Assembly: GCA_021647945.1 (NCBI GenBank)
Contig: JAKITT010000006.1
Span: 1-64,000, forward strand
DNA from: Candidatus Polarisedimenticolaceae bacterium
Lineage (GTDB): Bacteria > Pseudomonadota > Gammaproteobacteria > Chromatiales > Chromatiaceae
Direction: 5' to 3'
DNA: 64,000 nt
Shown here: one piece after another, positions 1-64,000 of the stretch
Layout of the letters: each line of letters opens with the position of its first letter
Position numbering within the stretch: position 1 is the first letter of the stretch
Made by a program: the position numbers and the translations under genes
Notes under the pieces: generated by a model
Told to the model about the DNA's origin: nothing
Databases searched by the model: none
The model's input: the letters and a program-made list of their open reading frames with translations, nothing else

Positions 1-289
1 CCTCATAAAGGCCGTAAGGTTTGTCCTCATTAATACGAGACAGATTAGAGCGTGAGAGTTTAGCGCTGCCGAGGTGATAAAGGCGATGCATCTGTGCAGA
101 GATATTCTCAACAATATCACGCAAGCTGCTTCGGCCTGACAATTGTGCCATAGAGAGACTCACAAACTGCGACCAGCGGGATGCCGTTCGGAAAGAGCGG
201 CCTGAATGATGCTGTTTTGCAAGGGTCTCAAATTCATGTCTCGGCACAAGTTTTAGTATTTGTGAGAAGATCGTATTACAATGAGCCAT
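1..289 (-). CDS. IS4-family transposase, N-terminal part; runs off the left edge
   Basis: The minus strand is open from an ATG at 289 to the window edge (96 codons). The translation begins MAHCNTIFSQILKLVPRHEF and continues with features such as HHSGR, WSQFV, LSGRSSLRDIVENISAQ, LYHLG and SRSNLSRINEDKPYGLYE. This is the layout of the DUF4372 domain found at the N-terminus of a group of IS4-like DDE transposases. The catalytic domain would lie outside the window, so activity cannot be judged. Downstream of the start (290 to about 360) the sequence should hold the element's terminus, but I could not fix the end. Identification from remembered family consensus; confident for family, not for a named IS. 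Confidence 0.8.
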   Translation of the reverse strand, partial: MAHCNTIFSQILKLVPRHEFETLAKQHHSGRSFRTASRWSQFVSLSMAQLSGRSSLRDIVENISAQMHRLYHLGSAKLSRSNLSRINEDKPYGLYE

Positions 290-379
290 GGCCTGGTTTT
301 CCTTGTTGGTTCAGCAAGTTATAAGCAAACTCATTGTACCAAAATCAGGGGGGATCAGGCCTCTTTACTTACTAGTTAA

Positions 380-568
380 CGGGACAGCAGTGATTTAACT
401 TATGCTTGGTATTGGCTGGTACGGGTTGACCCAGAGAGTGGCTTAATGGAAGAGATAGCAAAAACAAACTCAGCATCAACCCCCATTGTTTTTGGCAATG
501 ACCTCTATATGCCAGGAAAAGATTATTTCCGTAAATTCACAGACTACCCTGTCACTTATCAAAACTAA
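380..568 (+). pseudogene. 3' remnant of an unidentified gene beside the IS4 element
   Basis: A plus-strand frame runs without a stop from 380 to a TAA at 566-568 (62 codons) and reads like protein: DSSDLTYAWYWLVRVDPESG, then LMEEIAKTNSASTPIVFGND, then LYMPGKDYFRKFTDYPVTYQN. There is no credible start codon; an in-frame stop at 377-379 sits just before it, close to the presumed end of the IS4 element. The simplest reading is the tail of a gene whose front was removed when the insertion sequence landed. I do not recognise the family. The TAA stop overlaps the first bases of the repeat that follows. Confidence 0.35.
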
Positions 569-729
569 GGAGCCTCTGATTAAGTCTGATTGAATTTAGA
601 GTGAGATGAAACTGTTTCGATTTGTTTCGAAGTGAGCGGTAATAGTTATTCTATTGCGGCGATCTTCGGAGCGAATCGGGGCAGTTTCAGTCAGTCTAAA
701 AAAATCATAACTTATTCAGAGTCTCCCTA
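567..729. mobile_element. MITE-like element, full-length copy A
   Basis: A 163-bp segment with inverted ends: the left end reads AAGGAGCCTCTGATTAAGTC and the right end, reverse-complemented, TAGGGAGACTCTGAATAAGT. The interior carries a second inverted pair, CGATTTGTTTCGAAGTGAGC against GCGATCTTCGGAGCGAATCG. It is flanked by TA on both sides. Closely similar full copies are at 13651-13831 (same orientation) and 59228-59391 (opposite orientation). It has no coding capacity, so any movement would depend on a transposase elsewhere. Confidence 0.7.
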
Positions 730-735
730 ACTTAA

Positions 736-1209
736 TCAGGGATTATATCGCCGTTCAAACCCCGACTCACTGAACCCGTTCATCTTACTGTTTTTACTGA
801 TGACAATGAGCGGGTAGCCTGATCCGCCCAGCTTTTTAAACTCACGCATTCTGTGTGGGAGTTTCTCAACATTGTATTCTACAAATGGAATGCCATTTTT
901 ATTGAAGTAGTTTCTAGCTTTTTTGTAGTATCCACACCAGTCTGTTCCATACATGGTGACTTTTTTCTTTTTAACACTTTTTTTAGCTGTTTCAATAGCG
1001 GAAGCAACGCTCTTATTTGTTGCTGATGGGGTTGTTAAAGATGGCTGAGTTACATTGACATGCACTATCTCAGAGTCACCACTGCTGGGCGGGCGCTCTC
1101 CAAAATGCACTCTCCCTTCGCTATCTACCCACTTATATATCTCAGCATGAGCAGAAAATGCGAACAGGAGCATGGCTACTGCTAGGAGAGTCGATAGTTG
1201 GTTACTCAT
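736..1209 (-). CDS. Exported DUF4124-glutaredoxin protein with a CGYY active site
   Basis: With the start at ATG 1209 the protein has 157 residues: a signal peptide (about 1-22, ending FSAHA), a DUF4124 segment (EIYKWVDSEGRVHFGERPP), a Ser/Thr/Lys-rich linker, and a glutaredoxin fold from about 83 with KVTMYGTDWCGYY and the cis-proline region GGSGYPLIV. A frame extension to 1269 exists, but 1209 is preferred because the signal peptide begins there and GGGG lies just upstream. Family members normally carry CGYC; here Cys92 is kept and the second cysteine is Tyr95, which would make it monothiol. Likely a periplasmic thiol-handling protein. Neighbouring SCO1 suggests copper or redox maintenance, by inference only. 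Confidence 0.75.
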   Translation of the reverse strand: MSNQLSTLLAVAMLLFAFSAHAEIYKWVDSEGRVHFGERPPSSGDSEIVHVNVTQPSLTTPSATNKSVASAIETAKKSVKKKKVTMYGTDWCGYYKKARNYFNKNGIPFVEYNVEKLPHRMREFKKLGGSGYPLIVISKNSKMNGFSESGFERRYNP

Positions 1210-1309
1210 GCGCCCCAATATCCCACAGAGCGTCTTGGGAGTCAGCTCCTCCAGGATCAATGGGGTCAATTGATCGTTTTATTTGGCCCATACTTCACAC
1301 ATGACACAA

Positions 1310-1924
1310 CTACTCTGGCATCACATGCAGCATGGCATCATAAACTACCGATGCGGGGACGCCATGGGGGAAGATAAAACGCAATTCACCATCATCGGTT
1401 ATTAAATAGAGTGCACCCGAGTGGTTGATTGCATAACCAAATGAGGAGTCTTCCATTTCGACCTTGTAGTACTGAACGCCATAGAGTTCAGCGGCGCTGT
1501 CAATCTGTTCTTTGCTTCCCGTCAAACCGATTGAATTAGCATGGAAATAGCTCACATATTCGACCAATAATTCTGGGGTATCCCGGTCGGGATCGACACT
1601 AACAAAAACTATCTTAACCCTCTCCGCTTGTTGGGGTGTTAGCTCATTCAGTGCTTGGGTCATGGTCGCCATGGAGGTGGGGCAGATGTCGGGACACTTG
1701 GTGTAACCAAAATAGAGCAGCACCAGCTTGCCACGATAATCTTTGAGGGAGACAGGGCCATCTGCCGACTGTAGGAGAAAGTCTCCGCCTGTTGGCGGCA
1801 CGTCAAAACCACGTGCGGCGATCTGTTCTGGTGTGGCCTCTTGTTGTGCCATCACTAACAGTGGCATCGAGAGAAGTGTGATAAATACTGTTTTATAGAT
1901 TAGTCGTATCATTTGATTATCCAT
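1310..1924 (-). CDS. SCO1/SenC/PrrC family protein
   Basis: 204 residues with an N-terminal hydrophobic segment (about 6-26, ending VMA) that is a signal peptide or anchor, followed by a thioredoxin-like fold. The copper/redox motif is present: C77 and C81 in YTKCPDICPTS, and His168 in AINHSG. SCO1 proteins deliver copper to the CuA site of cytochrome c oxidase subunit II or act as thiol-disulfide reductases in the periplasm. Start at ATG 1924; Met5 is an alternative that would shorten the n-region. It is transcribed toward the glutaredoxin gene (100-bp gap). No cytochrome oxidase gene is in the window, so the client is not shown. Confidence 0.9.
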   Translation of the reverse strand: MDNQMIRLIYKTVFITLLSMPLLVMAQQEATPEQIAARGFDVPPTGGDFLLQSADGPVSLKDYRGKLVLLYFGYTKCPDICPTSMATMTQALNELTPQQAERVKIVFVSVDPDRDTPELLVEYVSYFHANSIGLTGSKEQIDSAAELYGVQYYKVEMEDSSFGYAINHSGALYLITDDGELRFIFPHGVPASVVYDAMLHVMPE

Positions 1925-1952
1925 ACTATTTAAGAGTGCTGAGTAATTCTCA

Positions 1953-2107
1953 CTTTGTCAGATTCAAACCAATCGACCAAAAAACATGGATTCCATCACA
2001 ACATGGTATCTGTAGGTTCGCTTTTGAGCGTACATGAAACCAAACCATGCACTTGAAAGTGCACCTACAAACCGTCCCATCTGGATGGCTGGGAAAATCT
2101 GACAAAG
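1953..2107. repeat. Small inverted-repeat element with GTAGG...CCTAC core
   Basis: The 12-base arms CTTTGTCAGATT (1953-1964) and AATCTGACAAAG (2096-2107) are perfect inverted repeats enclosing about 130 bp. Inside is a core that opens GTAGGTTCGC and closes GTGCACCTAC, a pattern also seen inside the element at 63426-63586. It fills most of the gap between the SCO1 gene and the pseudouridine synthase gene. No coding potential. Confidence 0.55.
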
Positions 2108-2128
2108 TAGAAGTAATGTACCTCTTCT

Positions 2129-2956
2129 CTATAGAGGCTCTACGCAGTAATGTTTAAGCTCACCACTTAGCGGGCAGCAGAAGGCGAGTGAATAGGCGGT
2201 CAACTGTAGATCTTCACTCGCTGCATTCGCTTGCCCATGAAGTCGGTCTCCCACCACGGGAAAACCGATTCCAGCTAAATGTCGGCGGATCTGATGTTTG
2301 CGTCCGGTGTCAATCTTCACCTCTAGCAGTGATCGGTTCTGTGACTGATCAACCTCAATCAGGCTCACCCAGCTAGATGCGGGGCGGTGATCAATCTCTG
2401 CGGAGATATGTAGCGCTTCGTCACGCGCGGCAAAGATCCCCTCAACCACTACGCGATAACATTTTTTGATCTGTCGTTTTTGGAATAGTTCAGCCAGTGC
2501 TGAAGCTGTTTTTTTCTGGTGGGCGATAATGATGAGACCAGAGGCGGCACGATCCAGCCGATGCACAATGAAGGCGGGCCGTTGTGGCGTCAGGTTCAGT
2601 TCAACCCAACGGTTGATGGTGCAGTGATCACCCCACTTGCTGCCCTGGCAGAGCATGCCGTAGGGTTTAAACCAGATGGAGTAGGCACCTTCATCGGCAA
2701 TCAGACGCGCCGCTGCCACCTCACTGGCCAACACCCGCTCGTCATAGTAGAGATGCAGTTCATCCCCTTGGTTTAGCTTTTTATCGGCCCGACGGAGACG
2801 TTGTGTCCCCTGCTTATTGGTCAGCCAGACGGCCCCTTTTTGCATCACCTGCTTGATGGATTGATGGCTGAGTCCAGTGGCATCAGCCAACAACCTCACG
2901 GCCTTTGTCTCATCGTTAAGAACCGAGCAGTGGTGCTCAAACCGATTAGCTGACAT
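2129..2956 (-). CDS. RluA-family RNA pseudouridine synthase
   Basis: 275 residues. The catalytic motif HRLDRAASGL has the conserved Asp at 135, followed by the typical HQKKTASALAELFQKRQIKK and the KCYRVVVEG strand; near the C-terminus TGRKHQIRRHLAGIGFPVVG is the standard RluA-family signature. The first 75 residues contain an S4-like stretch (VMQKGAVWLTNKQG, then DKKLNQGDELHLYYDERVL). The enzyme isomerises uridine to pseudouridine in rRNA or tRNA; the exact target cannot be told from sequence alone. ATG at 2956 starts 12 bp after the stop of the upstream YecA-like gene, so the two may be co-transcribed. Confidence 0.88.
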   Translation of the reverse strand: MSANRFEHHCSVLNDETKAVRLLADATGLSHQSIKQVMQKGAVWLTNKQGTQRLRRADKKLNQGDELHLYYDERVLASEVAAARLIADEGAYSIWFKPYGMLCQGSKWGDHCTINRWVELNLTPQRPAFIVHRLDRAASGLIIIAHQKKTASALAELFQKRQIKKCYRVVVEGIFAARDEALHISAEIDHRPASSWVSLIEVDQSQNRSLLEVKIDTGRKHQIRRHLAGIGFPVVGDRLHGQANAASEDLQLTAYSLAFCCPLSGELKHYCVEPL

Positions 2957-2968
2957 GGCGATGCACTA

Positions 2969-4327
2969 TTAGTGCAGACAGCACTTCTTAAATTTTTTCC
3001 CACTGCCACATGGGCAGGGGTCATTTCGACCCACCTTGGGTTCGGTTAAAACCTGTACAGCGGCATCACCCATTTGTCGTCTAAAGTGGTGATAGAGCTC
3101 TAATGCGCTCCTCTCCACCTCATACTGCATCGATTCAACCTCATCTATATCCATCGCTTCAATCTGCTCCATCCCCTGTTCAGTGGCGAACAGCCTGATC
3201 ACCTCTAATGCCCGCTCCACAACCAGCGCATTGGCGGCTGAGAGTGATGGCCACATAGCCATGCCACGCAGAAACCCCTCGCACCACTCATCGACAATAT
3301 CATAGGTTTTACCTTCAACCTCTTTCTCAAAAAATAGCGCTTGAAAGCTATCATCATCCAACGCCTGAGCCACTTGGTTGTAGAAGACCATCACCGCCGA
3401 TATGAATTTATTGGCATGATCAACATCTGGCCACTCTGGGGTGTGCTCTTTGCCGCCCCAAATGGCAGCCATCCACTCAGAGGGCATGATCATCTCTGGC
3501 GCGGCGAGTATTGCGGCAAAAAAACCATCCAGCTCTGAGATGTTGAGAATCGATTCGTCACAGCCATATTGCAGCAGATACTCATCCAGCTCTTCAAAGA
3601 GCGTGACCGACTCAGGATCAGGTGAGATCAAGGGGGCCTTCTCTTTCGCCTGATGAGAGGTGGCATAGTCTGGTTTTGGCGTGCTGCGTTGATCTCTCAA
3701 TCCTAGTGAAATTTCAACCTCTTCCAGGTCACCGGCACAGCTAATATCAACCATGCCACCGCTATAGATATCCCGAATCACCTCTATCGACTCACTCGCT
3801 TGTAGGTCGATAAGGCAGCAGACAATCAAGCCATTCATTGTCGTCAGGCTCTTATCCTTCGCCCGTAGGTAGGCAGTGAGCGCCTCAATAACCGCCTCTC
3901 GGCATTCAGGGTGCCGCTCTGCAATCTCCTTCAAACCATCGGCCGCTATGACACGGGCAAACTCTTTGTGTCGGATCTCGTTCATATAGATGGTTAACGG
4001 TTCAACTGCGGGCGCACCCAACATGCCCACCACCACCGGCAGATCCTGAATGGCCCAGTCATCTTCAACCAGCAGATCAAAGAGTGCCAACAGCGGCTCT
4101 ATACTCGATGCGCTGCCCAGCTGAGCCAACGTCCGCCAGGCGTGCAGCGGCACCCAAACCTCATCGCTCTCAACATCGGCATCATGCAGTGACTCATTGC
4201 CCACCAACAGCAGCAGACTAAAGACATCTTGATCATTAAAACCAAACTGCAGGTAGTCCATCCATTTTCCACCATGCTTCACTTCACCCAGTTCAAACAG
4301 GGCACTCAATTTACTTTTACTGCGCAT
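2969..4327 (-). CDS. UPF0149/YecA-family protein with N-terminal helical repeats and C-terminal SEC-C zinc motif
   Basis: 452 residues in three parts. Residues 1 to about 220 are helical-repeat-like ([36 protein letters not shown]), resembling DUF1186/HEAT regions. About 240-410 match the YecA/YgfB family ([35 protein letters not shown]). The last 22 residues form a SEC-C metal-binding motif, [19 protein letters not shown], as at the end of SecA and YecA. SEC-C motifs bind zinc or iron and often contact ribosomes or SecB. The function of this combination is not established. Start ATG 4327; stop 12 bp before the pseudouridine synthase. Confidence 0.8.
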
Positions 4328-4420
4328 AAAGCTTTAGCTCTCACTCGAGTCACTACTCGATAGACCAACAAAATTATCTGCTGCAATTCTACCGCGCTAT
4401 TGTTATTGGGGACATAGGCA

Positions 4421-4472
4421 AGCTCTGATCAAGTTATGATTATTTTAGACTGGCTGAAACTGCCCCGATTCT
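4421..4472. repeat. Partial MITE-family end upstream of the MoxR gene
   Basis: The sequence from AGCTCTGATCAAGTTATGAT through TTTTAGACTGGCTGAAACTG to CCCCGATTC matches the long arm of the MITE family (compare 59231 onward). The outermost bases and the opposite arm are missing. A short hairpin GACCAC-TGC-GTGGTC follows at 4496-4510. It lies in the 247-bp divergent region between the YecA-like gene and the MoxR operon, so it could sit within promoter sequence of either. Confidence 0.55.
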
Positions 4473-4574
4473 TAGCTATAATCTGCAACTTTTTCGACCA
4501 CTGCGTGGTCATAGGGAGCGATCTATTTCGACATAGCCCCCTAAATTACAATTTTCGAGCGATTGAATATAACG

Positions 4575-5537
4575 ATGACTCACACTCTATTTAGCCAACT
4601 CCGAGAAGAACTTCAACAGGTCATTATTGGTCAAGAGCGACTGGTTGATCGACTGCTTATCGCACTGCTGGCCGATGGCCACCTACTGGTCGAAGGGGCA
4701 CCGGGGCTAGCCAAGACCACCGCCATTAAAGAGCTGGCAGCACGACTGGAGGGTGATTTCCACCGTCTACAGTTCACACCCGATCTACTACCGGGTGATC
4801 TCACCGGCACCGAGATCTACCGACCACAGAATGGCCAGTTTGAGTTCCAAAAAGGGCCACTGTTCCACAACTTTGTGTTGGCCGATGAGGTCAATCGTGC
4901 CCCTGCCAAGGTACAGGCCGCGCTGCTAGAGGCGATGGGCGAACGGCAGATCACCGTGGGCCACACCACCTATCCACTGCCGCAACCATTTTTGGTGATG
5001 GCGACCCAGAACCCCATTGAACAAGAGGGCACCTACCCACTGCCAGAGGCGCAGCTCGACCGCTTTCTGATGCATATCCGAATTGACTACCCCAGGGCCG
5101 ATACCGAACGGCAGATTCTACAGCTGGCACGCAGACAGGCGATCAGCAAAGAGCGCGCCCCTGAAACCAAGAAACATCTCAGCATCGCCCAGATCCTTGA
5201 GGCGCAGCATGAGGTGAACCATCTGCACATGGCTGAGCCGGTCGAGCAGTATTTGGTACAGCTCACCCTAGCCAGCCGCGATCCATCCCCTTATGGGGCG
5301 GATCTGGCTCGCTGGGTCAACTACGGTGCCAGCCCGCGTGGCACTATCGCTCTGGATCGTAGCGCTCGCGCCCACGCATGGCTGCATGGCCGTGATTACG
5401 CCTCACCCGAGGATGTACAGGCGGTCGCATATGACTGTTTGCGCCACCGTATTCTGCTCTCATTTGAAGCGGAGGCTGAGGGGATCACCAGCGATGACTT
5501 CATCCGTGAACTGGTTCAGCGAGTACCTGTGGCTTAA
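4575..5537 (+). CDS. MoxR-family AAA+ ATPase
   Basis: 320 residues. Walker A is GAPGLAKTT, Walker B is FVLADEVNR followed by APAKVQAALLEAMGERQ, sensor 1 is MATQNPIEQEGTYPLPEAQL, and a C-terminal lid domain includes the ASPRG motif. MoxR ATPases act as chaperones that load metals or assemble complexes with von Willebrand factor A partners. Here the partners follow directly (DUF58, DUF4381, BatA, BatB/C, BatD). The frame is open from a TTG at 4563, but ATG 4575 is preferred; neither has a strong Shine-Dalgarno sequence. The TAA stop (5535-5537) shares bases with the left end of a MITE-type element. Confidence 0.92.
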   Translation: MTHTLFSQLREELQQVIIGQERLVDRLLIALLADGHLLVEGAPGLAKTTAIKELAARLEGDFHRLQFTPDLLPGDLTGTEIYRPQNGQFEFQKGPLFHNFVLADEVNRAPAKVQAALLEAMGERQITVGHTTYPLPQPFLVMATQNPIEQEGTYPLPEAQLDRFLMHIRIDYPRADTERQILQLARRQAISKERAPETKKHLSIAQILEAQHEVNHLHMAEPVEQYLVQLTLASRDPSPYGADLARWVNYGASPRGTIALDRSARAHAWLHGRDYASPEDVQAVAYDCLRHRILLSFEAEAEGITSDDFIRELVQRVPVA

Positions 5538-5651
5538 GGAGGCTCTGAGCAAATCATGAACGCCTCTCTTGAGCCCAAAACCCGTCACTTCTTCGTTATT
5601 AAGCTTCGTAATAGCTTGAATCAATGATTAGGCACAAAGCTCAGCATACCC

Positions 5652-5720
5652 GTAGGAGCGGCGCCCTCGCTGCGATTGGGCTTGGCAGCGGGATTCATCG
5701 CGGCGAGGCACCGCTCCTAC
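5652..5720. repeat. REP-like palindrome (GTAGGAGCGG/CCGCTCCTAC)
   Basis: Arms GTAGGAGCGG and CCGCTCCTAC are exact inverted repeats. A second inner pair, GCCCTCGCTGCGAT against ATCGCGGCGAGGC, pairs imperfectly. GTAGGAGCGG-type palindromes are common extragenic repeats in Pseudomonas-like and other gammaproteobacteria. Transcribed within the operon, it would form a strong stem-loop between the ATPase and DUF58 messages. Confidence 0.65.
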
Positions 5721-5799
5721 AGATGATCATCTGTATGATTGAGCTTTAGACCTAATCACCATGAAATTTAAACCTAATCTGCTTCGTCCAGATCTATTC

Positions 5800-5804
5800 A
5801 GAGG
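5800..5804 (+). promoter_or_regulatory. Ribosome-binding site supplied by the MITE terminus
   Basis: AGAGG at 5800-5804 lies 7 bases before the ATG at 5812. It is part of the element's terminal repeat (TCAGAGGCTCCTT), not of native gene sequence. It favours 5812 over the in-frame ATG at 5761, which falls inside the repeat and would add 17 residues unlike the DUF58 family. Confidence 0.45.
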
Positions 5805-5811
5805 CTCCTTG

Positions 5812-6780
5812 ATGCTCAACTGGTTCCACAACAAAATCCAGCAGCCGACGGCTGGCGTGGTTGCCTCCTCATCGAGTACACAAGCCACCACTGAGGAGCT
5901 GATTCAGCTCAGGCTGCATGTAAAGGGACTGAAGCTGCGTGGGCGACAGATGGCAACCAGCGTCATCTCCGGCACCCACCACTCGCGTTTTCGTGGACGC
6001 GGCATGGACTATCTGGAGTCACGCTGCTATCAGCCGGGTGATGATATCCGTAATATGGATTGGCGCGTCACCGCACGTACCGGCACACCACACACCAAGA
6101 TCTACCACGAAGAGCGGGAACGCCCCGTCGTCGTCGTGGTCGATCTGGGACCAACCATGTTCTTCGGCACCCGCAACTGCCTCAAGTCGGTGCAGGCATG
6201 TCGTGCCGCCGCAATGCTTGGTTGGGCCACCATCACCCAGGGCGACCGCATCGGCGCGCTTATATTCAATGGCAAGCACCAAGAGCTACAACCCAGCGGG
6301 GGCCAGCGTGGCGTGTTGCGTCTAATCCGTCATCTCAATCAGAGCAGTGACCCCAGCAAAGGGCTGGCCAATAGCGCAGATAACAACGGCCTCAATCATG
6401 CGCTAAAACGCCTACACCGCGTCGCCCGCCCAGGCTCCCTCATCTTTATCATCAGTGACTTCTACAACCTCAATGATGATACTGACCAACAGCTGATGAG
6501 ACTGCGGCAACATAATGACCTCATCGCCCTCCAGATCACCGACCCACTGGAACTCGCACCACCACCCGCAGGCAGTTACGCCATTACCGATGGCCACAAC
6601 AGCGGTTGGCTTGATAGCCGACAGACGAGCACGCAAGCATGGTTGCCCCACTACCACCAACGTATCAACGAGGTGATAGAGCGCCGTGCCATGCCACTGC
6701 TACAGCTCTCGACCACGGATGAGATCTCCAGTAAGTTACGGCAATTTTTCAACTCATCTAAGCAAGGCAAGAGACGCTGA
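5812..6780 (+). CDS. DUF58-domain protein
   Basis: 322 residues from ATG 5812. The DUF58 signature is present: HHSRFRGRGMDYLESRCYQP, then GDDIRNMDWRVTARTG and KIYHEERERPVVVVVDLGPTM. The region after it is a von Willebrand factor A-like fold, but the metal site reads DLGPT instead of DxSxS, so metal binding may be altered. DUF58 proteins are the usual direct partners of MoxR ATPases. The stop overlaps the next ATG by one base (TGATG). An in-frame start at 5761 would add residues coded by the repeat. Confidence 0.88.
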   Translation: MLNWFHNKIQQPTAGVVASSSSTQATTEELIQLRLHVKGLKLRGRQMATSVISGTHHSRFRGRGMDYLESRCYQPGDDIRNMDWRVTARTGTPHTKIYHEERERPVVVVVDLGPTMFFGTRNCLKSVQACRAAAMLGWATITQGDRIGALIFNGKHQELQPSGGQRGVLRLIRHLNQSSDPSKGLANSADNNGLNHALKRLHRVARPGSLIFIISDFYNLNDDTDQQLMRLRQHNDLIALQITDPLELAPPPAGSYAITDGHNSGWLDSRQTSTQAWLPHYHQRINEVIERRAMPLLQLSTTDEISSKLRQFFNSSKQGKRR

Positions 6781-7271
6781 TGAATCCGATACAGCCCCCT
6801 GCCCCAGCGCTACAACTGAAGGATATTCACACCCCTGGGCTGCCCGAACTTTGGCCACCCGCACCGGGCTGGTGGTTGGTCGCCATGGTGGCACTGGCAC
6901 TATTAATATGGGCCAGTTTCGCACTCCGGCGTCATCTGCAACTCCGTCGCCAACGCGCAGAGGTACTGGCCCTACTCACTCAACTGGAAGAGGCGTTTGA
7001 TCCATCACAGGCGGCCCATCATTTGGCAGAGTTATCGATCCTGCTACGCCGTGTGGCGCTGACGCGCTTCCCCCGCCAACGGGTGGCCGCATTGACCGGC
7101 AGCGCATGGCTCAAGTTTCTCGATGAGACGGGGGGAAACGGCCAGTTCAGCAACGGCCCGGGAGCAATCCTCGCCACTGGCCCCTACCAAAGCGACATAG
7201 AGGCCGATATTACACCCCTACTGCCCCTGCTGCGCAGTTGGCTCAAACGCAATGCGGGAGGCCCACTATGA
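6780..7271 (+). CDS. DUF4381-domain membrane protein
   Basis: 163 residues: a short proline-rich lead (LKDIHTPGLPELWPPAPGWW), one transmembrane segment (about 35-53), then a cytoplasmic helical domain (LAELSILLRRVALTRFPRQR, VAALTGSAWLKFLDE). This is the DUF4381 layout found between DUF58 and BatA genes in MoxR operons. Its biochemical role is unknown; a single-pass anchor for the complex is a reasonable guess. The start overlaps the DUF58 stop and its own stop overlaps the BatA start (ATGA), showing tight translational coupling. Confidence 0.82.
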   Translation: MNPIQPPAPALQLKDIHTPGLPELWPPAPGWWLVAMVALALLIWASFALRRHLQLRRQRAEVLALLTQLEEAFDPSQAAHHLAELSILLRRVALTRFPRQRVAALTGSAWLKFLDETGGNGQFSNGPGAILATGPYQSDIEADITPLLPLLRSWLKRNAGGPL

Positions 7272-8263
7272 GCCTTGAGTTTGCTTGGCCTTGGCTCTTT
7301 GCTGCGCTACCGTTACCACTGTTGGCGATACTACTGCCACGTGCAGCAGAGCGTTCACTTGCCACACTGCGGGTGCCCTTCTTCACTGCGGTTAATACCC
7401 CTTCTCTACTACCAACTAAGCAGCGTTCCAACTTGCGTCTACTGTTGGCAATTGCTGCGTGGCTACTGTTGCTGACGGCTGCCGCCCGGCCACAGTTGAT
7501 TGGCGAACCGCTCCATCTACCGATCAGCGGCCGCGATTTGATGCTGGCCATCGACCTCTCCGGCAGTATGGAGAGCGACGATATGATGCTCAACAATCGT
7601 CGTATGAATCGTCTACACGCGGTTAAAGAGGTGGCGGGTGAGTTCATTGAGCGACGCACCGGCGACCGCCTGGGGCTGATCCTATTTGGTGACCAAGCCT
7701 ATCTACAGGCACCACTCACTTTTGACCGCAAAACAGTCCGTCAACTGCTCAACGAATCGGCCATTGGTCTCGCCGGTAAAAAGACCGCCATCGGCGATGC
7801 GATTGGTCTGGCGGTCAAACGGTTACGAGAGCAGTCACAGGAGAATCGCGTGCTGATTCTGCTCACCGATGGCAGTAATACCGCCGGCACAGTCGACCCG
7901 ATGAAGGCAGCGGATCTCGCCGCTCAAGAGGGGATTCGCATCCACACCATTGGCATCGGTGCCGATGAGCAGTTGATGCGTGGTTTCTTCGGCTCACGCC
8001 GGGTGATGAACACCGATCTTGATGAGGAGGCGCTCAAAGCGATTGCCCAGAAGACTAATGGCCGCTACTTTCGGGGTCGTGATCTAGCGTCACTGGAGGA
8101 GATCTACCAACTGCTTGATGAGCTGGAGCCCGTCGCCGAAGAGCAGCAGCTCTATCGCCCGGTTGACGAACTCTACCGCTGGCCACTGGCCGTCGCACTG
8201 CTATTGAGTATCCTCATCGCCTTGACAAATCGTGGGTTATTGCCGGGAGTGCGCCATGTTTGA
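7268..8263 (+). CDS. batA: BatA-like von Willebrand factor A membrane protein
   Basis: 331 residues from ATG 7268; an upstream TTG at 7238 is less likely because the ATG is coupled to the previous stop and begins directly with the first membrane segment (FAWPWLFAALPLPLLAILL). A second segment follows at about 60-78. The VWA domain has an intact metal-ion-dependent adhesion site, AIDLSGSMESDD, and the later LTDGSNTAG. A C-terminal membrane segment (WPLAVALLLSILIAL) closes it. BatA proteins were linked to aerotolerance in Bacteroides and work with MoxR ATPases at the inner membrane. Confidence 0.87.
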   Translation: MSLEFAWPWLFAALPLPLLAILLPRAAERSLATLRVPFFTAVNTPSLLPTKQRSNLRLLLAIAAWLLLLTAAARPQLIGEPLHLPISGRDLMLAIDLSGSMESDDMMLNNRRMNRLHAVKEVAGEFIERRTGDRLGLILFGDQAYLQAPLTFDRKTVRQLLNESAIGLAGKKTAIGDAIGLAVKRLREQSQENRVLILLTDGSNTAGTVDPMKAADLAAQEGIRIHTIGIGADEQLMRGFFGSRRVMNTDLDEEALKAIAQKTNGRYFRGRDLASLEEIYQLLDELEPVAEEQQLYRPVDELYRWPLAVALLLSILIALTNRGLLPGVRHV

Positions 8264-10046
8264 GCTGCTCCACCTGCAACATCCACATTGGCTCTGGGCA
8301 CTACTACCATTGAGTCTACTGCTCTGGTGGCTACTGAAACCCACACAACACGACAACCCGTGGAAAAAGGTGGTCGATGCCCATCTACTGCCGCTACTGA
8401 TGGCCGATGCCAACGGCAATATCAGCCGACTACCGATTATTCTACTCGCTATCGCCTGGCTACTGGGGGTGCTGGCACTGGCCGATCCGGTGTGGGAGAA
8501 ACAGTCCCGCCCCCTCTTCCAGGCACAGCAAGCGCGGGTCATTGTGCTCGATCTATCGCGTTCGATGCACACCACCGATGTCAAACCCAATCGTCTGGTA
8601 CGCGCCCGTTTCAAACTGCTTGATGTATTGAGTCAGACTGAGGAGACAGAGACGGGTTTGGTGGTATTTGCTGGCGATGCCTTCATCGTCTCACCCCTGA
8701 CACGTGATGCTAAAACCATCAATAATCTCGTCACCGCCCTTGAACCCTCCATCATGCCCATTCAGGGCAGCCGCGTTGATCTGGGGCTTAACAAAGCGGT
8801 CGAGCTACTGGCTCGGGCCGGTATCAGCAAGGGCGAAGTGCTGCTGATTGCCGATGGTTATGATGGCCGTCAGGCAATTGATGCAGCACGTGAACTGCAA
8901 ATGAAGGGGCACACGCTGTCGGTACTTGGTATCGGCACAGAGAAGGGTGACCTGTTACGTGATGGACGTGGTGAAATACTACAGACCCGCGCCGGAAAAA
9001 GTATCAACATCACATTTGATAATGATGCGATGCGCCAGCTGGCCAGTGTTGGAGGCGGTCGCTACACCACGCTGAGCAGTGGCGATGAAGATATCAACTA
9101 TCTGCTGCCTGACGAGTTCAATCCACTCAATAGTGAGACCGAGGCGACCGACCAGAAGAGTGATATCTGGCGTTCCGAAGGCCCCTATTTGGTGCTATTG
9201 CTGCTACCGCTGGCCGCTCTCGCCTTTCGTCGTGGCTGGTTGCTGAGTGTGATGTTACTGGTGGGTATTGCACTGCCGCCAGAACCGGCAATGGCATTCG
9301 GCTGGGATGATCTCTGGCAACGGCGTGACCAGCAGACCGCCAACGCCATTCAGCAGGGCGACTTTCAACGCGCTGCTGATCTGGCCAATGATCCCGCACA
9401 AAAAGGCACCGCAGCCTATCGTCAAAATGATTATGAATCAGCACTGGAGGCCTTCTCTGCACAACAGGGGGCCAACGGGCAATACAATCGAGGCAATGCG
9501 CTGGCGCAATTGGGGCGTCACCAGGAGGCGATTGATGCCTATGATGAGGCGTTGAAATTGGAGCCGGATATGGAGGATGCCAAGATCAACCGCGCAGAGG
9601 TTGAGCGGCTGATGCTGCAGCAAGAGGAGCAAGAGCAGCAGGAGCAGGATCAGCAGAGCGACGATCAGGATAAAAAAGAGGATCAAGAGGAGAAGCAGGG
9701 AGAGCAACCCGACAGCGACTCAGAGGAGGAGGGGGGTCAGCAAGATCCCTCAGATGAGCAGAAAGAGGGGGAATCGAAAGAGCAGGAGAAGGAAGCAGAG
9801 GAGTCTGACCCATCTAAAGCAGAAGAGGCGGAGAAAGAGGCTGCTGAGTCAACCGCTGAGGAGTCTGACAAAGAGCCAGAAGAGACCGCAGAAGCGGAGC
9901 CACTCACTCAGGAGGAGCAGCAGGCGATCGAGCAGTGGTTACGCCGTATTCCCGATGATCCCGCTGGCCTGTTGCGGCGCAAATTCAAATATCAGTATGG
10001 CCGACGCCCACCACGCTCAGGCACCGGGAGTGATCAGCCATGGTAA
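8256..10046 (+). CDS. BatB-BatC fusion: VWA membrane protein with TPR and acidic tail
   Basis: 596 residues from ATG 8256, which overlaps the BatA stop by 8 bases. Order: two N-terminal membrane segments (about 10-27 and 58-76), a VWA domain with intact DLSRSMHTTD metal site, two more membrane segments (about 305-350), TPR motifs (YRQNDYESALEAFSAQQGAN, then GNALAQLGRHQEAIDAYDEA), and a long low-complexity Glu/Gln/Asp/Ser stretch (about 455-555). A short basic C-terminus ends it. BatB and BatC are separate proteins in Bacteroides but are commonly fused in proteobacteria. The tail's bias creates spurious long frames on the other strand. Confidence 0.87.
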   Translation: MFELLHLQHPHWLWALLPLSLLLWWLLKPTQHDNPWKKVVDAHLLPLLMADANGNISRLPIILLAIAWLLGVLALADPVWEKQSRPLFQAQQARVIVLDLSRSMHTTDVKPNRLVRARFKLLDVLSQTEETETGLVVFAGDAFIVSPLTRDAKTINNLVTALEPSIMPIQGSRVDLGLNKAVELLARAGISKGEVLLIADGYDGRQAIDAARELQMKGHTLSVLGIGTEKGDLLRDGRGEILQTRAGKSINITFDNDAMRQLASVGGGRYTTLSSGDEDINYLLPDEFNPLNSETEATDQKSDIWRSEGPYLVLLLLPLAALAFRRGWLLSVMLLVGIALPPEPAMAFGWDDLWQRRDQQTANAIQQGDFQRAADLANDPAQKGTAAYRQNDYESALEAFSAQQGANGQYNRGNALAQLGRHQEAIDAYDEALKLEPDMEDAKINRAEVERLMLQQEEQEQQEQDQQSDDQDKKEDQEEKQGEQPDSDSEEEGGQQDPSDEQKEGESKEQEKEAEESDPSKAEEAEKEAAESTAEESDKEPEETAEAEPLTQEEQQAIEQWLRRIPDDPAGLLRRKFKYQYGRRPPRSGTGSDQPW

Positions 10047-11773
10047 TCCGTACGCTACTGCTCATCTGCTGCCTACTGCCCAGCACGCTGCTAGCCAAGG
10101 TAAATGCGACAGTCAACCAACGCAGCCTCTACCCTAGCGATGTTGTCATTCTAACCATTGAGGTTGAGAACCAAGATGGCGAGCCTGACTTCTCATCATT
10201 GAACAAAACATTCCGCATCGGCGGCACCAGCCAGAGCCAGCAGATCAGCATCATCAATGGCAGCCGCACTGACAGGACCACATGGCGTATTGAGCTTCAA
10301 CCATTGGCAGCCGGTAATGTGGTGATCCCTTCGATCCAGGTGGGTGATGAGCAGACGCAACCCATCTTGTTGACCATTAAACAACCCACCGAACAAGAGC
10401 AGGCACAAACAGCAAACAACATATTTGTTACGGTTGATATTGAGGGAGAGAACCAGCCCGCCTTTGTACAGCAGCAGATCCGCTATAGCGTACGCCTCTT
10501 CTATCGCATACCACTGCTCGACGGTGAGTTGAGCACCCCCTTGATTGAACATACGATCATTGAGCAGTTGGGAGAAGGTGAGCGCTACCGCGTCCATAAA
10601 GATGGCTCAGAGTATCAGGTGATTGAACGTCACTACGCCATCTTCCCTGAGAAGAGCGGCCCACTGACCATTCCGCCGATCCGTTTCCAAGGCCGAATCA
10701 GTGTCAATACACCGCAACAACAACGTCCACGCTCAACCCGTGAACGCTTCTTCCAGGACAACTTTTTCAACCAACCACGACGCGCACAACGCAGTCGCCC
10801 GGTAGAGGTAGAGAGCGAGGCGATCACACTACAGATCGCGCCACAACCAGATCAATATAGTGGCCAACACTGGCTGCCCAGTGAACAGATATCACTGAAA
10901 GATAGCTGGGCCAAATCACCCCCCGAGTTTCGTGCCGGCCAACCCGTGAGCCGCACCATCACCATTGAAGCCAAAGGTTTAGCCGCATCACACATCCCTC
11001 AGTTAACACTCGATATTCCCGATCACCTTCGTATCTACCCAGAGCCGACAAAGACCGAAAGTGTCACTGACGGCAGTTGGGTCTATGGACAGAGCGAGCA
11101 GAGATTCACCTATATCCCCTCCCAGTCTGGCCGCCAGAAGATACCGGCCGTGACATTAGTTTGGTGGAACATCACCACCGGAGAGCAGCAGAGCAGCACC
11201 CTGCCCGCTTGGCAGATTGATGTCCTGCCGCCCCTTGAGGAGCATAGAGATCAGCCAGCGGCAGAAATTGAGAAGATAGAGACAAAAAAGGTTGATGAGG
11301 CGGAGACACTACCAGCCCAACCGCACGAGAGTGAAAGCAACTGGCTCTACCTAGCACTCACCATTCTGCTTATTTCTCTACTATTGATGGCTCGTTATCT
11401 AAACCAACTAAAGGCCTTCATTGCGCAGCTAATGCCGACAAAAGATAGCGCAAGCAAGCGCACTACCCTCTTGGCAGATCTGCAGCGTGCCTGTGCAGAC
11501 AATGATCCCGTTGCGGCTAAACGCGGCCTGTTAGAGTTCGCCACTGAAACATGGCCGGACCAGCCGCCGCTTGGACTCACGGCACTGGCAGGACGACTTG
11601 AAGGGGCAGAGGCTCAGCTAGAGGCGTTGGATCGGGCGCTTTATGCGGCAGAAGAGAACCGCAGCTGGAACGGAGAGGCGTTATGGAAAATCGTCCAACA
11701 TGGTTTTAAAACAGAACCCCACTCAGACAAGTGCCAACAGGAGAGGCTCGCCCCACTCTATCCAACTCTTTAG
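10040..11773 (+). CDS. batD: BatD-like protein (oxygen-tolerance family)
   Basis: 577 residues: signal peptide (about 1-18, ending TLLA), beta-rich periplasmic domains containing VNQRSLYPSDVVILTIEVEN and the RVHKDGSEYQVIERHYAIFP stretch, a membrane segment near 435-452 (WLYLALTILLISLLLMARYL), and a cytoplasmic helical tail (DLQRACADNDPVAAKRGLLE). This is the standard BatD arrangement. The ATG overlaps the upstream stop by 7 bases and is the last gene of the operon. With BatA and BatB/C it probably forms an inner-membrane complex powered or assembled by the MoxR ATPase; the substrate is unknown. Confidence 0.85.
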   Translation: MVIRTLLLICCLLPSTLLAKVNATVNQRSLYPSDVVILTIEVENQDGEPDFSSLNKTFRIGGTSQSQQISIINGSRTDRTTWRIELQPLAAGNVVIPSIQVGDEQTQPILLTIKQPTEQEQAQTANNIFVTVDIEGENQPAFVQQQIRYSVRLFYRIPLLDGELSTPLIEHTIIEQLGEGERYRVHKDGSEYQVIERHYAIFPEKSGPLTIPPIRFQGRISVNTPQQQRPRSTRERFFQDNFFNQPRRAQRSRPVEVESEAITLQIAPQPDQYSGQHWLPSEQISLKDSWAKSPPEFRAGQPVSRTITIEAKGLAASHIPQLTLDIPDHLRIYPEPTKTESVTDGSWVYGQSEQRFTYIPSQSGRQKIPAVTLVWWNITTGEQQSSTLPAWQIDVLPPLEEHRDQPAAEIEKIETKKVDEAETLPAQPHESESNWLYLALTILLISLLLMARYLNQLKAFIAQLMPTKDSASKRTTLLADLQRACADNDPVAAKRGLLEFATETWPDQPPLGLTALAGRLEGAEAQLEALDRALYAAEENRSWNGEALWKIVQHGFKTEPHSDKCQQERLAPLYPTL

Positions 11774-11907
11774 GGGGGTATAGAGAGGTAGATCGGCGAT
11801 GCATTGCACTATTTTTACCAGGTTATTGGCCGTTGATAACAGTCCATCTCTAAACTGCTTAGCGCCCTGTTTAACCCGGTACAACTGGTCGGCTGCAACA
11901 GATTCAA

Positions 11908-11938
11908 AGCTCTCCAACACCACAGGTGTTGGAGAGCT
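11908..11938 (+). terminator. Strong hairpin after the Bat operon
   Basis: AGCTCTCCAACAC (11908-11920) and GTGTTGGAGAGCT (11926-11938) are perfectly complementary around CACAG. No T-run follows on either strand, so classic intrinsic termination is uncertain, but the placement between convergent operons (batD and pckA) fits an end-of-transcript or RNA-stabilising hairpin. Confidence 0.5.
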
Positions 11939-11950
11939 GACTAGATAACC

Positions 11951-11991
11951 TAGGGAACCTCTAAATAAGTCATGATTGTTTTAGACTGACT
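11951..11991. repeat. MITE-family arm at the 3' end of pckA
   Basis: TAGGGAACCTCTAAATAAGT followed by CATGATTGTTTTAGACTGAC matches one arm of the family; the other arm is absent. The pckA stop codon (TAA, read on the minus strand at 11983-11981) lies inside this arm, so the element probably defines the present C-terminus of the enzyme. Confidence 0.6.
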
Positions 11992-13582
11992 TTGGCCCAG
12001 CTGCAATCACCGCAGGTGATACCATCGATTCAAACGCTTTAAAGTTCTCTCTAAAGGCATTGGCTAACTCACGGGCCTTCGTTTCATAAGCGGCTCTGTC
12101 CTGCCAAGTATTGGCGGGGTGAAGAACATCTGACGCAACCCCCTCACAAGATTCAGGTATCAGCAGACCAAAAATAGGATCCTCTTGCACCGGCACTTTT
12201 GCCAATTCACCCGACAGTGCGGCATTCAACAGGGCACGGGTCAAATTGATATCCATCCGCTCACCGACACCATATGGACCACCAGACCAACCGGTATTAA
12301 TCAGCCAGCATTGAACATCATGTTGCTCCAACTTTTCACCCAGCAATTTGCCATAGACACCCGGCTCCAGTGACATAAAGGGTGCACCAAAACAGGTGCT
12401 GAAGGTGGCCTGTGGCTCAGTGATACCCGCCTCTGTTCCAGCCACTTTGGCGGTATAACCAGAGAGGAAATGGTACATCGCTTGCTCTGTAGTCAATTTG
12501 GCGATAGGCGGCAAAACACCAAACGCATCACAGGTGAGCATGATGATATTTTTTGGATGGCCCGCAATACCGGGGTAGATGGCATTGGGGATGTGGGTAA
12601 TGGGATAGGCGGCACGGGTGTTCTCGGTCAGGTCACTATCATCAAGATTGACCCGGCGGTGGTGGAAATCCATACCGACATTTTCAAGAATGGTGCCAAA
12701 ACGACGGGTAGTTTCATAGATCAACGGCTCTTTTTCTTTTGAGAGGTTGATCACTTTGGCATAACACCCCCCCTCTAAGTTGAAGACACCATTATCACCC
12801 CAGCCGTGTTCATCATCTCCCAACAATCTGCGTTTTGGATCGGCTGAAAGCGTTGTTTTGCCGGTACCTGAGAGACCAAACATAATCGCAACATCACCCG
12901 CTTCCCCCACATTGGCAGAGGCGTGCATGGAGAGGATATTCTCTTGTGGCAACATAAAGTTCATGACAGAGAAGATCGACTTCTTTATCTCACCCGCATA
13001 GGGTGTGCCGCCGATCAGGACTTGGCGTCGACCAAAATGGACGATGATGAAGGCTTCAGAGTTGGTGCCATCTTCATCCGGCACCGCGTGTAGATGGGGG
13101 ACATGCAGAACGGTAAATTGTGCTTCATCTGTTTTCAATTTCCGTCCTAGATTTTCTGGCCGGATAAACATGGTGCGGGCAAAAAGGGAGTGCCACGCAT
13201 CATGCGTGATCACTTTGATCTGCAATTCATGGTCGGGGTCAGCCCCCACCAGCAGATCCTGAACGAAGATATCTTTCCCTTCTAGGTAGTGACAGGCACG
13301 GCTGTAGAGCTTGTCATAACTCGCTTCACTGATGGGCCGGTTGACCTCGCTCCACCACACCTGCTCACGACTGGAAGGTTCATCGACGATAAATTTGTCG
13401 TTGGGCGATCGTCCCGTATAACTCCCTGTACGTGTAACCAAAGGCCCCAAGTGGGCAAGAAAGCCCTCCCGCCGCCGTATCGCTGCCTCATACAGTTGGG
13501 CAGTGGGAAGGTTATCGTGAATATTGCCTAGGTTTTTAAGGCCCAGTCCTACCAATACTCCATCAAGGTCGTTGCTACTCAA
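11981..13582 (-). CDS. pckA: Phosphoenolpyruvate carboxykinase (ATP)
   Basis: 533 residues, normal for the ATP-dependent family. The P-loop GLSGTGKTTLSAD, the metal-binding GDDEHGWGDNGVFNLEGGCY, the substrate-binding RTGSYTGRSPNDKFIVDEPS and the later YTAKVAGTEAGITEPQ are all present. It converts oxaloacetate and ATP to phosphoenolpyruvate and CO2 in the cytoplasm, feeding gluconeogenesis or running in the carboxylating direction. The start is a TTG at 13582 chosen for its GGAG box 8 bases upstream and because the N-terminus matches the family. The stop codon lies inside a repeat arm. It is a monocistronic minus-strand gene. Confidence 0.96.
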   Translation of the reverse strand: MSSNDLDGVLVGLGLKNLGNIHDNLPTAQLYEAAIRRREGFLAHLGPLVTRTGSYTGRSPNDKFIVDEPSSREQVWWSEVNRPISEASYDKLYSRACHYLEGKDIFVQDLLVGADPDHELQIKVITHDAWHSLFARTMFIRPENLGRKLKTDEAQFTVLHVPHLHAVPDEDGTNSEAFIIVHFGRRQVLIGGTPYAGEIKKSIFSVMNFMLPQENILSMHASANVGEAGDVAIMFGLSGTGKTTLSADPKRRLLGDDEHGWGDNGVFNLEGGCYAKVINLSKEKEPLIYETTRRFGTILENVGMDFHHRRVNLDDSDLTENTRAAYPITHIPNAIYPGIAGHPKNIIMLTCDAFGVLPPIAKLTTEQAMYHFLSGYTAKVAGTEAGITEPQATFSTCFGAPFMSLEPGVYGKLLGEKLEQHDVQCWLINTGWSGGPYGVGERMDINLTRALLNAALSGELAKVPVQEDPIFGLLIPESCEGVASDVLHPANTWQDRAAYETKARELANAFRENFKAFESMVSPAVIAAGPKSV

Positions 13583-13590
13583 TTTGGTTA

Positions 13591-13594
13591 CTCC
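13591..13594 (-). promoter_or_regulatory. Ribosome-binding site for the TTG start of pckA
   Basis: GGAG on the minus strand, 8 bases before the TTG at 13582-13580. No in-frame ATG with a comparable site lies nearby, so it decides the start. Confidence 0.55.
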
Positions 13595-13650
13595 AAGATT
13601 TTATCGTTTTCTTTAAGGTAAAAAGACATAGGTTTATGCGCTTTCACATT

Positions 13651-13831
13651 AGGGAACCTCTGATTAAGTCTGGTTGAATTTAGGCTGAAATAAAACTGTT
13701 CCGATTAGTTTCAAAGTGAGCTGTAATAGTTGTTCTATTGCAGCGATCTTCGGAGCAAATCGGGGCAGTTTTAGCGGAGCTTTAGCGAATCTTATGCTTT
13801 AGTGCAACCAGACTTATTCAGAGGTTCCTTA
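13651..13831. mobile_element. MITE-like element, full-length copy B
   Basis: 181 bp with ends AGGGAACCTCTGATTAAGTC and (reverse complement) TAAGGAACCTCTGAATAAGT, bracketed by TA. The interior is close to copy A (CTATTGCAGCGATCTTCGGA, AATCGGGGCAGTTTTAG) but has an extra 20 bases near the right end (GCGGAGCTTTAGCGAATC), which also appear at 17640. It sits upstream of pckA on the far side of its promoter region. Confidence 0.7.
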
Positions 13832-14061
13832 GTATTCAGAATGATCTTTCATTACGGATATATTTGCAAAATATTATCGGGATAATACTGAGAAATTTAC
13901 GGGAAACGCTCCCCTTTCAACGTAAAAGGGATATTTAAGAAATCATGACTGTTTTAGAGTGGCCGAAACGACCCTGATTAATAGAAAATGCTCATCCCAT
14001 CTGAAATTTTGAGCAAGCATTGATGGTTGTCCAATAATTGTTAATCAATGTGCTGAACAAC
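13832..14061. other. Intergenic region with a partial MITE arm (13937-13980)
   Basis: Between copy B and the PilZ gene the sequence is AT-rich. At 13937-13980 a degenerate arm reads AAATCATGACTGTTTTAGAG then TGGCCGAAACGACCCTGATT, matching the long arm of the family. I see no open frame of note and no clear promoter. Confidence 0.5.
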
Positions 14062-14664
14062 TTACTCCGCTTCACGCTCTTCACGTATCCGTCGCAGTGA
14101 CTCTCCTTGCTTGCGCAGAATATGCCGAATCAGCGCATCGCGATCATTATCACGAATGAACTCAAAATCTACACGAATCTGGTATCCACCCTCTTTTGAG
14201 GCGTCACATGAGATAACCCGGCCATAGATCAGAATACCTGTGTAGGTGGGAAATAACAGCAATTTGACCTCAAGCGGAATCTGCAACGTCACCGGTTCTT
14301 CAACTTCAAAGGCGATACCTCCAGCACTCAAGTTGACCACTTGGGTCGGCTGCTCAACCAAATCACTATTTTTTGATATGTAGGTCTGCGCCAAAATCTC
14401 AATTTTTTCATCAAGCGCTCTTAGATAATCTGCCGTATCTGGATCTCGTTGATCAATTCGGTGCAATGAGGCTGAAAGCTGTTGAGTAATGCTCGACATG
14501 CGCGTCATGATGGTCAGACTATCCGTCAAGCCGAAGGCAAGCTCCTTAACGCCATTAGACATCTCATCCTCAGTGAGGCATTTAAAGCTCAAATTCACTT
14601 TGTCATCCAAACGGAAGAACTCACGTCGATCTTTCTCATCATTCTCTTTTTTGGCGTCGCTCAT
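14062..14664 (-). CDS. PilZ-domain protein
   Basis: 200 residues. An early RREFFRLDD segment supplies the arginine motif (RxxxR) and NLSAGGIAFEVEEPVTLQIP supplies the D/NxSxxG motif of a c-di-GMP-binding PilZ barrel; between them lies a helical segment of about 80 residues (LTIMTRMSSITQQLSASLHR, RALDEKIEILAQTYI). The C-terminus is charged. Such proteins bind c-di-GMP and modulate motility or polysaccharide output. It lies downstream of the pomAB stator genes in the same direction after a 189-bp gap, so a link to flagellar braking is plausible but unproven. Start ATG 14664. Confidence 0.82.
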   Translation of the reverse strand: MSDAKKENDEKDRREFFRLDDKVNLSFKCLTEDEMSNGVKELAFGLTDSLTIMTRMSSITQQLSASLHRIDQRDPDTADYLRALDEKIEILAQTYISKNSDLVEQPTQVVNLSAGGIAFEVEEPVTLQIPLEVKLLLFPTYTGILIYGRVISCDASKEGGYQIRVDFEFIRDNDRDALIRHILRKQGESLRRIREEREAE

Positions 14665-14707
14665 AATCCTAAAATCTACAGTTGGATGTGGTGGATTGGG
14701 ATGAGGA

Positions 14708-14733
14708 GTTAGGCAGACGGTTTACTGCCTAAC
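14708..14733 (-). terminator. Hairpin between pomB and the PilZ gene
   Basis: GTTAGGCAG (14708-14716) pairs with CTGCCTAAC (14725-14733) around an 8-base loop. It lies 44 bp upstream of the PilZ start, so it may act as an attenuator or 5' leader hairpin. A single arm of the ACTAAGAAGGTCG repeat is nearby at 14788-14800. Confidence 0.35.
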
Positions 14734-14853
14734 ATCACCCTCCCTACAGCTAAACAAGGGGCATTGGAACCAATGTACTACATAACTACTAAGAAGGTCG
14801 TTGGGATCTCTATTATCAGAACTGAGAGATCAACAGTGGCATGCTGGATGAAC

Positions 14854-15759
14854 TTAACCTGAGGTCTTTTTTGTTGCCTGTATCTCTTTACCTGAATCTA
14901 TATGCTGCCCCTGTTCCAGCACCAACTCAACCCGTCTATTTCTGGCTCTATTTTCAGCTGAGTCATTGGGGACAATCGGTTGAGTATCAGCATAACCCTC
15001 TATTTTAACCCGCCCCATATCAACATTGGGGTGCCGTAATAACGCATGCACCACCGTCACTGCGCGGGCAGTAGATAGCTCCCAATTTGAGCGGAAACGC
15101 AGGGTTGAAATCGGTATATCGTCTGTATGACCAGCGACGACAATTTCCCCCTCTTGACTCGCAACCACCACACTTATTTTATCCATCACATCAAAAAATT
15201 CAGGGTGCGGCTGATCACTACCCGATCCAAACGAGCCTTTCTCTTGGATACGAATAATGACACGCGTTTCATCATGTTCAACCTCCACCATTCCCTTCTC
15301 AATCTCTTCAGCTAGGTCCTCTTTTAACTCCTCTGCAGTCTTGTCTGCCTGTTCTGCCATCTTCCTCAGCATGGCGGCCATCAACTCTTCATTGATATCA
15401 GGCTCTTCATTAGCCTCCATCTCATCCTTTTTATCTTGATCAACATCAAGATTTTGGCTCATATCATCAGTGGTCATCTGCTTGATCTCTTTCAGCAGCG
15501 TCGGCTCTGGCTTACCAGGTGTGAACTCCATTTTTACGACACTAATGCCTTTTACAATCTCACTGGCGGGTATCTCCCTTTGCACACCAAAAGCATCTTT
15601 CATTGAATCCGCCATTTTTTTAAAGCGAACCGCATCCATCTCAGCAAATGAGAGAAGTAGCACAAAAAAGCACATCAGTAGTGACATCAAATCTGCAAAA
15701 GTGGCCAGCCAGGGTGGCAACCCCTCCTCACATGGCGGGCACTCCTGCATATCAGGCAT
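14854..15759 (-). CDS. pomB: Flagellar stator protein PomB/MotB type
   Basis: 301 residues. The N-terminus CPPCEEGLPPWLATFADLMS carries the membrane helix with the ion-coupling Asp (ADLMSLLMCFFVLLLSFAEM), followed by the plug/linker region. An OmpA-like peptidoglycan-binding domain occupies about 190-285 (VAGHTDDIPISTLRFRSNWE, RVKIEGYADTQPIV, NRARNRRVEL). The N-terminal sequence resembles sodium-driven PomB of Vibrio more than proton-driven MotB. The start overlaps the pomA stop by 8 bases. It anchors the stator to the cell wall. No flagellar structural genes are in this window. Confidence 0.88.
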   Translation of the reverse strand: MPDMQECPPCEEGLPPWLATFADLMSLLMCFFVLLLSFAEMDAVRFKKMADSMKDAFGVQREIPASEIVKGISVVKMEFTPGKPEPTLLKEIKQMTTDDMSQNLDVDQDKKDEMEANEEPDINEELMAAMLRKMAEQADKTAEELKEDLAEEIEKGMVEVEHDETRVIIRIQEKGSFGSGSDQPHPEFFDVMDKISVVVASQEGEIVVAGHTDDIPISTLRFRSNWELSTARAVTVVHALLRHPNVDMGRVKIEGYADTQPIVPNDSAENRARNRRVELVLEQGQHIDSGKEIQATKKTSG

Positions 15760-16528
15760 CTGCCGCTACCTCATCGTCATCACGTGCTCGTTTTCCAGCA
15801 GGCAGATAGGTTGAGAGCAGCTGTTCAAGAATTTTAGGGTTCATGCCCTCTTGAATGCCAGAGATGGTCTCTACAATCAGGGCACGATTGATCTTCTCCA
15901 GTTCGGTGACACGGGCTAATTTATCCGCTAAGGGGTTAGCAAAAGTATTTGCGATAATAGCCCCGTAGAGTGTCGTCAACAGTGCAACAGCCATGGCTGG
16001 GCCAATACTGGCTGGGTCAGACATATTGGCTAACATCTGAACCAAACCAATCAGGGTGCCAATCATGCCCATCGCAGGAGCCATGACCCCCATATTTTTG
16101 AACATTCGCTGACCCACCTCATGTCGATGGATCGTTTGCGCAATATCTTTGCTCAACATTTTACTGACCAACGCAGGATCATGACCATCTACACAGAGAT
16201 TGATGCCTTGCTTAAGAAAATCATTGCTTATCTCCTGCCCTTCAAGTGCAAGCAGTCCATTTTTACGGGCTACATCAGCCAGTATCACAGCCTCTTCAAT
16301 GAGTGCCCTGGGGTCATCGACTTGGTAGACAAAAGCCTTCATTGCCACTCCAAATGATGCCAAGAAGTCAGAGAGAGAGACCTGCATCAGTACAACCATT
16401 GTGGTTCCACCAACCACAATCAGGATGGAAGGCACGTTGATAAACAACATCACATCACCACCGGTTGCAATCGCTCCGATGATGACACCAAGCCCACCTA
16501 TGAGCCCAATAATTGTTGCAATATCCAC
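15752..16528 (-). CDS. pomA: Flagellar stator protein PomA/MotA type
   Basis: 258 residues with four membrane segments (about 5-22, 30-47, 148-170, 180-200). GLIGGLGVIIGAIATGGDVM at the start, MGMIGTLIGLVQMLANMSDP and IGPAMAVALLTTLYGAIIAN are hallmark MotA/PomA stretches; the spacing and sequence match PomA. The start is a GTG at 16528 with a GGGAGAG box 8 bases upstream. It forms the ion channel with the PomB-like protein and couples ion flow to rotor torque. Gene order pomA-pomB followed by a PilZ gene on the same strand. Confidence 0.9.
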   Translation of the reverse strand: MDIATIIGLIGGLGVIIGAIATGGDVMLFINVPSILIVVGGTTMVVLMQVSLSDFLASFGVAMKAFVYQVDDPRALIEEAVILADVARKNGLLALEGQEISNDFLKQGINLCVDGHDPALVSKMLSKDIAQTIHRHEVGQRMFKNMGVMAPAMGMIGTLIGLVQMLANMSDPASIGPAMAVALLTTLYGAIIANTFANPLADKLARVTELEKINRALIVETISGIQEGMNPKILEQLLSTYLPAGKRARDDDEVAADA

Positions 16529-16672
16529 TAAAGAACTCTCCCTTACCGCTACAGTGAAATTTTGATACTAAATGGTCACTATTTATGTAACCAGTATCGG
16601 TAATTTTCAGGATAACTTTAATTCATTTTTGAGATATGAAACCCACCTATCAATAGGCTAAGCTACGCCAAG

Positions 16673-17524
16673 ATGAGACCACCTAAACGAACAATTCTAA
16701 TCACAGGCTGCTCCAGTGGCATTGGCTTAACCAGCGCACTAAAGTTGCAAGCGCGGGGCTGGCAAGTCTATGCTTCTGCTAGAAAAAGTGCTGATGTTGT
16801 AGAATTGAGAAAACGAGGTTTAACCACCTTGCAGCTCGACCTAGATGACTCATCCAGCATTCATCAAGCCGTTGACCAGCTACTGGAGCAGACAGGAGGC
16901 AAACTCTATGCGCTTTTCAATAATGGTGCATATGGTCAACCCGGTGCAGTAGAGGATCTCTCTCGTGACGTTTTAAAGGCTCAATTTGAAACCAATCTCT
17001 TTGGTTGGCATGAGTTAACCTGTCGAATTATTCCACTAATGCGACAACAGGGAGAGGGACGTATCATCCAAAACAGCTCTGTTCTGGGTCTTGTCGCAAT
17101 GCCCTACCGTGGTGCTTATAACGCATCAAAGTTTGCGTTAGAGGGGCTCACCGATACGTTGCGAATGGAACTGCGGGGAAGTGGCATCCATGTCTCATTG
17201 ATTGAACCTGGCCCGATTGAGAGCCAGTTTCGCGCCAATGCTCGACTAAAATGGCTAGAGAACATCAACATTGATAACAGCTACCACCGCGAGAACTATC
17301 TGGCTATGGAGGAGAGATTAAATAAGGATGGAGCAGCGACACCCTTTGCCTTGCCTCCTGAAGCAGTATTAAAGCGGGTCATCCATGCATTGGAGAGCCC
17401 CCGACCTAAAGCGCGTTACTATGTCACTACGCCCACTTATCTGCTTGGTACGCTAAGACGCCTACTGAGTAGCCGAGGATTGGATTGGGTGCTGAATAAG
17501 GTATCAGGAGATGGCAGGCGTTAG
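16673..17524 (+). CDS. Short-chain dehydrogenase/reductase
   Basis: 283 residues of the classical SDR type: nucleotide-binding TGCSSGIG at 11-18, NNGAYGQPG, the catalytic serine in QNSSVLG, and YNASK with the catalytic Tyr and Lys. The long C-terminus (LEGLTDTLRMELRGSGIHVS, then IEPGPIESQF) resembles the 17-beta-hydroxysteroid-dehydrogenase-like group. An NAD(P)-dependent oxidoreductase of unknown substrate. It is a single plus-strand gene diverging from pomA, with a MITE-type element 25 bp after its stop. Confidence 0.85.
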   Translation: MRPPKRTILITGCSSGIGLTSALKLQARGWQVYASARKSADVVELRKRGLTTLQLDLDDSSSIHQAVDQLLEQTGGKLYALFNNGAYGQPGAVEDLSRDVLKAQFETNLFGWHELTCRIIPLMRQQGEGRIIQNSSVLGLVAMPYRGAYNASKFALEGLTDTLRMELRGSGIHVSLIEPGPIESQFRANARLKWLENINIDNSYHRENYLAMEERLNKDGAATPFALPPEAVLKRVIHALESPRPKARYYVTTPTYLLGTLRRLLSSRGLDWVLNKVSGDGRR

Positions 17525-17549
17525 GTGCTACGAGGATAGACTCTTCCTT

Positions 17550-17685
17550 AGGGAGTCTCTGATCAAGTCATGATTGTTTTAGACTGGCCGAAATCGCCCT
17601 AATTACCTACATCCCTGTAGGCATCAGCCTAATTCTTAGCTGAGCTTTAGCGAACCTTATACTTTACTTAATCAGAGGCTCCTTA
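17550..17685. mobile_element. MITE-like element, deleted copy at the gshA stop
   Basis: 136 bp, TA-bracketed, with ends AGGGAGTCTCTGATCAAGTC and (reverse complement) TAAGGAGCCTCTGATTAAGT. The centre lacks the CTATTGC block of the full copies and instead has a small palindrome CTACATCCCTGTAG. Its last bases TTA (17683-17685) are the gshA stop codon read on the minus strand. Confidence 0.65.
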
Positions 17686-19251
17686 GCCAAAATACTCTTT
17701 AAGAAACTGTTCAAATGAGATGCTATCAGCCGCCTCAATTTGCTGCTGTTCCAATGTGGCACGCTCTGCTGCATGATGAAAAAGTTTGAGGCGTTCAACA
17801 CTTAACGACTGCGCTTGATAGTGTTCAATATTCTGCTGAGAGAGCCGGCAGATAAACTGATAGTAGTTCTCACCATTTGCCTTCATCTCAGCCAATACGC
17901 GCGCCGAAGGGGTGGCATCGGGGTTATCCACGCGTTCCTGCTGCTGTTTAAGACTCTGTTGGTAAGGTTTGTCGACAAGCCCATCGTCAAGCAGTTCACA
18001 GACCGGCTGCATCGCCTGTAGCATCGACGTGGCCCACTCCCGAAGCGGAACTTCATGCCCTCCGCGCAATAGTTTGAGACCCGGCTTACGCCCCTGGTAT
18101 GTCACCTCAGCCTCATTGTGATCCTGCTCACTTCGCTCTTCTAGGCTGCAGGGCGGGCTATCCTGTAGCTGTAAAGTGATCAACAGCGCTTCAATAAAAT
18201 GGGCTTGCGACTCATCAATACCCAGCGGCAGGAACGGATTAATATCTAGCGAACGCAGTTCAACATAACGTACGCCGCGCTCCTTTAAGGCATGGGTTGG
18301 TCTCTCCAACCCTTGCAGTATCTGTTTAGGGCGGACGCTGCTGTAGTACTCATTCTCAATCTGTAGAATATTGCTATTGAGCTGTTGATACTCATCCCCC
18401 ACCTTCATAGGAATCTCAGCATACTCAGGACATGGTGTCTCAATCGCATGGCTTAAGGTCTCTACATAGGCCGCAATATTGTTGTAACAAATTTTTATGC
18501 CGGTATCCTTCTCCTTGCTGTTTTGATAGCCGATATCGGCCATGCGCAGTGAGGTGGCATAGGGTGAATAGTAGGTTCTGCTATCCCACTCCTGCAGGGT
18601 GGTTGACTGCCCATTGAGGAATGATTTACAGAAGGCTGGAGAGGCACCAAACAGATAGGGAATCAACCACCCAATACGCTTTAGGTTTCGGATCATGCCG
18701 AAGTAACGATCTGAGATGAAATCCTGCAACGGCCTCTCATCACCCTCCATCTGTTGAAACCCAGGCCAGAAGCTCTCAGGCAGTGAGTAGTTGAAGTGGA
18801 TACCGGCAATCACCTGCATCACCCGACCATAGCGATGACCTAGTCCACGACGATAGACACTCTTCATCATGCCCGCATTGGAGCGACCATAGTTGGCAAT
18901 AGGCACCATCGCACCACCACGCACAATGCACGGCATACTGCCAACCCAGAGCAGTTCATCTTGTAGCTGATCATAGAGGAACTTTTGCACATCATTGAGA
19001 AAATCGAGCGCTTCAGCACCACTTCTCATGGGTGGCGTAATCAGCTCGGTGAGTGCTTCAGAGTAGTCGGTAGTGATGTAAGGGTGGGTCAGCGCCGCGC
19101 CCAAACTGGCGGGGTGGGGTGTTTGGGCAATGGTACCGGCGGTAGTGACGCGTAGCGCCTCTTTTTCCAGCCCGATCAAGCCACCCTGTATAGAATAGTC
19201 CGCTGAACTCTCTTGCAAGCAAGAGAGTCGTTTTTCAAATGTATGGTTCAA
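17683..19251 (-). CDS. gshA: Glutamate-cysteine ligase
   Basis: 522 residues, the size of the gammaproteobacterial GshA type. Recognisable stretches include GGLIGLEKEALRV near the N-terminus, TTDYSEALTELITPP, AGIHFNYSLP, and YVELRSLDINPFLPLGID. It joins glutamate and cysteine in the first step of glutathione synthesis. The longest frame starts at a TTG (19251) with no clear ribosome-binding site, 12 bp after the prc stop, so translation is probably coupled to prc. A 10-bp-arm palindrome lies in codons 8-15 (19207-19228). The stop is formed by the terminus of a repeat element. gshB is not in the window. Confidence 0.93.
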   Translation of the reverse strand: MNHTFEKRLSCLQESSADYSIQGGLIGLEKEALRVTTAGTIAQTPHPASLGAALTHPYITTDYSEALTELITPPMRSGAEALDFLNDVQKFLYDQLQDELLWVGSMPCIVRGGAMVPIANYGRSNAGMMKSVYRRGLGHRYGRVMQVIAGIHFNYSLPESFWPGFQQMEGDERPLQDFISDRYFGMIRNLKRIGWLIPYLFGASPAFCKSFLNGQSTTLQEWDSRTYYSPYATSLRMADIGYQNSKEKDTGIKICYNNIAAYVETLSHAIETPCPEYAEIPMKVGDEYQQLNSNILQIENEYYSSVRPKQILQGLERPTHALKERGVRYVELRSLDINPFLPLGIDESQAHFIEALLITLQLQDSPPCSLEERSEQDHNEAEVTYQGRKPGLKLLRGGHEVPLREWATSMLQAMQPVCELLDDGLVDKPYQQSLKQQQERVDNPDATPSARVLAEMKANGENYYQFICRLSQQNIEHYQAQSLSVERLKLFHHAAERATLEQQQIEAADSISFEQFLKEYFG

Positions 19252-19263
19252 ATAGTTATGCTT

Positions 19264-21375
19264 TTATCGGGTGAGCTGCATGGCAGATCGAGGGGCATGC
19301 ATACGAATGGCATCCACCAGAATTCTGGCCGCTTCATTAAGTTCGATATGTTTGATGGCGTTGCTCTCGAGTTCATCCGCCTCATCAACATCTCCGCCAT
19401 GCTCAGGCGGCTTATCATCTGGTTTTCTTGGTTCTAAACCCACCGAGACGAGAAAGCGGTTTTTGTAGTCCAACCGAAGCTTCTCCTGATCTTCCCACTC
19501 CGCCTTACGTCGGCTCTCAAGCAGGCTGACCTCTTGACGGCTTTCATACTTATCTAGGAGACTTTCATACGCTTCAAGCATCACAAAACCGGGGTTATCA
19601 ATAATTCTCTTTTTGTGATTTTCAATAAGCTCTCGCATGTCACCCATCAATGCCACTTGGTATTTTGCCGGTCTGATCTTGGCCCAAGGCAGGGCATTCT
19701 CCAGCGCCCGCTCACCATGCTCAGAGAGATATTTAGCCGTGGGGAAAATGATATCAGGAACCACCCCTTTATGCTGAGTGCTGCCACCATTGATCCGGAA
19801 AAACTGTGCCATGGTAAGACGTAGACGACCCAAGTTGGGGGTATTGTCAGGTGCATATCGGCGCAGATCAACCAGTGTCTGTACTGTCCCTTTACCAAAT
19901 GTGGGTTCGCCGATAACTATGCCGCGTTTGTAGTCTTGAATTGCACCCGCAAAAATCTCAGATGCTGAAGCACTATTGCGATCAACCAACACCGCCAACG
20001 GACCAGCATAAGCCACACCAGGATCAACATCCCTCTCCACTTCAATTCGACCAAGAGCATCTTTAATTTGTACGACTGGGCCAGCGTTGATAAAGAGGCC
20101 GGTGAGTTCAGTCGCTTCGCTCAATGAGCCACCACCATTAGTACGCAGATCAATGACAATGCCATCAATAGAGGCCGCCTTCAGCTCTTTAATGAGCTTG
20201 CGCACATCACGTGTAGTACTTCGGAACTCTTTATCTCCTTGCATCTGGGCGGAGAAGTCACGATAGAAGGTGGGTACATCAATCACACCAATACGCAGAT
20301 TACCAAGACCATCCAGACCCTCAATAATTGACTGGTTAGCCGCCTGCTCTTCTAATCTTATTTTGTTGCGGGTCAAGGTGACCAGTTTGACCTGGCTGGA
20401 ATCGCTTCCTTTGGGTTGCAGCTGCAGACGAACAACCGAGTCCTTAGGGCCACGGATCTTCTCAACTACATCCTGTAACGGCCAACCAATGACATCTTCA
20501 ACGTCGCCCTGAACCCCTTGCCCAACGCCGAGAATCCTGTCACCCGTATGGACTTGGCCACTCAATTTTGCTGGCCCACCTGCGATGGTTTTCTGCACGG
20601 TGGTGTACTCGCTTTCAAGCCGCAAAACAGCACCTATACCCTCAAGTGAGAGACGCATGCTGATATCAAAATTCTCTGAGGTGCTGGGCGACATATAACT
20701 GGTGTGCGGCTCCAGACTGATGGTGTAGGCGTTGATAAACATCTGAAAGATATCATTTGCCTTGAACTGGTTAACCCGTCTAGAGAGACCGGCATAACGC
20801 TTATTCAGTGTCTCAACAATCTTCTCCGCCTCTTTATCTGCCATGTGAAGACCTAGCCAATCATTCTTGACCCGTTTATGCCAAAGCTGCTCACGCTCCA
20901 TCTGGTTGGCTGACCACGGCGCATCTTCACGATCAAAGCGATAGCTCTCATCTTTTTCAAAATCAAAATTGCCCTCAAGCAGGCTTGAGGCGTAGGCCAC
21001 CACCTCATCAACCCGCTTGCGATAGACTGCAAAGATCTCAAAAGCGGGTTCAACATTGCCATTCAGCAGATAGTCATCAAGACGCGTTTTATAACGCTGG
21101 AATTCATCAATATCGTGTTGTAGGAAGATCGATCGATTGGGATCTAGCACGTCAATGTAACGTTCGAGCATCTGTTCAGAGAGTCGGTCATCAAGCGGCT
21201 GTTTTTTATAGTGGAAACGGCTAATGACTTGAGTGATGATCCGCGTCGATTTTTTGTGTTGTGGAGTCGCTTCAATGGAGGCAGAGCTTTTTATGTACTC
21301 CGCCGTTAGTGGTGAAGCAACACCCAATAGCAGTGAGGCAACAGCAAACGGCACTAATATTTTTAACACACGCAT
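19264..21375 (-). CDS. prc: Tail-specific C-terminal processing protease Prc
   Basis: 703 residues from ATG 21375 (a GTG at 21387 is an alternative). Signal peptide about 1-25 (ending PLTA), a long helical N-terminal region (YIDVLDPNRSIFLQHDIDEF), a PDZ domain (about 240-330), and the S41 peptidase core with NGGGS, catalytic Ser in NSASASEIFAGA and Lys in PTFGKGTVQ. The C-terminal DUF3340-like domain follows. Prc cleaves periplasmic proteins from their C-termini and controls cell-wall hydrolases and penicillin-binding protein 3 in E. coli. gshA follows 12 bp downstream. Confidence 0.93.
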   Translation of the reverse strand: MRVLKILVPFAVASLLLGVASPLTAEYIKSSASIEATPQHKKSTRIITQVISRFHYKKQPLDDRLSEQMLERYIDVLDPNRSIFLQHDIDEFQRYKTRLDDYLLNGNVEPAFEIFAVYRKRVDEVVAYASSLLEGNFDFEKDESYRFDREDAPWSANQMEREQLWHKRVKNDWLGLHMADKEAEKIVETLNKRYAGLSRRVNQFKANDIFQMFINAYTISLEPHTSYMSPSTSENFDISMRLSLEGIGAVLRLESEYTTVQKTIAGGPAKLSGQVHTGDRILGVGQGVQGDVEDVIGWPLQDVVEKIRGPKDSVVRLQLQPKGSDSSQVKLVTLTRNKIRLEEQAANQSIIEGLDGLGNLRIGVIDVPTFYRDFSAQMQGDKEFRSTTRDVRKLIKELKAASIDGIVIDLRTNGGGSLSEATELTGLFINAGPVVQIKDALGRIEVERDVDPGVAYAGPLAVLVDRNSASASEIFAGAIQDYKRGIVIGEPTFGKGTVQTLVDLRRYAPDNTPNLGRLRLTMAQFFRINGGSTQHKGVVPDIIFPTAKYLSEHGERALENALPWAKIRPAKYQVALMGDMRELIENHKKRIIDNPGFVMLEAYESLLDKYESRQEVSLLESRRKAEWEDQEKLRLDYKNRFLVSVGLEPRKPDDKPPEHGGDVDEADELESNAIKHIELNEAARILVDAIRMHAPRSAMQLTR

Positions 21376-21481
21376 CAATTTATTCACTTGAAAACAGATA
21401 AATTACTGACCACAAAATCACCTAAAGGTTCAACGTAACGCTCATGGTTATAGAGTCAATTCTAGCTGAGAGCATAGACTA

Positions 21482-21497
21482 TTCAGAGGTTGTTTAA
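21482..21497. repeat. Degenerate MITE end at the Nudix gene stop
   Basis: TTCAGAGGTTGTTTAA closely matches the family's right end (TTCAGAGGTTCCTTAG). The stop codon of the Nudix gene (21496-21494 on the minus strand) falls on its terminal TTA. The rest of an element is not visible, so this is either a remnant or chance. Confidence 0.4.
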
Positions 21498-22345
21498 GTA
21501 TTACCCTTTAACGCATCTTTGATTGTGAGGTAGCTCTCATCACTCAGGCCATGTAGATGGTGGCGAAGTAGAAAATCAATAATCACTAGATTGCAGTTGG
21601 GTTTAAAACGCTCTGTTTCCCGTACGACCCGCGCCACTTCAGCCACTGGCCAGAGATAAAATCCAGCCACTTCACCATCAATGCAACGCGGCATAAAGGT
21701 CGATGGCAACGATAGATCGTAACAGAACAGCGTATCGGGTTTTAGTCCTAATTCCGTTTCACAGCAATAACTTATTTCACCTACCGGTTTGGCATTGGCG
21801 ACTAATCCTTTAGCAATACCCGCCTCCTCCATGCACTCTTTGGCCAAGTTATCCGACAGTTTGATGCCATGCGGAAGACCACCCGCAACCATGTTATCAA
21901 AGCGATCAGGGAAGATATGACGATCAGCTGCTCGATGCCCCACCCAGAGTGACAACTCTTTATCACCTTTCACATAACCGTTCAGATGTTGACCAAAGGC
22001 TCGAATGCCAAAATACTGCGCAGCGGCTCGATCCAGCAAAAAGATGGCTGTTTGACCGTATTGAGTCACCACTGGGTAGAGTTCACCATAGAGTGACCCT
22101 ATCACACCCCGTTCAACCAGCTGCTCCAGCATCTCGGCGACCGCTGCAGTACGCTGCTCCTGCGTTTGTAGCTGAGTATTAAGTTCTACCCGAGCAGCGT
22201 TAACAACAAAGAGCTCTGGATAGTCACAGAGCACGCTAGCGAATGGCTGTTTAATCCAGCCAAACTGCCGGCCATCAACCACAAATGGTCTGAAGTTATC
22301 GGGATTCCAACGGTTGCAGGCCTGAATACGTTCAAGATAGCTCAT
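21494..22345 (-). CDS. DUF4743/Nudix hydrolase
   Basis: 283 residues: an N-terminal DUF4743-type domain (RIQACNRWNPDNFRPFVVDG, then FGWIKQPFASVL) and a Nudix domain. The Nudix box is GLPHGIKLSDNLAKECMEEA, where the usual Gly-x5-Glu glutamate is Ile and the REUxEE core is KECMEE; this variant is typical of the thiamin-pyrophosphokinase-like Nudix group. It likely hydrolyses a nucleoside-diphosphate-linked or thiamin-type compound. The ATG overlaps the mazG stop (ATGA), so both are one transcript. Confidence 0.83.
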   Translation of the reverse strand: MSYLERIQACNRWNPDNFRPFVVDGRQFGWIKQPFASVLCDYPELFVVNAARVELNTQLQTQEQRTAAVAEMLEQLVERGVIGSLYGELYPVVTQYGQTAIFLLDRAAAQYFGIRAFGQHLNGYVKGDKELSLWVGHRAADRHIFPDRFDNMVAGGLPHGIKLSDNLAKECMEEAGIAKGLVANAKPVGEISYCCETELGLKPDTLFCYDLSLPSTFMPRCIDGEVAGFYLWPVAEVARVVRETERFKPNCNLVIIDFLLRHHLHGLSDESYLTIKDALKGNT

Positions 22346-23124
22346 TGAGACTTTGCCTCATTCCAAAGTCGTTCCATCTCTTCCAAACTCGCCTCTTCTA
22401 GTGCAATACCTGTCAGAGAGAGCTGCTGTTCAATATAGGCAAAGCGACGCTCAAACTTCCGGTTAGTATCACGCACGGCTGTTTCAGCATCAATATCGAG
22501 TCGGCGTGCCAAATTGGCGCAAGAGAAGAGCAGATCACCCAGCTCTTCTGAGAGACGCTGCTTGCCTTCATCCTCAGCAATCGCCTCTTTCAGCTCAGCA
22601 AGCTCCTCATCTATTTTAGCGATAACACCACTCAGCTCAGGCCAATCAAAACCAACCTGTGACGCCCGCTTTTGTAGCTTCTCTGCACGTAACAGGGCGG
22701 GCAGACCCAGTGCAACACCGGCCAGTTGTGAAGTCTCACCGTCAACCTGTTTCTGTCTGCGTTCAGCCGCCTTATGCAACTCCCAAGCCTGGCTCTGCGC
22801 TTCGGCATCGGCCACATCACTTCCGGCAAAGACATGGGGGTGACGCCGAATCATCTTTTCACAAATCGTCTCGACCACATCATCAAAGCCAAAGTGCCCC
22901 GCCTCTTCCGCCATCTGGGCGTGAAAAACCACCTGGAACAGCAGATCACCCAACTCACCACGCAGCTCATCCATATCACCCTGAGCAATCGCATCGGCCA
23001 CCTCATAGGCCTCCTCTATGGTGTAGGGGGCGATACTCGCAAAGCTCTGCTGTCGATCCCACGGACAGCCCGTTTTATCGGCACGCAGTGCACGCATAAT
23101 CTCTTGTAGCGGTTTTGTCGCCAA
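22342..23124 (-). CDS. mazG: Nucleoside triphosphate pyrophosphohydrolase MazG
   Basis: 260 residues with two tandem MazG domains: CPWDRQQSFASIAPYTIEEA with EELGD-like acidic motifs (ELRGELGDLLFQVVFHAQMA) and a second copy ending SEELGDLLFSCANLARRL. It hydrolyses NTPs to NMP and pyrophosphate and lowers ppGpp or damaged nucleotides. The start is a TTG at 23124 (GAGAG upstream); the distance to CPWD, 19 residues, matches E. coli MazG. A Nudix hydrolase gene follows with overlap, giving a small nucleotide-sanitation operon. Confidence 0.93.
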   Translation of the reverse strand: MATKPLQEIMRALRADKTGCPWDRQQSFASIAPYTIEEAYEVADAIAQGDMDELRGELGDLLFQVVFHAQMAEEAGHFGFDDVVETICEKMIRRHPHVFAGSDVADAEAQSQAWELHKAAERRQKQVDGETSQLAGVALGLPALLRAEKLQKRASQVGFDWPELSGVIAKIDEELAELKEAIAEDEGKQRLSEELGDLLFSCANLARRLDIDAETAVRDTNRKFERRFAYIEQQLSLTGIALEEASLEEMERLWNEAKSQ

Positions 23125-23364
23125 TTTACTCTCTCACTCTTTAATTAAACAGGTAACTATTCAGCGTGTTTAGATTTTGCCTAAAATCGAGGCATTTTCG
23201 CACGGAAAGAGGGAGCATATAGGGCATATGTGACCGATTGAGTACGAAAATAACGAAGAGTTGAGGCAAAAGATGAATACGTTGAGTAGTTACCCCCTAA
23301 GATATCAAAACTAACCAGCCATAGGGAATTTTGAGGTATCAAACCACTCATACGCCCACTTGTA

Positions 23365-23373
23365 TGGTATAAA
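23365..23373 (+). promoter_or_regulatory. Candidate extended -10 promoter of ubiV
   Basis: TGGTATAAA is an extended -10 element about 33 bases before the ubiV ATG. No convincing -35 hexamer is seen at 16-18 bp. The 282-bp gap shared with mazG otherwise holds no feature I can name. Confidence 0.35.
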
Positions 23374-23406
23374 GCGCATGTTTTTTAATCTAAACCTGAA
23401 GCTGCT

Positions 23407-24327
23407 ATGACTGAGAATAAATTAAGACTTTCACTAGGCCCCAACCTCTTCTACTGGTCACGCGATCGACTATTCGAATTCTATGAGGAGGTAGCAGAGA
23501 TGCCGGTAGATATCGTCTACCTTGGTGAAACCGTCTGCTCAAAACGGCGCAGTCTCACCTTTGAAGATTGGATGGAGATCGCTGAGAAGCTTGCCGCAGC
23601 CGGCAAAGAGGTGGTGCTCTCCACATTAGCCCTGCTAGAGGCTGAGTCTGAGATGGTCACCCTGCGTAAGGTGTGTACCAACGGCAAATATATGGTTGAA
23701 GCCAATGATCTCGGCGCAGCCAACCTGATGATCAACGAAGGGCCGTTTGCCACTGGGCCGATGGTTAACATCTACAACCCTGCCACTCTGAAACTGTTGG
23801 CCAAACAGGGTCTAAAACGTTGGGTGCTGCCGGTTGAGCTGTCACGCGATACGCTGGCCGATATGCAGGCGGAACGCCCTGAAGGGGTCGAAACCGAGCT
23901 GTTTGCCTTTGGTCGTATGCCGTTGACGCTATCAGCCCGCTGCTTCACTGCCCGTTCACATAATCTACCCAAAGATAACTGTGACTACATCTGTGGTAAC
24001 TATCCCGATGGCCAGCTGATGAAGACCCGTGAAAATGAACCTTTTCTGATGATCAACGGCATTCAGACTCTCTCATCACGCACCTGTGATCTACTGCCAG
24101 AGATGGATGAGATCAGGGAGTTGGGTGTCGATATCCTGCGCATAAGCCCTCAAGATAAGCACACTGGGCAGATCATTCGCCTCTTTGCAGAAGCCGTCAA
24201 TGGCGAACGCCCACTGAATGAGATCGAGGCCGAGCTAAAAGAGCTGGCACCACTCGGGGTCTGTGACGGTTACTGGTTTGGTGAGGCCGGTATGGCTCAG
24301 GTGACTGCAGCGGCGAATGCGCTGTAG
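23407..24327 (+). CDS. ubiV: Oxygen-independent ubiquinone hydroxylation protein UbiV (U32 family)
   Basis: 306 residues of the U32 peptidase-like family. Four cysteines that bind the 4Fe-4S cluster in E. coli UbiV (39, 180, 193, 197) are matched here by C44, C179, C192 and C196, with the same C-x12-C-x3-C spacing (ARCFTARSHNLPKDNCDYIC). UbiV works with UbiU to hydroxylate ubiquinone precursors without oxygen; UbiT is the lipid-carrier partner. The ubiT gene lies just downstream on the opposite strand, but ubiU is not adjacent, unlike the usual ubiUV operon. Start ATG 23407. Confidence 0.9.
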   Translation: MTENKLRLSLGPNLFYWSRDRLFEFYEEVAEMPVDIVYLGETVCSKRRSLTFEDWMEIAEKLAAAGKEVVLSTLALLEAESEMVTLRKVCTNGKYMVEANDLGAANLMINEGPFATGPMVNIYNPATLKLLAKQGLKRWVLPVELSRDTLADMQAERPEGVETELFAFGRMPLTLSARCFTARSHNLPKDNCDYICGNYPDGQLMKTRENEPFLMINGIQTLSSRTCDLLPEMDEIRELGVDILRISPQDKHTGQIIRLFAEAVNGERPLNEIEAELKELAPLGVCDGYWFGEAGMAQVTAAANAL

Positions 24328-24339
24328 CAGAATAATATG

Positions 24340-24366
24340 ACTAGGAGCCCTCTCTGGACTCCTAGT
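24340..24366. terminator. Hairpin between convergent ubiV and ubiT
   Basis: ACTAGGAG (24340-24347) pairs with CTCCTAGT (24359-24366). It lies 12 bp after the ubiV stop and 9 bp after the ubiT stop on the other strand. Neither side has a T-run, so it may serve as a weak bidirectional terminator. Confidence 0.5.
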
Positions 24367-24375
24367 GACAACCGA

Positions 24376-24858
24376 TTAGGCGAAACGCTCGTACATCGAG
24401 ACACAGCGCAACAGCGCTGGATTGATCATGCTTGCCAATGGCAGGCCATCCAGATCCACCCCTGCAAGAAAATTCTTCAAGTGAACCCCAAGGCCGGTAT
24501 CCCCTTCCATCAGAAGATGACGCTGAAAAAAGAGCGTGTCGGGATCTTCTTGGCCGGTGAGCAACAGTAGAAAGTCATACACCGTGCCACTGATTTTCAG
24601 GTCGGGCGACTTGCCCGCGGCAGACCGAAAAGAGCCCGCATCCATCTCAACCGAAAAAGCGCTCTTCGCATCAAGAATGCAGATCTCAACCACTTTGCCT
24701 TCAAGAAAATCGAGTTCAGCTTCGACAATATCTTCAGCAAAGACTCGATTCAGGGCACGCCCCAATACCTGACTATGCAGACGGTTAGGCAACAGCCCCA
24801 ACGGCAGGGAGATAGGCTTAGGCAGTATTGGACGTTTTTGGATAGATGATGCAGGCAT
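24376..24858 (-). CDS. ubiT: SCP2-domain ubiquinone accessory protein UbiT
   Basis: 160 residues consisting of one SCP2 sterol-carrier-like domain: ALNRVFAEDIVEAELDFLEG, SPDLKISGTVYDFLLLLTGQ, EDPDTLFFQRHLLMEGDTGL. These match the YhbT/UbiT group. UbiT binds prenylated ubiquinone intermediates and is required for anaerobic ubiquinone synthesis with UbiU and UbiV. It is convergent with ubiV, and the pairing across the short gap supports both assignments. Start ATG 24858. Confidence 0.87.
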   Translation of the reverse strand: MPASSIQKRPILPKPISLPLGLLPNRLHSQVLGRALNRVFAEDIVEAELDFLEGKVVEICILDAKSAFSVEMDAGSFRSAAGKSPDLKISGTVYDFLLLLTGQEDPDTLFFQRHLLMEGDTGLGVHLKNFLAGVDLDGLPLASMINPALLRCVSMYERFA

Positions 24859-25006
24859 TTCTCTAACTCCTCCTGAGTGATCGCCAGGAAGTTATCAATA
24901 AATTGGTGTGGATTATAACAACTGACTCCCGATTGAGCGAGAATCATGCGACTTTACGGAAATGGAAGCTCTAACCCGGATAATTTATGAAATATCCGAG
25001 CTAATC

Positions 25007-25044
25007 CACCCACCCAGCAACAAGCCGAGTGGGTGAGGTTTTTT
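25007..25044 (+). terminator. Intrinsic terminator facing aspS
   Basis: CACCCAC (25007-25013) pairs with GTGGGTG (25029-25035) and is followed on the plus strand by AGGTTTTTT, ending just before the aspS stop. The T-run is on the plus strand, so it stops transcription running toward aspS; the same hairpin may also end aspS RNA. A second hairpin, CGGATA/TATCCG (24977-24998), lies beside it. Confidence 0.6.
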
Positions 25045-26826
25045 CTACTGCTCAACCTGTGGCTTGCGAATACGCAGTGAGAGCTCTTGCAACTGAGCGG
25101 CACCCGCCTCGGAGGGCGCAGAGGTGAGCAGACAGGCCGCTGACTGCGTCTTTGGAAAGGCCATCACTTCACGAATAGAGGTGGCACCCGTCAGTAGCAT
25201 CACCAGTCGATCGAGACCAAAGGCGAGACCACCATGGGGTGGGCAACCGTAACGCAGTGCTGTCAGTAGGAAGCCAAACTTCTCTTCGGCCTCTTGCTCA
25301 CTGATACCGAGCATTTTAAACACCTTCTGCTGAATCTCCGAACGGTAAATACGGGCGGAACCCCCGCCTAACTCAACACCATTCAGTACCATATCGTAGG
25401 CGCGAGAGTTACAGGCACCTGGATCGGACTCAAGCAGCTCCAGATGCTCCTCTTTCGGTGCGGTGAATGGGTGATGCAGTGAGTTCCAGCGCTTATTGCC
25501 GTCATCCCATTCAAACATAGGGAAGTCGATCACCCAGAGTGGTCGCCAACCCTCTTCTACCAGACCCGCATCCTGACCCAATTTGACACGCAGCGCACCC
25601 ATCGCCTCATTGACCACTTTAGCCTTGTCGGCACCGAAGAAGATCAGATCACCATCTTCTGCGCCGGTGCGTTTGAGAATCCCTTCAACCGCAGAATCTG
25701 GCAGAAACTTAAGGATGGGTGATTGGAGACCTTCACGTCCTTGGGCGATCTCATTGACCTTGATATAGGCGAGACCACGCGCGCCGTAGATGCTAACAAA
25801 TTTGGTGTAACCGTCGATATCTTTACGGCTTAGCTTACAACCATTCGGCATACGCAGAGCGACAACGCGACCGTTTGGATCTTGTGCCGGACCGGCAAAG
25901 ACTTTGAACTCGACATCATCCATCAGGTCAGCGACATCAATCAGCTCTAGCGGAATGCGCAGGTCTGGCTTGTCGGAGCCATAGCGACGCATCGCCTCTT
26001 CGTAGGTCATCTGTGGGAATGGATTCTCCATATCAACATCAAGGATCTCTTTGAACAGACGGCGGATCATCTCCTCCATCATGCTCATCAACTTATCCTC
26101 ATTCATGAATGAGGTCTCGATATCGACCTGGGTAAATTCAGGCTGACGATCAGCACGCAAATCCTCATCACGGAAGCAGCGCACAATCTGATAATAACGA
26201 TCAACTCCCGACATCATCAGCAGTTGTTTGAAGAGCTGTGGTGACTGTGGCAATGCAAAGAAGTTGCCTGGATGGGTACGGCTTGGCACCAGATAGTCAC
26301 GTGCGCCCTCAGGGGTCGCCTTGGTTAGCATGGGTGTTTCAATGTCGAGAAAACCTTCCGTATCTAGGTAGTCGCGCAGAATACGGGTGACATTGGAGCG
26401 GGTGCGAATACGTGCCAGCATCTCTGGGCGACGTAGATCAATGTAACGATAACGTAGACGGATCTCATCCGATGCCTTCTCATGCTCTTCGAGCTGGAAT
26501 GGCGGTGTGTCGGCCTTGTTGAGCACTTCAAGATGGAGACCCAGCACTTCGACCTCACCCGTGGGTAGATCAGAATTTACTGTGCCTTCAGGACGGGCAC
26601 GAACACGCCCTTTGATACGCAACACAAATTCATTACGCACCTGTTCAGCCATAGCGAAGGTCTCTGCCAGGTCAGGGTCATAAACCACCTGAATCAGCCC
26701 CTCACGATCACGCAGGTCGATAAAGATGACACCACCGTGATCACGGCGACGATGGACCCAACCACAAAGTTCTACTTCCTGATCGATGTGTGAGGCATTG
26801 ATCTGCCCACAATAATGGCTGCGCAT
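25045..26826 (-). CDS. aspS: Aspartyl-tRNA synthetase
   Basis: 593 residues from ATG 26826, close to E. coli AspRS. The anticodon-binding OB fold ([20 protein letters not shown]), class II motif 2 ([20 protein letters not shown]) and motif 3 ([15 protein letters not shown]) are intact, and the bacterial GAD insert lies between. It charges tRNA-Asp. A TTG six codons upstream is open, but ATG 26826 matches the family N-terminus MRSHYCGQ and has AAGG 8 bases upstream. Upstream on the same strand are DUF502 and fmdB genes, the conserved fmdB-DUF502-aspS order. Confidence 0.97.
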
Positions 26827-26890
26827 GGCATGAACCTTCTTCAAATAAAATGTTGTTCAGGACTGAGTGCCCTGGAGAAAAACGGGAATG

Positions 26891-27547
26891 TTAAGGCTTG
26901 ATCTCGGGGGGTGCAAGCTCTGCTTTTTCTAATAGCACATCAGGCACCACTGCCCCCATGGAAAGCAGCATCTTCAGACCGTCATCAACGCTCATCTTCA
27001 GCTCTTTGACATCACACTTGGGTATCATGACAAAATACCCACCGGTGGGGTTAGGGGTCGTTGGTACGTAGACGTTGACGACATCGTGACCTGTCATGCG
27101 TTGTGCTTCACCCTGATCCGTTCCGGTCAGAAAACCCAAAGCCCAAATACCAGGACGAGGAAACTCCACTAACACCACTTTGCGAAATGAGTTACCGTTA
27201 TCAGCAAACATCGTCTCAAGCAGCTGCTTTACTGATGAGTAGACAGAGCGAACCAGAGGAATTTTAAAGAGCAATCGTTCCCACAATTTGACCAATTCTC
27301 GACCAAACAGATTGGCGGCGACCACGCCGGTAACAAATAAAATCGCCAAAGTGAGAAGCACACCAAGCCCTGGAATATGAAAACCAAGCAGCTCTTCTGG
27401 ACGATAAGCAGCGGGAATCAACAGCAGACTTTTATCCATCCACTGCATAAGCGTGGTGACAACCCAGAAACTGGCTGCCAATGGCAACCAGACCAACATA
27501 CCCGCGATCAGGTAGGTGCGTATTTTACTGACTGATTTTGCTGCCAT
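26891..27547 (-). CDS. DUF502-family membrane protein
   Basis: 218 residues with two membrane segments (about 10-32 and 55-78) and a soluble domain containing IPLVRSVYSSVKQLLETMFA, FRKVVLVEFPRPGIWALGFL and VYVPTTPNPTGGYFVMIPKC, all typical of DUF502. The function is not established. It sits between fmdB and aspS, an arrangement conserved in many proteobacteria, with short gaps on both sides. Start ATG 27547. Confidence 0.88.
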   Translation of the reverse strand: MAAKSVSKIRTYLIAGMLVWLPLAASFWVVTTLMQWMDKSLLLIPAAYRPEELLGFHIPGLGVLLTLAILFVTGVVAANLFGRELVKLWERLLFKIPLVRSVYSSVKQLLETMFADNGNSFRKVVLVEFPRPGIWALGFLTGTDQGEAQRMTGHDVVNVYVPTTPNPTGGYFVMIPKCDVKELKMSVDDGLKMLLSMGAVVPDVLLEKAELAPPEIKP

Positions 27548-27594
27548 TAGCTTTAGATTTTTACCTCAATTATATTTATAGGTGTAGGGCGGTG

Positions 27595-27867
27595 TCAGGC
27601 GTTTGGGCATGAACCCGTTGCGGCACAGGGGGGAGCATCGGATTTTTTAGCTGAACTTCCTGAGTCGTGCAGGTTCTTTTTATCACCCTTTTTGAAGTCC
27701 GTCTCATACCAACCACTCCCTTTTAGACGAAAGGCTACGGCTGATATCAGTTTCTTCAAACTAGATTTTTCACATGCGGGGCAATCAACAAGCGGCGCAT
27801 CTGCCATCTTCTGTATCGTTTCCAGCTCATGACCACATGCATCACACCGGTATTCGTATATAGGCAA
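27595..27867 (-). CDS. FmdB-family zinc-ribbon protein
   Basis: 91 residues from a TTG at 27867, which gives the family's standard opening MPIYEYRCDACGHELE. Two CxxC pairs (CDAC and CPAC) form the zinc ribbon; the core continues SSLKKLISAVAFRLKGSGWY. The longer frame from 27897 adds ten residues not seen in the family. The tail is lysine-rich and ends with CAATGSCPNA. It is a putative regulatory or metal-binding protein of unknown role, first in the fmdB-DUF502-aspS cluster. Confidence 0.87.
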   Translation of the reverse strand: MPIYEYRCDACGHELETIQKMADAPLVDCPACEKSSLKKLISAVAFRLKGSGWYETDFKKGDKKNLHDSGSSAKKSDAPPCAATGSCPNA

Positions 27868-27875
27868 GGTAAACT

Positions 27876-27879
27876 CTCC
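27876..27879 (-). promoter_or_regulatory. Ribosome-binding site for the TTG start of fmdB
   Basis: GGAG on the minus strand lies 8 bases before the TTG at 27867-27865. Together with the MPIYEYRC N-terminus it fixes the start. Confidence 0.55.
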
Positions 27880-28030
27880 AAATAGGGCACTTCTCATTAA
27901 TACAGGAGAAGAGGGAAAATGATGCGCGATGTTAGCAGAGTGCGGGAACGAACAACAATCTTCAGGTTACTTTGGCGAAATGAGATCTTAAATCTTAACC
28001 CACAAACCCGCCGATGAGTCTCTAAACGAC

Positions 28031-29413
28031 TTAAAAACTGAGCCGCATATTCACCGTAAAGAGGTTTCGTGCATACTCAGCACCACTCTCAGTCGAGTTA
28101 TGATTAAGGTGTTCATACGCCAGCGACCCCTCTATTCGACGGCCAAACCGATGGCTGAGTGATGCATAGAGCGTTGAGGAGCTACCCTCTCTGTCGGATG
28201 CCACAAACTCATTTTGGTTCCAACTCATCTCGATCTGTAGGTCTGTACGCTGAGTGAGCCGTCTATCCCAGTGCATCGATACTCCGACAGTGCGCTCTTC
28301 TGTACCATCTTGTTGATATTCACGCTCATCACCTTGCAGTTCAAGCATCACATTGCTGCGAATAAAACGTCTCTCTATTGAGAGAGAGGCTCTTCTCTGT
28401 AGGAATGCTTGGTTTGAGATGCCGCCGATGTTTTGGCTGTCGAGAGAGGTACCCTGCTCAGCCTCTGATAGCGCATCAACGGTATACTCTTCCGAATAGT
28501 TGAGAGCATAGTTTGTTCTGCCACTACTGTGGACAAACTCTACCGTTGTGGAATTGCCATAATATCTATCATGTCCCATCACCTTGATACGTGTTGTAGC
28601 CGCTGGCTGCCACTGTAGACCAAGACCATAACTCTCGCCCTCACGCTCCTCTGTTTCGTCAGCATTCACGTAATCATTATTCTCATAACCGACAGAGGTG
28701 ATGATTTGCCAGCCTTCAGTGGGGGAGAGTGTGAGCAAACCTTCAATCTGTTCAAACCTGATATCCTCTACATCATCAGATTTTGCCGTTCTATCTGAGT
28801 AGTTGATACTCCAAGAGATTCGTCCAGCACTCGAGGCACTGGCGAGCGAGGCGGCGACTGCCATCACTTCACTATCGTTGGCGTCGAGGCTGTTCTCACC
28901 GTAGGTAACATTGTCGTGAGAGTATCTCAACATGAGTCTGACATCCTGACCCAATAGCGTATCGACGTAGGGGCTCACTCTCGTTGTGAGCACTTCACTG
29001 TAGTTATCGGTGATACTTAGCTGTTGAGAATCAATAGGTTCACTTTGAGAGATGGCTCGTTGCCGGATATTCGCAGAGAGATCCAAAAATAACAGCTTAT
29101 TAAGAACCGTTATATTAGCCAGAGAACTGAGTCTATTTACCACTTCATCTTCACTGGAGTGAGCAGCAAATTTTGTGGCAACTAATTGATAATCGAGGTT
29201 AAAAACCAACCGCTCGCCTCCAGCAGAATATTGAATTGCAGGGGTGACACGGTAGATCGTCTCCCCCTCCTTATCACTGGAGAGATAGACGTTATCCGTA
29301 TGGCTCACCTCTACCTCTACTGAAGGAAGCAGCTCCCAGCTAAATGCCCAAAGATCATTGACCCCCAAAAAAAGTATCACTAGGGCAGAGATTTTGCATA
29401 TTTCATGTGACAT
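28031..29413 (-). CDS. Outer-membrane beta-barrel protein of the PEP-CTERM exopolysaccharide locus
   Basis: 460 residues: signal peptide (about 1-23), then alternating short beta strands with many aromatic and acidic residues (PSVEVEVSHTDNVYLSSDKE, GYENNDYVNADETEEREGES) ending in a C-terminal strand NLFTVNMRLSF, typical of outer-membrane barrels. The opening and length fit the PEP-CTERM-system-associated family TIGR03016, usually found in exosortase-A exopolysaccharide loci. It may take part in polymer export. It is the last gene of the block, 115 bp after the tyrosine kinase gene, and may have its own promoter. Confidence 0.75.
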   Translation of the reverse strand: MSHEICKISALVILFLGVNDLWAFSWELLPSVEVEVSHTDNVYLSSDKEGETIYRVTPAIQYSAGGERLVFNLDYQLVATKFAAHSSEDEVVNRLSSLANITVLNKLLFLDLSANIRQRAISQSEPIDSQQLSITDNYSEVLTTRVSPYVDTLLGQDVRLMLRYSHDNVTYGENSLDANDSEVMAVAASLASASSAGRISWSINYSDRTAKSDDVEDIRFEQIEGLLTLSPTEGWQIITSVGYENNDYVNADETEEREGESYGLGLQWQPAATTRIKVMGHDRYYGNSTTVEFVHSSGRTNYALNYSEEYTVDALSEAEQGTSLDSQNIGGISNQAFLQRRASLSIERRFIRSNVMLELQGDEREYQQDGTEERTVGVSMHWDRRLTQRTDLQIEMSWNQNEFVASDREGSSSTLYASLSHRFGRRIEGSLAYEHLNHNSTESGAEYARNLFTVNMRLSF

Positions 29414-29528
29414 GGAGATATAGTTTTATTTTATAGATAGGGAACGCCGCACTATCAAAGCATCTATATTGATAATGCGGCCACTAATTTTAATATGATG
29501 CGTTATTATTTGTCTCTCTTATTCCCCA

Positions 29529-30497
29529 CTATTCGACAGCATAATTACCGTAATATCCGTCATAATAGCCACCACTTGCACTTTTTCTACTCTTATTCAA
29601 TACAAGCCCCACCACTCTATCACGATCAATTCCTGCCAATGCGGCATTAACCTCATCTGTTTTGCTTTTACCCGCCTCTACGACGACCAATACCTGTCCC
29701 ATAATATGCGTCAACACGACCGCCTCTGTAGTTACTAAAAGTGGAGGAGCATCAAAAAGGATGATGCGATCTGGATAACGCGTCGATAGCTCTTTAGCAA
29801 TACGAGCCATACGATCACTGGCAAGTAACTCCGTAGAGTAGGTTTTCCGTCGGCCCGAAGGAAGGATTTTCAGTTTTGGATTATCTGTCGAAACAATCAC
29901 CTCCTCAAGACCCTGAGCCTTCCCTTCAAGCAAATCTGTCAACCCAACATGGTTGTCAACATTCAATATCGTTGACAATGATGCTCGAATAACATCGCCA
30001 TCAACTAATAGCACGGTTGAATCCATCTCCATAGCCATGCTCATCGCAAGATTCAGAGTCGTAAATGATTTCCCCTCACCTGGCAGTGCGCTAGTGATCA
30101 TAACCAAGTTTCCATTCGGTACCGGAGCCGCTCCTTTGCCAAATGCATTCTTTAGAATCGGGCGTTTGAGAACCCGATACTCCTCTTCTAAATGTGGGAC
30201 TCTGTAAATCGGCGTTATGAAACCCAGCTCATGCAGTTTGTCATAATCCAACGCAATTTTATTTGCTCTATGACCTGGAACCGATCTCTCATTGATATCA
30301 CTATGCTGCGGCTGGATAGCGATCTCTTCTGCTGGCTCATCTACACTACTCTCACCAACAGGGGCAGCAGCATTTAAATGATCAATAGAGGGCTCAATGC
30401 TGGGCGTGTGTTGACCAGGCATTTCATCTGTAATAGCCGGTTTACTTTGTCCCGTCTTCTGCAAACGACTGATTGCTTTTTCAATACTATTGCTCAC
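29529..30497 (-). CDS. Exopolysaccharide tyrosine autokinase (PEP-CTERM/XrtA type)
   Basis: 322 residues. A low-complexity N-terminus is followed by a BY-kinase domain with Walker A TSALPGEGKSFTTLNLAM, Walker A' STVLLVDGDV and Walker B RIILFDAPPLL. The C-terminus GGYYDGYYGNYAVE is a tyrosine cluster for autophosphorylation. It resembles the XrtA-associated kinase family (TIGR03018). Phosphorylation state is expected to control polymer length through the membrane partner encoded just upstream, whose stop overlaps this ATG (ATGA). Confidence 0.88.
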   Translation of the reverse strand: MSNSIEKAISRLQKTGQSKPAITDEMPGQHTPSIEPSIDHLNAAAPVGESSVDEPAEEIAIQPQHSDINERSVPGHRANKIALDYDKLHELGFITPIYRVPHLEEEYRVLKRPILKNAFGKGAAPVPNGNLVMITSALPGEGKSFTTLNLAMSMAMEMDSTVLLVDGDVIRASLSTILNVDNHVGLTDLLEGKAQGLEEVIVSTDNPKLKILPSGRRKTYSTELLASDRMARIAKELSTRYPDRIILFDAPPLLVTTEAVVLTHIMGQVLVVVEAGKSKTDEVNAALAGIDRDRVVGLVLNKSRKSASGGYYDGYYGNYAVE

Positions 30498-32080
30498 AAC
30501 AGTCCCCTTACTTGAGAGATAACCTTATCAGGCCCACCCATAAAATAGATCACTTCAACCAAAACAAAGAGAGTAAAGAGAGCGGTTGAGGAGAGAATAA
30601 AAAAAGCGACCTCAATTCGCCGTTTTGTCTTAAGGTTTGATGTCCAGACTCTTGAGATAGAACCGAATACAGGGTACTCCGTCTCTCTACGCAGGCTAGA
30701 CGCACTATAAAATACTGGATTTAACTGTGAGAGCAGGAATGCCAGAGCAGCGCCAATGCCAAACGCTGCGACTAACACAACAGCAGAGAGAAGCTCGCGT
30801 TTAGGAGACATTGGTAATGATGGGGCATGAGGTGGATCGATAATCCTGAACTTAACACCATCACCTGCTTCATCTACATCTTTAGATATCACGGCAGACT
30901 CTCTGCGTTGCGTCAAAAGATCATAGTTTGTTTTATTGAGCACATAGTCTCTATTGAGACGAGTCAACTCCGCTTCAACCTGCGGAATTGTATCCATCAG
31001 GAGCCCCATTTCGACAAGTTTTTGTCTATACGTTTTCTCTCGAACATTAAGCGCTGCCACATTTGCAGTAGCCGTTGCCAACTGAAGTTTCAGCTGATCA
31101 AGCGCCTCATTTTCACCCAGCCCCCCTGTATTATCAGACTTACTCTCCTCAGAAAGCGCCTCTTTACTCGCTTTGTCCTGATCCTGCAATACAACAATTT
31201 TTCTTGAAATTTCGACCACATCTGGATGCTGCTCCGTATATTTAAGCAGCAGTTCATCCTCAAGCTGTTCAAGCGCAGTAATTCTGATCTGGTAGGGGCT
31301 TTGAACAACGTCAACCGCCTGCATTTTTGACTCTGTTGAGGCCTTTTGATCCGATAACAACTTCAGTTGTATGTTGAGTTCATTACGCTGATTTTCGGCC
31401 TCTCTAAGGGCTAGCAGCGCCGTTTCATGTTGGCGTTTTACCACCTGTTGCCGCTGAAATATCCCACCATCCTGACCTGGAAGCATTCCAACATTTTTTC
31501 GCTTAAATTTCGTCAACCTGTTCTCTGCAGCGACAAGTTTCGCCTCATAAGAGGCAATCTGTCCATCCAAAAAACGCGTTGCCGTATCAGCCTCGATCCG
31601 TTCATCACCGATTGATGATTCAACAAATATATTAAGCAGCTCTTGAACCACCTTAACTGCCACCTCTGGTGTTTCATGAACATATTGAATGGTAAAGAGA
31701 TTCTTTTCTCGCCCCCCACTCACTAATATCCTTTTAGCCATCCCACGTACCAGAGCCTCCATCTCCACTTCACTTTCGATTAAAAGATCGAGATCTGCCT
31801 CCCTAATAACTTTCTCAAGGTTTGGGCGACTCAACAGTGTCTTTGTCATCATAGAGAGCTGCTCTCCAATATCTGATTCAACAGCAAGGCCTTGCAACAG
31901 TGGTCTTAGAACAGATTTGGTATCAACATAAACTCTTGTAGTAGCTTCAAATTTATTGGGTAATGAGTAAACAGCCGCCCAACCAATGATCGCCACTACC
32001 CATGCTAAAGCAATTGCATACCAACGAAACCTCCAACCTGAGCGCACATTATTGAGTATCTCTTCAATAATATCTTTCAT
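30494..32080 (-). CDS. Polysaccharide chain-length determinant protein
   Basis: 528 residues with a membrane segment at each end (WYAIALAWVVAIIGWAAVYS near 20-40, and FILSSTALFTLFVLVEVIYF near the C-terminus), a Wzz domain (KFEATTRVYVDTKSVLRPLL), long coiled coils (about 170-420) and a GNVR-like segment (LNRDYVLNKTNYDLLTQRRE). It matches the PEP-CTERM chain-length family TIGR03007. A further membrane segment lies near 430-450. It acts at the inner membrane with the kinase encoded immediately downstream. Start ATG 32080. Confidence 0.88.
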   Translation of the reverse strand: MKDIIEEILNNVRSGWRFRWYAIALAWVVAIIGWAAVYSLPNKFEATTRVYVDTKSVLRPLLQGLAVESDIGEQLSMMTKTLLSRPNLEKVIREADLDLLIESEVEMEALVRGMAKRILVSGGREKNLFTIQYVHETPEVAVKVVQELLNIFVESSIGDERIEADTATRFLDGQIASYEAKLVAAENRLTKFKRKNVGMLPGQDGGIFQRQQVVKRQHETALLALREAENQRNELNIQLKLLSDQKASTESKMQAVDVVQSPYQIRITALEQLEDELLLKYTEQHPDVVEISRKIVVLQDQDKASKEALSEESKSDNTGGLGENEALDQLKLQLATATANVAALNVREKTYRQKLVEMGLLMDTIPQVEAELTRLNRDYVLNKTNYDLLTQRRESAVISKDVDEAGDGVKFRIIDPPHAPSLPMSPKRELLSAVVLVAAFGIGAALAFLLSQLNPVFYSASSLRRETEYPVFGSISRVWTSNLKTKRRIEVAFFILSSTALFTLFVLVEVIYFMGGPDKVISQVRGLL

Positions 32081-32228
32081 TTAAAAAGTCCATTATCAAT
32101 TTTAGACATTTAATAAACACCTACTCTAAACAGTGGTGACAAAGAGAAACTAATAATCAAGAAACAACCTCCAAATAATTACGCTATACGACGACTAATA
32201 TGAGCTAAACCCGGTGCATCCCTATCCC

Positions 32229-32864
32229 TTAGAACCAAGACTCAGGGATAATAAGAATATCGCCAGGTTGCATCTCTATGTTTTCAGAAATATTTCCCTG
32301 TTTAATCAAATCATCAAGATGCACTTCAAACTGCACTTTTTCCCCATCAATTTTACGAACGATGGTTGCTCCATTGCCATCAGCAAACTCTGTCAAACCA
32401 CCCACAGCGATGATGACATCAAGCACCGTCATATTTTCTCTATAGCTTAATGCCTGTGGCTGTGCAGCTTGCCCCACCACTCGCACCTGTTCATCATAGC
32501 GACCAACAAAGCTAGATATTGAGACAGTCACATTGGGTGTTTTGATATACTTTGATAGCTTCTCTTCAATCGCACTAGACAAAGCCTCTGCCGTCGACCC
32601 ACTCGCATGCACATCTTCTACCAAAGGTGCCGTAATGTAACCATCAGGCCTGACCACTACGGCTCTGCTTAAGTCAGGATTACCCCATACGAAGATATCC
32701 AGCTGATCTCCAGGACCAATTTTGTAGCTTGGCGCGGTACCCGCCGGCTCAGTTTTTTGAACAGATTTTATATCAATAGTTCTAATCGACTGTGATCCGC
32801 AAGCGGTTAGCACGCTAAATAAAACTAGAATCATTAGCACTTGAACAAGGCGTACCCTAATCAT
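32229..32864 (-). CDS. Polysaccharide export lipoprotein (Wza/EpsE type)
   Basis: 211 residues: lipoprotein signal with lipobox SVLTAC, a polysaccharide export domain (YKIGPGDQLDIFVWGNPDLS, then VRPDGYITAPLVEDVHASG) and an SLBB segment (VRVVGQAAQPQALSYRENMT, VLDVIIAVGGLTEFA). It is short, as in the XrtA-associated export family (TIGR03027). It would form the outer-membrane or periplasmic part of the exporter. A 148-bp gap separates it from the chain-length gene. Confidence 0.88.
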   Translation of the reverse strand: MIRVRLVQVLMILVLFSVLTACGSQSIRTIDIKSVQKTEPAGTAPSYKIGPGDQLDIFVWGNPDLSRAVVVRPDGYITAPLVEDVHASGSTAEALSSAIEEKLSKYIKTPNVTVSISSFVGRYDEQVRVVGQAAQPQALSYRENMTVLDVIIAVGGLTEFADGNGATIVRKIDGEKVQFEVHLDDLIKQGNISENIEMQPGDILIIPESWF

Positions 32865-32930
32865 TATTGTCTCCTGCTGTATCGGAACTCTCTCCGATAT
32901 TATTTAATTTAATAGCATTATTTGTCAGAC

Positions 32931-32968
32931 AACCTATGAATAAATCACGATTGTTTTATCCTGACTGG
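32931..32968. repeat. Degenerate MITE arm upstream of the export gene
   Basis: CCTATGAATAAATCACGATT then GTTTTATCCTGACTGGG resembles the family arm CCTCTGAATAAGTCATGATT and TTTTAGACTGGCC. It lies in the 128-bp gap between the export gene and the TPR lipoprotein gene. Similarity is partial. Confidence 0.35.
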
Positions 32969-32992
32969 GTTCAACCAGACTGACCCCATAGC

Positions 32993-35779
32993 TTACCTAG
33001 GTAGTTTTTTCTGCAATTTCATTACCAGTTTTTTTAATTCACTATTTAAAGCGGCATCCTTCTGCAAAGTATTGACAAGTTCATGTGCTTCTTCATATTT
33101 CCCTATATTTTCCAATGCGTAAGCCAAGTGGTAGCGAATCTCAGAATTGTCTGTCAAACCTAGCGCTTTACGAAGTGAGTCAATACCCCGCTCAGTCTGC
33201 CCCGCCTGAACCAACACCCAGCCATAGGTATCTAATATTTCAGGTCGATCACCCGCACGTTTCATTGCCAACTCAGCAGTATCAACTGCTAAATCAATAT
33301 CGGTTTCAAGATAAATTAACGTTAAATTATTGAGAATGAGAGGATTCCCTTTATCAATTGCAAGCAGTTTTTTGTACTGTGATCCTGCATCACCCAGCCT
33401 GCCCATCATTTGATAAACTGAGGCAAGCAAAAAACGAACATCTGAATTATCCCGTCTCTTTAGCCACCGCTCTAACTCTGCAACTGCATTTTTCTTACTA
33501 TTTTGTCTTAATTGTAGCTGGGCCAACTGTATAATAGGCTCTCTTCTATCAGAGAATTTTATCGCATTACGCAGTGTAGCGATGGCACCATCAATATCCT
33601 TTGTAGCAATTTTTCCATTAGCAAGCAGCATATTGGCTGCGAAATTTTTTGGATGTTTAGCCAATAGTTTTACCGCTAACTTAATCGCTTTATCTGGGTT
33701 CTTGCTCTGAAGTTCCAATTCAATTCTTGCCAGCGCAACAACAATTTTATCCTTTGTTGAGGCTTCCATTTTTTTCAACACACCTGCGGCCCGCGTCTTA
33801 TCCCCTAAACGGCTGTAGATCTTAGATAGAGCAAGATATCCTCTTGCATCACGCGGATAATATTCGACGATTTTTTCATATGCTTCTGCCGCTTTTTCTG
33901 GTCTGTTCATCGCCAATAAAACAGCACCATGTTGTACTAAAGTCACACCACTCGTACTATCAATAGATAATAACTCTTCCACCACTTCCAATGATTTATC
34001 AAACCGCTTCGTCTTATAAAAATAGCGGCTCAAAATAAGGCGGGGCAGTTGGGCAGAGGCATCAATAGTGCGGGCTTGCTCTAACCACATGATCGATTTT
34101 TCACTCGCGCCTACCTGCTCCTCAAGCTGGGCTAAGGAGATCATGACCTGAATATTTTTTTCATCCCATTCAAGTATGCGAGAAAACCGCTCTCGAGACT
34201 TCTTTAACTTGCCATCTTCTAGATCGATTTTAGCCAGTGCATAAATGGCGGGCACGCTCTTCTGGTTATTTCTCTCAAGTGTCTCCAACTTCACTCTCGC
34301 TTCAGCCCGCTTCCCTTCAAGTAGGTCAACCGTGGCTTGTACCAATTGGAGTCTCTCATCTTTTTGGTACTTAGGGATTAGATCCCCAAGAATTTGTTTT
34401 GCCTTTTCAATATTTTTTTCCTTAAGATAGGCATAAGCAATGAGCAACTTGGCATTAAGTTCGTCATCGCCCGTCGTTTGCTCCAAGGTGGCGATTGCAT
34501 TGTCGAACTCTCCACTTTGCAAATAAGACTTCGCAAGCTCTTCACGCAGTTGATAGTTCTCTGGTGCTGCCTTGGATGCCCGTGCGTAAAAGCTCAAAGC
34601 CATCTCTCTCTGATCACTCTGGCTTGCAGCTCTGCCAACCATCGCCAAAATTTCTGCATCGTCGACATCTGACCCAGCAATTGGTGTCAGGATCTCCAGC
34701 GCATCTTCTGGACGTTGTAGTTTGAGGCGTGTTGCACCCAATATCTTTCTAGCCTGAATATGTGTGGGTACGCTATTGATAAATTGTGTCAGGTAGGTAT
34801 TCGCCTGCTCATAGTTCCCCTCAGCAAAGTGAACAGAGCCAAGCAGCAGCAGGCTAGGTAGGTGATTAGGCATCCGGCCGATCAACAATGAGAGTCCACT
34901 CTCTGCATCCGCATAATTTTTATTAAGAAAATCATTTAACGCAGTAAAGTAGAGCGTTAATGGATGCTCTGCTGATAACCGTTTTAGCTCTTTAATTTCA
35001 GCAACAAATTGCTCAGACTTCTTCATAATCAGTAGTGTCTGAACCAAGCCCACCCGAGTAAGGTACTCTTCCTGAAAACGAAAACTTTTCTTATAGAGTT
35101 CTATCGCCCTTCTGAGGACCTGTTCACTCTCTTGATAGTTCCCCCGTTTACTGTATACAGCCCCTTTAAGCCGCCACGCATCCGCAAAGTCAGCGTCGAC
35201 TTCAATGGCCTGTTCAATGTTAGCCAACCCCTCATCAAACTTTTCATGTGCAAAGTAGATCATCGCCAGCCCCGTTAAAGCACCAGCCACTTTTGGGTTC
35301 TCACTTAGAATGGCCTTGTATTCACTCTCGGCCTGATCCAACCTCCCCAATGCTGCATTCACTTTTGCACGCTGAAGATGAAGTTTCTCTTTGCCCTCTT
35401 TAGAGAAGGTGTTATTAATCTCAATCCTTTCAATAAAGCTCTGATACTCTTTCTGCATCACCAACGCTTCTGCTAAGAGCATTACCGCCTGTTCACTCTT
35501 CTGATCAGCCCCACTCACTTTTCTGATCTCTTTTTCTGCTGAATCAGCCTGTCCAGTAATAATATAGATGGTTGCTAATGCCAGACGAGCCTCACTATCT
35601 GATGGGGCATTTTGGAGAACATTTTTTAACTCAATGATGGCAGAACGGTACTGATGTTTACTGCTCATCTCTTGGGCTTTCTGCTTGCGTTCACTATCGC
35701 TCACATCCTGCCCACATCCGGTTAGCAATAGCACAACCAAGACAACAGACGCCCCCTTACTCCAATAGCTACTTATCAT
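32993..35779 (-). CDS. prsT: PrsT-type TPR lipoprotein of the PEP-CTERM system
   Basis: 928 residues from ATG 35779. It starts with a lipoprotein signal (MISSYWSKGASVVLVVLLLT, Cys after TG) followed by roughly 20 TPR-like repeats along the full length (for example AGALTGLAMIYFAHEKFDEG, DARGYLALSKIYSRLGDKTR, ETDIDLAVDTAELAMKRAGD). The longer frame to 35824 adds 15 residues before the signal peptide and is unlikely; GGGAAAG precedes the chosen ATG. Size and architecture match the PEP-CTERM TPR lipoprotein PrsT (TIGR02917). It probably scaffolds polymer secretion. Confidence 0.85.
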   Translation of the reverse strand: MISSYWSKGASVVLVVLLLTGCGQDVSDSERKQKAQEMSSKHQYRSAIIELKNVLQNAPSDSEARLALATIYIITGQADSAEKEIRKVSGADQKSEQAVMLLAEALVMQKEYQSFIERIEINNTFSKEGKEKLHLQRAKVNAALGRLDQAESEYKAILSENPKVAGALTGLAMIYFAHEKFDEGLANIEQAIEVDADFADAWRLKGAVYSKRGNYQESEQVLRRAIELYKKSFRFQEEYLTRVGLVQTLLIMKKSEQFVAEIKELKRLSAEHPLTLYFTALNDFLNKNYADAESGLSLLIGRMPNHLPSLLLLGSVHFAEGNYEQANTYLTQFINSVPTHIQARKILGATRLKLQRPEDALEILTPIAGSDVDDAEILAMVGRAASQSDQREMALSFYARASKAAPENYQLREELAKSYLQSGEFDNAIATLEQTTGDDELNAKLLIAYAYLKEKNIEKAKQILGDLIPKYQKDERLQLVQATVDLLEGKRAEARVKLETLERNNQKSVPAIYALAKIDLEDGKLKKSRERFSRILEWDEKNIQVMISLAQLEEQVGASEKSIMWLEQARTIDASAQLPRLILSRYFYKTKRFDKSLEVVEELLSIDSTSGVTLVQHGAVLLAMNRPEKAAEAYEKIVEYYPRDARGYLALSKIYSRLGDKTRAAGVLKKMEASTKDKIVVALARIELELQSKNPDKAIKLAVKLLAKHPKNFAANMLLANGKIATKDIDGAIATLRNAIKFSDRREPIIQLAQLQLRQNSKKNAVAELERWLKRRDNSDVRFLLASVYQMMGRLGDAGSQYKKLLAIDKGNPLILNNLTLIYLETDIDLAVDTAELAMKRAGDRPEILDTYGWVLVQAGQTERGIDSLRKALGLTDNSEIRYHLAYALENIGKYEEAHELVNTLQKDAALNSELKKLVMKLQKKLPR

Positions 35780-35839
35780 ATTTCTTTCCCGATATCGATA
35801 ATATTTAGAGGTCATATATCCCACTAAAATTGAAATCGA

Positions 35840-37180
35840 TTACTTTAAATTATACTTATTCATAAGGTCATAGAGCGTTGGCCTGCTGACCTCTAAAAGC
35901 TCAGCGGCACGTGAGATATTACCCTCAGCATGGCTCAAAACCCGTAATACAGCATTGACTTCAGCACGCTCTCTAACCTCACGCAGAGCGAAAGTAGCAT
36001 CAACTTCATCTAATGCCTCCTCCAACTGAAGTTCTTGCGCGGTTATTAGGCTGCCCTCAGCCAGAATAGTTGCACGGCGAATTCGGTTTTCAAGCTCACG
36101 CACATTCCCTGGCCAACTGTACCCTTCAATGGCCAGCAACGCATCATTTGTGAAGCCTTTAACATTGCTCTTCACTGATCTGAATTTTTCCAGGAATGAC
36201 CAAGCAAGCAGTACAGCATCACCCATGCGCTCCCTCAAAGCGGGGATATTAATGACAATTTCAGAGACTCGGTAGTATAGATCCTCTCTAAAACCGCCCT
36301 CCTGAATCATTTGGTCCAAATGCTGATGTGTTGCACAGAGAACACGGACATCAACTGGAATCTCTTCACGACCGCCAATGCGTTCAATGATACGTTCCTG
36401 CAAGAAACGCAGCAGCTTAGCCTGCAAGGCGATAGGCATGTCTCCAATCTCATCTAGAAATAGCGTCCCACCATTGGCTATCTCAATCTTGCCCAACGTC
36501 TTTTTCACCGCACCGGTAAAGGCCCCTTTTTCAAAACCAAAAAGCTCAGACTCCAGCAGATTATCAGGAATAGACGCACAGTTGATTGCGATAAAACTTT
36601 TACCCTTCCGGTCACTCAAATCATGAATGGCCCTCGCGATCACCTCTTTACCTGTGCCACTTTCGCCCAAAATAAGCGTAGTGACATTTGTTGGTGAGAT
36701 CTTCTCAATAATTTTACACAGCGCCATCATCTCTGGACTATTTGCAATCACGCCTTTTAGTGGTACGTGTGACTGCTGGGTGAGTAAAGTTTTATTCTCT
36801 GCTTCAATCTCATGAAGCTGATATGCCCGGTCAATAATGACCTTTAAGACGTCTGAATCAATCGGTTTTTGATAAAAATCATAAGCACCGAATGTAATAG
36901 CCTCAAGTGCATTGGCCCTATCCTCATTGCCGGTAACAACAATCACCTTTGTATCCGGCGCTATCGCCAATATCTCTTTCAGCGCCTGCATCCCCTCACT
37001 GGCGTTGGTGGGATCTGGCGGCAGACCAAGATCCAGCGTAACGACGGGCGATTTGATTCGTTTCAAGGCGGCAATCCCTGACTCACGATCACCCGCTATT
37101 TCAACTTGGTAATCTTCAAAACACCATTTCAACTGGCTCTGTAGCCCTAGGTCATCTTCAATAATCAGCAAGGGTTTCAA
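35840..37180 (-). CDS. prsR: PrsR-type sigma54-dependent response regulator
   Basis: 446 residues: receiver domain (LLIIEDDLGLQSQLKW, phospho-acceptor Asp in VVTLDLGLPPD), AAA+ sigma54 activator domain with Walker A GESGTGKEV, the sigma54-contacting GAFTGA motif, and a Fis-type helix-turn-helix (NISRAAELLEVSRPTLYDLM). The receiver has the PxNASEGMQALKEI insertion typical of PrsR (TIGR02915). The start is a TTG at 37180 with GAGGTGA a few bases upstream. With PrsK it activates RpoN-dependent PEP-CTERM genes in other bacteria. I found no good -24/-12 site in this window. Confidence 0.92.
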   Translation of the reverse strand: MKPLLIIEDDLGLQSQLKWCFEDYQVEIAGDRESGIAALKRIKSPVVTLDLGLPPDPTNASEGMQALKEILAIAPDTKVIVVTGNEDRANALEAITFGAYDFYQKPIDSDVLKVIIDRAYQLHEIEAENKTLLTQQSHVPLKGVIANSPEMMALCKIIEKISPTNVTTLILGESGTGKEVIARAIHDLSDRKGKSFIAINCASIPDNLLESELFGFEKGAFTGAVKKTLGKIEIANGGTLFLDEIGDMPIALQAKLLRFLQERIIERIGGREEIPVDVRVLCATHQHLDQMIQEGGFREDLYYRVSEIVINIPALRERMGDAVLLAWSFLEKFRSVKSNVKGFTNDALLAIEGYSWPGNVRELENRIRRATILAEGSLITAQELQLEEALDEVDATFALREVRERAEVNAVLRVLSHAEGNISRAAELLEVSRPTLYDLMNKYNLK

Positions 37181-37238
37181 TGATCACCTCTCTCTTTTAT
37201 ATATCAATCTGATAAACGGCCAACTAATACCAACATAA

Positions 37239-39311
37239 CTACGTTTTATCCATCATATTTGGTAGCTCTACAGTAAAGGTCGTACCTACATTCACGCTAC
37301 TTTCGACCCAAATATGCCCACCCAGTGAACGGATAAACTCTCTGCTCTCATAGACACCAATGCCCATCCCTGCATTCCCTTTTGTCGTCTCAAATGGGCG
37401 AAAAAGTCGATTTTTTATAAAGGTGGCATCCATGCCACTTCCATCATCGACTATCTCTATAGTGGCAACACCTGCAGTTTTATTTAATTTAACAGTGACC
37501 GCCCCCTCGGGAGTCGTCGCCTCTTGGGCATTGCGCACCAAATGCCCTATCACGGAGACAAAGCGATCATAATCCGCAACAATTTTGGCAGATTGCACCG
37601 TAGATTCCAGCGTGGGCACAGGAGAGAAGCCTGATTGTTCGACAACCACCTCCTTTAGCGCCTCATTGAGGTCGACAATTCGCTCGCCTCCTGGCTCAAA
37701 ACGCCCTTTTCTTAGCTGTTTTAGCAACCGATTCATCTTGTTAACGGCATGCCCAACCGTGCCTATAGCGTCCTCCATGAACTCAGGATTGTTCTTATGT
37801 TTGGCTGAGTTTTTTACCACTAAATCAAGCTGTGCAATCAGGTTTTTAAGATCATGGACAACAAAAGCTGACAACCGGTTAAACGCTTCAAACTGCTGGG
37901 CCTGAGCAAGCGCTTCATTAGCTTCAAGAAGAACCAGATAGCTGGCGGCCTGCTGACAGGCGGTTTTCAATAGATCCCGGTCTTCCCAATTTATCTGGCG
38001 AGGTGACTGTGGCTGCCCCAACATGAGAAAACCATACAGCTTATGTTGATGTCGAATAGGAATAATCAGCCAGATATCATTGCGCTCATCAATCCACCCA
38101 GGCAGCATCATGTCATCGTAGAGATCGGGGTCTCTACGATACTCTTCAATGTGGATAATCCAATCCTTTTTATCCAAGAATTCAATCATTGAGCTATCGT
38201 GCCTCACCAACGCATTCTGCACATCCATCTGTAGGGATTTGACGCAGTGGTAATCCCCCCCCTCATTCTGAATCCAGAGCGCACCGTGGGTTGACTCAAC
38301 AATGGCGGCAACCGCCTTTATCGCCTGTTCACGAATTTTATCCCCTCTCGCTTCGCCAGCAAGTGTATGGATTAATTTCAGCCACTCTTCACGGTAGTCA
38401 TATTTGTTACTAAAAAAATGCTTACTCAGAAAAACCCTTAATCGCGCTCTCAAACTGATGGAGAAAAGAATCATCAGCAACATAACCAGCGCACAGAAAA
38501 AGAAGACCACCTGTATCATGGTGCCCCAATCTCCGCCATACGCTCTTATGTAGTAGCCCGCAGCAGACATGCCAAACAGATAGAGTCCCGTGCCAAAAAT
38601 GGTGATTGAGTGGAAAACAACCTGACGCGAGACAAAGATTTTGGTTGACCAAGTAGTTGGATTTCGCGCTGCGGAGATCACCAACATCGGTACGACAAAT
38701 GCACTGATATAACCTCGTGCAGTCCAAAGTGAGAAGCTCACCTCTCTAAATAGCAGTGCATCTGCATAGAGAAAAAAATCATATGCGTAGCTGGCTCCAA
38801 TCCCCAAGTAGAGGTATTTGACCGCCCAGCGGTGATCCATCCGTGTATTTCTGAACAGCTGCTCAACCATAATCAAGCCGGCAATCGCAATACCAAGATG
38901 CCCCACCATCTGCAAATCAACGGCGTAGTCGACCGAATAACTCGAAGATAAGCTCGACAGCAAAAATGCAGCCAACAACAGAAACATTGAGAGTAAAAAT
39001 ACAGCGACAGGGATACGCTGAATAAGCTTTCGCTCTTCACTCCCTTTCCTTCTGAGAGGTGTCATCAACTGGTACAAAAAAACAAACCAACAGAGGTTTT
39101 TTACTACCTCAAAAAAGTAGTACCCCCCAATCGTGTATAGATTCTCACTATTTAGGAGTATCGCCCCAGAAACGGACCAGAGAGCGGTCAATGCGACGGC
39201 AACCAACAAAGCTGCACCCTCTATCCGCCCACGCCAACCCGAGAGCAACAGAAGTGCAAATAGTAGGTAGAGTACGGCAGAGAGCGAATAGCCTAACAAT
39301 CCAAAATTCAA
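37239..39311 (-). CDS. prsK: PrsK-type membrane histidine kinase
   Basis: 690 residues. The first 290 or so contain about eight membrane segments, followed by a GAF-like domain (about 320-460), a dimerisation helix with the H box FVVHDLKNLIAQLDLVVKN, and a HATPase domain with N box HLVRNAQEATTPEG, G1 DDGSGMD and G2 GMGIGVYESREFI. This matches the PrsK family (TIGR02916). It would phosphorylate the PrsR-like protein encoded 58 bp downstream. The start is a TTG at 39311 without a strong ribosome-binding site; no better start is seen. Confidence 0.9.
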   Translation of the reverse strand: MNFGLLGYSLSAVLYLLFALLLLSGWRGRIEGAALLVAVALTALWSVSGAILLNSENLYTIGGYYFFEVVKNLCWFVFLYQLMTPLRRKGSEERKLIQRIPVAVFLLSMFLLLAAFLLSSLSSSYSVDYAVDLQMVGHLGIAIAGLIMVEQLFRNTRMDHRWAVKYLYLGIGASYAYDFFLYADALLFREVSFSLWTARGYISAFVVPMLVISAARNPTTWSTKIFVSRQVVFHSITIFGTGLYLFGMSAAGYYIRAYGGDWGTMIQVVFFFCALVMLLMILFSISLRARLRVFLSKHFFSNKYDYREEWLKLIHTLAGEARGDKIREQAIKAVAAIVESTHGALWIQNEGGDYHCVKSLQMDVQNALVRHDSSMIEFLDKKDWIIHIEEYRRDPDLYDDMMLPGWIDERNDIWLIIPIRHQHKLYGFLMLGQPQSPRQINWEDRDLLKTACQQAASYLVLLEANEALAQAQQFEAFNRLSAFVVHDLKNLIAQLDLVVKNSAKHKNNPEFMEDAIGTVGHAVNKMNRLLKQLRKGRFEPGGERIVDLNEALKEVVVEQSGFSPVPTLESTVQSAKIVADYDRFVSVIGHLVRNAQEATTPEGAVTVKLNKTAGVATIEIVDDGSGMDATFIKNRLFRPFETTKGNAGMGIGVYESREFIRSLGGHIWVESSVNVGTTFTVELPNMMDKT

Positions 39312-39838
39312 CGTAAAGCTGCCTTATTTTTCACAAAATAGCTCGGTTCTGCATGATTTCAAGTGCCGTATCAAAAAGAGCCTACCATCGTCAGAAAGTA
39401 GTGTTCTTCATTTAGGAAGGGAATCGTATTCATTATAGTTATAATCATTCACTGACCTAATGAGTGCTAATCCTCAGTTGAGGGTAGATAACTCGTACCA
39501 AGTCCGTAACAAATCAATGATATAGCCAAGAGACAACGTGTAAGACAAAACAAAGACATAGACGCGCCTAGCTGAGGTTCGGCACTAATCAGGTTCACTG
39601 ATGTAGGGCTCCACACCACCACAACACCTCTCTCTATAAGACGACGAATAGTGTAACCCCATATCAATGCACTGTAAAAACTAAGAAATTGCTTGGAAAA
39701 CGGCTTGTTAGAATCAACTTATCGAAACTATGTCATACCCAATCATATCGCATGTTTTCTCATATTTAAGCGCTAAATGTGCGCTATACTGATTACGATT
39801 TTGCTTAATCTGACACAACAAATAGGCCAACATTCATA
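39312..39838. other. Divergent intergenic region between prsK and gspG
   Basis: 527 bp with no supported gene. A possible -10 TATACT lies at 39785-39790, 49 bases before the gspG start; the -35 region (ATATTT) is poor. The palindrome AGCGCTAAATGTGCGCT at 39769-39785 overlaps the start of the -10 and could be an operator. A 66-codon minus frame here has no family resemblance and no ribosome-binding site. Confidence 0.35.
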
Positions 39839-40285
39839 ATGTCAATCCAACGCGCACGCCACCTTGGTAGTAAATCTCACCAATCAGCATTCACACTTAT
39901 CGAAGTGATGGTTGTTGTTGTCATCTTGAGCATTCTCGCCGCCATTATCGTCCCTAAGATTATGGATCGACCAGAACAGGCAAGAATCACCAAAGCCAAG
40001 AGCGATATCCGAGCACTACAAGCGGCTCTCAGCATCTATAAATTGGATAACTTTGCTTACCCCAGCACAGACCAAGGGCTTGAAGCACTCACCATGAAGC
40101 CCGCTGGACGCCCAGAAGCAAAAAATTGGAAAGCGGGTGGTTATGTGGATCGTCTCCCTGCTGACCCTTGGGGTAACGACTATCTCTATCTCAGCCCTGG
40201 TTCTCACGGTGATATCGACATCTACTCCGCAGGCCAAAACCCTCACGCTGAGGATGACAACATTGGCAACTGGAACCTAGATTAA
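39839..40285 (+). CDS. gspG: Type II secretion major pseudopilin GspG
   Basis: 148 residues. The class III leader ends QSA before FTLIEVMVVVVILSILAAII, and the body has KAKSDIRALQAALSIYKLDN, STDQGLEAL and WGNDYLYLSPGSHGDIDIYS. The residue before the cleavage site is Ala rather than the usual Gly. GspG polymerises into the pseudopilus that pushes substrates through the secretin. First gene of an eleven-gene gsp operon; a 47-bp gap precedes gspH. Confidence 0.95.
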   Translation: MSIQRARHLGSKSHQSAFTLIEVMVVVVILSILAAIIVPKIMDRPEQARITKAKSDIRALQAALSIYKLDNFAYPSTDQGLEALTMKPAGRPEAKNWKAGGYVDRLPADPWGNDYLYLSPGSHGDIDIYSAGQNPHAEDDNIGNWNLD

Positions 40286-40332
40286 TATTTAACCACACGA
40301 CACAAGCATCCGTTTTAAGGCCACAGGATCAG

Positions 40333-40857
40333 ATGACGACCTCACCACTCCCTCGCCAAAAAGGCCAATGGCAGAAGGGTTTTACGCTGGTCGAGTTGAT
40401 GGTCGTCATTGTCATCATGAGCATTATGCTGGGCTTTCTGGTGGTATCGATTGGCGGCGGCGAACGCGACAAACCGTTGCAGGATGAGGCCAAACGCATC
40501 TCCGCACTTATTAAACTCGCCACCGAGCAGTCAATGTTGCAATCGATGGAGATTGGCCTGCTGATTGATGAAGGTAGCTACCGATTCCTCACACTGCATG
40601 AAGAGAGCTGGTCACCACTCTCAGAGAACAACTTCCGACAACGCAAGCTACCCGGGAGCATTCAGCTAGAATTGGTCACTATTGAGCATCTCCCTCCACC
40701 CGAACAGTTGGAGAAGAGAGTCCCACAAATTCTACTCCTCAGCAGCGGCGAGATGACGCCATTTGAACTGGAGATTAGAGGAGATGATATCGACTACTAC
40801 TTCTCCCTCACAGGCTCAGCCATGGGCAAACTGACCCTTCAGCAGGTCGAATATTGA
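40333..40857 (+). CDS. gspH: Type II secretion minor pseudopilin GspH
   Basis: 174 residues. Leader ending QKG before FTLVELMVVIVIMSIMLGFL, then a short globular domain (ALIKLATEQSMLQSMEIGLL, GSYRFLTLHEESW). The position after gspG and the size fit GspH. Its TGA overlaps the TTG start of gspI. Confidence 0.9.
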   Translation: MTTSPLPRQKGQWQKGFTLVELMVVIVIMSIMLGFLVVSIGGGERDKPLQDEAKRISALIKLATEQSMLQSMEIGLLIDEGSYRFLTLHEESWSPLSENNFRQRKLPGSIQLELVTIEHLPPPEQLEKRVPQILLLSSGEMTPFELEIRGDDIDYYFSLTGSAMGKLTLQQVEY

Positions 40858-41258
40858 CTCTCCCATATCGACAGAGCAAGGGGTTCACCCTGCTAGAGGT
40901 GCTGATCAGCTTGGCCATTTTGACCATCGCCCTTGGTGCCATCGTGCAGACCACAGGCAACAGCACCAACAATCTCACTCATCTGGTGAACAAGAGTTTT
41001 GCCCATTGGGTCGCGCTCAATAAAGCCACTGAACTGCAAATTGAAGAGCAATGGCCCACAGCAGGCAATCAATCGGGAGAGTATGAGATGGCCAACCGAG
41101 CGTGGCATTGGCAAGTTAAAATATCTGAGACCAACGACATCAACGTCCGAAAGATGGAGATCTCCGTCAGTGAAGAGAATCACAAAGAGTCACCACTCAT
41201 CAGCCTGATCGGTTTTCTCGGCAAACCGTCACCCAAAGAGAAGAGTGCCTCACAATGA
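40854..41258 (+). CDS. gspI: Type II secretion minor pseudopilin GspI
   Basis: 134 residues from a TTG start (40854) embedded in the gspH stop (TTGA), with AGG 7 bases upstream. The leader QSKG precedes FTLLEVLISLAILTIALGAI, and NKATELQIEEQWP is typical of GspI. It starts the pseudopilus tip complex with GspJ and GspK. Stop overlaps gspJ start (ATGA). Confidence 0.9.
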   Translation: MTLPYRQSKGFTLLEVLISLAILTIALGAIVQTTGNSTNNLTHLVNKSFAHWVALNKATELQIEEQWPTAGNQSGEYEMANRAWHWQVKISETNDINVRKMEISVSEENHKESPLISLIGFLGKPSPKEKSASQ

Positions 41259-41866
41259 GAGCACAGCACGGCTTCACACTGATCGAACTACTCATTGCCG
41301 TATCGATCTTTGCAGTATTAGCCACCATCGCCTATGGCGGGCTAGGTGCTGTACTCGATACCCGCGAACATACCGAAAAAGTTGCCCATCGGCTCAGCCA
41401 ACTACAGATTGCATTGACCATCATGCAGCGCGATATTGAACAAGCCACCACACGATCAGTACGTGATGAGTTTGGTGATAGAAAAGAGGCCTTTATCGGT
41501 AGCAATCAATCAGGCAGCTATATTGAACTCACCAGCAATGGCCACGCTAACCCACTCAAACGCGCCAGGAGTTCACTTCAACGGGTCGCATACCACTTCT
41601 CAGAGGGTGAGCTGACACGCTCAATCTGGCCGGTGCTTGATCTCCCCCAAGAGGCGATAGCTAACAAAGAGGTTGCCCTTAGCGGCCTGACTGATCTCAA
41701 CTTCCGCTACCTTGATAGCAATAGAAAATGGCAGCAAAGCTGGCCACCAGAGAGTACAGAAGAGGATATTCACCCGGCACGACCTATCGCGGTAGAGGTG
41801 GTACTCGAATATAAGGAGTGGGGCGAGATCAAACGTCTTTTCCGGCTCGTCGATAGCAGCCAATGA
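41255..41866 (+). CDS. gspJ: Type II secretion minor pseudopilin GspJ
   Basis: 203 residues. Leader MRAQHG then FTLIELLIAVSIFAVLATIA; body has LQIALTIMQRDIEQATTRSV and a C-terminal VLEYKEWGEIKRLFRLV, both GspJ traits. Start and stop are both overlapped by neighbours (ATGA), so expression is coupled. Confidence 0.92.
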   Translation: MRAQHGFTLIELLIAVSIFAVLATIAYGGLGAVLDTREHTEKVAHRLSQLQIALTIMQRDIEQATTRSVRDEFGDRKEAFIGSNQSGSYIELTSNGHANPLKRARSSLQRVAYHFSEGELTRSIWPVLDLPQEAIANKEVALSGLTDLNFRYLDSNRKWQQSWPPESTEEDIHPARPIAVEVVLEYKEWGEIKRLFRLVDSSQ

Positions 41867-42840
41867 GAGAGCAGAGAGGCGTCGCCCTAATCACCGCACT
41901 ACTCATCGTCGCATTTGCAGCCAGCATCTCCTTTGCTCTACTGGAGAAACAACTACTGGATATCCATCGCACCGAAAACGTGCTGACCGCTGGGCGAGGG
42001 GAACTCTACGCGCTCGGGGGTGAAGAGTGGGCCAGAGGCATGTTACTGCGAAACCAAGAGGAGGATAAAAAAGAGAACATCACCTACGATGGCCTGGAAG
42101 AGGCGTGGGCACAACCGCTCCCCCCAACCCCCATTGAAACCGGCGGTGAGATCACCTCATCTATTGAAGATATGCAGTCCCGCTTTAATCTCAACAATCT
42201 GCACCTAGCAAAAGATGCGAGCGATGAAGATAAAGAGGATGTTATTCAACAACTGGCGCTCTTCACACGCCTATTGCGGGTATTGGAGATTGATGAGCAG
42301 CTAGCAAAAAAGGTGGCCGATTGGCTTGACCGAGATATCAATACACGTTTCCCCGATGGTGCAGAGGATCAAGAGTACCTCGCTGAAAAGCAGCCCTACC
42401 GTGCCGCCAATGGGCCGATGGGTAGCCCCACTGAATTGCGCCTGATCAAAGGCATCACCCAGCAAGAGTATGAGAAACTACTGCCACACACCACCACACT
42501 GCCCGAGTCCACACTGATCAACATAAACACAGCCACTATTGGACTATTGGAGGCGCTAGACGATAACTTGGATGATATTTCCGCCATCACATTAGCAGAT
42601 GAGAGAAAAGAGACACCGTTTCAGACAAAAGATGAATTTCTCGATAGAATCGACCAATTGAGGAGCGGTGGCAATCAATCAAGCACCGCCATTGAGTCAC
42701 TAATAAGCACAACCAGCAGCTACTATATGGCACGGACCACAATCAAGATGGGCAGCTTCAAGCAGCAAAAATTCAGCCTGATCAATGTGAGCGATGATGG
42801 ACAGATTCGTACAATTTCACGCAGCATTGGGAGTTACTGA
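41863..42840 (+). CDS. gspK: Type II secretion minor pseudopilin GspK
   Basis: 325 residues, the largest pseudopilin as expected. Leader MREQRG then VALITALLIVAFAASISFAL; SSIEDMQSRFNLNNL, VADWLDRDINTRFPDGAEDQ and LININTATIGLLEAL are GspK signatures. It caps the pseudopilus. The gspL GTG begins 2 bases after its stop. Confidence 0.93.
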   Translation: MREQRGVALITALLIVAFAASISFALLEKQLLDIHRTENVLTAGRGELYALGGEEWARGMLLRNQEEDKKENITYDGLEEAWAQPLPPTPIETGGEITSSIEDMQSRFNLNNLHLAKDASDEDKEDVIQQLALFTRLLRVLEIDEQLAKKVADWLDRDINTRFPDGAEDQEYLAEKQPYRAANGPMGSPTELRLIKGITQQEYEKLLPHTTTLPESTLININTATIGLLEALDDNLDDISAITLADERKETPFQTKDEFLDRIDQLRSGGNQSSTAIESLISTTSSYYMARTTIKMGSFKQQKFSLINVSDDGQIRTISRSIGSY

Positions 42841-42842
42841 GG

Positions 42843-44072
42843 GTGAGTAACTGCCTCTACCTCCGCTTTACAAATAGTGATAGCCAACAACTTAGCTGGC
42901 TACCTACCGATAGTAACGGGCCAACCGAAGAGCCAACATTGGGTTCACCCGAAGAGGCCGCCGAGATTGCAGGCAGTCGGCGCATCATCTTATTGGCACC
43001 TGCCGCCGATGTACTGCTCATTCAGCCATCACTACCCACCCAAAACCGGCAACGTCTGCTGCAAGCAATCCCATTCGCATTGGAAAATCAGATCGCCAGC
43101 GATATCGATCAGCAGCACTTTACCGTTGGCCCTCAGAATAAAGATAACAGTCTGCCCGTCGCCATCATCAGCAAGCTGAAGATTGAGCACTGGCTCAACA
43201 CGCTGGAGGCGGCTGGCATTCGGCCCCACGCCATCTATCCAGAGACCCTTTGTCTGCCCTACAGCGAGGGTGACTGGACACTACTGGCCGACAAAAACCG
43301 TACCCTTCTGCGCTGCGGGAAATTTAGTGGCCTCACACTCGATTTTGAAAATAGCCAACAGATGATAGCGCTTCTGCTGGAGCGGGCAGAGGAGTCTCCA
43401 CCCAACAAGATCAATCTAATCACCTGCGGCGAAGAGTCACAAGCGCAATTCAATGACAGTCGATTAGCTGAATTTACTAAAGAGCTAGTGGTCAGCTCAT
43501 GCGATGAAGAGCCGTTGCTGTTGATGGCAAAAAACTGCAACCCCTCAGAGAATCTCAATCTACTCCATGGTCCCTACCAACAAGATAATCGAGGCCAGCT
43601 CATATGGCGCAGTTGGTATCCGGCACTCACCATTGCACTCATCTTAACCACACTCAGCATCGCCTCCGCCCTGCATGAGCTGAGCCGGCTTGACCAACAG
43701 CACCAAGCACTCAGCCAACAGATTGAACAGCTATTCAAAAAAAGCCTGCCTGAGAGCAGAAAGATGGTCAACCCACGTGCTCAAATGTCACAAAAACTGC
43801 AAGCGCTACAGGGCAATGGTAGCGGTAACAGCAGTTTTCTAACACTGGTCAATCTCACAGGTAAAGCGATCAATAACCAACCAAAAAGCACCATTGATGG
43901 CCTCAGTTACCGCCAAGGTGAACTGAGCATCCAACTCACCATTAAAGATCTACAGCTGCTTGAGTTGCTAAAAAAGGAGCTAGAAAAATCACAACTTAGC
44001 GTCAACATCCGTTCGGCCAACGTACAAAAAGATAGCGTAAAGGCCCACCTACAGATCGGGGAGATGCAGTAG
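42843..44072 (+). CDS. gspL: Type II secretion inner-membrane protein GspL
   Basis: 409 residues from a GTG at 42843 (GGGAG upstream). A cytoplasmic actin-like part (IILLAPAADVLLIQPSLPTQ, FALENQIASDIDQQHF) is followed by one membrane segment (WYPALTIALILTTLSIASAL, about 258-277) and a periplasmic ferredoxin-like domain. It recruits the GspE ATPase to the inner-membrane platform. Its stop directly abuts the gspM ATG. Confidence 0.9.
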   Translation: MSNCLYLRFTNSDSQQLSWLPTDSNGPTEEPTLGSPEEAAEIAGSRRIILLAPAADVLLIQPSLPTQNRQRLLQAIPFALENQIASDIDQQHFTVGPQNKDNSLPVAIISKLKIEHWLNTLEAAGIRPHAIYPETLCLPYSEGDWTLLADKNRTLLRCGKFSGLTLDFENSQQMIALLLERAEESPPNKINLITCGEESQAQFNDSRLAEFTKELVVSSCDEEPLLLMAKNCNPSENLNLLHGPYQQDNRGQLIWRSWYPALTIALILTTLSIASALHELSRLDQQHQALSQQIEQLFKKSLPESRKMVNPRAQMSQKLQALQGNGSGNSSFLTLVNLTGKAINNQPKSTIDGLSYRQGELSIQLTIKDLQLLELLKKELEKSQLSVNIRSANVQKDSVKAHLQIGEMQ

Positions 44073-44558
44073 ATGAAACAGTGGTTCTTCAGCCGACAAC
44101 CACAGGAGCGCTTAGCCCTGACCGTTATGGCTATGTTTATCATGGGAGCGGCTATCTACACCCTCTTCTGGCTACCGCTCAATGACGATATTGCACAAAA
44201 ACGCCTTTGGGTTTCTGAACAACAGAAAACTCTCGACTGGATGCAGCGCACCGCCATAGCGATCAAACGGCTCAACCCAAGTTCAAAAACAGGCGGCCAA
44301 CAGAAAAGCAACGAAGCACTATTGACGACGATTGACCGCACCGCTAAACAATTGAACATACGTGACGCAGTAAAACGGATCAAACCGCAAGGTAATGACA
44401 AGGTGCAACTCTGGCTTGAACAGGTTCCATTTGATCGTGTAGTCCGCTGGCTCGACTCACTCCAGCAGCAACACAATGTGTCAATAAGTACGATAACCAT
44501 TGATCGACAGAGTGGTTCTGGCTTGATCAATGCACGAATCAACCTGGAGAGATCATGA
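44073..44558 (+). CDS. gspM: Type II secretion inner-membrane protein GspM
   Basis: 161 residues: one membrane helix near the N-terminus (LALTVMAMFIMGAAIYTLFW) and a periplasmic domain with LLTTIDRTAKQLNIRDAVKR and QVPFDRVVRWLDSLQQQHNV. It partners with GspL. No gap to gspL; the stop overlaps the gspN start by ATGA. Confidence 0.9.
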   Translation: MKQWFFSRQPQERLALTVMAMFIMGAAIYTLFWLPLNDDIAQKRLWVSEQQKTLDWMQRTAIAIKRLNPSSKTGGQQKSNEALLTTIDRTAKQLNIRDAVKRIKPQGNDKVQLWLEQVPFDRVVRWLDSLQQQHNVSISTITIDRQSGSGLINARINLERS

Positions 44559-45310
44559 CCATAAAAAAGTGGCTGGGATATCTCCTGTTTACGCTCTGCG
44601 GTTATCTACTGTTTCTCATCGGCACCCTACCGGCAACACAGCTCTATAACGTTGCAAAAGAGCAGATACCTGGCCTCCAGTTAGCTCAGATCAAAGGTTC
44701 TGTATGGGATGGCAGCGCCCAACAGCTCACCTTTAAGGGGCTGCAAATTGGGCCAATCTACTGGCAATTCAAACCACTCTCTCTGCTCTTTGGGCAGATT
44801 GAGGTGGCTCTTACCATTAGTGACGCAAAGCTAAAAGCGACAAGCAGAGCTGGCAGCACTCTGAGTGGCGAGTTCTACCTCTCTAATTTAAAGGGTGAGA
44901 GTAGCGTTGAAATCATCACTTCACTGATACCAAACCTGCCTGTCACGCCCGCAGGCAGCATCATATTTGACCTTGAGGAGGTTGGTTTTAGTGACCAGCA
45001 TCTCAGCAGCGCTACCGGCAATATTGATTGGCAACGGGCCAGTGTAACGCAGCCTATTGATATTCAAATCGGCAACCTTAATCTGCGACTTAATAGTGAC
45101 GATGATGGGATTCATGGGAAAATTTCCGACCAAGGCGCAACGCTCGGAATCGATGCGCAACTTGAGCTTCAGGCGAGCGGCCAATATCAGATCAAAGGCA
45201 AGATCCAACCAAAGCCCAACACACCCACCGATCTTATCAACGCGCTGAATATACTGGGCAGGCCTGACCCTACTGGTGCCATATCTATCAACTTGTCGGG
45301 ACATCTCTAA
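44555..45310 (+). CDS. gspN: Type II secretion protein GspN
   Basis: 251 residues: N-terminal membrane segment (LGYLLFTLCGYLLFLIGTLP), then a periplasmic domain with LPATQLYNVAKEQIPGLQLA, IKGSVWDGSAQQLTFKGLQI and GSIIFDLEEVGF, matching the GspN family. It is dispensable in many systems, but in operons that lack gspC a GspN-type protein can bridge the platform and secretin (as described for Xanthomonas XpsN); applying this here is inference. Confidence 0.88.
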   Translation: MTIKKWLGYLLFTLCGYLLFLIGTLPATQLYNVAKEQIPGLQLAQIKGSVWDGSAQQLTFKGLQIGPIYWQFKPLSLLFGQIEVALTISDAKLKATSRAGSTLSGEFYLSNLKGESSVEIITSLIPNLPVTPAGSIIFDLEEVGFSDQHLSSATGNIDWQRASVTQPIDIQIGNLNLRLNSDDDGIHGKISDQGATLGIDAQLELQASGQYQIKGKIQPKPNTPTDLINALNILGRPDPTGAISINLSGHL

Positions 45311-45527
45311 CCGCTAATAGAGCACACTATTTGCAACTAACATTGGCTAATATAAACATCTACTCTATCATTGATGTACTAGCTTATATATTTCTGCTAA
45401 CCTTATGAAGGATAACAAAAAAACAGTCCGTAAAAAATGCTGTTTTAGTGAGTCAAATGCGAATTCTCAACAACTCAATGACGGACATTTGGGCGTCAAT
45501 AGCGGCCGATTTAGAACAGGAATAATT

Positions 45528-47495
45528 TTGAGAATCAGTACGTTACACATCCTATTCAGAAAACCACGGCAATTAATGGCTTTCTGTTTGTTGATAACCA
45601 CTCTGCTCTTCCATAGTGCACTGAGCTTGGCTGAACCCGTCACGCTTAACCTAAAAGATGCTGACATCGGCGCACTGATCAAGACCGTCTCTGAGCACAC
45701 CGGTAAAAACTTCGTTATCGACCCACGCGTAAAAGGAAAAGTAACCGTCATCTCCGCCCATCCTATGGATGAAGAGGAGTTCTACCACGTCTTTCTATCG
45801 ATTCTTGAAGTACACGGCTTCTCAACCATTCCTAGTGGCAATGTGATCAAGATCGTTCCGGATGTGAAGGCCAAACAGGCCGGCATCCCCACCATCAACA
45901 CACTCTCCAGCCCTAATGACCAAATGGTGACACAGGTCATCCAGATCAAAAACGTGGCTGCTGCACAGCTGGTACCCATTTTACGTCCCCTGATCCCACA
46001 ACAGGGACACCTAGCCGCCTACCCAGCCACCAATGTTCTGATCATCTCCGACCGGGCTGGCAACGTTGAACGGCTCAACAAAATAATTAGCCGTATCGAC
46101 CAAGTCAACGACACTTCCATCGACATCGTACCGCTGAAATACGCCTCAGCAGCCGAGGTGGTACGTGTATTAAATAGCCTGCAACAGAAAACGGCTAAAG
46201 GCGGTGCAGAGCAGGTACGCCTCGCGGCTGATGAACGCACCAATAGCATTTTGCTCAGCGGAGAGCGAACCATCCGCGCCCGTATGCGGGTCATCATCGA
46301 ACAGCTCGACACCGAGCAGGAGACCGACGGTAATACTCAAGTCATCTACCTGAAATATGCCAACGCCTCCGAGTTGGCCAAAGTGCTAACGGGTATTAGC
46401 GATACACTCAAAGACCCAAAAAAATCCGCCAAAACAGCCATCAAGAGTTCGGTCAGTATCCAGGCAGATGAAGCATCAAACGCACTCATCATCACCGCCC
46501 CTCCAGGCCTCTATCGCTCACTACAGGGAGTGATCCGAAAACTGGATATACGCCGCGCCCAAGTGTTGGTTGAGGCGATTATTGCCGAGATCAGTGTCGA
46601 TAAGGCCAAAGAGTTAGGGGTGCAGTGGATCTTTGACGGCACCCCCGCTGGAAAAGGGCCTGTCGGCATTATCGATTTTGGCGGCGGTTCACCCATTGGC
46701 GCAGTAGCTGCCACAGCCGCTGCTGGAGGTATTCCCAGCATCCCCTCTGGCACCACACTGGCACTGGGCCAATTCGATAACAACACCATCAACTTCGCCG
46801 CCCTACTCCGCGCTTTGGATAGTGACTCAGCCTCCAATATCCTATCAACCCCCAGCATTATGACACTCGATAATGAAGAGGCAGAGATCGTCATCGGTCA
46901 GAACGTGCCTTTCGTCACCGGTCAATACGCATCCACCGGTGGCACCGGCGGAGTTAACCCCTTCCAGACCATTCAACGCCAAGATGTCGGCCTGACACTA
47001 CGCGTCACGCCACAGATCAACGAAGGCGATGCAGTACAGCTCAAGATTGAACAAGAGGCCTCCAGTATCAATAAAACGGCCAGCTCAGGCACCAGTGATA
47101 TTGTCACCAACAAACGCGTCATCAAAACCACCGTGATGGTCGATGATGGCCAGACAATTGTGCTGGGTGGCCTAATGGATGAGACGCTCGAACAGGTTCA
47201 TCAAAAGGTGCCACTATTGGGCGATCTTCCCTTCATTGGCGCGCTGTTTCGCTCAACACAGACCGTGAAGGTGAAACGTAATCTGATGATCTTCCTCAAA
47301 CCCAGCATCGTGCGTGATGCCGCCACACAGACCCAACTGACCAGCGAAAAATACAACTTCCTTCGCGCACAGCAGTTGTGGACTAAAGAGCGTGGTGTTG
47401 ATCTGATGTCCAGTGAAGATGTCCCTATTATGCCCAAGCGTTTTGTCGAGCTACCCTCTCCATTTGGAAAAGTGATGGGGCAGCCGTTCGAGTAA
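45528..47495 (+). CDS. gspD: Type II secretion outer-membrane secretin GspD
   Basis: 655 residues from TTG 45528, chosen because AGGA lies 6 bases upstream and it gives a compact signal peptide (ending ALSLA). A longer frame from ATG 45405 has no ribosome-binding site. N0 (VTLNLKDADIGALIKTVSEH), N1-N3 repeats and the C-terminal secretin domain (LSTPSIMTLDNEEAEIVIGQ, NVPFVTGQ, VPLLGDLPFIGALFRST) are all present. It forms the exit channel in the outer membrane. It sits after gspN rather than at the operon start. Confidence 0.95.
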   Translation: MRISTLHILFRKPRQLMAFCLLITTLLFHSALSLAEPVTLNLKDADIGALIKTVSEHTGKNFVIDPRVKGKVTVISAHPMDEEEFYHVFLSILEVHGFSTIPSGNVIKIVPDVKAKQAGIPTINTLSSPNDQMVTQVIQIKNVAAAQLVPILRPLIPQQGHLAAYPATNVLIISDRAGNVERLNKIISRIDQVNDTSIDIVPLKYASAAEVVRVLNSLQQKTAKGGAEQVRLAADERTNSILLSGERTIRARMRVIIEQLDTEQETDGNTQVIYLKYANASELAKVLTGISDTLKDPKKSAKTAIKSSVSIQADEASNALIITAPPGLYRSLQGVIRKLDIRRAQVLVEAIIAEISVDKAKELGVQWIFDGTPAGKGPVGIIDFGGGSPIGAVAATAAAGGIPSIPSGTTLALGQFDNNTINFAALLRALDSDSASNILSTPSIMTLDNEEAEIVIGQNVPFVTGQYASTGGTGGVNPFQTIQRQDVGLTLRVTPQINEGDAVQLKIEQEASSINKTASSGTSDIVTNKRVIKTTVMVDDGQTIVLGGLMDETLEQVHQKVPLLGDLPFIGALFRSTQTVKVKRNLMIFLKPSIVRDAATQTQLTSEKYNFLRAQQLWTKERGVDLMSSEDVPIMPKRFVELPSPFGKVMGQPFE

Positions 47496-47526
47496 CATGC
47501 GGCATTGTGCAAAATGAGGGTGACAT

Positions 47527-49074
47527 ATGGCCACTAACCTTGATGAATTAGGTGAGAACAATCTCATCGACGAAGCGCCGTTGGAGAGCGAGGAGAGTGA
47601 GGTCAACTTCTCACTTCCCTACTCCTTTGCGCGCCGTCACGGCGTGGTGGTTACTCAGATAGATGACCATAAAGCCTACGTCAGCCACCTCTCAAACATT
47701 GCCATCACCACCCTGGCTGAACTGCGCCGCCACTTAGCCATTCCTGTTCAACTAACGGAGGTCAATGAAGAGACTTTCGAAGAGCAACTGGCCAAAATTT
47801 ATGAAGCGGGCGCCCAACAAGCGACCCAAATCATGGCCAATATGGGTGACGATCTTGATCTAGATCACGTGGCAAGAGAGCTGGCTGAACCTGAAGATCT
47901 GCTACAGAGTGATGATGATGCACCGATCATTCGCCTGATCAACGCACTCTTTACTGAAGCGATCAAAGAGAACGCCTCTGACATCCACATCGAACCCTAC
48001 GAAAGCAAACTCGTTGTACGCTTTCGTGTTGATGGCATCCTGCGTGAAGTGCTTGAACCACCACGTACCATCGCCCCCTTTCTCGCCTCACGTATCAAGG
48101 TGATGGCCCATCTCGATATTGCCGAAAAACGTCTGCCACAAGATGGCCGTATCTCACTAAAAGTGGGCAACCGCCCCGTCGATATCCGCGTCTCTACACT
48201 ACCCTCCAGTCACGGTGAGCGGGTGGTGCTGCGTCTGCTCGACAAACAGGCCGGGCGCCTCGATCTGAAACACCTCGGCGTCGACAAAAAGATACTCGAC
48301 AAGATCGACCCCGGCATCATTTTTCAGCCACATGGCATCTTCCTGGTCACCGGCCCTACCGGCTCAGGTAAGACCACCACGCTCTATGCCGCATTGACCC
48401 GACTCAACGATAAGAGCCGTAACATCGTCACTATCGAAGATCCTATCGAGTACAACATCGAAGGTGTGGGACAGACCCAGGTCAATACAAAAGTCGATCT
48501 CACCTTTGCACGCGGCCTGAGAGCCATCTTGCGACAAGATCCAGACATCGTCATGGTCGGCGAAATCCGTGATATCGAAACAGCACAGATCGCCGTTCAG
48601 GCCAGTCTGACCGGCCACTTAGTACTCTCCACCCTGCACACCAATACCGCCATTGGTAGCATCACCCGCCTGCGTGACATGGGGGTCGAACCCTTCCTAC
48701 TCTCATCGAGTCTGGTCGGCGTATTGGCTCAGCGCCTGATCAGACTACTCTGTCCACACTGCAAGCAGCACTACACAGCAAACCAGCGTGAGATCGAGAT
48801 ACTGGGTGTCTCGCCTAGTCTCACCACAACACTCTTCAAAGCCGCTGGCTGCGAGCATTGCCACCATCTTGGTTTCATCGGTCGCACCGGCATCCATGAA
48901 CTCATTGTTGTTGATGAAGCTCTGCGCAATATGATTCACGCCGGCAGCAGTGAGCAGGAGATGCTGCACCATGTTCGCAAAGAGTGTGCAAGTATCCGCA
49001 GTGATGGCCTACGCCGAGTTCTCGCTGGTGACACCAGTCTGGATGAAGTGATCCGGGTCACACAGGAGGGCTAA
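47527..49074 (+). CDS. gspE: Type II secretion ATPase GspE
   Basis: 515 residues. Walker A is GPTGSGKTTTLYAAL, the Asp box IVTIEDPIEYNIEGVGQTQV, Walker B VMVGEIRDIETAQIAVQASL, His box THTNTA-like (STLHTNTAIGS), and the zinc-binding tetracysteine CPHC...CEHC. It powers pseudopilus assembly from the cytoplasmic face through GspL. Start ATG 47527, 31 bp after gspD. Confidence 0.96.
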   Translation: MATNLDELGENNLIDEAPLESEESEVNFSLPYSFARRHGVVVTQIDDHKAYVSHLSNIAITTLAELRRHLAIPVQLTEVNEETFEEQLAKIYEAGAQQATQIMANMGDDLDLDHVARELAEPEDLLQSDDDAPIIRLINALFTEAIKENASDIHIEPYESKLVVRFRVDGILREVLEPPRTIAPFLASRIKVMAHLDIAEKRLPQDGRISLKVGNRPVDIRVSTLPSSHGERVVLRLLDKQAGRLDLKHLGVDKKILDKIDPGIIFQPHGIFLVTGPTGSGKTTTLYAALTRLNDKSRNIVTIEDPIEYNIEGVGQTQVNTKVDLTFARGLRAILRQDPDIVMVGEIRDIETAQIAVQASLTGHLVLSTLHTNTAIGSITRLRDMGVEPFLLSSSLVGVLAQRLIRLLCPHCKQHYTANQREIEILGVSPSLTTTLFKAAGCEHCHHLGFIGRTGIHELIVVDEALRNMIHAGSSEQEMLHHVRKECASIRSDGLRRVLAGDTSLDEVIRVTQEG

Positions 49075-49076
49075 CG

Positions 49077-50294
49077 ATGGAGGCCTATAAGTTTGTCGCA
49101 TTAGACCCCGCGGGTAAGGAGAAACGGGGCACCTTGGAGGGTGACTCTGCCAAGCAGGTGCGCCAACAGCTACGTGATAGCAACCTGATTCCCCTCAGTG
49201 TTGATGTCGCTGCAAAAAAAGAGTCAGCAAATACACCGGGGGGGTTCACCCTGCAACGCCGCATCAGCGCGATGGATCTGGCCCTCATTACACGTCAACT
49301 ATCCACACTGCTACGCTCTGGGCTGCCCCTTGAAATAACGTTGAAGAGTGTTGCCAAGCAGACCAAAAAACGACACATCGAACAGGTATTGCTAGCGGTA
49401 CGGGCACGTGTCCGCGAGGGCCATAGTCTATCCAGCGGGCTGGCAGAGTTCCCCAGCGTATTTCCAGAACTCTACCACCGTACCATCTCAGCCGGTGAAG
49501 AGTCAGGCCATCTTGACTCGGTGCTTGATCGTCTCGCTGATTACACCGAAAAACGGCAGCAGATGCAGCAGAAAACGGTACTCGCACTCTTTTATCCTGC
49601 CCTATTAACCCTACTATCCATCGCTATCGTCGTTGGTCTCATCACCTTCATTGTGCCAAAGATCGTAAAAGTGTTTGAGACCATGGATCAGGAACTACCG
49701 ATCATCACCCAGGCACTCATCACCACCAGCGCTACCTTGCGCGAGCACGGTCTAGCCATGCTTGGCGTCTTAGTCCTACTCGTCATCGTCACGCGCATGC
49801 TGCTACAGCGCCCAGCAATACGCATGGTCTGGCACCGCATAATTCTTCATATTCCCATTATTGGCAATCTGGTTCGCAGCATCAATGCAGCCCGTTTCTC
49901 ACGTACATTAAGTATTCTTGCCGCCAGCAGCACCCCGATATTAGATGCCCTACACATCTCATCACAGGTGATCGCCAGCGACCCGATTAGAGCGGCCGTT
50001 GAACAGGCCGCCTCACGTGTGCGCGAGGGGAGCAGCCTTCAAGCCGCACTCGAGCAGACCGGCTATTTCCCGCCATTAACCATTAGCCTACTTGCCAGCG
50101 GCGAGGCAAGTGGCAATTTAGAGGGTATGCTGGAACACTCAGCAGATATCCAAGAACGCGAGATAGAGGCACTCATCACCACCATACTGGGTATGTTTGA
50201 GCCACTGCTGATTCTAGTGATGGGGGGCGTCGTATTGACCATCGTACTCGCCATCCTGTTACCCATTTTTGAACTCAACCAACTGGTTAGCTAG
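49077..50294 (+). CDS. gspF: Type II secretion platform protein GspF
   Basis: 405 residues with two T2SSF domains. First: ALITRQLSTLLRSGLPLEIT and FPSVFPELYHRTISAGEESG; second: INAARFSRTLSILAASSTPI and PLTISLLASGEASGNLEGML. Three membrane segments (about 170-195, 222-242, 375-398). It is the integral inner-membrane core of the platform. It starts 2 bases after the gspE stop. Confidence 0.95.
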   Translation: MEAYKFVALDPAGKEKRGTLEGDSAKQVRQQLRDSNLIPLSVDVAAKKESANTPGGFTLQRRISAMDLALITRQLSTLLRSGLPLEITLKSVAKQTKKRHIEQVLLAVRARVREGHSLSSGLAEFPSVFPELYHRTISAGEESGHLDSVLDRLADYTEKRQQMQQKTVLALFYPALLTLLSIAIVVGLITFIVPKIVKVFETMDQELPIITQALITTSATLREHGLAMLGVLVLLVIVTRMLLQRPAIRMVWHRIILHIPIIGNLVRSINAARFSRTLSILAASSTPILDALHISSQVIASDPIRAAVEQAASRVREGSSLQAALEQTGYFPPLTISLLASGEASGNLEGMLEHSADIQEREIEALITTILGMFEPLLILVMGGVVLTIVLAILLPIFELNQLVS

Positions 50295-50331
50295 ATCCCA
50301 CTGACCCAACATCAAGAATAGGCACAACATC

Positions 50332-51231
50332 ATGATTCGGAAAACGCTACGCCATCTTATTTTTTGGTTATGCACCACGACGCTGCTACTCACCGGCTGC
50401 GCCACTACACCAGACTACAGTGACAATGAAGCGCGCTTCGATGCGGCCAAAGAGGCCTTCCTAAAAAGTGAGTATATCAAGGCGGTCCATCTATTCGAGC
50501 CGCTTGCCATTCGCGGCTACAGCCAAGCACAGTACACACTGGGCTACCTCTACTATTACGGACTGGGCATTTCACAAAATAGTGAGGTGGGAAAAAGGTG
50601 GATATCCAGCGCTGCAGCCAAAGGCGATCCACTCGCCATTGAAGCATTAGCTCTTATCAGCAAAGAGACATTAGCCACGGAGAAGGCTGAGACAGAAACG
50701 GTTGAAGATGAGGCACCGACAACAGGCCATGAAGCCACTGAGGAGCCACCAATAAAGGTAGAAGCGACAGAACCAGTGATTATTAGCGAGCCAGTTGCCA
50801 TTTCAATGCCCACCAGTAAATCTGCTGCTGACGCCTCTACACCGACAAGTAAACCACTAGAAGTCATAGCATCCACACATAAGCCACTAGAAGTTTCACC
50901 TACATTGGTAACAGAGCCGCAGACAAAAACAGTACCGGCGCAACAACACTGGATTCTTGAACAGCCAGCCAGTAACTACACCATTCAACTTGTCAGCCTA
51001 AGCAATGAAGCCGCCGCCATAACGTTCCTTGATGAAAGTGGACTCAGCAAACCAACACACATCTTCCATTATCAGAGCCAAGGAAGCGCCCGCTACGGCA
51101 TTATTCATGGCCGCTTTGCCACCTATACAGAGGCCAAAGAGGCACTGACCAACCTCCCTGAGGTGTTAGCAAAAGCGTCACCCTGGATTCGTAATTTTTC
51201 CACTATTCAGGGTTTGCTACAGCAGCCGTAG
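50332..51231 (+). CDS. Lipoprotein with Sel1 repeats and a SPOR domain at the end of the gsp operon
   Basis: 299 residues: lipoprotein signal with lipobox LLTGC, two Sel1-like repeats (AAKEAFLKSEYIKAVHLFEP, AQYTLGYLYYYGLGISQNSE), a Pro/Thr/Glu-rich linker (about 115-205), and a C-terminal SPOR domain (SNYTIQLVSLSNEAAAITFL, ARYGIIHGRFATYTEAKEAL). SPOR domains bind denuded peptidoglycan. It starts 37 bp after gspF on the same strand, so it is probably co-expressed and may help anchor or localise the secretion system. I do not recognise an established gene name for it. Confidence 0.78.
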   Translation: MIRKTLRHLIFWLCTTTLLLTGCATTPDYSDNEARFDAAKEAFLKSEYIKAVHLFEPLAIRGYSQAQYTLGYLYYYGLGISQNSEVGKRWISSAAAKGDPLAIEALALISKETLATEKAETETVEDEAPTTGHEATEEPPIKVEATEPVIISEPVAISMPTSKSAADASTPTSKPLEVIASTHKPLEVSPTLVTEPQTKTVPAQQHWILEQPASNYTIQLVSLSNEAAAITFLDESGLSKPTHIFHYQSQGSARYGIIHGRFATYTEAKEALTNLPEVLAKASPWIRNFSTIQGLLQQP

Positions 51232-51253
51232 GCTTATTGGGAAACATCTACCC

Positions 51254-52528
51254 TCAATTCATCACTCCCCCTTCACATTGGATGTGGAGGCTGATCTCCT
51301 CTCCTTCAGGCGGTGTTTCAGCAAAAAGCCAAATTTGGCGCAGTACACCTCGTGATCTCATCAAATCCGCGAGTAGAGTGCTCGCATAATGGCCATTCAA
51401 AAAGATGAACTGTCGTTTTATCGCAGCTTCAGAGAGTATCTCTTGTGTAGTACCCAGTCTGCTTTCAAGGTTATCTATCCCCTGCTCCACCTGTTCAATG
51501 TCACGTTCTGCAACGGCTAGCGCCGCACGGCTCTGATCAAGAGAGAGTTCGACCCAAGGCATCATCTGCTCAATATGGTGTTGAACCTCATCAGGCAGCG
51601 CCGTAGCGTCCAACAACTTTTCGCGTAACACTTGCCGCGTGGCAGCATGTTCTGCCGGTGCATTCTTGGCCAACTGGTCGAGACCTGCCAGCGCTTCAGC
51701 TATTTTTTCAGGCACCTGCAACAGCCCTCTAATACGCTTCTTTAGTATTAGACAGAGTCCCCAGGTAAAAGCTAACAACAGAGTGAGGCCAAGAATACTG
51801 TAGAGCAGCGGTGAGAGTTCGGCGGGATTCCAGCTTGGATATTGAGCCATCAACTGTGATGTCAGCACTCCAGCAAGTGTGCTCTCAGGCACTATTGAGA
51901 TAGAGAGTGCTGCCAGCAAAAGATAGAGGGTATAGAGAAACATCACCCCCTGAAAGAAGTTACTCTGTTTCAACCCGCGTTTAGCCTTTCTGATAGTGCG
52001 CCCACTTCCCTGAAAGAGCGCCATACGATAATTGAGAGAGGAGAGAAGCGCTTGTTTCTCTTGTAACTGCTGTCCAGCCTGATCACGGTACTCCATCAGC
52101 TTACTAAGTGGCGGCCTATCACTCTCTGCGACTACCGCGAGTAAGAGGTGCTCTGTAAACAGTTCATAACTGAAGCCGATCAGCTTATCAATAACGCCCT
52201 GATCAACCTCCAATAGCTCCATCGATTCAGCCACTATTCGCAAGCTAACACACTGAAGTCCATGACGATCTATAGAGCGAACAACCTCATACTCTTCGCC
52301 GCCATCAAGGGAGAAGTGAAGTGTCACTGAACCGCCATCTATCCCCTGATAACTCAATTCCGATACGCAAGTGTGACCAAATAGCGCAAAACAGACCGAC
52401 TCAATCACACACTCTCGCGCTGATTGCTCACTTCCGCTAACAGCGATAATCCCATTTTCTGGCAGTTCAGTCAGTCTGATCTTGCGAGTTTGGAAAAGAT
52501 TATCTGCAATGATACTGCGTAAAATCAC
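51254..52528 (-). CDS. Membrane protein with a degenerate Rad50/SbcC-like ATPase N-terminus
   Basis: 424 residues. Residues 1-130 align with the N-terminal ATPase half of SbcC/Rad50: an IRL strand, a strand then P-loop position (GIIAVSGSEQSARECVIESV, followed by CFALFG), and FSLDGGEEYEVVRSIDRHG. The P-loop lacks the conserved GxGKS (here GSEQSARE), and the Q-loop region (GFSYELFTEHLLLAVVAESD) lacks the glutamine. In place of the long coiled coil and C-terminal half come two membrane segments (191-213, 241-262) and a short coiled coil (about 340-375). No catalytic activity is expected. I know no named family with this build. It converges with the gsp operon. Confidence 0.7.
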   Translation of the reverse strand: MILRSIIADNLFQTRKIRLTELPENGIIAVSGSEQSARECVIESVCFALFGHTCVSELSYQGIDGGSVTLHFSLDGGEEYEVVRSIDRHGLQCVSLRIVAESMELLEVDQGVIDKLIGFSYELFTEHLLLAVVAESDRPPLSKLMEYRDQAGQQLQEKQALLSSLNYRMALFQGSGRTIRKAKRGLKQSNFFQGVMFLYTLYLLLAALSISIVPESTLAGVLTSQLMAQYPSWNPAELSPLLYSILGLTLLLAFTWGLCLILKKRIRGLLQVPEKIAEALAGLDQLAKNAPAEHAATRQVLREKLLDATALPDEVQHHIEQMMPWVELSLDQSRAALAVAERDIEQVEQGIDNLESRLGTTQEILSEAAIKRQFIFLNGHYASTLLADLMRSRGVLRQIWLFAETPPEGEEISLHIQCEGGVMN

Positions 52529-52632
52529 CTACCACTTCCTCCCTCGCCATCAAACAGGCTTGAATCTACATTTTTCTTAGCAACGTCACCGTGCGAGAGT
52601 ATATGCGAGGAGCTGATTCAGGTCACACCATT

Positions 52633-52668
52633 TACTAAGAAGGTCGCAATATCAATAACCTTCTTAGT
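52633..52668. repeat. ACTAAGAAGGT hairpin repeat
   Basis: ACTAAGAAGGT (52633-52643) and ACCTTCTTAGT (52658-52668) are perfectly inverted around CGCAATATCAATA. Another copy is at 59951-59985 and one arm at 14788-14800. It lies in the gap before the DUF4382 lipoprotein gene and may act on its leader. Confidence 0.6.
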
Positions 52669-52741
52669 GCATCTAGTTCATACAAAGCCGCATGTTCAGG
52701 TGTTAATATCGAAAAGATCAGCACCACATTAGGAAACCATT

Positions 52742-53639
52742 ATGAACCTCAAGACTCACTTCATCTTAATCAGCGCCCTTCTACTCACCGCATGTGGTGG
52801 TAGTAGTAGTAACACCGGCGGTAGTGGCACGTTGAGCCTCAACATTACCGATGCCCCTGTCGACAATGCCAGCAAGGTTGTGGTCGCCTTCTCTAGTGTC
52901 ACCATAAAACCTGCCAATGGCCCCGCTTAATGAGATCGATTTTATCGATGTCAATGGTGACCCAGAGGTTAAAACTATCGACCTATTGGAACTTCAGGGA
53001 GCCAACAGCTTACCCCTGCTAAATGGCCAGACTTTAGATGCCGGACACTACAATTGGCTTCGTCTGAACATTATTGCCAGCGAAAACACGCTTGATTCCT
53101 ACATCACGGTCAACGGTTTGCAGTATTCACTCTACGTACCGAGTGGCAACGAAACAGGACTCAAGCTCAACCGGAGTTTTGACATCAGCACTGGAGGGGC
53201 CGCCACATTTACCATCAATTTTGACCTGCGCAAGTCTGTCATTGCACCCAACAATGGTGGCTCAGCCTATAAACTCAAACCTACCCTACGGATTGTTGAA
53301 AACAGCAATGTTGGGCATATCTCTGGCTTGGTTGGAGGTGTATCGAGGGGAGATATCAACTGCAACGACATGGCGTATGCGGTTTACGCCTTCAGTGGCG
53401 CTGATGTAGTCGCTGATGATATTGATCTGAATGAGCCAAACCCAATCGCCACGGCACTCGTCTCCACTGTCCCTGACTTTGACTACACACTCGGTTTTCT
53501 GGATCAAGGCGTCTACACCCTCGCCTTTACCTGCCAAGCGGCAGATGATGATGTCGATACCGATGATGCCATCATTTTTATTGGCAGCAGCAATGTCACC
53601 GTTAACGCCGGAGCGATAACAGTGCATAACTTTGATTGA
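52742..53639 (+). pseudogene. DUF4382-type lipoprotein gene with a single-base frameshift
   Basis: The first frame (52742-52930) encodes a lipoprotein signal (LLLTACGGSSS) and the start of a DUF4382 domain (GTLSLNITDAPVDNASKVVV). It stops after KPANGPA. The other frame continues from the same point with NEIDFIDVNGDPEVKTIDLL and reaches 53639 (LEL, LPLLNGQTLDAGHYNWLRL). Removing one C from the CCCC run at 52921-52924 joins them as NGP-LNEIDF in register, so the defect is one extra base. It is either a real lesion, a phase-variable run or a sequencing error. The joined product would be about 298 residues: an exported lipoprotein of unknown function with a terminator after it. Confidence 0.75.
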
Positions 53640-53664
53640 TCAGCGCTTGCTAAACCACTCATCC

Positions 53665-53698
53665 GCCACCATAGAGCAATCTATGGTGGCATTTTTTT
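53665..53698 (+). terminator. Intrinsic terminator after the DUF4382 gene
   Basis: GCCACCATAGA (53665-53675) pairs perfectly with TCTATGGTGGC (53680-53690) around GCAA, followed by seven T residues. A textbook rho-independent terminator. A gene with so clean a terminator is presumably still transcribed. Confidence 0.9.
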
Positions 53699-53755
53699 GC
53701 CGAAGGAGTCCTGATCATTGCCCCTCTTCCAACACGTTAAACAGAGGTCAATGAG

Positions 53756-54031
53756 CTAAGGCAATCGTTCCATCTCACTTGGAGTTTTTGCTTGAATGCT
53801 CAACGCATGGATCTCGCTATTCATCAGATCATTGAGTGCATCGTAGACCAGTCGATGACGCTGAAGCAGGCTTTTGCCACTAAAGGCATCGGCGACAATA
53901 TGCAGTTTGTAGTGGCCACCTTTTGCGCCATGTCCAGCGTGCAGATGGCTCTCATCAATGAGTTCGAGTGAGAGAGGAGAGAAGGTGCTTTCCAACTGCT
54001 GCTGGATCACTGTTTGAAGATGGCTGGACAT
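53756..54031 (-). CDS. bolA: BolA-family protein
   Basis: 91 residues with the BolA fold: ELIDESHLHAGHGAKGGHYK, LHIVADAFSGKSLLQRHRLV, YDALNDLMNSEIHALSIQAK. The conserved histidines that bind iron-sulfur clusters with monothiol glutaredoxins are present (HAGH, GGHYK). It resembles BolA rather than IbaG. A transcription and iron-homeostasis related protein. Start ATG 54031; the stop is 58 bp from the opposing terminator. Confidence 0.92.
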   Translation of the reverse strand: MSSHLQTVIQQQLESTFSPLSLELIDESHLHAGHGAKGGHYKLHIVADAFSGKSLLQRHRLVYDALNDLMNSEIHALSIQAKTPSEMERLP

Positions 54032-54156
54032 TATCTGCTACTACCTTGATGAACGGAGTGGCGGCCACATTAGCATTGATAGTGAAACGGTGGAATGGAG
54101 AGAGTCAGTAGGATAGGTGAGGTTACTAGAGGCCTGTTGCAGAAAAATATTGCTCT

Positions 54157-55032
54157 CTATAGGGCGCTAATCTGCCGCATCAGCGATGACTCAGCGGTAT
54201 AGATAACGCCACGATGGTTCATGAAGGTAGCGTCTGGCCGATTGAGATCCAGCGCTTGTCCATGAAAATCACACGCCGTGGCACCCAGCTCATGGAAGAG
54301 GCAGGCGGTGGCGGCAAAATCCCACAGACTGCCCCCACCATCCTGGGGTTTTGGCAGTTTAAAATAACAGGCTGGCAAGTTTTCAATCACCCAACAGGCA
54401 TTCATCACCGCACCGCCATGATTGATGATATTCAGTCCAACCAGCCCCTGCTCTGCGGCTATCTTCTCAAGCGTCTTGATGATCTTGGGATAACCCTTTT
54501 GTAACGCCAGGCTACGGTCACAGATTAGCGTTAAAGGTCTCTCTTTCATCACATCAGCCGAGGTCAAAACCCAGGGCTGATTGTTACGAAAGGCCCCCTG
54601 GCCACTCACTGCACTATAAAGTGTGTTTTTAACAGGGTCATAGACTACACCGATCAATGCTTGGCCAGAACGTGATACCAAAGCGATTGAGACGGCATAG
54701 CCTGCCATCGACTCAATAAACGGCAGCGTGCCATCAAGCGGGTCGATGCACCAAAAATAGTCCCTCTCCAAACGCAACTTATCATCCGCAGACTCTTCGG
54801 TCAGCAGCGCCAACTCATCGCTCTCACAGCTGGGGTGCAAAATACCCAATATCAGCGCCTGACTGAGATGGTCCACCTCCGTCACCACCTGAGAGGCCAG
54901 CTGGTCGCCCCCCTTTTTTCGTTCTACGGCGATGGGCTGTTGGGCATACTGAGATATTAATGCACCCGCCTGCTTGGCAGCAGAGATTGCTAGCAAAGAG
55001 AGTCGTGTTAGATCATTGGCCGTGAGCTGCAT
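54157..55032 (-). CDS. Inositol-monophosphatase-family phosphatase (CysQ-like)
   Basis: 291 residues. The metal-binding motifs are complete: LTEES in the first site, CIDPLDGTLPFI, and WDFAATACLFHELG near the C-terminus. The family includes inositol monophosphatase, fructose-1,6-bisphosphatase and CysQ (3'-phosphoadenosine-5'-phosphate phosphatase). The DPLDGT with following GYAVSIALV favours the CysQ-like branch, but the substrate is not certain. The ATG overlaps the stop of the upstream kinase-like gene (TAATG), so the two are translated together. Confidence 0.83.
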   Translation of the reverse strand: MQLTANDLTRLSLLAISAAKQAGALISQYAQQPIAVERKKGGDQLASQVVTEVDHLSQALILGILHPSCESDELALLTEESADDKLRLERDYFWCIDPLDGTLPFIESMAGYAVSIALVSRSGQALIGVVYDPVKNTLYSAVSGQGAFRNNQPWVLTSADVMKERPLTLICDRSLALQKGYPKIIKTLEKIAAEQGLVGLNIINHGGAVMNACWVIENLPACYFKLPKPQDGGGSLWDFAATACLFHELGATACDFHGQALDLNRPDATFMNHRGVIYTAESSLMRQISAL

Positions 55033-56012
55033 TATTCTAAATCCAACCCTGCAACCACAGCACGTGCCATGCGTTCGCTATAACCATGGATCTTCCAGTG
55101 GCCAGGACTCCAACCTTTCACAAAGCGATGAAAATCAGTCCAAGCAACGGGGTATAAGATGCGCCAATCTCGCTCTATATCTGCAAAATCAATCAACGAG
55201 TGATATCTATCCAGCGCCACTTTAAGCTGAGAAAAGTAGTAAGCCAACAGCTCACTCTCATAGCGCTCACAATCCTCCTCATAGAGACAGCTGCCGATAA
55301 AATAGGCCACATCCTTCATGCCACAGCCACCGCCCACATATTGAAAATCGACCGCTGCCACCTGCTCTCCATCCGCAGAGAAACAGAAGTTGGCCAGCTT
55401 GGCATCTCCATGTACAAGGGTTTGATAGGGGCTTGCGGCCAGCTTTTGATCAATCTGAGTTGCCGCCTCTTTGAGTCTTATATCTGCCAACACCTTGAGC
55501 TCATCTGGGCGTGTATCCAGGTGCCAATAGGTGCCCACTGGCCAAAGACCCACAGCCTTTCTACCCATAAAGGTGGCATGAAAATTTGCCAACCACGCCA
55601 GGCAAGCCCGCATCTCAATCATAGAAGCTGAATCTTTACGTAACGGAAAACCACTCGCATCCAGATCCTCAAGCACCATCAAAAATTGCTCATCTGATGA
55701 TTCAAGAGCGAGACAATGAGGAATGCGACAACGCTCATCACACGCGGTTGCCCAATCGCGGTACCACGCCGTCTCCACCTGGTAGGATCGGATTTTTCGC
55801 TGGTATGATAGATCACTATTCCAACCATGTGGATGGTTAGCTTGGTCGGGCAGTTGGACATGTTTGACAACCACACTCTCTCGATCACCACCCTGTAGAC
55901 CGTAACGCTCAATCACGCCATAACCACTCCAGAGCGATTGAATCTCCTCAATCTTGAATATCTCAACCGCGCCAGTAGCGCAGCAGATAATCTCTCGAAA
56001 ATCACGGTTCAT
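55032..56012 (-). CDS. Phosphotransferase-family protein (choline/aminoglycoside-kinase-like)
   Basis: 326 residues. The catalytic loop is [20 protein letters not shown] and the following metal-binding motif [20 protein letters not shown]; upstream are VVKHVQLP (nucleotide-binding Lys) and [20 protein letters not shown]. This is the EcKinase-like/APH group of small-molecule kinases. The substrate is not shown. Its direct coupling to a CysQ-like phosphatase gene suggests a kinase-phosphatase pair acting on related compounds, which is inference. Confidence 0.8.
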
Positions 56013-56577
56013 AGATCAGCAGCCTTGGTATGGTGAGTTCAGCAATCCAGCTGAGCATAGAAAACTTCTGCCACACATCATCCCAAGTCGTCTCTCAGTC
56101 AGACATTTCTACTGAGTGATCACTTCTTGAGAGAGCAGTAGTGTATGGGCAAATTTGCCGATTAAAAATGCAACATCAAGTGGTGTAGCGATGCAGATAA
56201 TCCGCCGGAATTATACACCCTCAGCCAACGGTTGATGCTGAGATGATACGCAAGTATGTAAAGTACCAAGAGCGTATAGAGAGAAATATTGGCTTAGATT
56301 TAGACTAGAAATTTATTAATGGCGGCAAAGTGGTGGCATTCTAAGGGGGCTCAACCTATACGCTCTTATAGGGTGAAATCAAAACCACGTTCTTAGAACA
56401 TGGATTTTTACTCTTATAGGCTCAGGTGGATCAACAGGTGATGGAAGCCTTACTCGGCAGTCCCGGTAAAATACAAGATGTAGTGTTTTGAATGGTTTTG
56501 GCTAAAATGGCTTACCCACACAGACCTATATAGAGCCCAACAATGCAGTGCAGGCCATTAACCTCTAAAATCTGGTC
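56013..56577. other. 565-bp intergenic region with a possible IS200-like remnant
   Basis: The region has no supported intact gene. At 56201-56308 a short plus frame (36 codons, stop TAG) ends PTVDAEMIRKYVKYQERIER NIGLDLD, which resembles the C-terminus of IS200/IS605 Y1 transposases. At 56357-56374 is the palindrome CCTATA...TATAGG. The last 60 bp before the molybdoenzyme gene show no clear promoter. Confidence 0.35.
56201..56308 (+). pseudogene. Possible C-terminal remnant of an IS200/IS605-type transposase
   Basis: Only 36 codons without a start, preceded by an in-frame TAA. The motif IRKYVKYQERIER looks like the C-terminal helix following the catalytic tyrosine of TnpA. The catalytic HUH motif is not visible. 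Low confidence and based on a short resemblance. Confidence 0.25.
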
Positions 56578-58860
56578 ATGGAAGAGAGAATCCCTGGTTA
56601 TTGTGCATTATGTATTTCACGTTGCGGCTGCATTTCGGTTGTTAATAATGGAGTATTGATCTCTGTTGAGCCCTTCCCTGAACACCCAACAGGCAAATCA
56701 CTCTGCATAAAAGGTCGGGCGGCTCCTGAGCTGGTCTATAGCTCTGAGCGGCTACTTACACCTATGAAACGAACACATGCTAAGGGGGCTGCTGATCCTG
56801 GTTGGCAGCCGATCTCTTGGCATGAGGCACTCACAACCATTGCAGAAAAATTACAGAAGATCCGCAACGAGTTGGGGTCAGAGGCAGTCGCCTTTGGGGT
56901 GACAACACCCAGTGGCACCGCTATCTCAGACAGCTTTGTTTGGATCAACCGGCTGGCACATGCCTTTGGCAGCCCGAATACTGTTTTTGCGACCGAGAAC
57001 TGCAACTGGCATAAAGATTTTGCACCTAACCATACCTTTGGTAACTCCATCGGCATGCCCGATTATGAGAGGAGTGGCGCTATTCTGTTATGGGGGTTTA
57101 ACCCCGCAACAAGCTGGCTGGCACAGGCGGAGTTGATAAACAGCGCGGTAAAACGAGGTGCCAAACTTATTGTAATTGACCCGCGTAAGGCGGGGCTGGC
57201 TAAACGTGCCGATGAGTGGCTTCGGGTACGGCCCGCTGCTGATGGGCCACTGGCGATGGCACTTGCCCATCAGCTGATCAGCAACCGTTGGTTTGATGAA
57301 GCTTTCATCCGCCATTGGAGCAATGGACCGCTGTTGGTACATAAGGAGCAAGAGCGACTGTTAACTACCAATGATCTCGGTTCTGACCATGCAAAGCGTG
57401 GTTACTTGGCTTGGGATACTCAGCATCAACGTGTCGTGGTATACGATCCTACGGCCGCTCAGTATCAAGCAAACCGGGATGATCTCGCACTATGGGGGGA
57501 GTTTGATATCGAGACGGCGCTGGGAAAAGTGAGCTGCAAGACAGCGTTCCAGCACTACGCAGATGCCTGTTCTCACTACACCCCCAGCCGTGCTGAGGCA
57601 CTGACTGACATCCCCGCGCAGCAGATTATCAATACCGCCCGCCTGCTGCATGAGTCAGGCCCCGTGAGTTACTTCACCTGGACGGGGACAGCCCAACAGG
57701 GTGAGGCGACTCAAACAGGGCGGGCTATTTCACTGCTCTACGCCTTGACGGGGTATATCGATGCACCAGGCGGCAACTGCTATTTCACCAAGCCCCCCGT
57801 TGCCAATCTATTGGGGTTGGGCCTTCTATCAGAGCAGCAGCGAGCCAAAGGGCTGGGGGTAGAAGCGCGGCCACTCGGCCCTGGCACCATGGGCTGGGTA
57901 TCCTCTTATGATCTCTATAAAAGCATCATGGGTGAGCAACCCTACCCCACCAAGGCTTTGATCAGCTTTGGTGGCAATCCACTACTCACCAAGCCGAATG
58001 CTAACGCAGCCAGCAAGGCACTACAGCAACTTGAATTCTATGTGCATGCCGATCTATTCCTCAACGCCACCGCAGATCACGCCGATATTGTACTGCCCGT
58101 CGCCTCACCCTGGGAACGTGCTGGACTCTACCCAGGCTTTCAGATCTCCCAACAGGCAGAGTCATTGGTGCAGCTTCGGCCCGCTGTGATTCCACCACGG
58201 GGTGAATCACGCAGCGACAGCTGGATTGTCTTTGGGTTAGCTAAACAATTGGGGCTGAGTGAAGAGTTCTTTGGGGGCGATCTTGATAGTGCACTGCAAC
58301 ACCTCATTGAGCCAACAGGGCTAACGGTAGAGGAGTTAAAGGCGCATCCAGAGGGCGTTACCCTGTCCTTGGAGTGCCGCTATCAAAAGTACCGACAACA
58401 AGACTTTGCAACACTCAGCAAAAAACTGGAGATATTCTCTGATACTTTTCGAGCATGTGGGTATCCACCCATCCCAACATTTGAGGAGAGTGATAGAGAG
58501 AGCAGCCACTACCCATTGCGGCTCATCTCAGCGAAGTGGATTGGCTACTGTCATAGCCAACAGCGTCAGTTGCCATCACTACGTAAGCACATGCCAGAAC
58601 CATTGGTTGAGCTCAACCCACAAACGGCAGCAGAGCACGCTATTGAGGAGGGAGAGTGGCTCTCAATTGAGAGCAGTGAAGGGGTGATTCGGGCGAAAGC
58701 AAAGTTCAATAAGAGCCTTGCCACCGATGTTATATGTAGCCAGTACGGCTGGTGGCAAGCGGCTTTCGGCAACTACAACAATCTCATCAGTGACAGTGAT
58801 TTTGACCCGATCAGCAGCTCAAACAGACTGCGTCATATGCGCTGTAAAATCACCAAATAG
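56578..58860 (+). CDS. Molybdopterin-dependent oxidoreductase, cytoplasmic, single subunit
   Basis: 760 residues. An N-terminal 4Fe-4S site uses C9, C12, C16 and C43. The probable molybdenum ligand is C142 in ATENCNWHKDF. Molybdopterin-binding stretches include GAILLWGFNPATSWLAQAEL, KLIVIDPRKAGLAKRADEWL, RPAADGPLAMALAHQL and TGYIDAPGGNCYF; a C-terminal aspartate-decarboxylase-like domain ends it. There is no Tat signal, so it stays in the cytoplasm. No iron-sulfur or membrane subunit gene is adjacent. The substrate cannot be named; the family covers formate dehydrogenases, polysulfide/thiosulfate reductases and acetylene hydratase-like enzymes. Start ATG 56578. Confidence 0.85.
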   Translation: MEERIPGYCALCISRCGCISVVNNGVLISVEPFPEHPTGKSLCIKGRAAPELVYSSERLLTPMKRTHAKGAADPGWQPISWHEALTTIAEKLQKIRNELGSEAVAFGVTTPSGTAISDSFVWINRLAHAFGSPNTVFATENCNWHKDFAPNHTFGNSIGMPDYERSGAILLWGFNPATSWLAQAELINSAVKRGAKLIVIDPRKAGLAKRADEWLRVRPAADGPLAMALAHQLISNRWFDEAFIRHWSNGPLLVHKEQERLLTTNDLGSDHAKRGYLAWDTQHQRVVVYDPTAAQYQANRDDLALWGEFDIETALGKVSCKTAFQHYADACSHYTPSRAEALTDIPAQQIINTARLLHESGPVSYFTWTGTAQQGEATQTGRAISLLYALTGYIDAPGGNCYFTKPPVANLLGLGLLSEQQRAKGLGVEARPLGPGTMGWVSSYDLYKSIMGEQPYPTKALISFGGNPLLTKPNANAASKALQQLEFYVHADLFLNATADHADIVLPVASPWERAGLYPGFQISQQAESLVQLRPAVIPPRGESRSDSWIVFGLAKQLGLSEEFFGGDLDSALQHLIEPTGLTVEELKAHPEGVTLSLECRYQKYRQQDFATLSKKLEIFSDTFRACGYPPIPTFEESDRESSHYPLRLISAKWIGYCHSQQRQLPSLRKHMPEPLVELNPQTAAEHAIEEGEWLSIESSEGVIRAKAKFNKSLATDVICSQYGWWQAAFGNYNNLISDSDFDPISSSNRLRHMRCKITK

Positions 58861-58903
58861 AAGAGCGATCCAGGAAGAGAGCCATAGCCAGCCGCTGACC
58901 TCA

Positions 58904-59209
58904 CTACAGATCAGCCCCACATTTCCAACAGAGTTCAAAAGCGGAGCCATTCGTCTCGCCGCATTGTTTACAGACCCAATCCGTTGCATCTTGCTGCGCT
59001 TCAAACACCTTTTTCAATAGGGCTAACCCAGCGGCATAATCATCTTCATTGACCACCCATAACTCAGGCCAAGTATCAAAGGGTGAAAGGTCGCCTGCCC
59101 CACCGGCCAGATAGGCATTTTTTACAATGCAGCATATTCCCGCCTCTTCGACAAAGTGTTTGGCATTGTGGACAAAGAGATGATTCTCATGGGTGTAGAG
59201 TTTTTTCAA
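58904..59209 (-). CDS. DUF2007 protein with a RanBP2-type zinc finger
   Basis: 101 residues. The first two thirds are a DUF2007 domain (KKLYTHENHLFVHNAKHFVE, GAGDLSPFDTWPELWVVNED). The C-terminus has CKQCGETNGSAFELCWKCGA, a Cys-x2-Cys-x10-Cys-x2-Cys zinc finger of the RanBP2 kind. The function is unknown, though DUF2007 is described as a putative signalling domain. The start is a TTG at 59209 without a clear ribosome-binding site. Confidence 0.8.
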   Translation of the reverse strand: MKKLYTHENHLFVHNAKHFVEEAGICCIVKNAYLAGGAGDLSPFDTWPELWVVNEDDYAAGLALLKKVFEAQQDATDWVCKQCGETNGSAFELCWKCGADL

Positions 59210-59227
59210 TTGAGAAGCGCCACTCTT

Positions 59228-59391
59228 AAGGAGTCTCTGATCAAGTCATGATTACTTTAGACTGGCCGAAACCGCCCCGATTCATCCCGAAGATCGCTAC
59301 AATAGAGCGACTATTCTGGCTCACTTCGAAACAAATCGGAACGGTTTCATCTCAGCCTAATTCCAACCAGACTTAACCAGAGGCTCCTTAG
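59228..59391. mobile_element. MITE-like element, full-length copy C (inverted)
   Basis: 164 bp, the reverse orientation of copy A: it opens AAGGAGTCTCTGATCAAGTC and closes (reverse complement) TAAGGAGCCTCTGGTTAAGT, bracketed by TA. The inner block ATCCCGAAGATCGCTACAAT and AGAGCGACTATTCTGGCTCA mirrors that of copies A and B. The GreA/GreB-like gene stop (TAA, 59390-59388 on the minus strand) is its terminal TTA. Confidence 0.7.
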
Positions 59392-59873
59392 CAAAGCGTG
59401 ACAACCTCATACTCGACCAAACTATCAGCAACACGCAAGTCAAATATCTCGCCTACTTCACGCCCCATCAAGGCGCCACCTAACGGTGATTGAGGTGTGA
59501 CGATGATGCCCTCTTTGCCATCAAATGAAAATTTCAGACCACCCGCTTCATTACCCAGCCAGAGCCAGCGACGCGCTCCATTCTGATCCTCCAGCTCAAC
59601 CAGTGAGGAGATAGCAACCCCCTGACAAGGCTGCTGTAACATATGTGCAGGAATAGCCTCATAAGAACGTAGAGCACGCTCAATCTCCAACGCACGTTTG
59701 GCCTGCCCATGGGCCAGATAGGAGGCCTCCAGCCCCAGCGTGTCATATTTATTTTCGGCGATATTCTCCTTATTGGTAGCACTCTCTTTAGCCACCTCAA
59801 CAGCCTTCTGTAGCGTGGCAAAGTCAGTTCGCAATGCAGTGAGAATCTGTTCAAGAACATCGGATTTATTCAT
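59388..59873 (-). CDS. GreA/GreB-family transcription elongation factor-like protein
   Basis: 161 residues: an N-terminal coiled coil (ENIAENKYDTLGLEASYLAH, then GQAKRALEIERALRS) and a C-terminal FKBP-like domain with SSLVELEDQNGARRWLWLGN and IIVTPQSPLGGALMGREVGE, both characteristic of the GreA/GreB family. The coiled-coil tip acidic pair of true GreA is not evident, so it may be a rescue or regulatory relative. It would bind the RNA polymerase secondary channel. Its stop lies in a repeat terminus. Confidence 0.82.
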   Translation of the reverse strand: MNKSDVLEQILTALRTDFATLQKAVEVAKESATNKENIAENKYDTLGLEASYLAHGQAKRALEIERALRSYEAIPAHMLQQPCQGVAISSLVELEDQNGARRWLWLGNEAGGLKFSFDGKEGIIVTPQSPLGGALMGREVGEIFDLRVADSLVEYEVVTLC

Positions 59874-59892
59874 CTATCGGGTCTCAAAAAGC

Positions 59893-60001
59893 TAGGGAAC
59901 CTCTGATTAAGTCTGCTTAAAGTTGGGCAGGCCTAAAACAATCATGACTTACTAAGAAGGTCGTAATATCAACGACCTTCTTAGTAATCAGGGAGGCCTT
60001 A
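59893..60001. mobile_element. MITE-like element with an ACTAAGAAGGTCGT hairpin core
   Basis: It opens TAGGGAACCTCTGATTAAGT and ends CAGGGAGGCCTTA. The interior holds the perfect hairpin ACTAAGAAGGTCGT (59951-59964) / ACGACCTTCTTAGT (59972-59985). The terminal TTA is the stop codon of the DUF4156 gene (60001-59999, minus strand). The right arm is much shorter than in the full copies. Confidence 0.6.
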
Positions 60002-60316
60002 GGGCTGAACACACTGATAGATACCAAAGGTTCGCTCACCCTCAACAATCTCACTGATTGGTGCAACAGTGTCACCACCCATCTTCGCTGCCTGATTCCG
60101 AGCAAGCGTTGCCAGTTCAGCAGCAACCGTCTCCTCATTCCGCTTTAGTAGCACCTTACTGAGCACCTTCGTTGTCGTTGTACCGAGCTGCTTACAGCTG
60201 CTAACATCGTCAGCCGATGGCATCAGGCGCACTGTCTCGCCCTCTTTAGTCACTTTGACCCAACTACAACCACTGAGCGCCACGGTTAAAGCAAGCAATA
60301 CTATCTGTTTGTTCAT
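59999..60316 (-). CDS. DUF4156-family lipoprotein
   Basis: 105 residues: lipoprotein signal with lipobox ALSGC, then a DUF4156 domain (VRLMPSADDVSSCKQLGTTT, ARNQAAKMGGDTVAPISEIV, ERTFGIYQC). Two conserved cysteines (in SSCKQLG and YQCV) probably form a disulfide. The family is related to RcsF-like outer-membrane stress sensors; function here is not established. Start ATG 60316. Confidence 0.85.
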   Translation of the reverse strand: MNKQIVLLALTVALSGCSWVKVTKEGETVRLMPSADDVSSCKQLGTTTTKVLSKVLLKRNEETVAAELATLARNQAAKMGGDTVAPISEIVEGERTFGIYQCVQP

Positions 60317-60341
60317 TACATACCTCTTAATAATGGTGAAT

Positions 60342-60959
60342 CTATGCGCTCTTTTGCCGGTTAAAAAAATGCTCTACTGCGCCTTTAGGCACTTTGCCCA
60401 ACTTCTGCATCATGGCAAAAGAGAGATCACTCACGGCGTAACTTTTTTTAATATCAGCCAACATCGCCAACCAAAGGTGTGCCGTCATCTCGGCATCGGC
60501 CAACGCCCGATGGTAGGTACCATCCGTAGGTAGATTTTTATAGGCGACCAATGTTCCCAGCTTATGGTTACGCGCCGCCGGGTAGAGTCGCCGAGCGGTC
60601 AGCATGGAGCAGGCAAACTGGCCCGAATAGCGACGTTGGATAACCTGCAACTCAGCATCCAGAAAACGTTGATCAAATGAGGCGTTGTGTGCCACGAGGT
60701 CATAATCACCGATAAAATCGGCAAACTCATCCATCACCTCGGCACAAGGCGCAGCAGCACGCACCATCGCATTGGTGATACCGGTATACTCCTCGATAAA
60801 CCGATCAATCCGTCGCCCAGGATTCATCAAACGTTGGAAACGACCAGTGATTACCCCCTGTTCAATTAGCACCGCACCGATCTCAATGGCACGATCACCT
60901 TGAGCCGGTGAGAGACCGGTGGTTTCAAAATCGAGCACAATAACGGTTTGGGCAACCAC
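60342..60959 (-). CDS. DnaQ-like DEDDh 3'-5' exonuclease
   Basis: 205 residues. ExoI motif VIVLDFETTGLSPAQGDRAI, ExoII LVAHNASFDQRFLDAEL, and ExoIII YHRALADAEMTAHLW give a complete DEDDh site. The size fits stand-alone proofreading-type or RNA-processing exonucleases such as ExoX/PolC-epsilon-like proteins. The exact role cannot be told. The start is a GTG at 60959. It overlaps nothing but sits 9 bp after the transaldolase-family stop. Confidence 0.88.
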   Translation of the reverse strand: MVAQTVIVLDFETTGLSPAQGDRAIEIGAVLIEQGVITGRFQRLMNPGRRIDRFIEEYTGITNAMVRAAAPCAEVMDEFADFIGDYDLVAHNASFDQRFLDAELQVIQRRYSGQFACSMLTARRLYPAARNHKLGTLVAYKNLPTDGTYHRALADAEMTAHLWLAMLADIKKSYAVSDLSFAMMQKLGKVPKGAVEHFFNRQKSA

Positions 60960-60968
60960 GTATCTATC

Positions 60969-61898
60969 CTACGACTCAAATGCCTTGCTGTCCTCAATGA
61001 AGGCCTTCATGCCATCATCAGTCAGGGGGTGATCAGCCACACCCATCAGGAGTGGTGCAGGAATGGTGAGAATATCGGCACCACAAAGTAGGCACTCGGG
61101 AATCTGCACACCGTTACGGAATGAGGCGGCCAGCACCTCGGTGGTGATGTCGTAATTGGCAAAGACCACCGCAATCTCGTGGATCAAACGAATGCCCGCA
61201 TCCATACGGTTTCCTGATGCGGCAACATAGGCGGTGTTGTGCTGTCGGCTATTCTCTTTGCCCCCTTTGTGGTCCTCAAGATAGTAGAGGGCATTGCCCG
61301 CAGGCATCTCAACCTGATCATTCTTGTACATATAATCGGCCAATCTCCCCAGAAAGGGTGAGACATAAGAGGCACCCGCTTGGGCAGCAAAGAGCGCCTG
61401 GGTGGTGTTGAAGATCAGTGTGGCGTTGGTCTGGATATCCCGTTGCCAAAGCGCATGCAGCACCTTGAGACCGGTGTGCCGATCCGAATTCGGGTTGGCC
61501 GCCTCATAGCCACCCACTGGCACCTTGATCACCACATTGTCACCAAACGAGGCCAGCTCCTCCGCTTGGATGATCATCTTATCCGCCTCAAGCTCTGTCA
61601 GCTCCAGTGAGACAGGATGAGGTGCCATCAGCGAAACGATCTCCTGCATCATCTCCTTCGCCATGCCCCAAGAGGTGGCCCCAGCGCGCTTCATGAGTGT
61701 GGGATTGGTGGTGACACCATTAATAATACCCGCCTCCCACAACGGACGAATCTCAGCAATCGTACCGGTATCCGCAAAGATTTTTGGTGCTTTGGCCGCT
61801 GGATGTTTGAGCGCTTTACCCTCTTTCGTCACATTATTGATGGGCATGGAGGCTCTGCGAGCACCAATGTGGGCGGGAATCTGGTCTGGCTTTAGCAT
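60969..61898 (-). CDS. Transaldolase/fructose-6-phosphate aldolase-family enzyme
   Basis: 309 residues. The signature GVTTNPTL (61-68), the Schiff-base lysine K125 in NVVIKVPVGG, NATLIFNTTQALFAAQAGAS and YVSPFLGRLADYMYKNDQVE are intact. The core resembles the short, FSA-like transaldolase group, with an N-terminal extension of about 37 residues and a longer C-terminus. It would act in the pentose phosphate pathway or a related aldol reaction. ATG 61898 has GAGAG 8 bases upstream; Met18 is a possible alternative start. Confidence 0.85.
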   Translation of the reverse strand: MLKPDQIPAHIGARRASMPINNVTKEGKALKHPAAKAPKIFADTGTIAEIRPLWEAGIINGVTTNPTLMKRAGATSWGMAKEMMQEIVSLMAPHPVSLELTELEADKMIIQAEELASFGDNVVIKVPVGGYEAANPNSDRHTGLKVLHALWQRDIQTNATLIFNTTQALFAAQAGASYVSPFLGRLADYMYKNDQVEMPAGNALYYLEDHKGGKENSRQHNTAYVAASGNRMDAGIRLIHEIAVVFANYDITTEVLAASFRNGVQIPECLLCGADILTIPAPLLMGVADHPLTDDGMKAFIEDSKAFES

Positions 61899-62035
61899 TT
61901 TTTGCTCTCTTAATTTTGCGCGTCAATGGGACGATAATTCAAATTGAGGTAAACCACCGGCTCCGCCGGTGAGACTCGAAAAGGCTCTGCCGTTCTAGTG
62001 AGCATGTGGCCTCATAGCAACTGCCAACAAGAATA

Positions 62036-62103
62036 AACCACAGAGAACACAGAGAAAAGAAAAGTATTTTAGATTCTCTGTGCCCTCTGTGTTCTCTGTG
62101 GTT
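62036..62103. repeat. Inverted repeat AACCACAGAGAACACAGAG
   Basis: The 19-base arms at 62036-62054 and 62085-62103 are perfect inverted repeats around 30 bp. Repeats of the ACCACAGAGAACACAGAG kind occur between genes in various bacteria; no coding or IS terminus was recognised. Confidence 0.75.
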
Positions 62104-62161
62104 ATATCTGTTTTCAACCGGTTAGGAGGCTATTTTGCCTAAGCATGAGCACGTAACTAAT

Positions 62162-62178
62162 AGCCCCTTTTAGGGGCT
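62162..62178 (-). terminator. Hairpin downstream of the FNT channel gene
   Basis: AGCCCCT and AGGGGCT pair around TTT. Read on the minus strand it follows the FNT stop by about 115 bp, along with a second hairpin (CCCGC/GCGGG). No clear T-run on that strand. Confidence 0.35.
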
Positions 62179-62291
62179 TTCCTCAAGCCTCCCCGCTATG
62201 CGGGCGGTTAGGTTAGTGACTATGGCTTAAAAGCATCGTTATTAGATAGTCTTCCCATCAAGTGCGCTGGGTTTGATGTCTCGACTAACAT

Positions 62292-63134
62292 TCACTTTCG
62301 AACGTAGATAAACCAATAGACAATACCGACAAAAACACTGCCACCGACGATATTGCCCAGTGTCACCGGCAGTAGGTTATTGAGCAGTAGACCTTGCAGA
62401 TCCAAGTTGGAGAGATCCAACCCTGGAGCAAGCCCCTGTGCCACAGCAACCACATCACCTTGATGCTGTAGCAACATGCCCGCCGGAATGAAGTACATAT
62501 TGGCCACCGAGTGTTCGAAACCCAACGCAACAAAGGCGGTGATGGGAAAGATGATCGCAGCAATTTTATCCATCACCGTATGGCCTGCAAAGCAGAGCCA
62601 GACGGCCAGACAGACCAAAATGTTACACAAAATGCCCCGACTGAAGGCCTCCATCGGGGTCAGATTCACCTTTGCATTGGCAATCATCAGCGCCTTTGCA
62701 CCGATCAACCCACCGTTGCCCAGCCAGTGGTTACTCAGGTAGACCAGCAGCAGCACGCCAAGCGCACCGACAAAATTGCCGATATAGACAATCAGCCAGT
62801 TTTTCAGCAGTTGAGTCAGGGTGATACGTCGATCTATGCAGGCGATAACCAGCAGATTGTTGCCGGTAAAGAGTTCAGCCCCGGCAAGTATCACCAGGAT
62901 CAGGCCAAGCGAGAAAACCAAGCCACCGACCAGTCGCAACAAACCGGGATTCATACCCACCGAGTCATGCACCGTTGCCGTATAGAAAAGCGCACCTAAA
63001 GCGATGAATGCACCAGCCAGCAGCGCTAGCACAAAGATACGCATTGGATCTGTGGTGCTCTTGCTGACACAAACCGTCTCAATACGAGCAGCAATCTCTT
63101 TTGGTTTATAAGCATCGAGACAGAATTTATCCAT
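62292..63134 (-). CDS. Formate/nitrite transporter (FNT) family channel
   Basis: 280 residues from ATG 63134 with GGGAG 8 bases upstream; the frame runs to a GTG at 63143, which is less likely. Six membrane segments with family motifs LAGAFIALGALFYTATV, LVFSLGLILVILAGAELFTG, NWLIVYIGNFVGALGVLLLV and HSVANMYFIPAGML. FNT pentamers pass formate, nitrite or hydrosulfide across the inner membrane. The specific anion cannot be assigned; a neighbouring formate or nitrite enzyme is not present, though a molybdoenzyme lies 3.4 kb away. Confidence 0.9.
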   Translation of the reverse strand: MDKFCLDAYKPKEIAARIETVCVSKSTTDPMRIFVLALLAGAFIALGALFYTATVHDSVGMNPGLLRLVGGLVFSLGLILVILAGAELFTGNNLLVIACIDRRITLTQLLKNWLIVYIGNFVGALGVLLLVYLSNHWLGNGGLIGAKALMIANAKVNLTPMEAFSRGILCNILVCLAVWLCFAGHTVMDKIAAIIFPITAFVALGFEHSVANMYFIPAGMLLQHQGDVVAVAQGLAPGLDLSNLDLQGLLLNNLLPVTLGNIVGGSVFVGIVYWFIYVRK

Positions 63135-63185
63135 AAATATCACTCCCTTATAAATGGTGTTGAATCCAGAATAAACGACAAAATA

Positions 63186-63401
63186 CTAACGACTCAGTTG
63201 TATACGAATTCTCTCTTGCTCAAACGTTATAATATCACCAGAGACAATCTTTTTTCGCTTTCTAGTCTCTACCGTGCCATTGACCAAAACCTGACCATCA
63301 GCAATGGCGGCTTTTGCTTCAGCACCACTTGATAGCAGCCCTTCAAACTTTAATATTTTATAGAGCTCAACCGGCTCCTTAGTCACTTCAACGTCTCGCA
63401 T
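63186..63401 (-). CDS. Small S4-domain RNA-binding protein (YbcJ-like)
   Basis: 71 residues from ATG 63401 (AGG 8 bases upstream); a GTG at 63416 extends the frame by 5. It is one S4 domain: LYKILKFEGLLSSGAEAKAA, IADGQVLVNGTVETRKRKKI, VSGDIITFEQERIRI. It resembles YbcJ of E. coli, a ribosome-associated RNA binder. It stands alone between the FNT gene and a repeat element. Confidence 0.88.
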   Translation of the reverse strand: MRDVEVTKEPVELYKILKFEGLLSSGAEAKAAIADGQVLVNGTVETRKRKKIVSGDIITFEQERIRIQLSR

Positions 63402-63425
63402 TTTTCGCCTATTCACACTTAGTTT

Positions 63426-63586
63426 AATTTAAAAGGGGGTATCCACTTCATGGGCCTTTTTCCACTCCAGGCACTTTATGCGCGTGTAGGGTCGCATTTA
63501 TGCGACCAGCCGAACCTGTAAATGTGCACATGAATGTGCACCTACAGCCATATTAGGCCAATGGAGTGGATACCCCTTTAATTTAA
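63426..63586. mobile_element. Inverted-repeat element with GGGGTATCCACT ends
   Basis: The left arm (63426-63456, AAGGGGGTATCCACTTCATG then GGCC) and right arm (63556-63586, reverse complement AAAGGGGTATCCACTCCATT then GGCC) are imperfect inverted repeats of about 30 bases. The core contains GTAGGGTCGC...GCGACC and GTGCACATGAATGTGCACCTAC-type palindromes, the same core as at 1953-2107 though the ends differ. Confidence 0.6.
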
Positions 63587-63602
63587 ATGGGCTAGCAGAG
63601 TA

Positions 63603-64000
63603 TCACTTTGCCGCACGTGCGTGGGCACGAATAGCCAGCACCGTATTCAGAACAAAGATAATCAGTGTTATAGCACTCAGTAGGCCACCAATATTGCGTG
63701 GCATTAATGCATCGGTTAATCCACCACCCACCCGCAACAACAGCACCAGATGCAGCAGTCCCACATGGATATAGAAGACCGGGCGGTAGAGCATGCCACG
63801 ACCCAATACTGCCGGAAAAATCACCGGGGCATGACCGAAGATCATGGAGAAGACAAAACCGAGAAAGAAGGCGTGTAACACTGCATCGTAACGCAGGCCA
63901 CTGAAATCAGCACCAAAAGTGATCAACAATAGCCCAGAAACCGCTAGCCAAAAGTATCCCGCCAGCAAATTGATAGCGATAAATCGTGGTAAACCCGTCT
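63603..64000 (-). CDS. Polytopic membrane protein (NnrS-like?), C-terminal part; runs off the right edge
   Basis: The frame is open from the window edge (reading TGLPRFIAINLLAGYFWLAV) to a stop at 63603, giving 131 codons of the C-terminal part. Four membrane segments are visible (about LLAGYFWLAVSGLLLITF, AVLHAFFLGFVFSMIFGHAP, VFYIHVGLLHLVLLLRVGGG, LLSAITLIIFVLNTVLAI). Histidines in the membrane (HAFF, FGHAP, HVGLLH) recall haem- or copper-binding NnrS-type proteins. The N-terminus is outside the window, so the family is tentative. Confidence 0.5.
   Translation of the reverse strand, partial: TGLPRFIAINLLAGYFWLAVSGLLLITFGADFSGLRYDAVLHAFFLGFVFSMIFGHAPVIFPAVLGRGMLYRPVFYIHVGLLHLVLLLRVGGGLTDALMPRNIGGLLSAITLIIFVLNTVLAIRAHARAAK

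Follow-up and report, generated by a model that had tools for sequence, protein, structure and literature searches.

The window, the whole 64,000-nucleotide stretch of the source genome (G000) that was analysed, encodes on its minus strand an ATPase-dead, membrane-anchored Rad50-like protein of 424 amino acids (51254..52528, GTG start, stop codon included). All 424 codons are open, with no internal stop. Residues 1-133 (52130..52528) are the N-terminal half of an ABC/Rad50-like head, modelled by AF2 as strands and helices. A dead Walker A (residues 32-39; 52412..52435) reads GSEQSARE where intact relatives have GxNESGKS, and a dead Q-loop (residues 128-135; 52124..52147) reads LLLAVVAE where relatives have FYLAQRE. 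A shortened coil and juxtamembrane segment follows (residues 141-190; 51959..52108) and leads into two membrane helices. Helix 1 (about residues 193-213; 51890..51952) is indicated by hydropathy, an AF2 helix and a match to the TM segment of the intact family, and helix 2 (about residues 239-262; 51743..51814) by hydropathy, AF2 and the family profile. Hydropathy places them at about residues 191-215 and 238-264. The two are separated by a loop of 25 residues that is predicted to be periplasmic, and positive residues flank the hairpin, with KAKRGLK preceding helix 1 and KKRIR following helix 2. Next come a C-terminal coil (residues 263-371; 51416..51742) and what remains of the C-terminal half of the head (residues 357-419; 51272..51460), with AF2 strands at 375-378, 398-403 and 412-418. 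Upstream of the gene, on the same strand, lies a private promoter block composed of GTGACC, 17 nt and TATACT (52598..52627).

An Mre11/SbcD nuclease gene is absent among the window neighbours. A link to type II secretion was considered and rejected; the genes are only convergent neighbours in G000 and lie on separate contigs in G001, the sole other sequenced genome and species of the genus. The neighbouring SPOR gene has no clear orthologue in G001. On the plus strand (52742-53639), a DUF4382 lipoprotein gene is apparently split across two frames, with the signal peptide and domain start seemingly in one frame and the remainder (Pfam positions 45-136) in a second frame running from 52917. The split appears to be a frameshift or an assembly error.

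The likeness of the window protein to Rad50 is weak when judged by its own matches and becomes decisive through the family to which it belongs. The resemblance covers residues 24-101 (NCBIfam Rad50_Halo, E 0.0017; PDB 3qf7, E 0.021), and the NCBIfam Rad50 models match the protein at E values of about 0.001-0.02. A Pfam scan of the window protein returned no head domain, and AAA_27 gave no Pfam match to it at E<=1. A weak Pfam match of its coil to MscS_porin was rejected as coiled-coil noise. Genome contigs searched with the window protein as sole query gave zero matches.

Intact relatives contain a complete split Rad50/SbcC-type ABC head arranged around a coil, two membrane helices and a second coil. 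They are ~600-800 amino acids long, and homologues from the taxonomic family and class of G000 measure about 600-680 amino acids. Within the taxonomic family, 116 of the 210 genomes searched gave matches. In a sample of the class, the family occurs in 35/369 genomes and 24/272 genera, spanning about 20 families, and the longest member is about 810 amino acids. A scan of named genomes, from which the best 80 of 278 were kept, includes Sedimenticola, Candidatus Thiodiazotropha, and tubeworm and lucinid symbionts; the 654-residue protein of Sedimenticola sp. BM503 (L052) is an example of an intact member. Two homologue hits, in G020 and G029, proved to be chemotaxis receptors and were discarded.

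All 71 named sequences with a locatable start contain Walker A (GxxxxGKS/T), the Q-loop YLAQR, the signature S[SA]GTQR and Walker B DEPFAFFD. This set is biased, because the retrieval patterns covered two of the four motifs. The complete relatives recovered by the dead protein itself likewise have intact motifs, except for one broken gene (G097). None of the 71 intact relatives contains a CxxC zinc hook; a membrane hairpin is present instead. Intact relatives match Pfam AAA_23 (E 3e-12), and a Foldseek search with the AF2 model of an intact relative gave Rad50 (1.6e-15). Neither Pfam nor NCBIfam yielded a model of the family's own, and the intact membrane Rad50-like family seems to be undescribed.

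Some members of the family depart from this arrangement. In G219 and G064 (L152 and L157), extra sequence lies between the halves, with open frames of 818 and 1095 amino acids. In G097 (L146, about 536-3645, minus strand), an intact-type gene is interrupted by roughly 1.2 kb of inserted sequence close to residue 70, its signature motif contains an in-frame stop and LDEPFA is missing; the small partner ORF described below remains open beside it. The G097 copy is a genuine pseudogene of the family, and is unlike the window gene in appearance.

The intact gene is coupled to a second, very small gene. An ORF of ~65 amino acids directly precedes the ATPase gene at 71/71 loci, and at 67/71 the TGA of the partner overlaps the ATG of the ATPase as ATGA, as in L052, where the ORF end overlaps position 6001. 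The partner has the consensus ..F..YC.AE.ERRRNSGE.FDE..Y..AME..LRKL..LE.EG. Across 55 genomes, a partner profile detected it in 18/18 with an intact ATPase, in 0/35 without, and in 0/2 with the dead form. The partner had no match in Pfam, PADLOC or PDB, and it is apparently undescribed. No partner ORF lies upstream of the window gene, and the profile detected none in the whole of G000 or of G001. Association with the wider neighbourhood is less tight than the partner link. Among the best 80 of 278 loci, 30 have an RNB-type RNase gene upstream and 34 have HrpB downstream, so neither can be considered an obligate partner. In the same 80 loci, a crude regular expression found an Mre11-type gene pattern near only one. 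No match was found for carriage of the intact gene on plasmids.

Alignment to the family profile reveals how the window protein relates to its intact relatives. Three collinear segments align, with an overall E value of 3.7e-45. Residues 2-131 match profile positions 2-141 (71 bits), residues 140-357, which include the helices and coil, match positions 205-428 (58.6 bits), and residues 357-419 match positions 548-617 (18.2 bits; the best of 2,000 shuffles scored 4.1). The third segment starts directly past the deleted signature motif. The ~120 profile positions missing between the last two segments (429-547), deleted near residue 357, comprise the distal coil, the first strands of the C-half and the signature motif. 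The first coil is also shorter than that of the family. In the strand of Walker B, the window protein has QFIFLN-GHYA compared to QFIFLDEPFA in relatives. All four motifs, Walker A, Q-loop, signature motif and Walker B, are therefore gone from the window protein.

On this alignment, the window protein is a collinear family member shortened by internal deletion. It is not a fusion or chimera, because the TM segment, the coil and the C-terminal remnant all match the same family. The sequence-only reading had correctly recognized that the N-terminal ~130 residues are Rad50-like, that Walker A and the Q-loop are lost and that two membrane helices are present. Its proposal that the coiled coil and C-terminal ATPase half had been replaced does not hold; the helices and coil belong to the family, and the C-half is partly deleted rather than replaced, since ~63 residues of the C-terminal head are still present. 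The structure prediction that it recommended also points to Rad50. The AF2 model of the window protein (pLDDT 84, pTM 0.55) contains the N-half sheet, three C-terminal strands and long helices, and Foldseek placed Rad50 first (E 3e-10). The input alignment included intact relatives, which biases the model toward the intact fold. The position of the dead pair in a gene tree was set aside, as a long-branch placement (branch 1.57) is untrustworthy.

The second species of the genus provides an independent view of the gene. The G001 homologue was compared over 349 codons and is cut by the end of its contig, such that the comparison stops short of the C-terminal motifs. Its frame is open and it is 59% identical to the window protein. 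Its P-loop reads GESQAARE; G37A, K38R and S39E are common to both species, as is the shortening of the first coil. These losses were inherited, as the same ones are present in G001. An independent copy that shares both the P-loop lesions and the promoter makes it highly improbable that the short gene is a false product of a frameshift or chimera in the assembly of one metagenome bin, even though G000 is fragmented (163 contigs) and the adjacent DUF4382 gene seems frame-split. The sequence-only reading had also regarded homologues with an intact P-loop as a sign of a recent lesion. Such homologues are indeed abundant, yet the dead P-loop also occurs in the genus-mate and the gene is under purifying selection, so the lesion is not recent.

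Several measures reveal this selection. Between the window gene and the G001 copy, dN is 0.30 and dS is 1.41, the latter near saturation. The pN/pS ratio is 0.39 (bootstrap 0.31-0.46), and identity at the three codon positions is 0.73/0.77/0.49. Loss of catalytic motifs is thus combined with purifying selection, the pattern that defines a maintained pseudoenzyme. Identity between the species is 72-76% for two nearby genes and 59% for the dead gene, which evolves faster than these two genes yet not neutrally. A decaying, functionless pseudogene with a frame left open by chance would account for this faster evolution and for the loss of the catalytic motifs, of ~120 residues and of the partner gene, and the family does decay elsewhere, as in G097. 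It is nonetheless unlikely. The dead P-loop is common to two species and later changes were non-random, with the second codon position 77% identical compared to 49% at the third. The promoter is conserved and unique; the 30-nt block containing GTGACC-17-TATACT occurs once per genome, just upstream of the dead gene in both, whereas the intergenic DNA around it and the upstream neighbours differ between the species.

The distribution of the constraint is as informative as its presence. Identity between the two species is 0.51 in the head, 0.86 in the juxtamembrane segment (residues 170-190, the highest of the four), 0.71 in the TM segment and 0.63 in the post-TM segment. TM identity minus head identity is +0.20 in the dead pair; across 2,485 intact pairs, which are not mutually independent, this difference averages -0.27 and never exceeds +0.03. 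Constraint is inverted in the dead gene, concentrated on the membrane and juxtamembrane part. This pattern is the opposite of that of intact genes and argues further against a pseudogene.

The same pattern bears on two roles that the head itself might have retained. ABC heads work as dimers, and the dead head could pair with an intact Rad50-type head, either SbcC or an unassembled intact homologue, and poison or tether it. The head fold is partly kept, and G000 contains one more Rad50-type match, in a 1,232-aa frame that is probably an ordinary SbcC and could supply such a target. A regulator of this kind, which the sequence-only reading had suggested in the form of a head mimic, is rather improbable, because no intact family member was found in either genome (94.6% and 91% complete) and conservation is lowest in the head, contrary to the expectation for a conserved dimer interface. 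Alternatively, the head may bind nucleotide or phosphate in a non-canonical manner, with Arg38-Glu39, in place of the Lys-Ser of relatives, fixing the P-loop in an ATP-mimicking state. The pattern G..Q.ARE is common to both species despite a head that is only 51% identical. Loss of the Walker B acids, the Q-loop and the signature motif as well makes this very unlikely.

The dead gene has also left the usual location of the family. The ancestral HDOD-YgfZ-RNB block is present in both genomes of the genus, and past the RNB gene there is no TM-Rad50, partner or HrpB in either. What follows the RNB gene there (L169, L170) is a chemotaxis-receptor-like gene in one species and apparent respiratory oxidoreductase genes in the other. 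The dead gene is a single gene at a different site with its own promoter. In G001 the upstream genes differ from those of the window and the downstream side is off the contig. Co-occurrence with a secretion operon, another suggestion made from the sequence, amounts to convergent adjacency in one genome and is not upheld.

Taken together, the window protein is probably a pseudo-ATPase, a genus-specific derivative of a membrane-spanning Rad50/SbcC-like ABC family that is kept as an ATP-independent membrane scaffold. This explanation draws on two species only. In the relatives, as their sequences show, the head halves flank the coil, membrane hairpin and coil, with the gene coupled to that of the ~65-aa partner. 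Within the genus, the gene is missing from its usual RNB-adjacent site, is partnerless and is under its own promoter. The four motor motifs are lost, and purifying selection is focused on the membrane and juxtamembrane part. ATP cycling would have ceased, and what is left of the head may fold into a passive module in the cytoplasm, tethered to the inner membrane by the hairpin. Both ends are likely cytoplasmic, given the positive residues KAKRGLK and KKRIR. The protein could serve constitutively as a scaffold or receptor, with the hairpin and the juxtamembrane coil as its useful surface, a function suggested by the pattern of constraint. Retention of the gene in both sequenced species suggests conversion to an ATP-free membrane fixture.

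A broader proposal has about an even chance of being correct. The family would be an undescribed gammaproteobacterial membrane-tethered Rad50-like machine, pairing a TM ABC ATPase with an obligate partner of ~65 amino acids and lacking a conserved Mre11-type nuclease, that turned into an ATP-free scaffold in one genus by losing its motor and partner while the hairpin was kept and tightened. The window protein would then be the first Rad50/SMC-class pseudo-ATPase with selection shifted from the head to the membrane. The intact family may outweigh the dead gene in importance, as an inner-membrane Rad50-type ATPase with one tiny partner that is widespread and apparently unnamed. It raises the question of the role of an SMC-type clamp at the membrane when its usual nuclease is lacking. 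As a natural experiment, the dead version sets the membrane part apart from the motor and draws attention to the juxtamembrane segment.

The literature on YhaN, membrane-anchored Rad50/SMC-like proteins and pseudo-ABC ATPases revealed neither such a family nor a Rad50/SMC-type pseudo-ATPase, which is weak evidence of novelty because most subscription journals lay outside the scope of the search. Maintained pseudoenzymes and LmuB-type Rad50 relatives with an altered Walker B are already known. What is apparently new is a Rad50-like ATPase built into the membrane together with its coupled small partner, plus its ATP-dead descendant. The description of the window protein as a membrane-anchored, ATPase-dead SbcC/Rad50-type head that matches no described family, made from the sequence, is borne out.

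Comparison with known systems places the family near, and apart from, several Rad50 relatives. Both the intact relatives and the window protein share the split ABC head fold of SbcC/Rad50 (AAA_23 PF13476, TIGR00618), and Rad50 is the top PDB match for both models. Unlike SbcC/Rad50, the family lacks the zinc hook, which is replaced by a membrane hairpin, lacks a conserved Mre11-type partner and has short coils; in the window protein the ATP site is also dead. YhaN (COG4717), a Rad50-like protein with predicted membrane helices, serves as a lead only; three intact relatives gave no match to its Pfam profile, AAA_27, at E<=0.01. LmuB of Lamassu, mad3 and PbeC resemble the intact relatives in size (~650 aa) and type of head, and the intact relative L052 matches mad3 (E 1.3e-19) and LmuB (E 2.5e-17). 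LmuB often has a Walker B Glu-to-Gln change (PMC10586767). In contrast to Lamassu, the intact family has membrane helices, a small partner without a PADLOC match and no plasmid match. Clustering of neighbours in 80 neighbourhoods (best 80 of 278) revealed no recurrent LmuA-like effector gene. Pseudoenzymes in general keep the fold and lose catalytic motifs, with scaffolding as a common fate (PMC10211241), and the window protein is like them in that its motifs are lost and its gene is maintained. The closest comparison is with the intact membrane family itself. In the window protein, N-head, coil, two membrane helices, coil and C-head follow one another as they do in the relatives, but the protein is without the four motifs, the partner and ~120 residues of the family, and its gene is located elsewhere.
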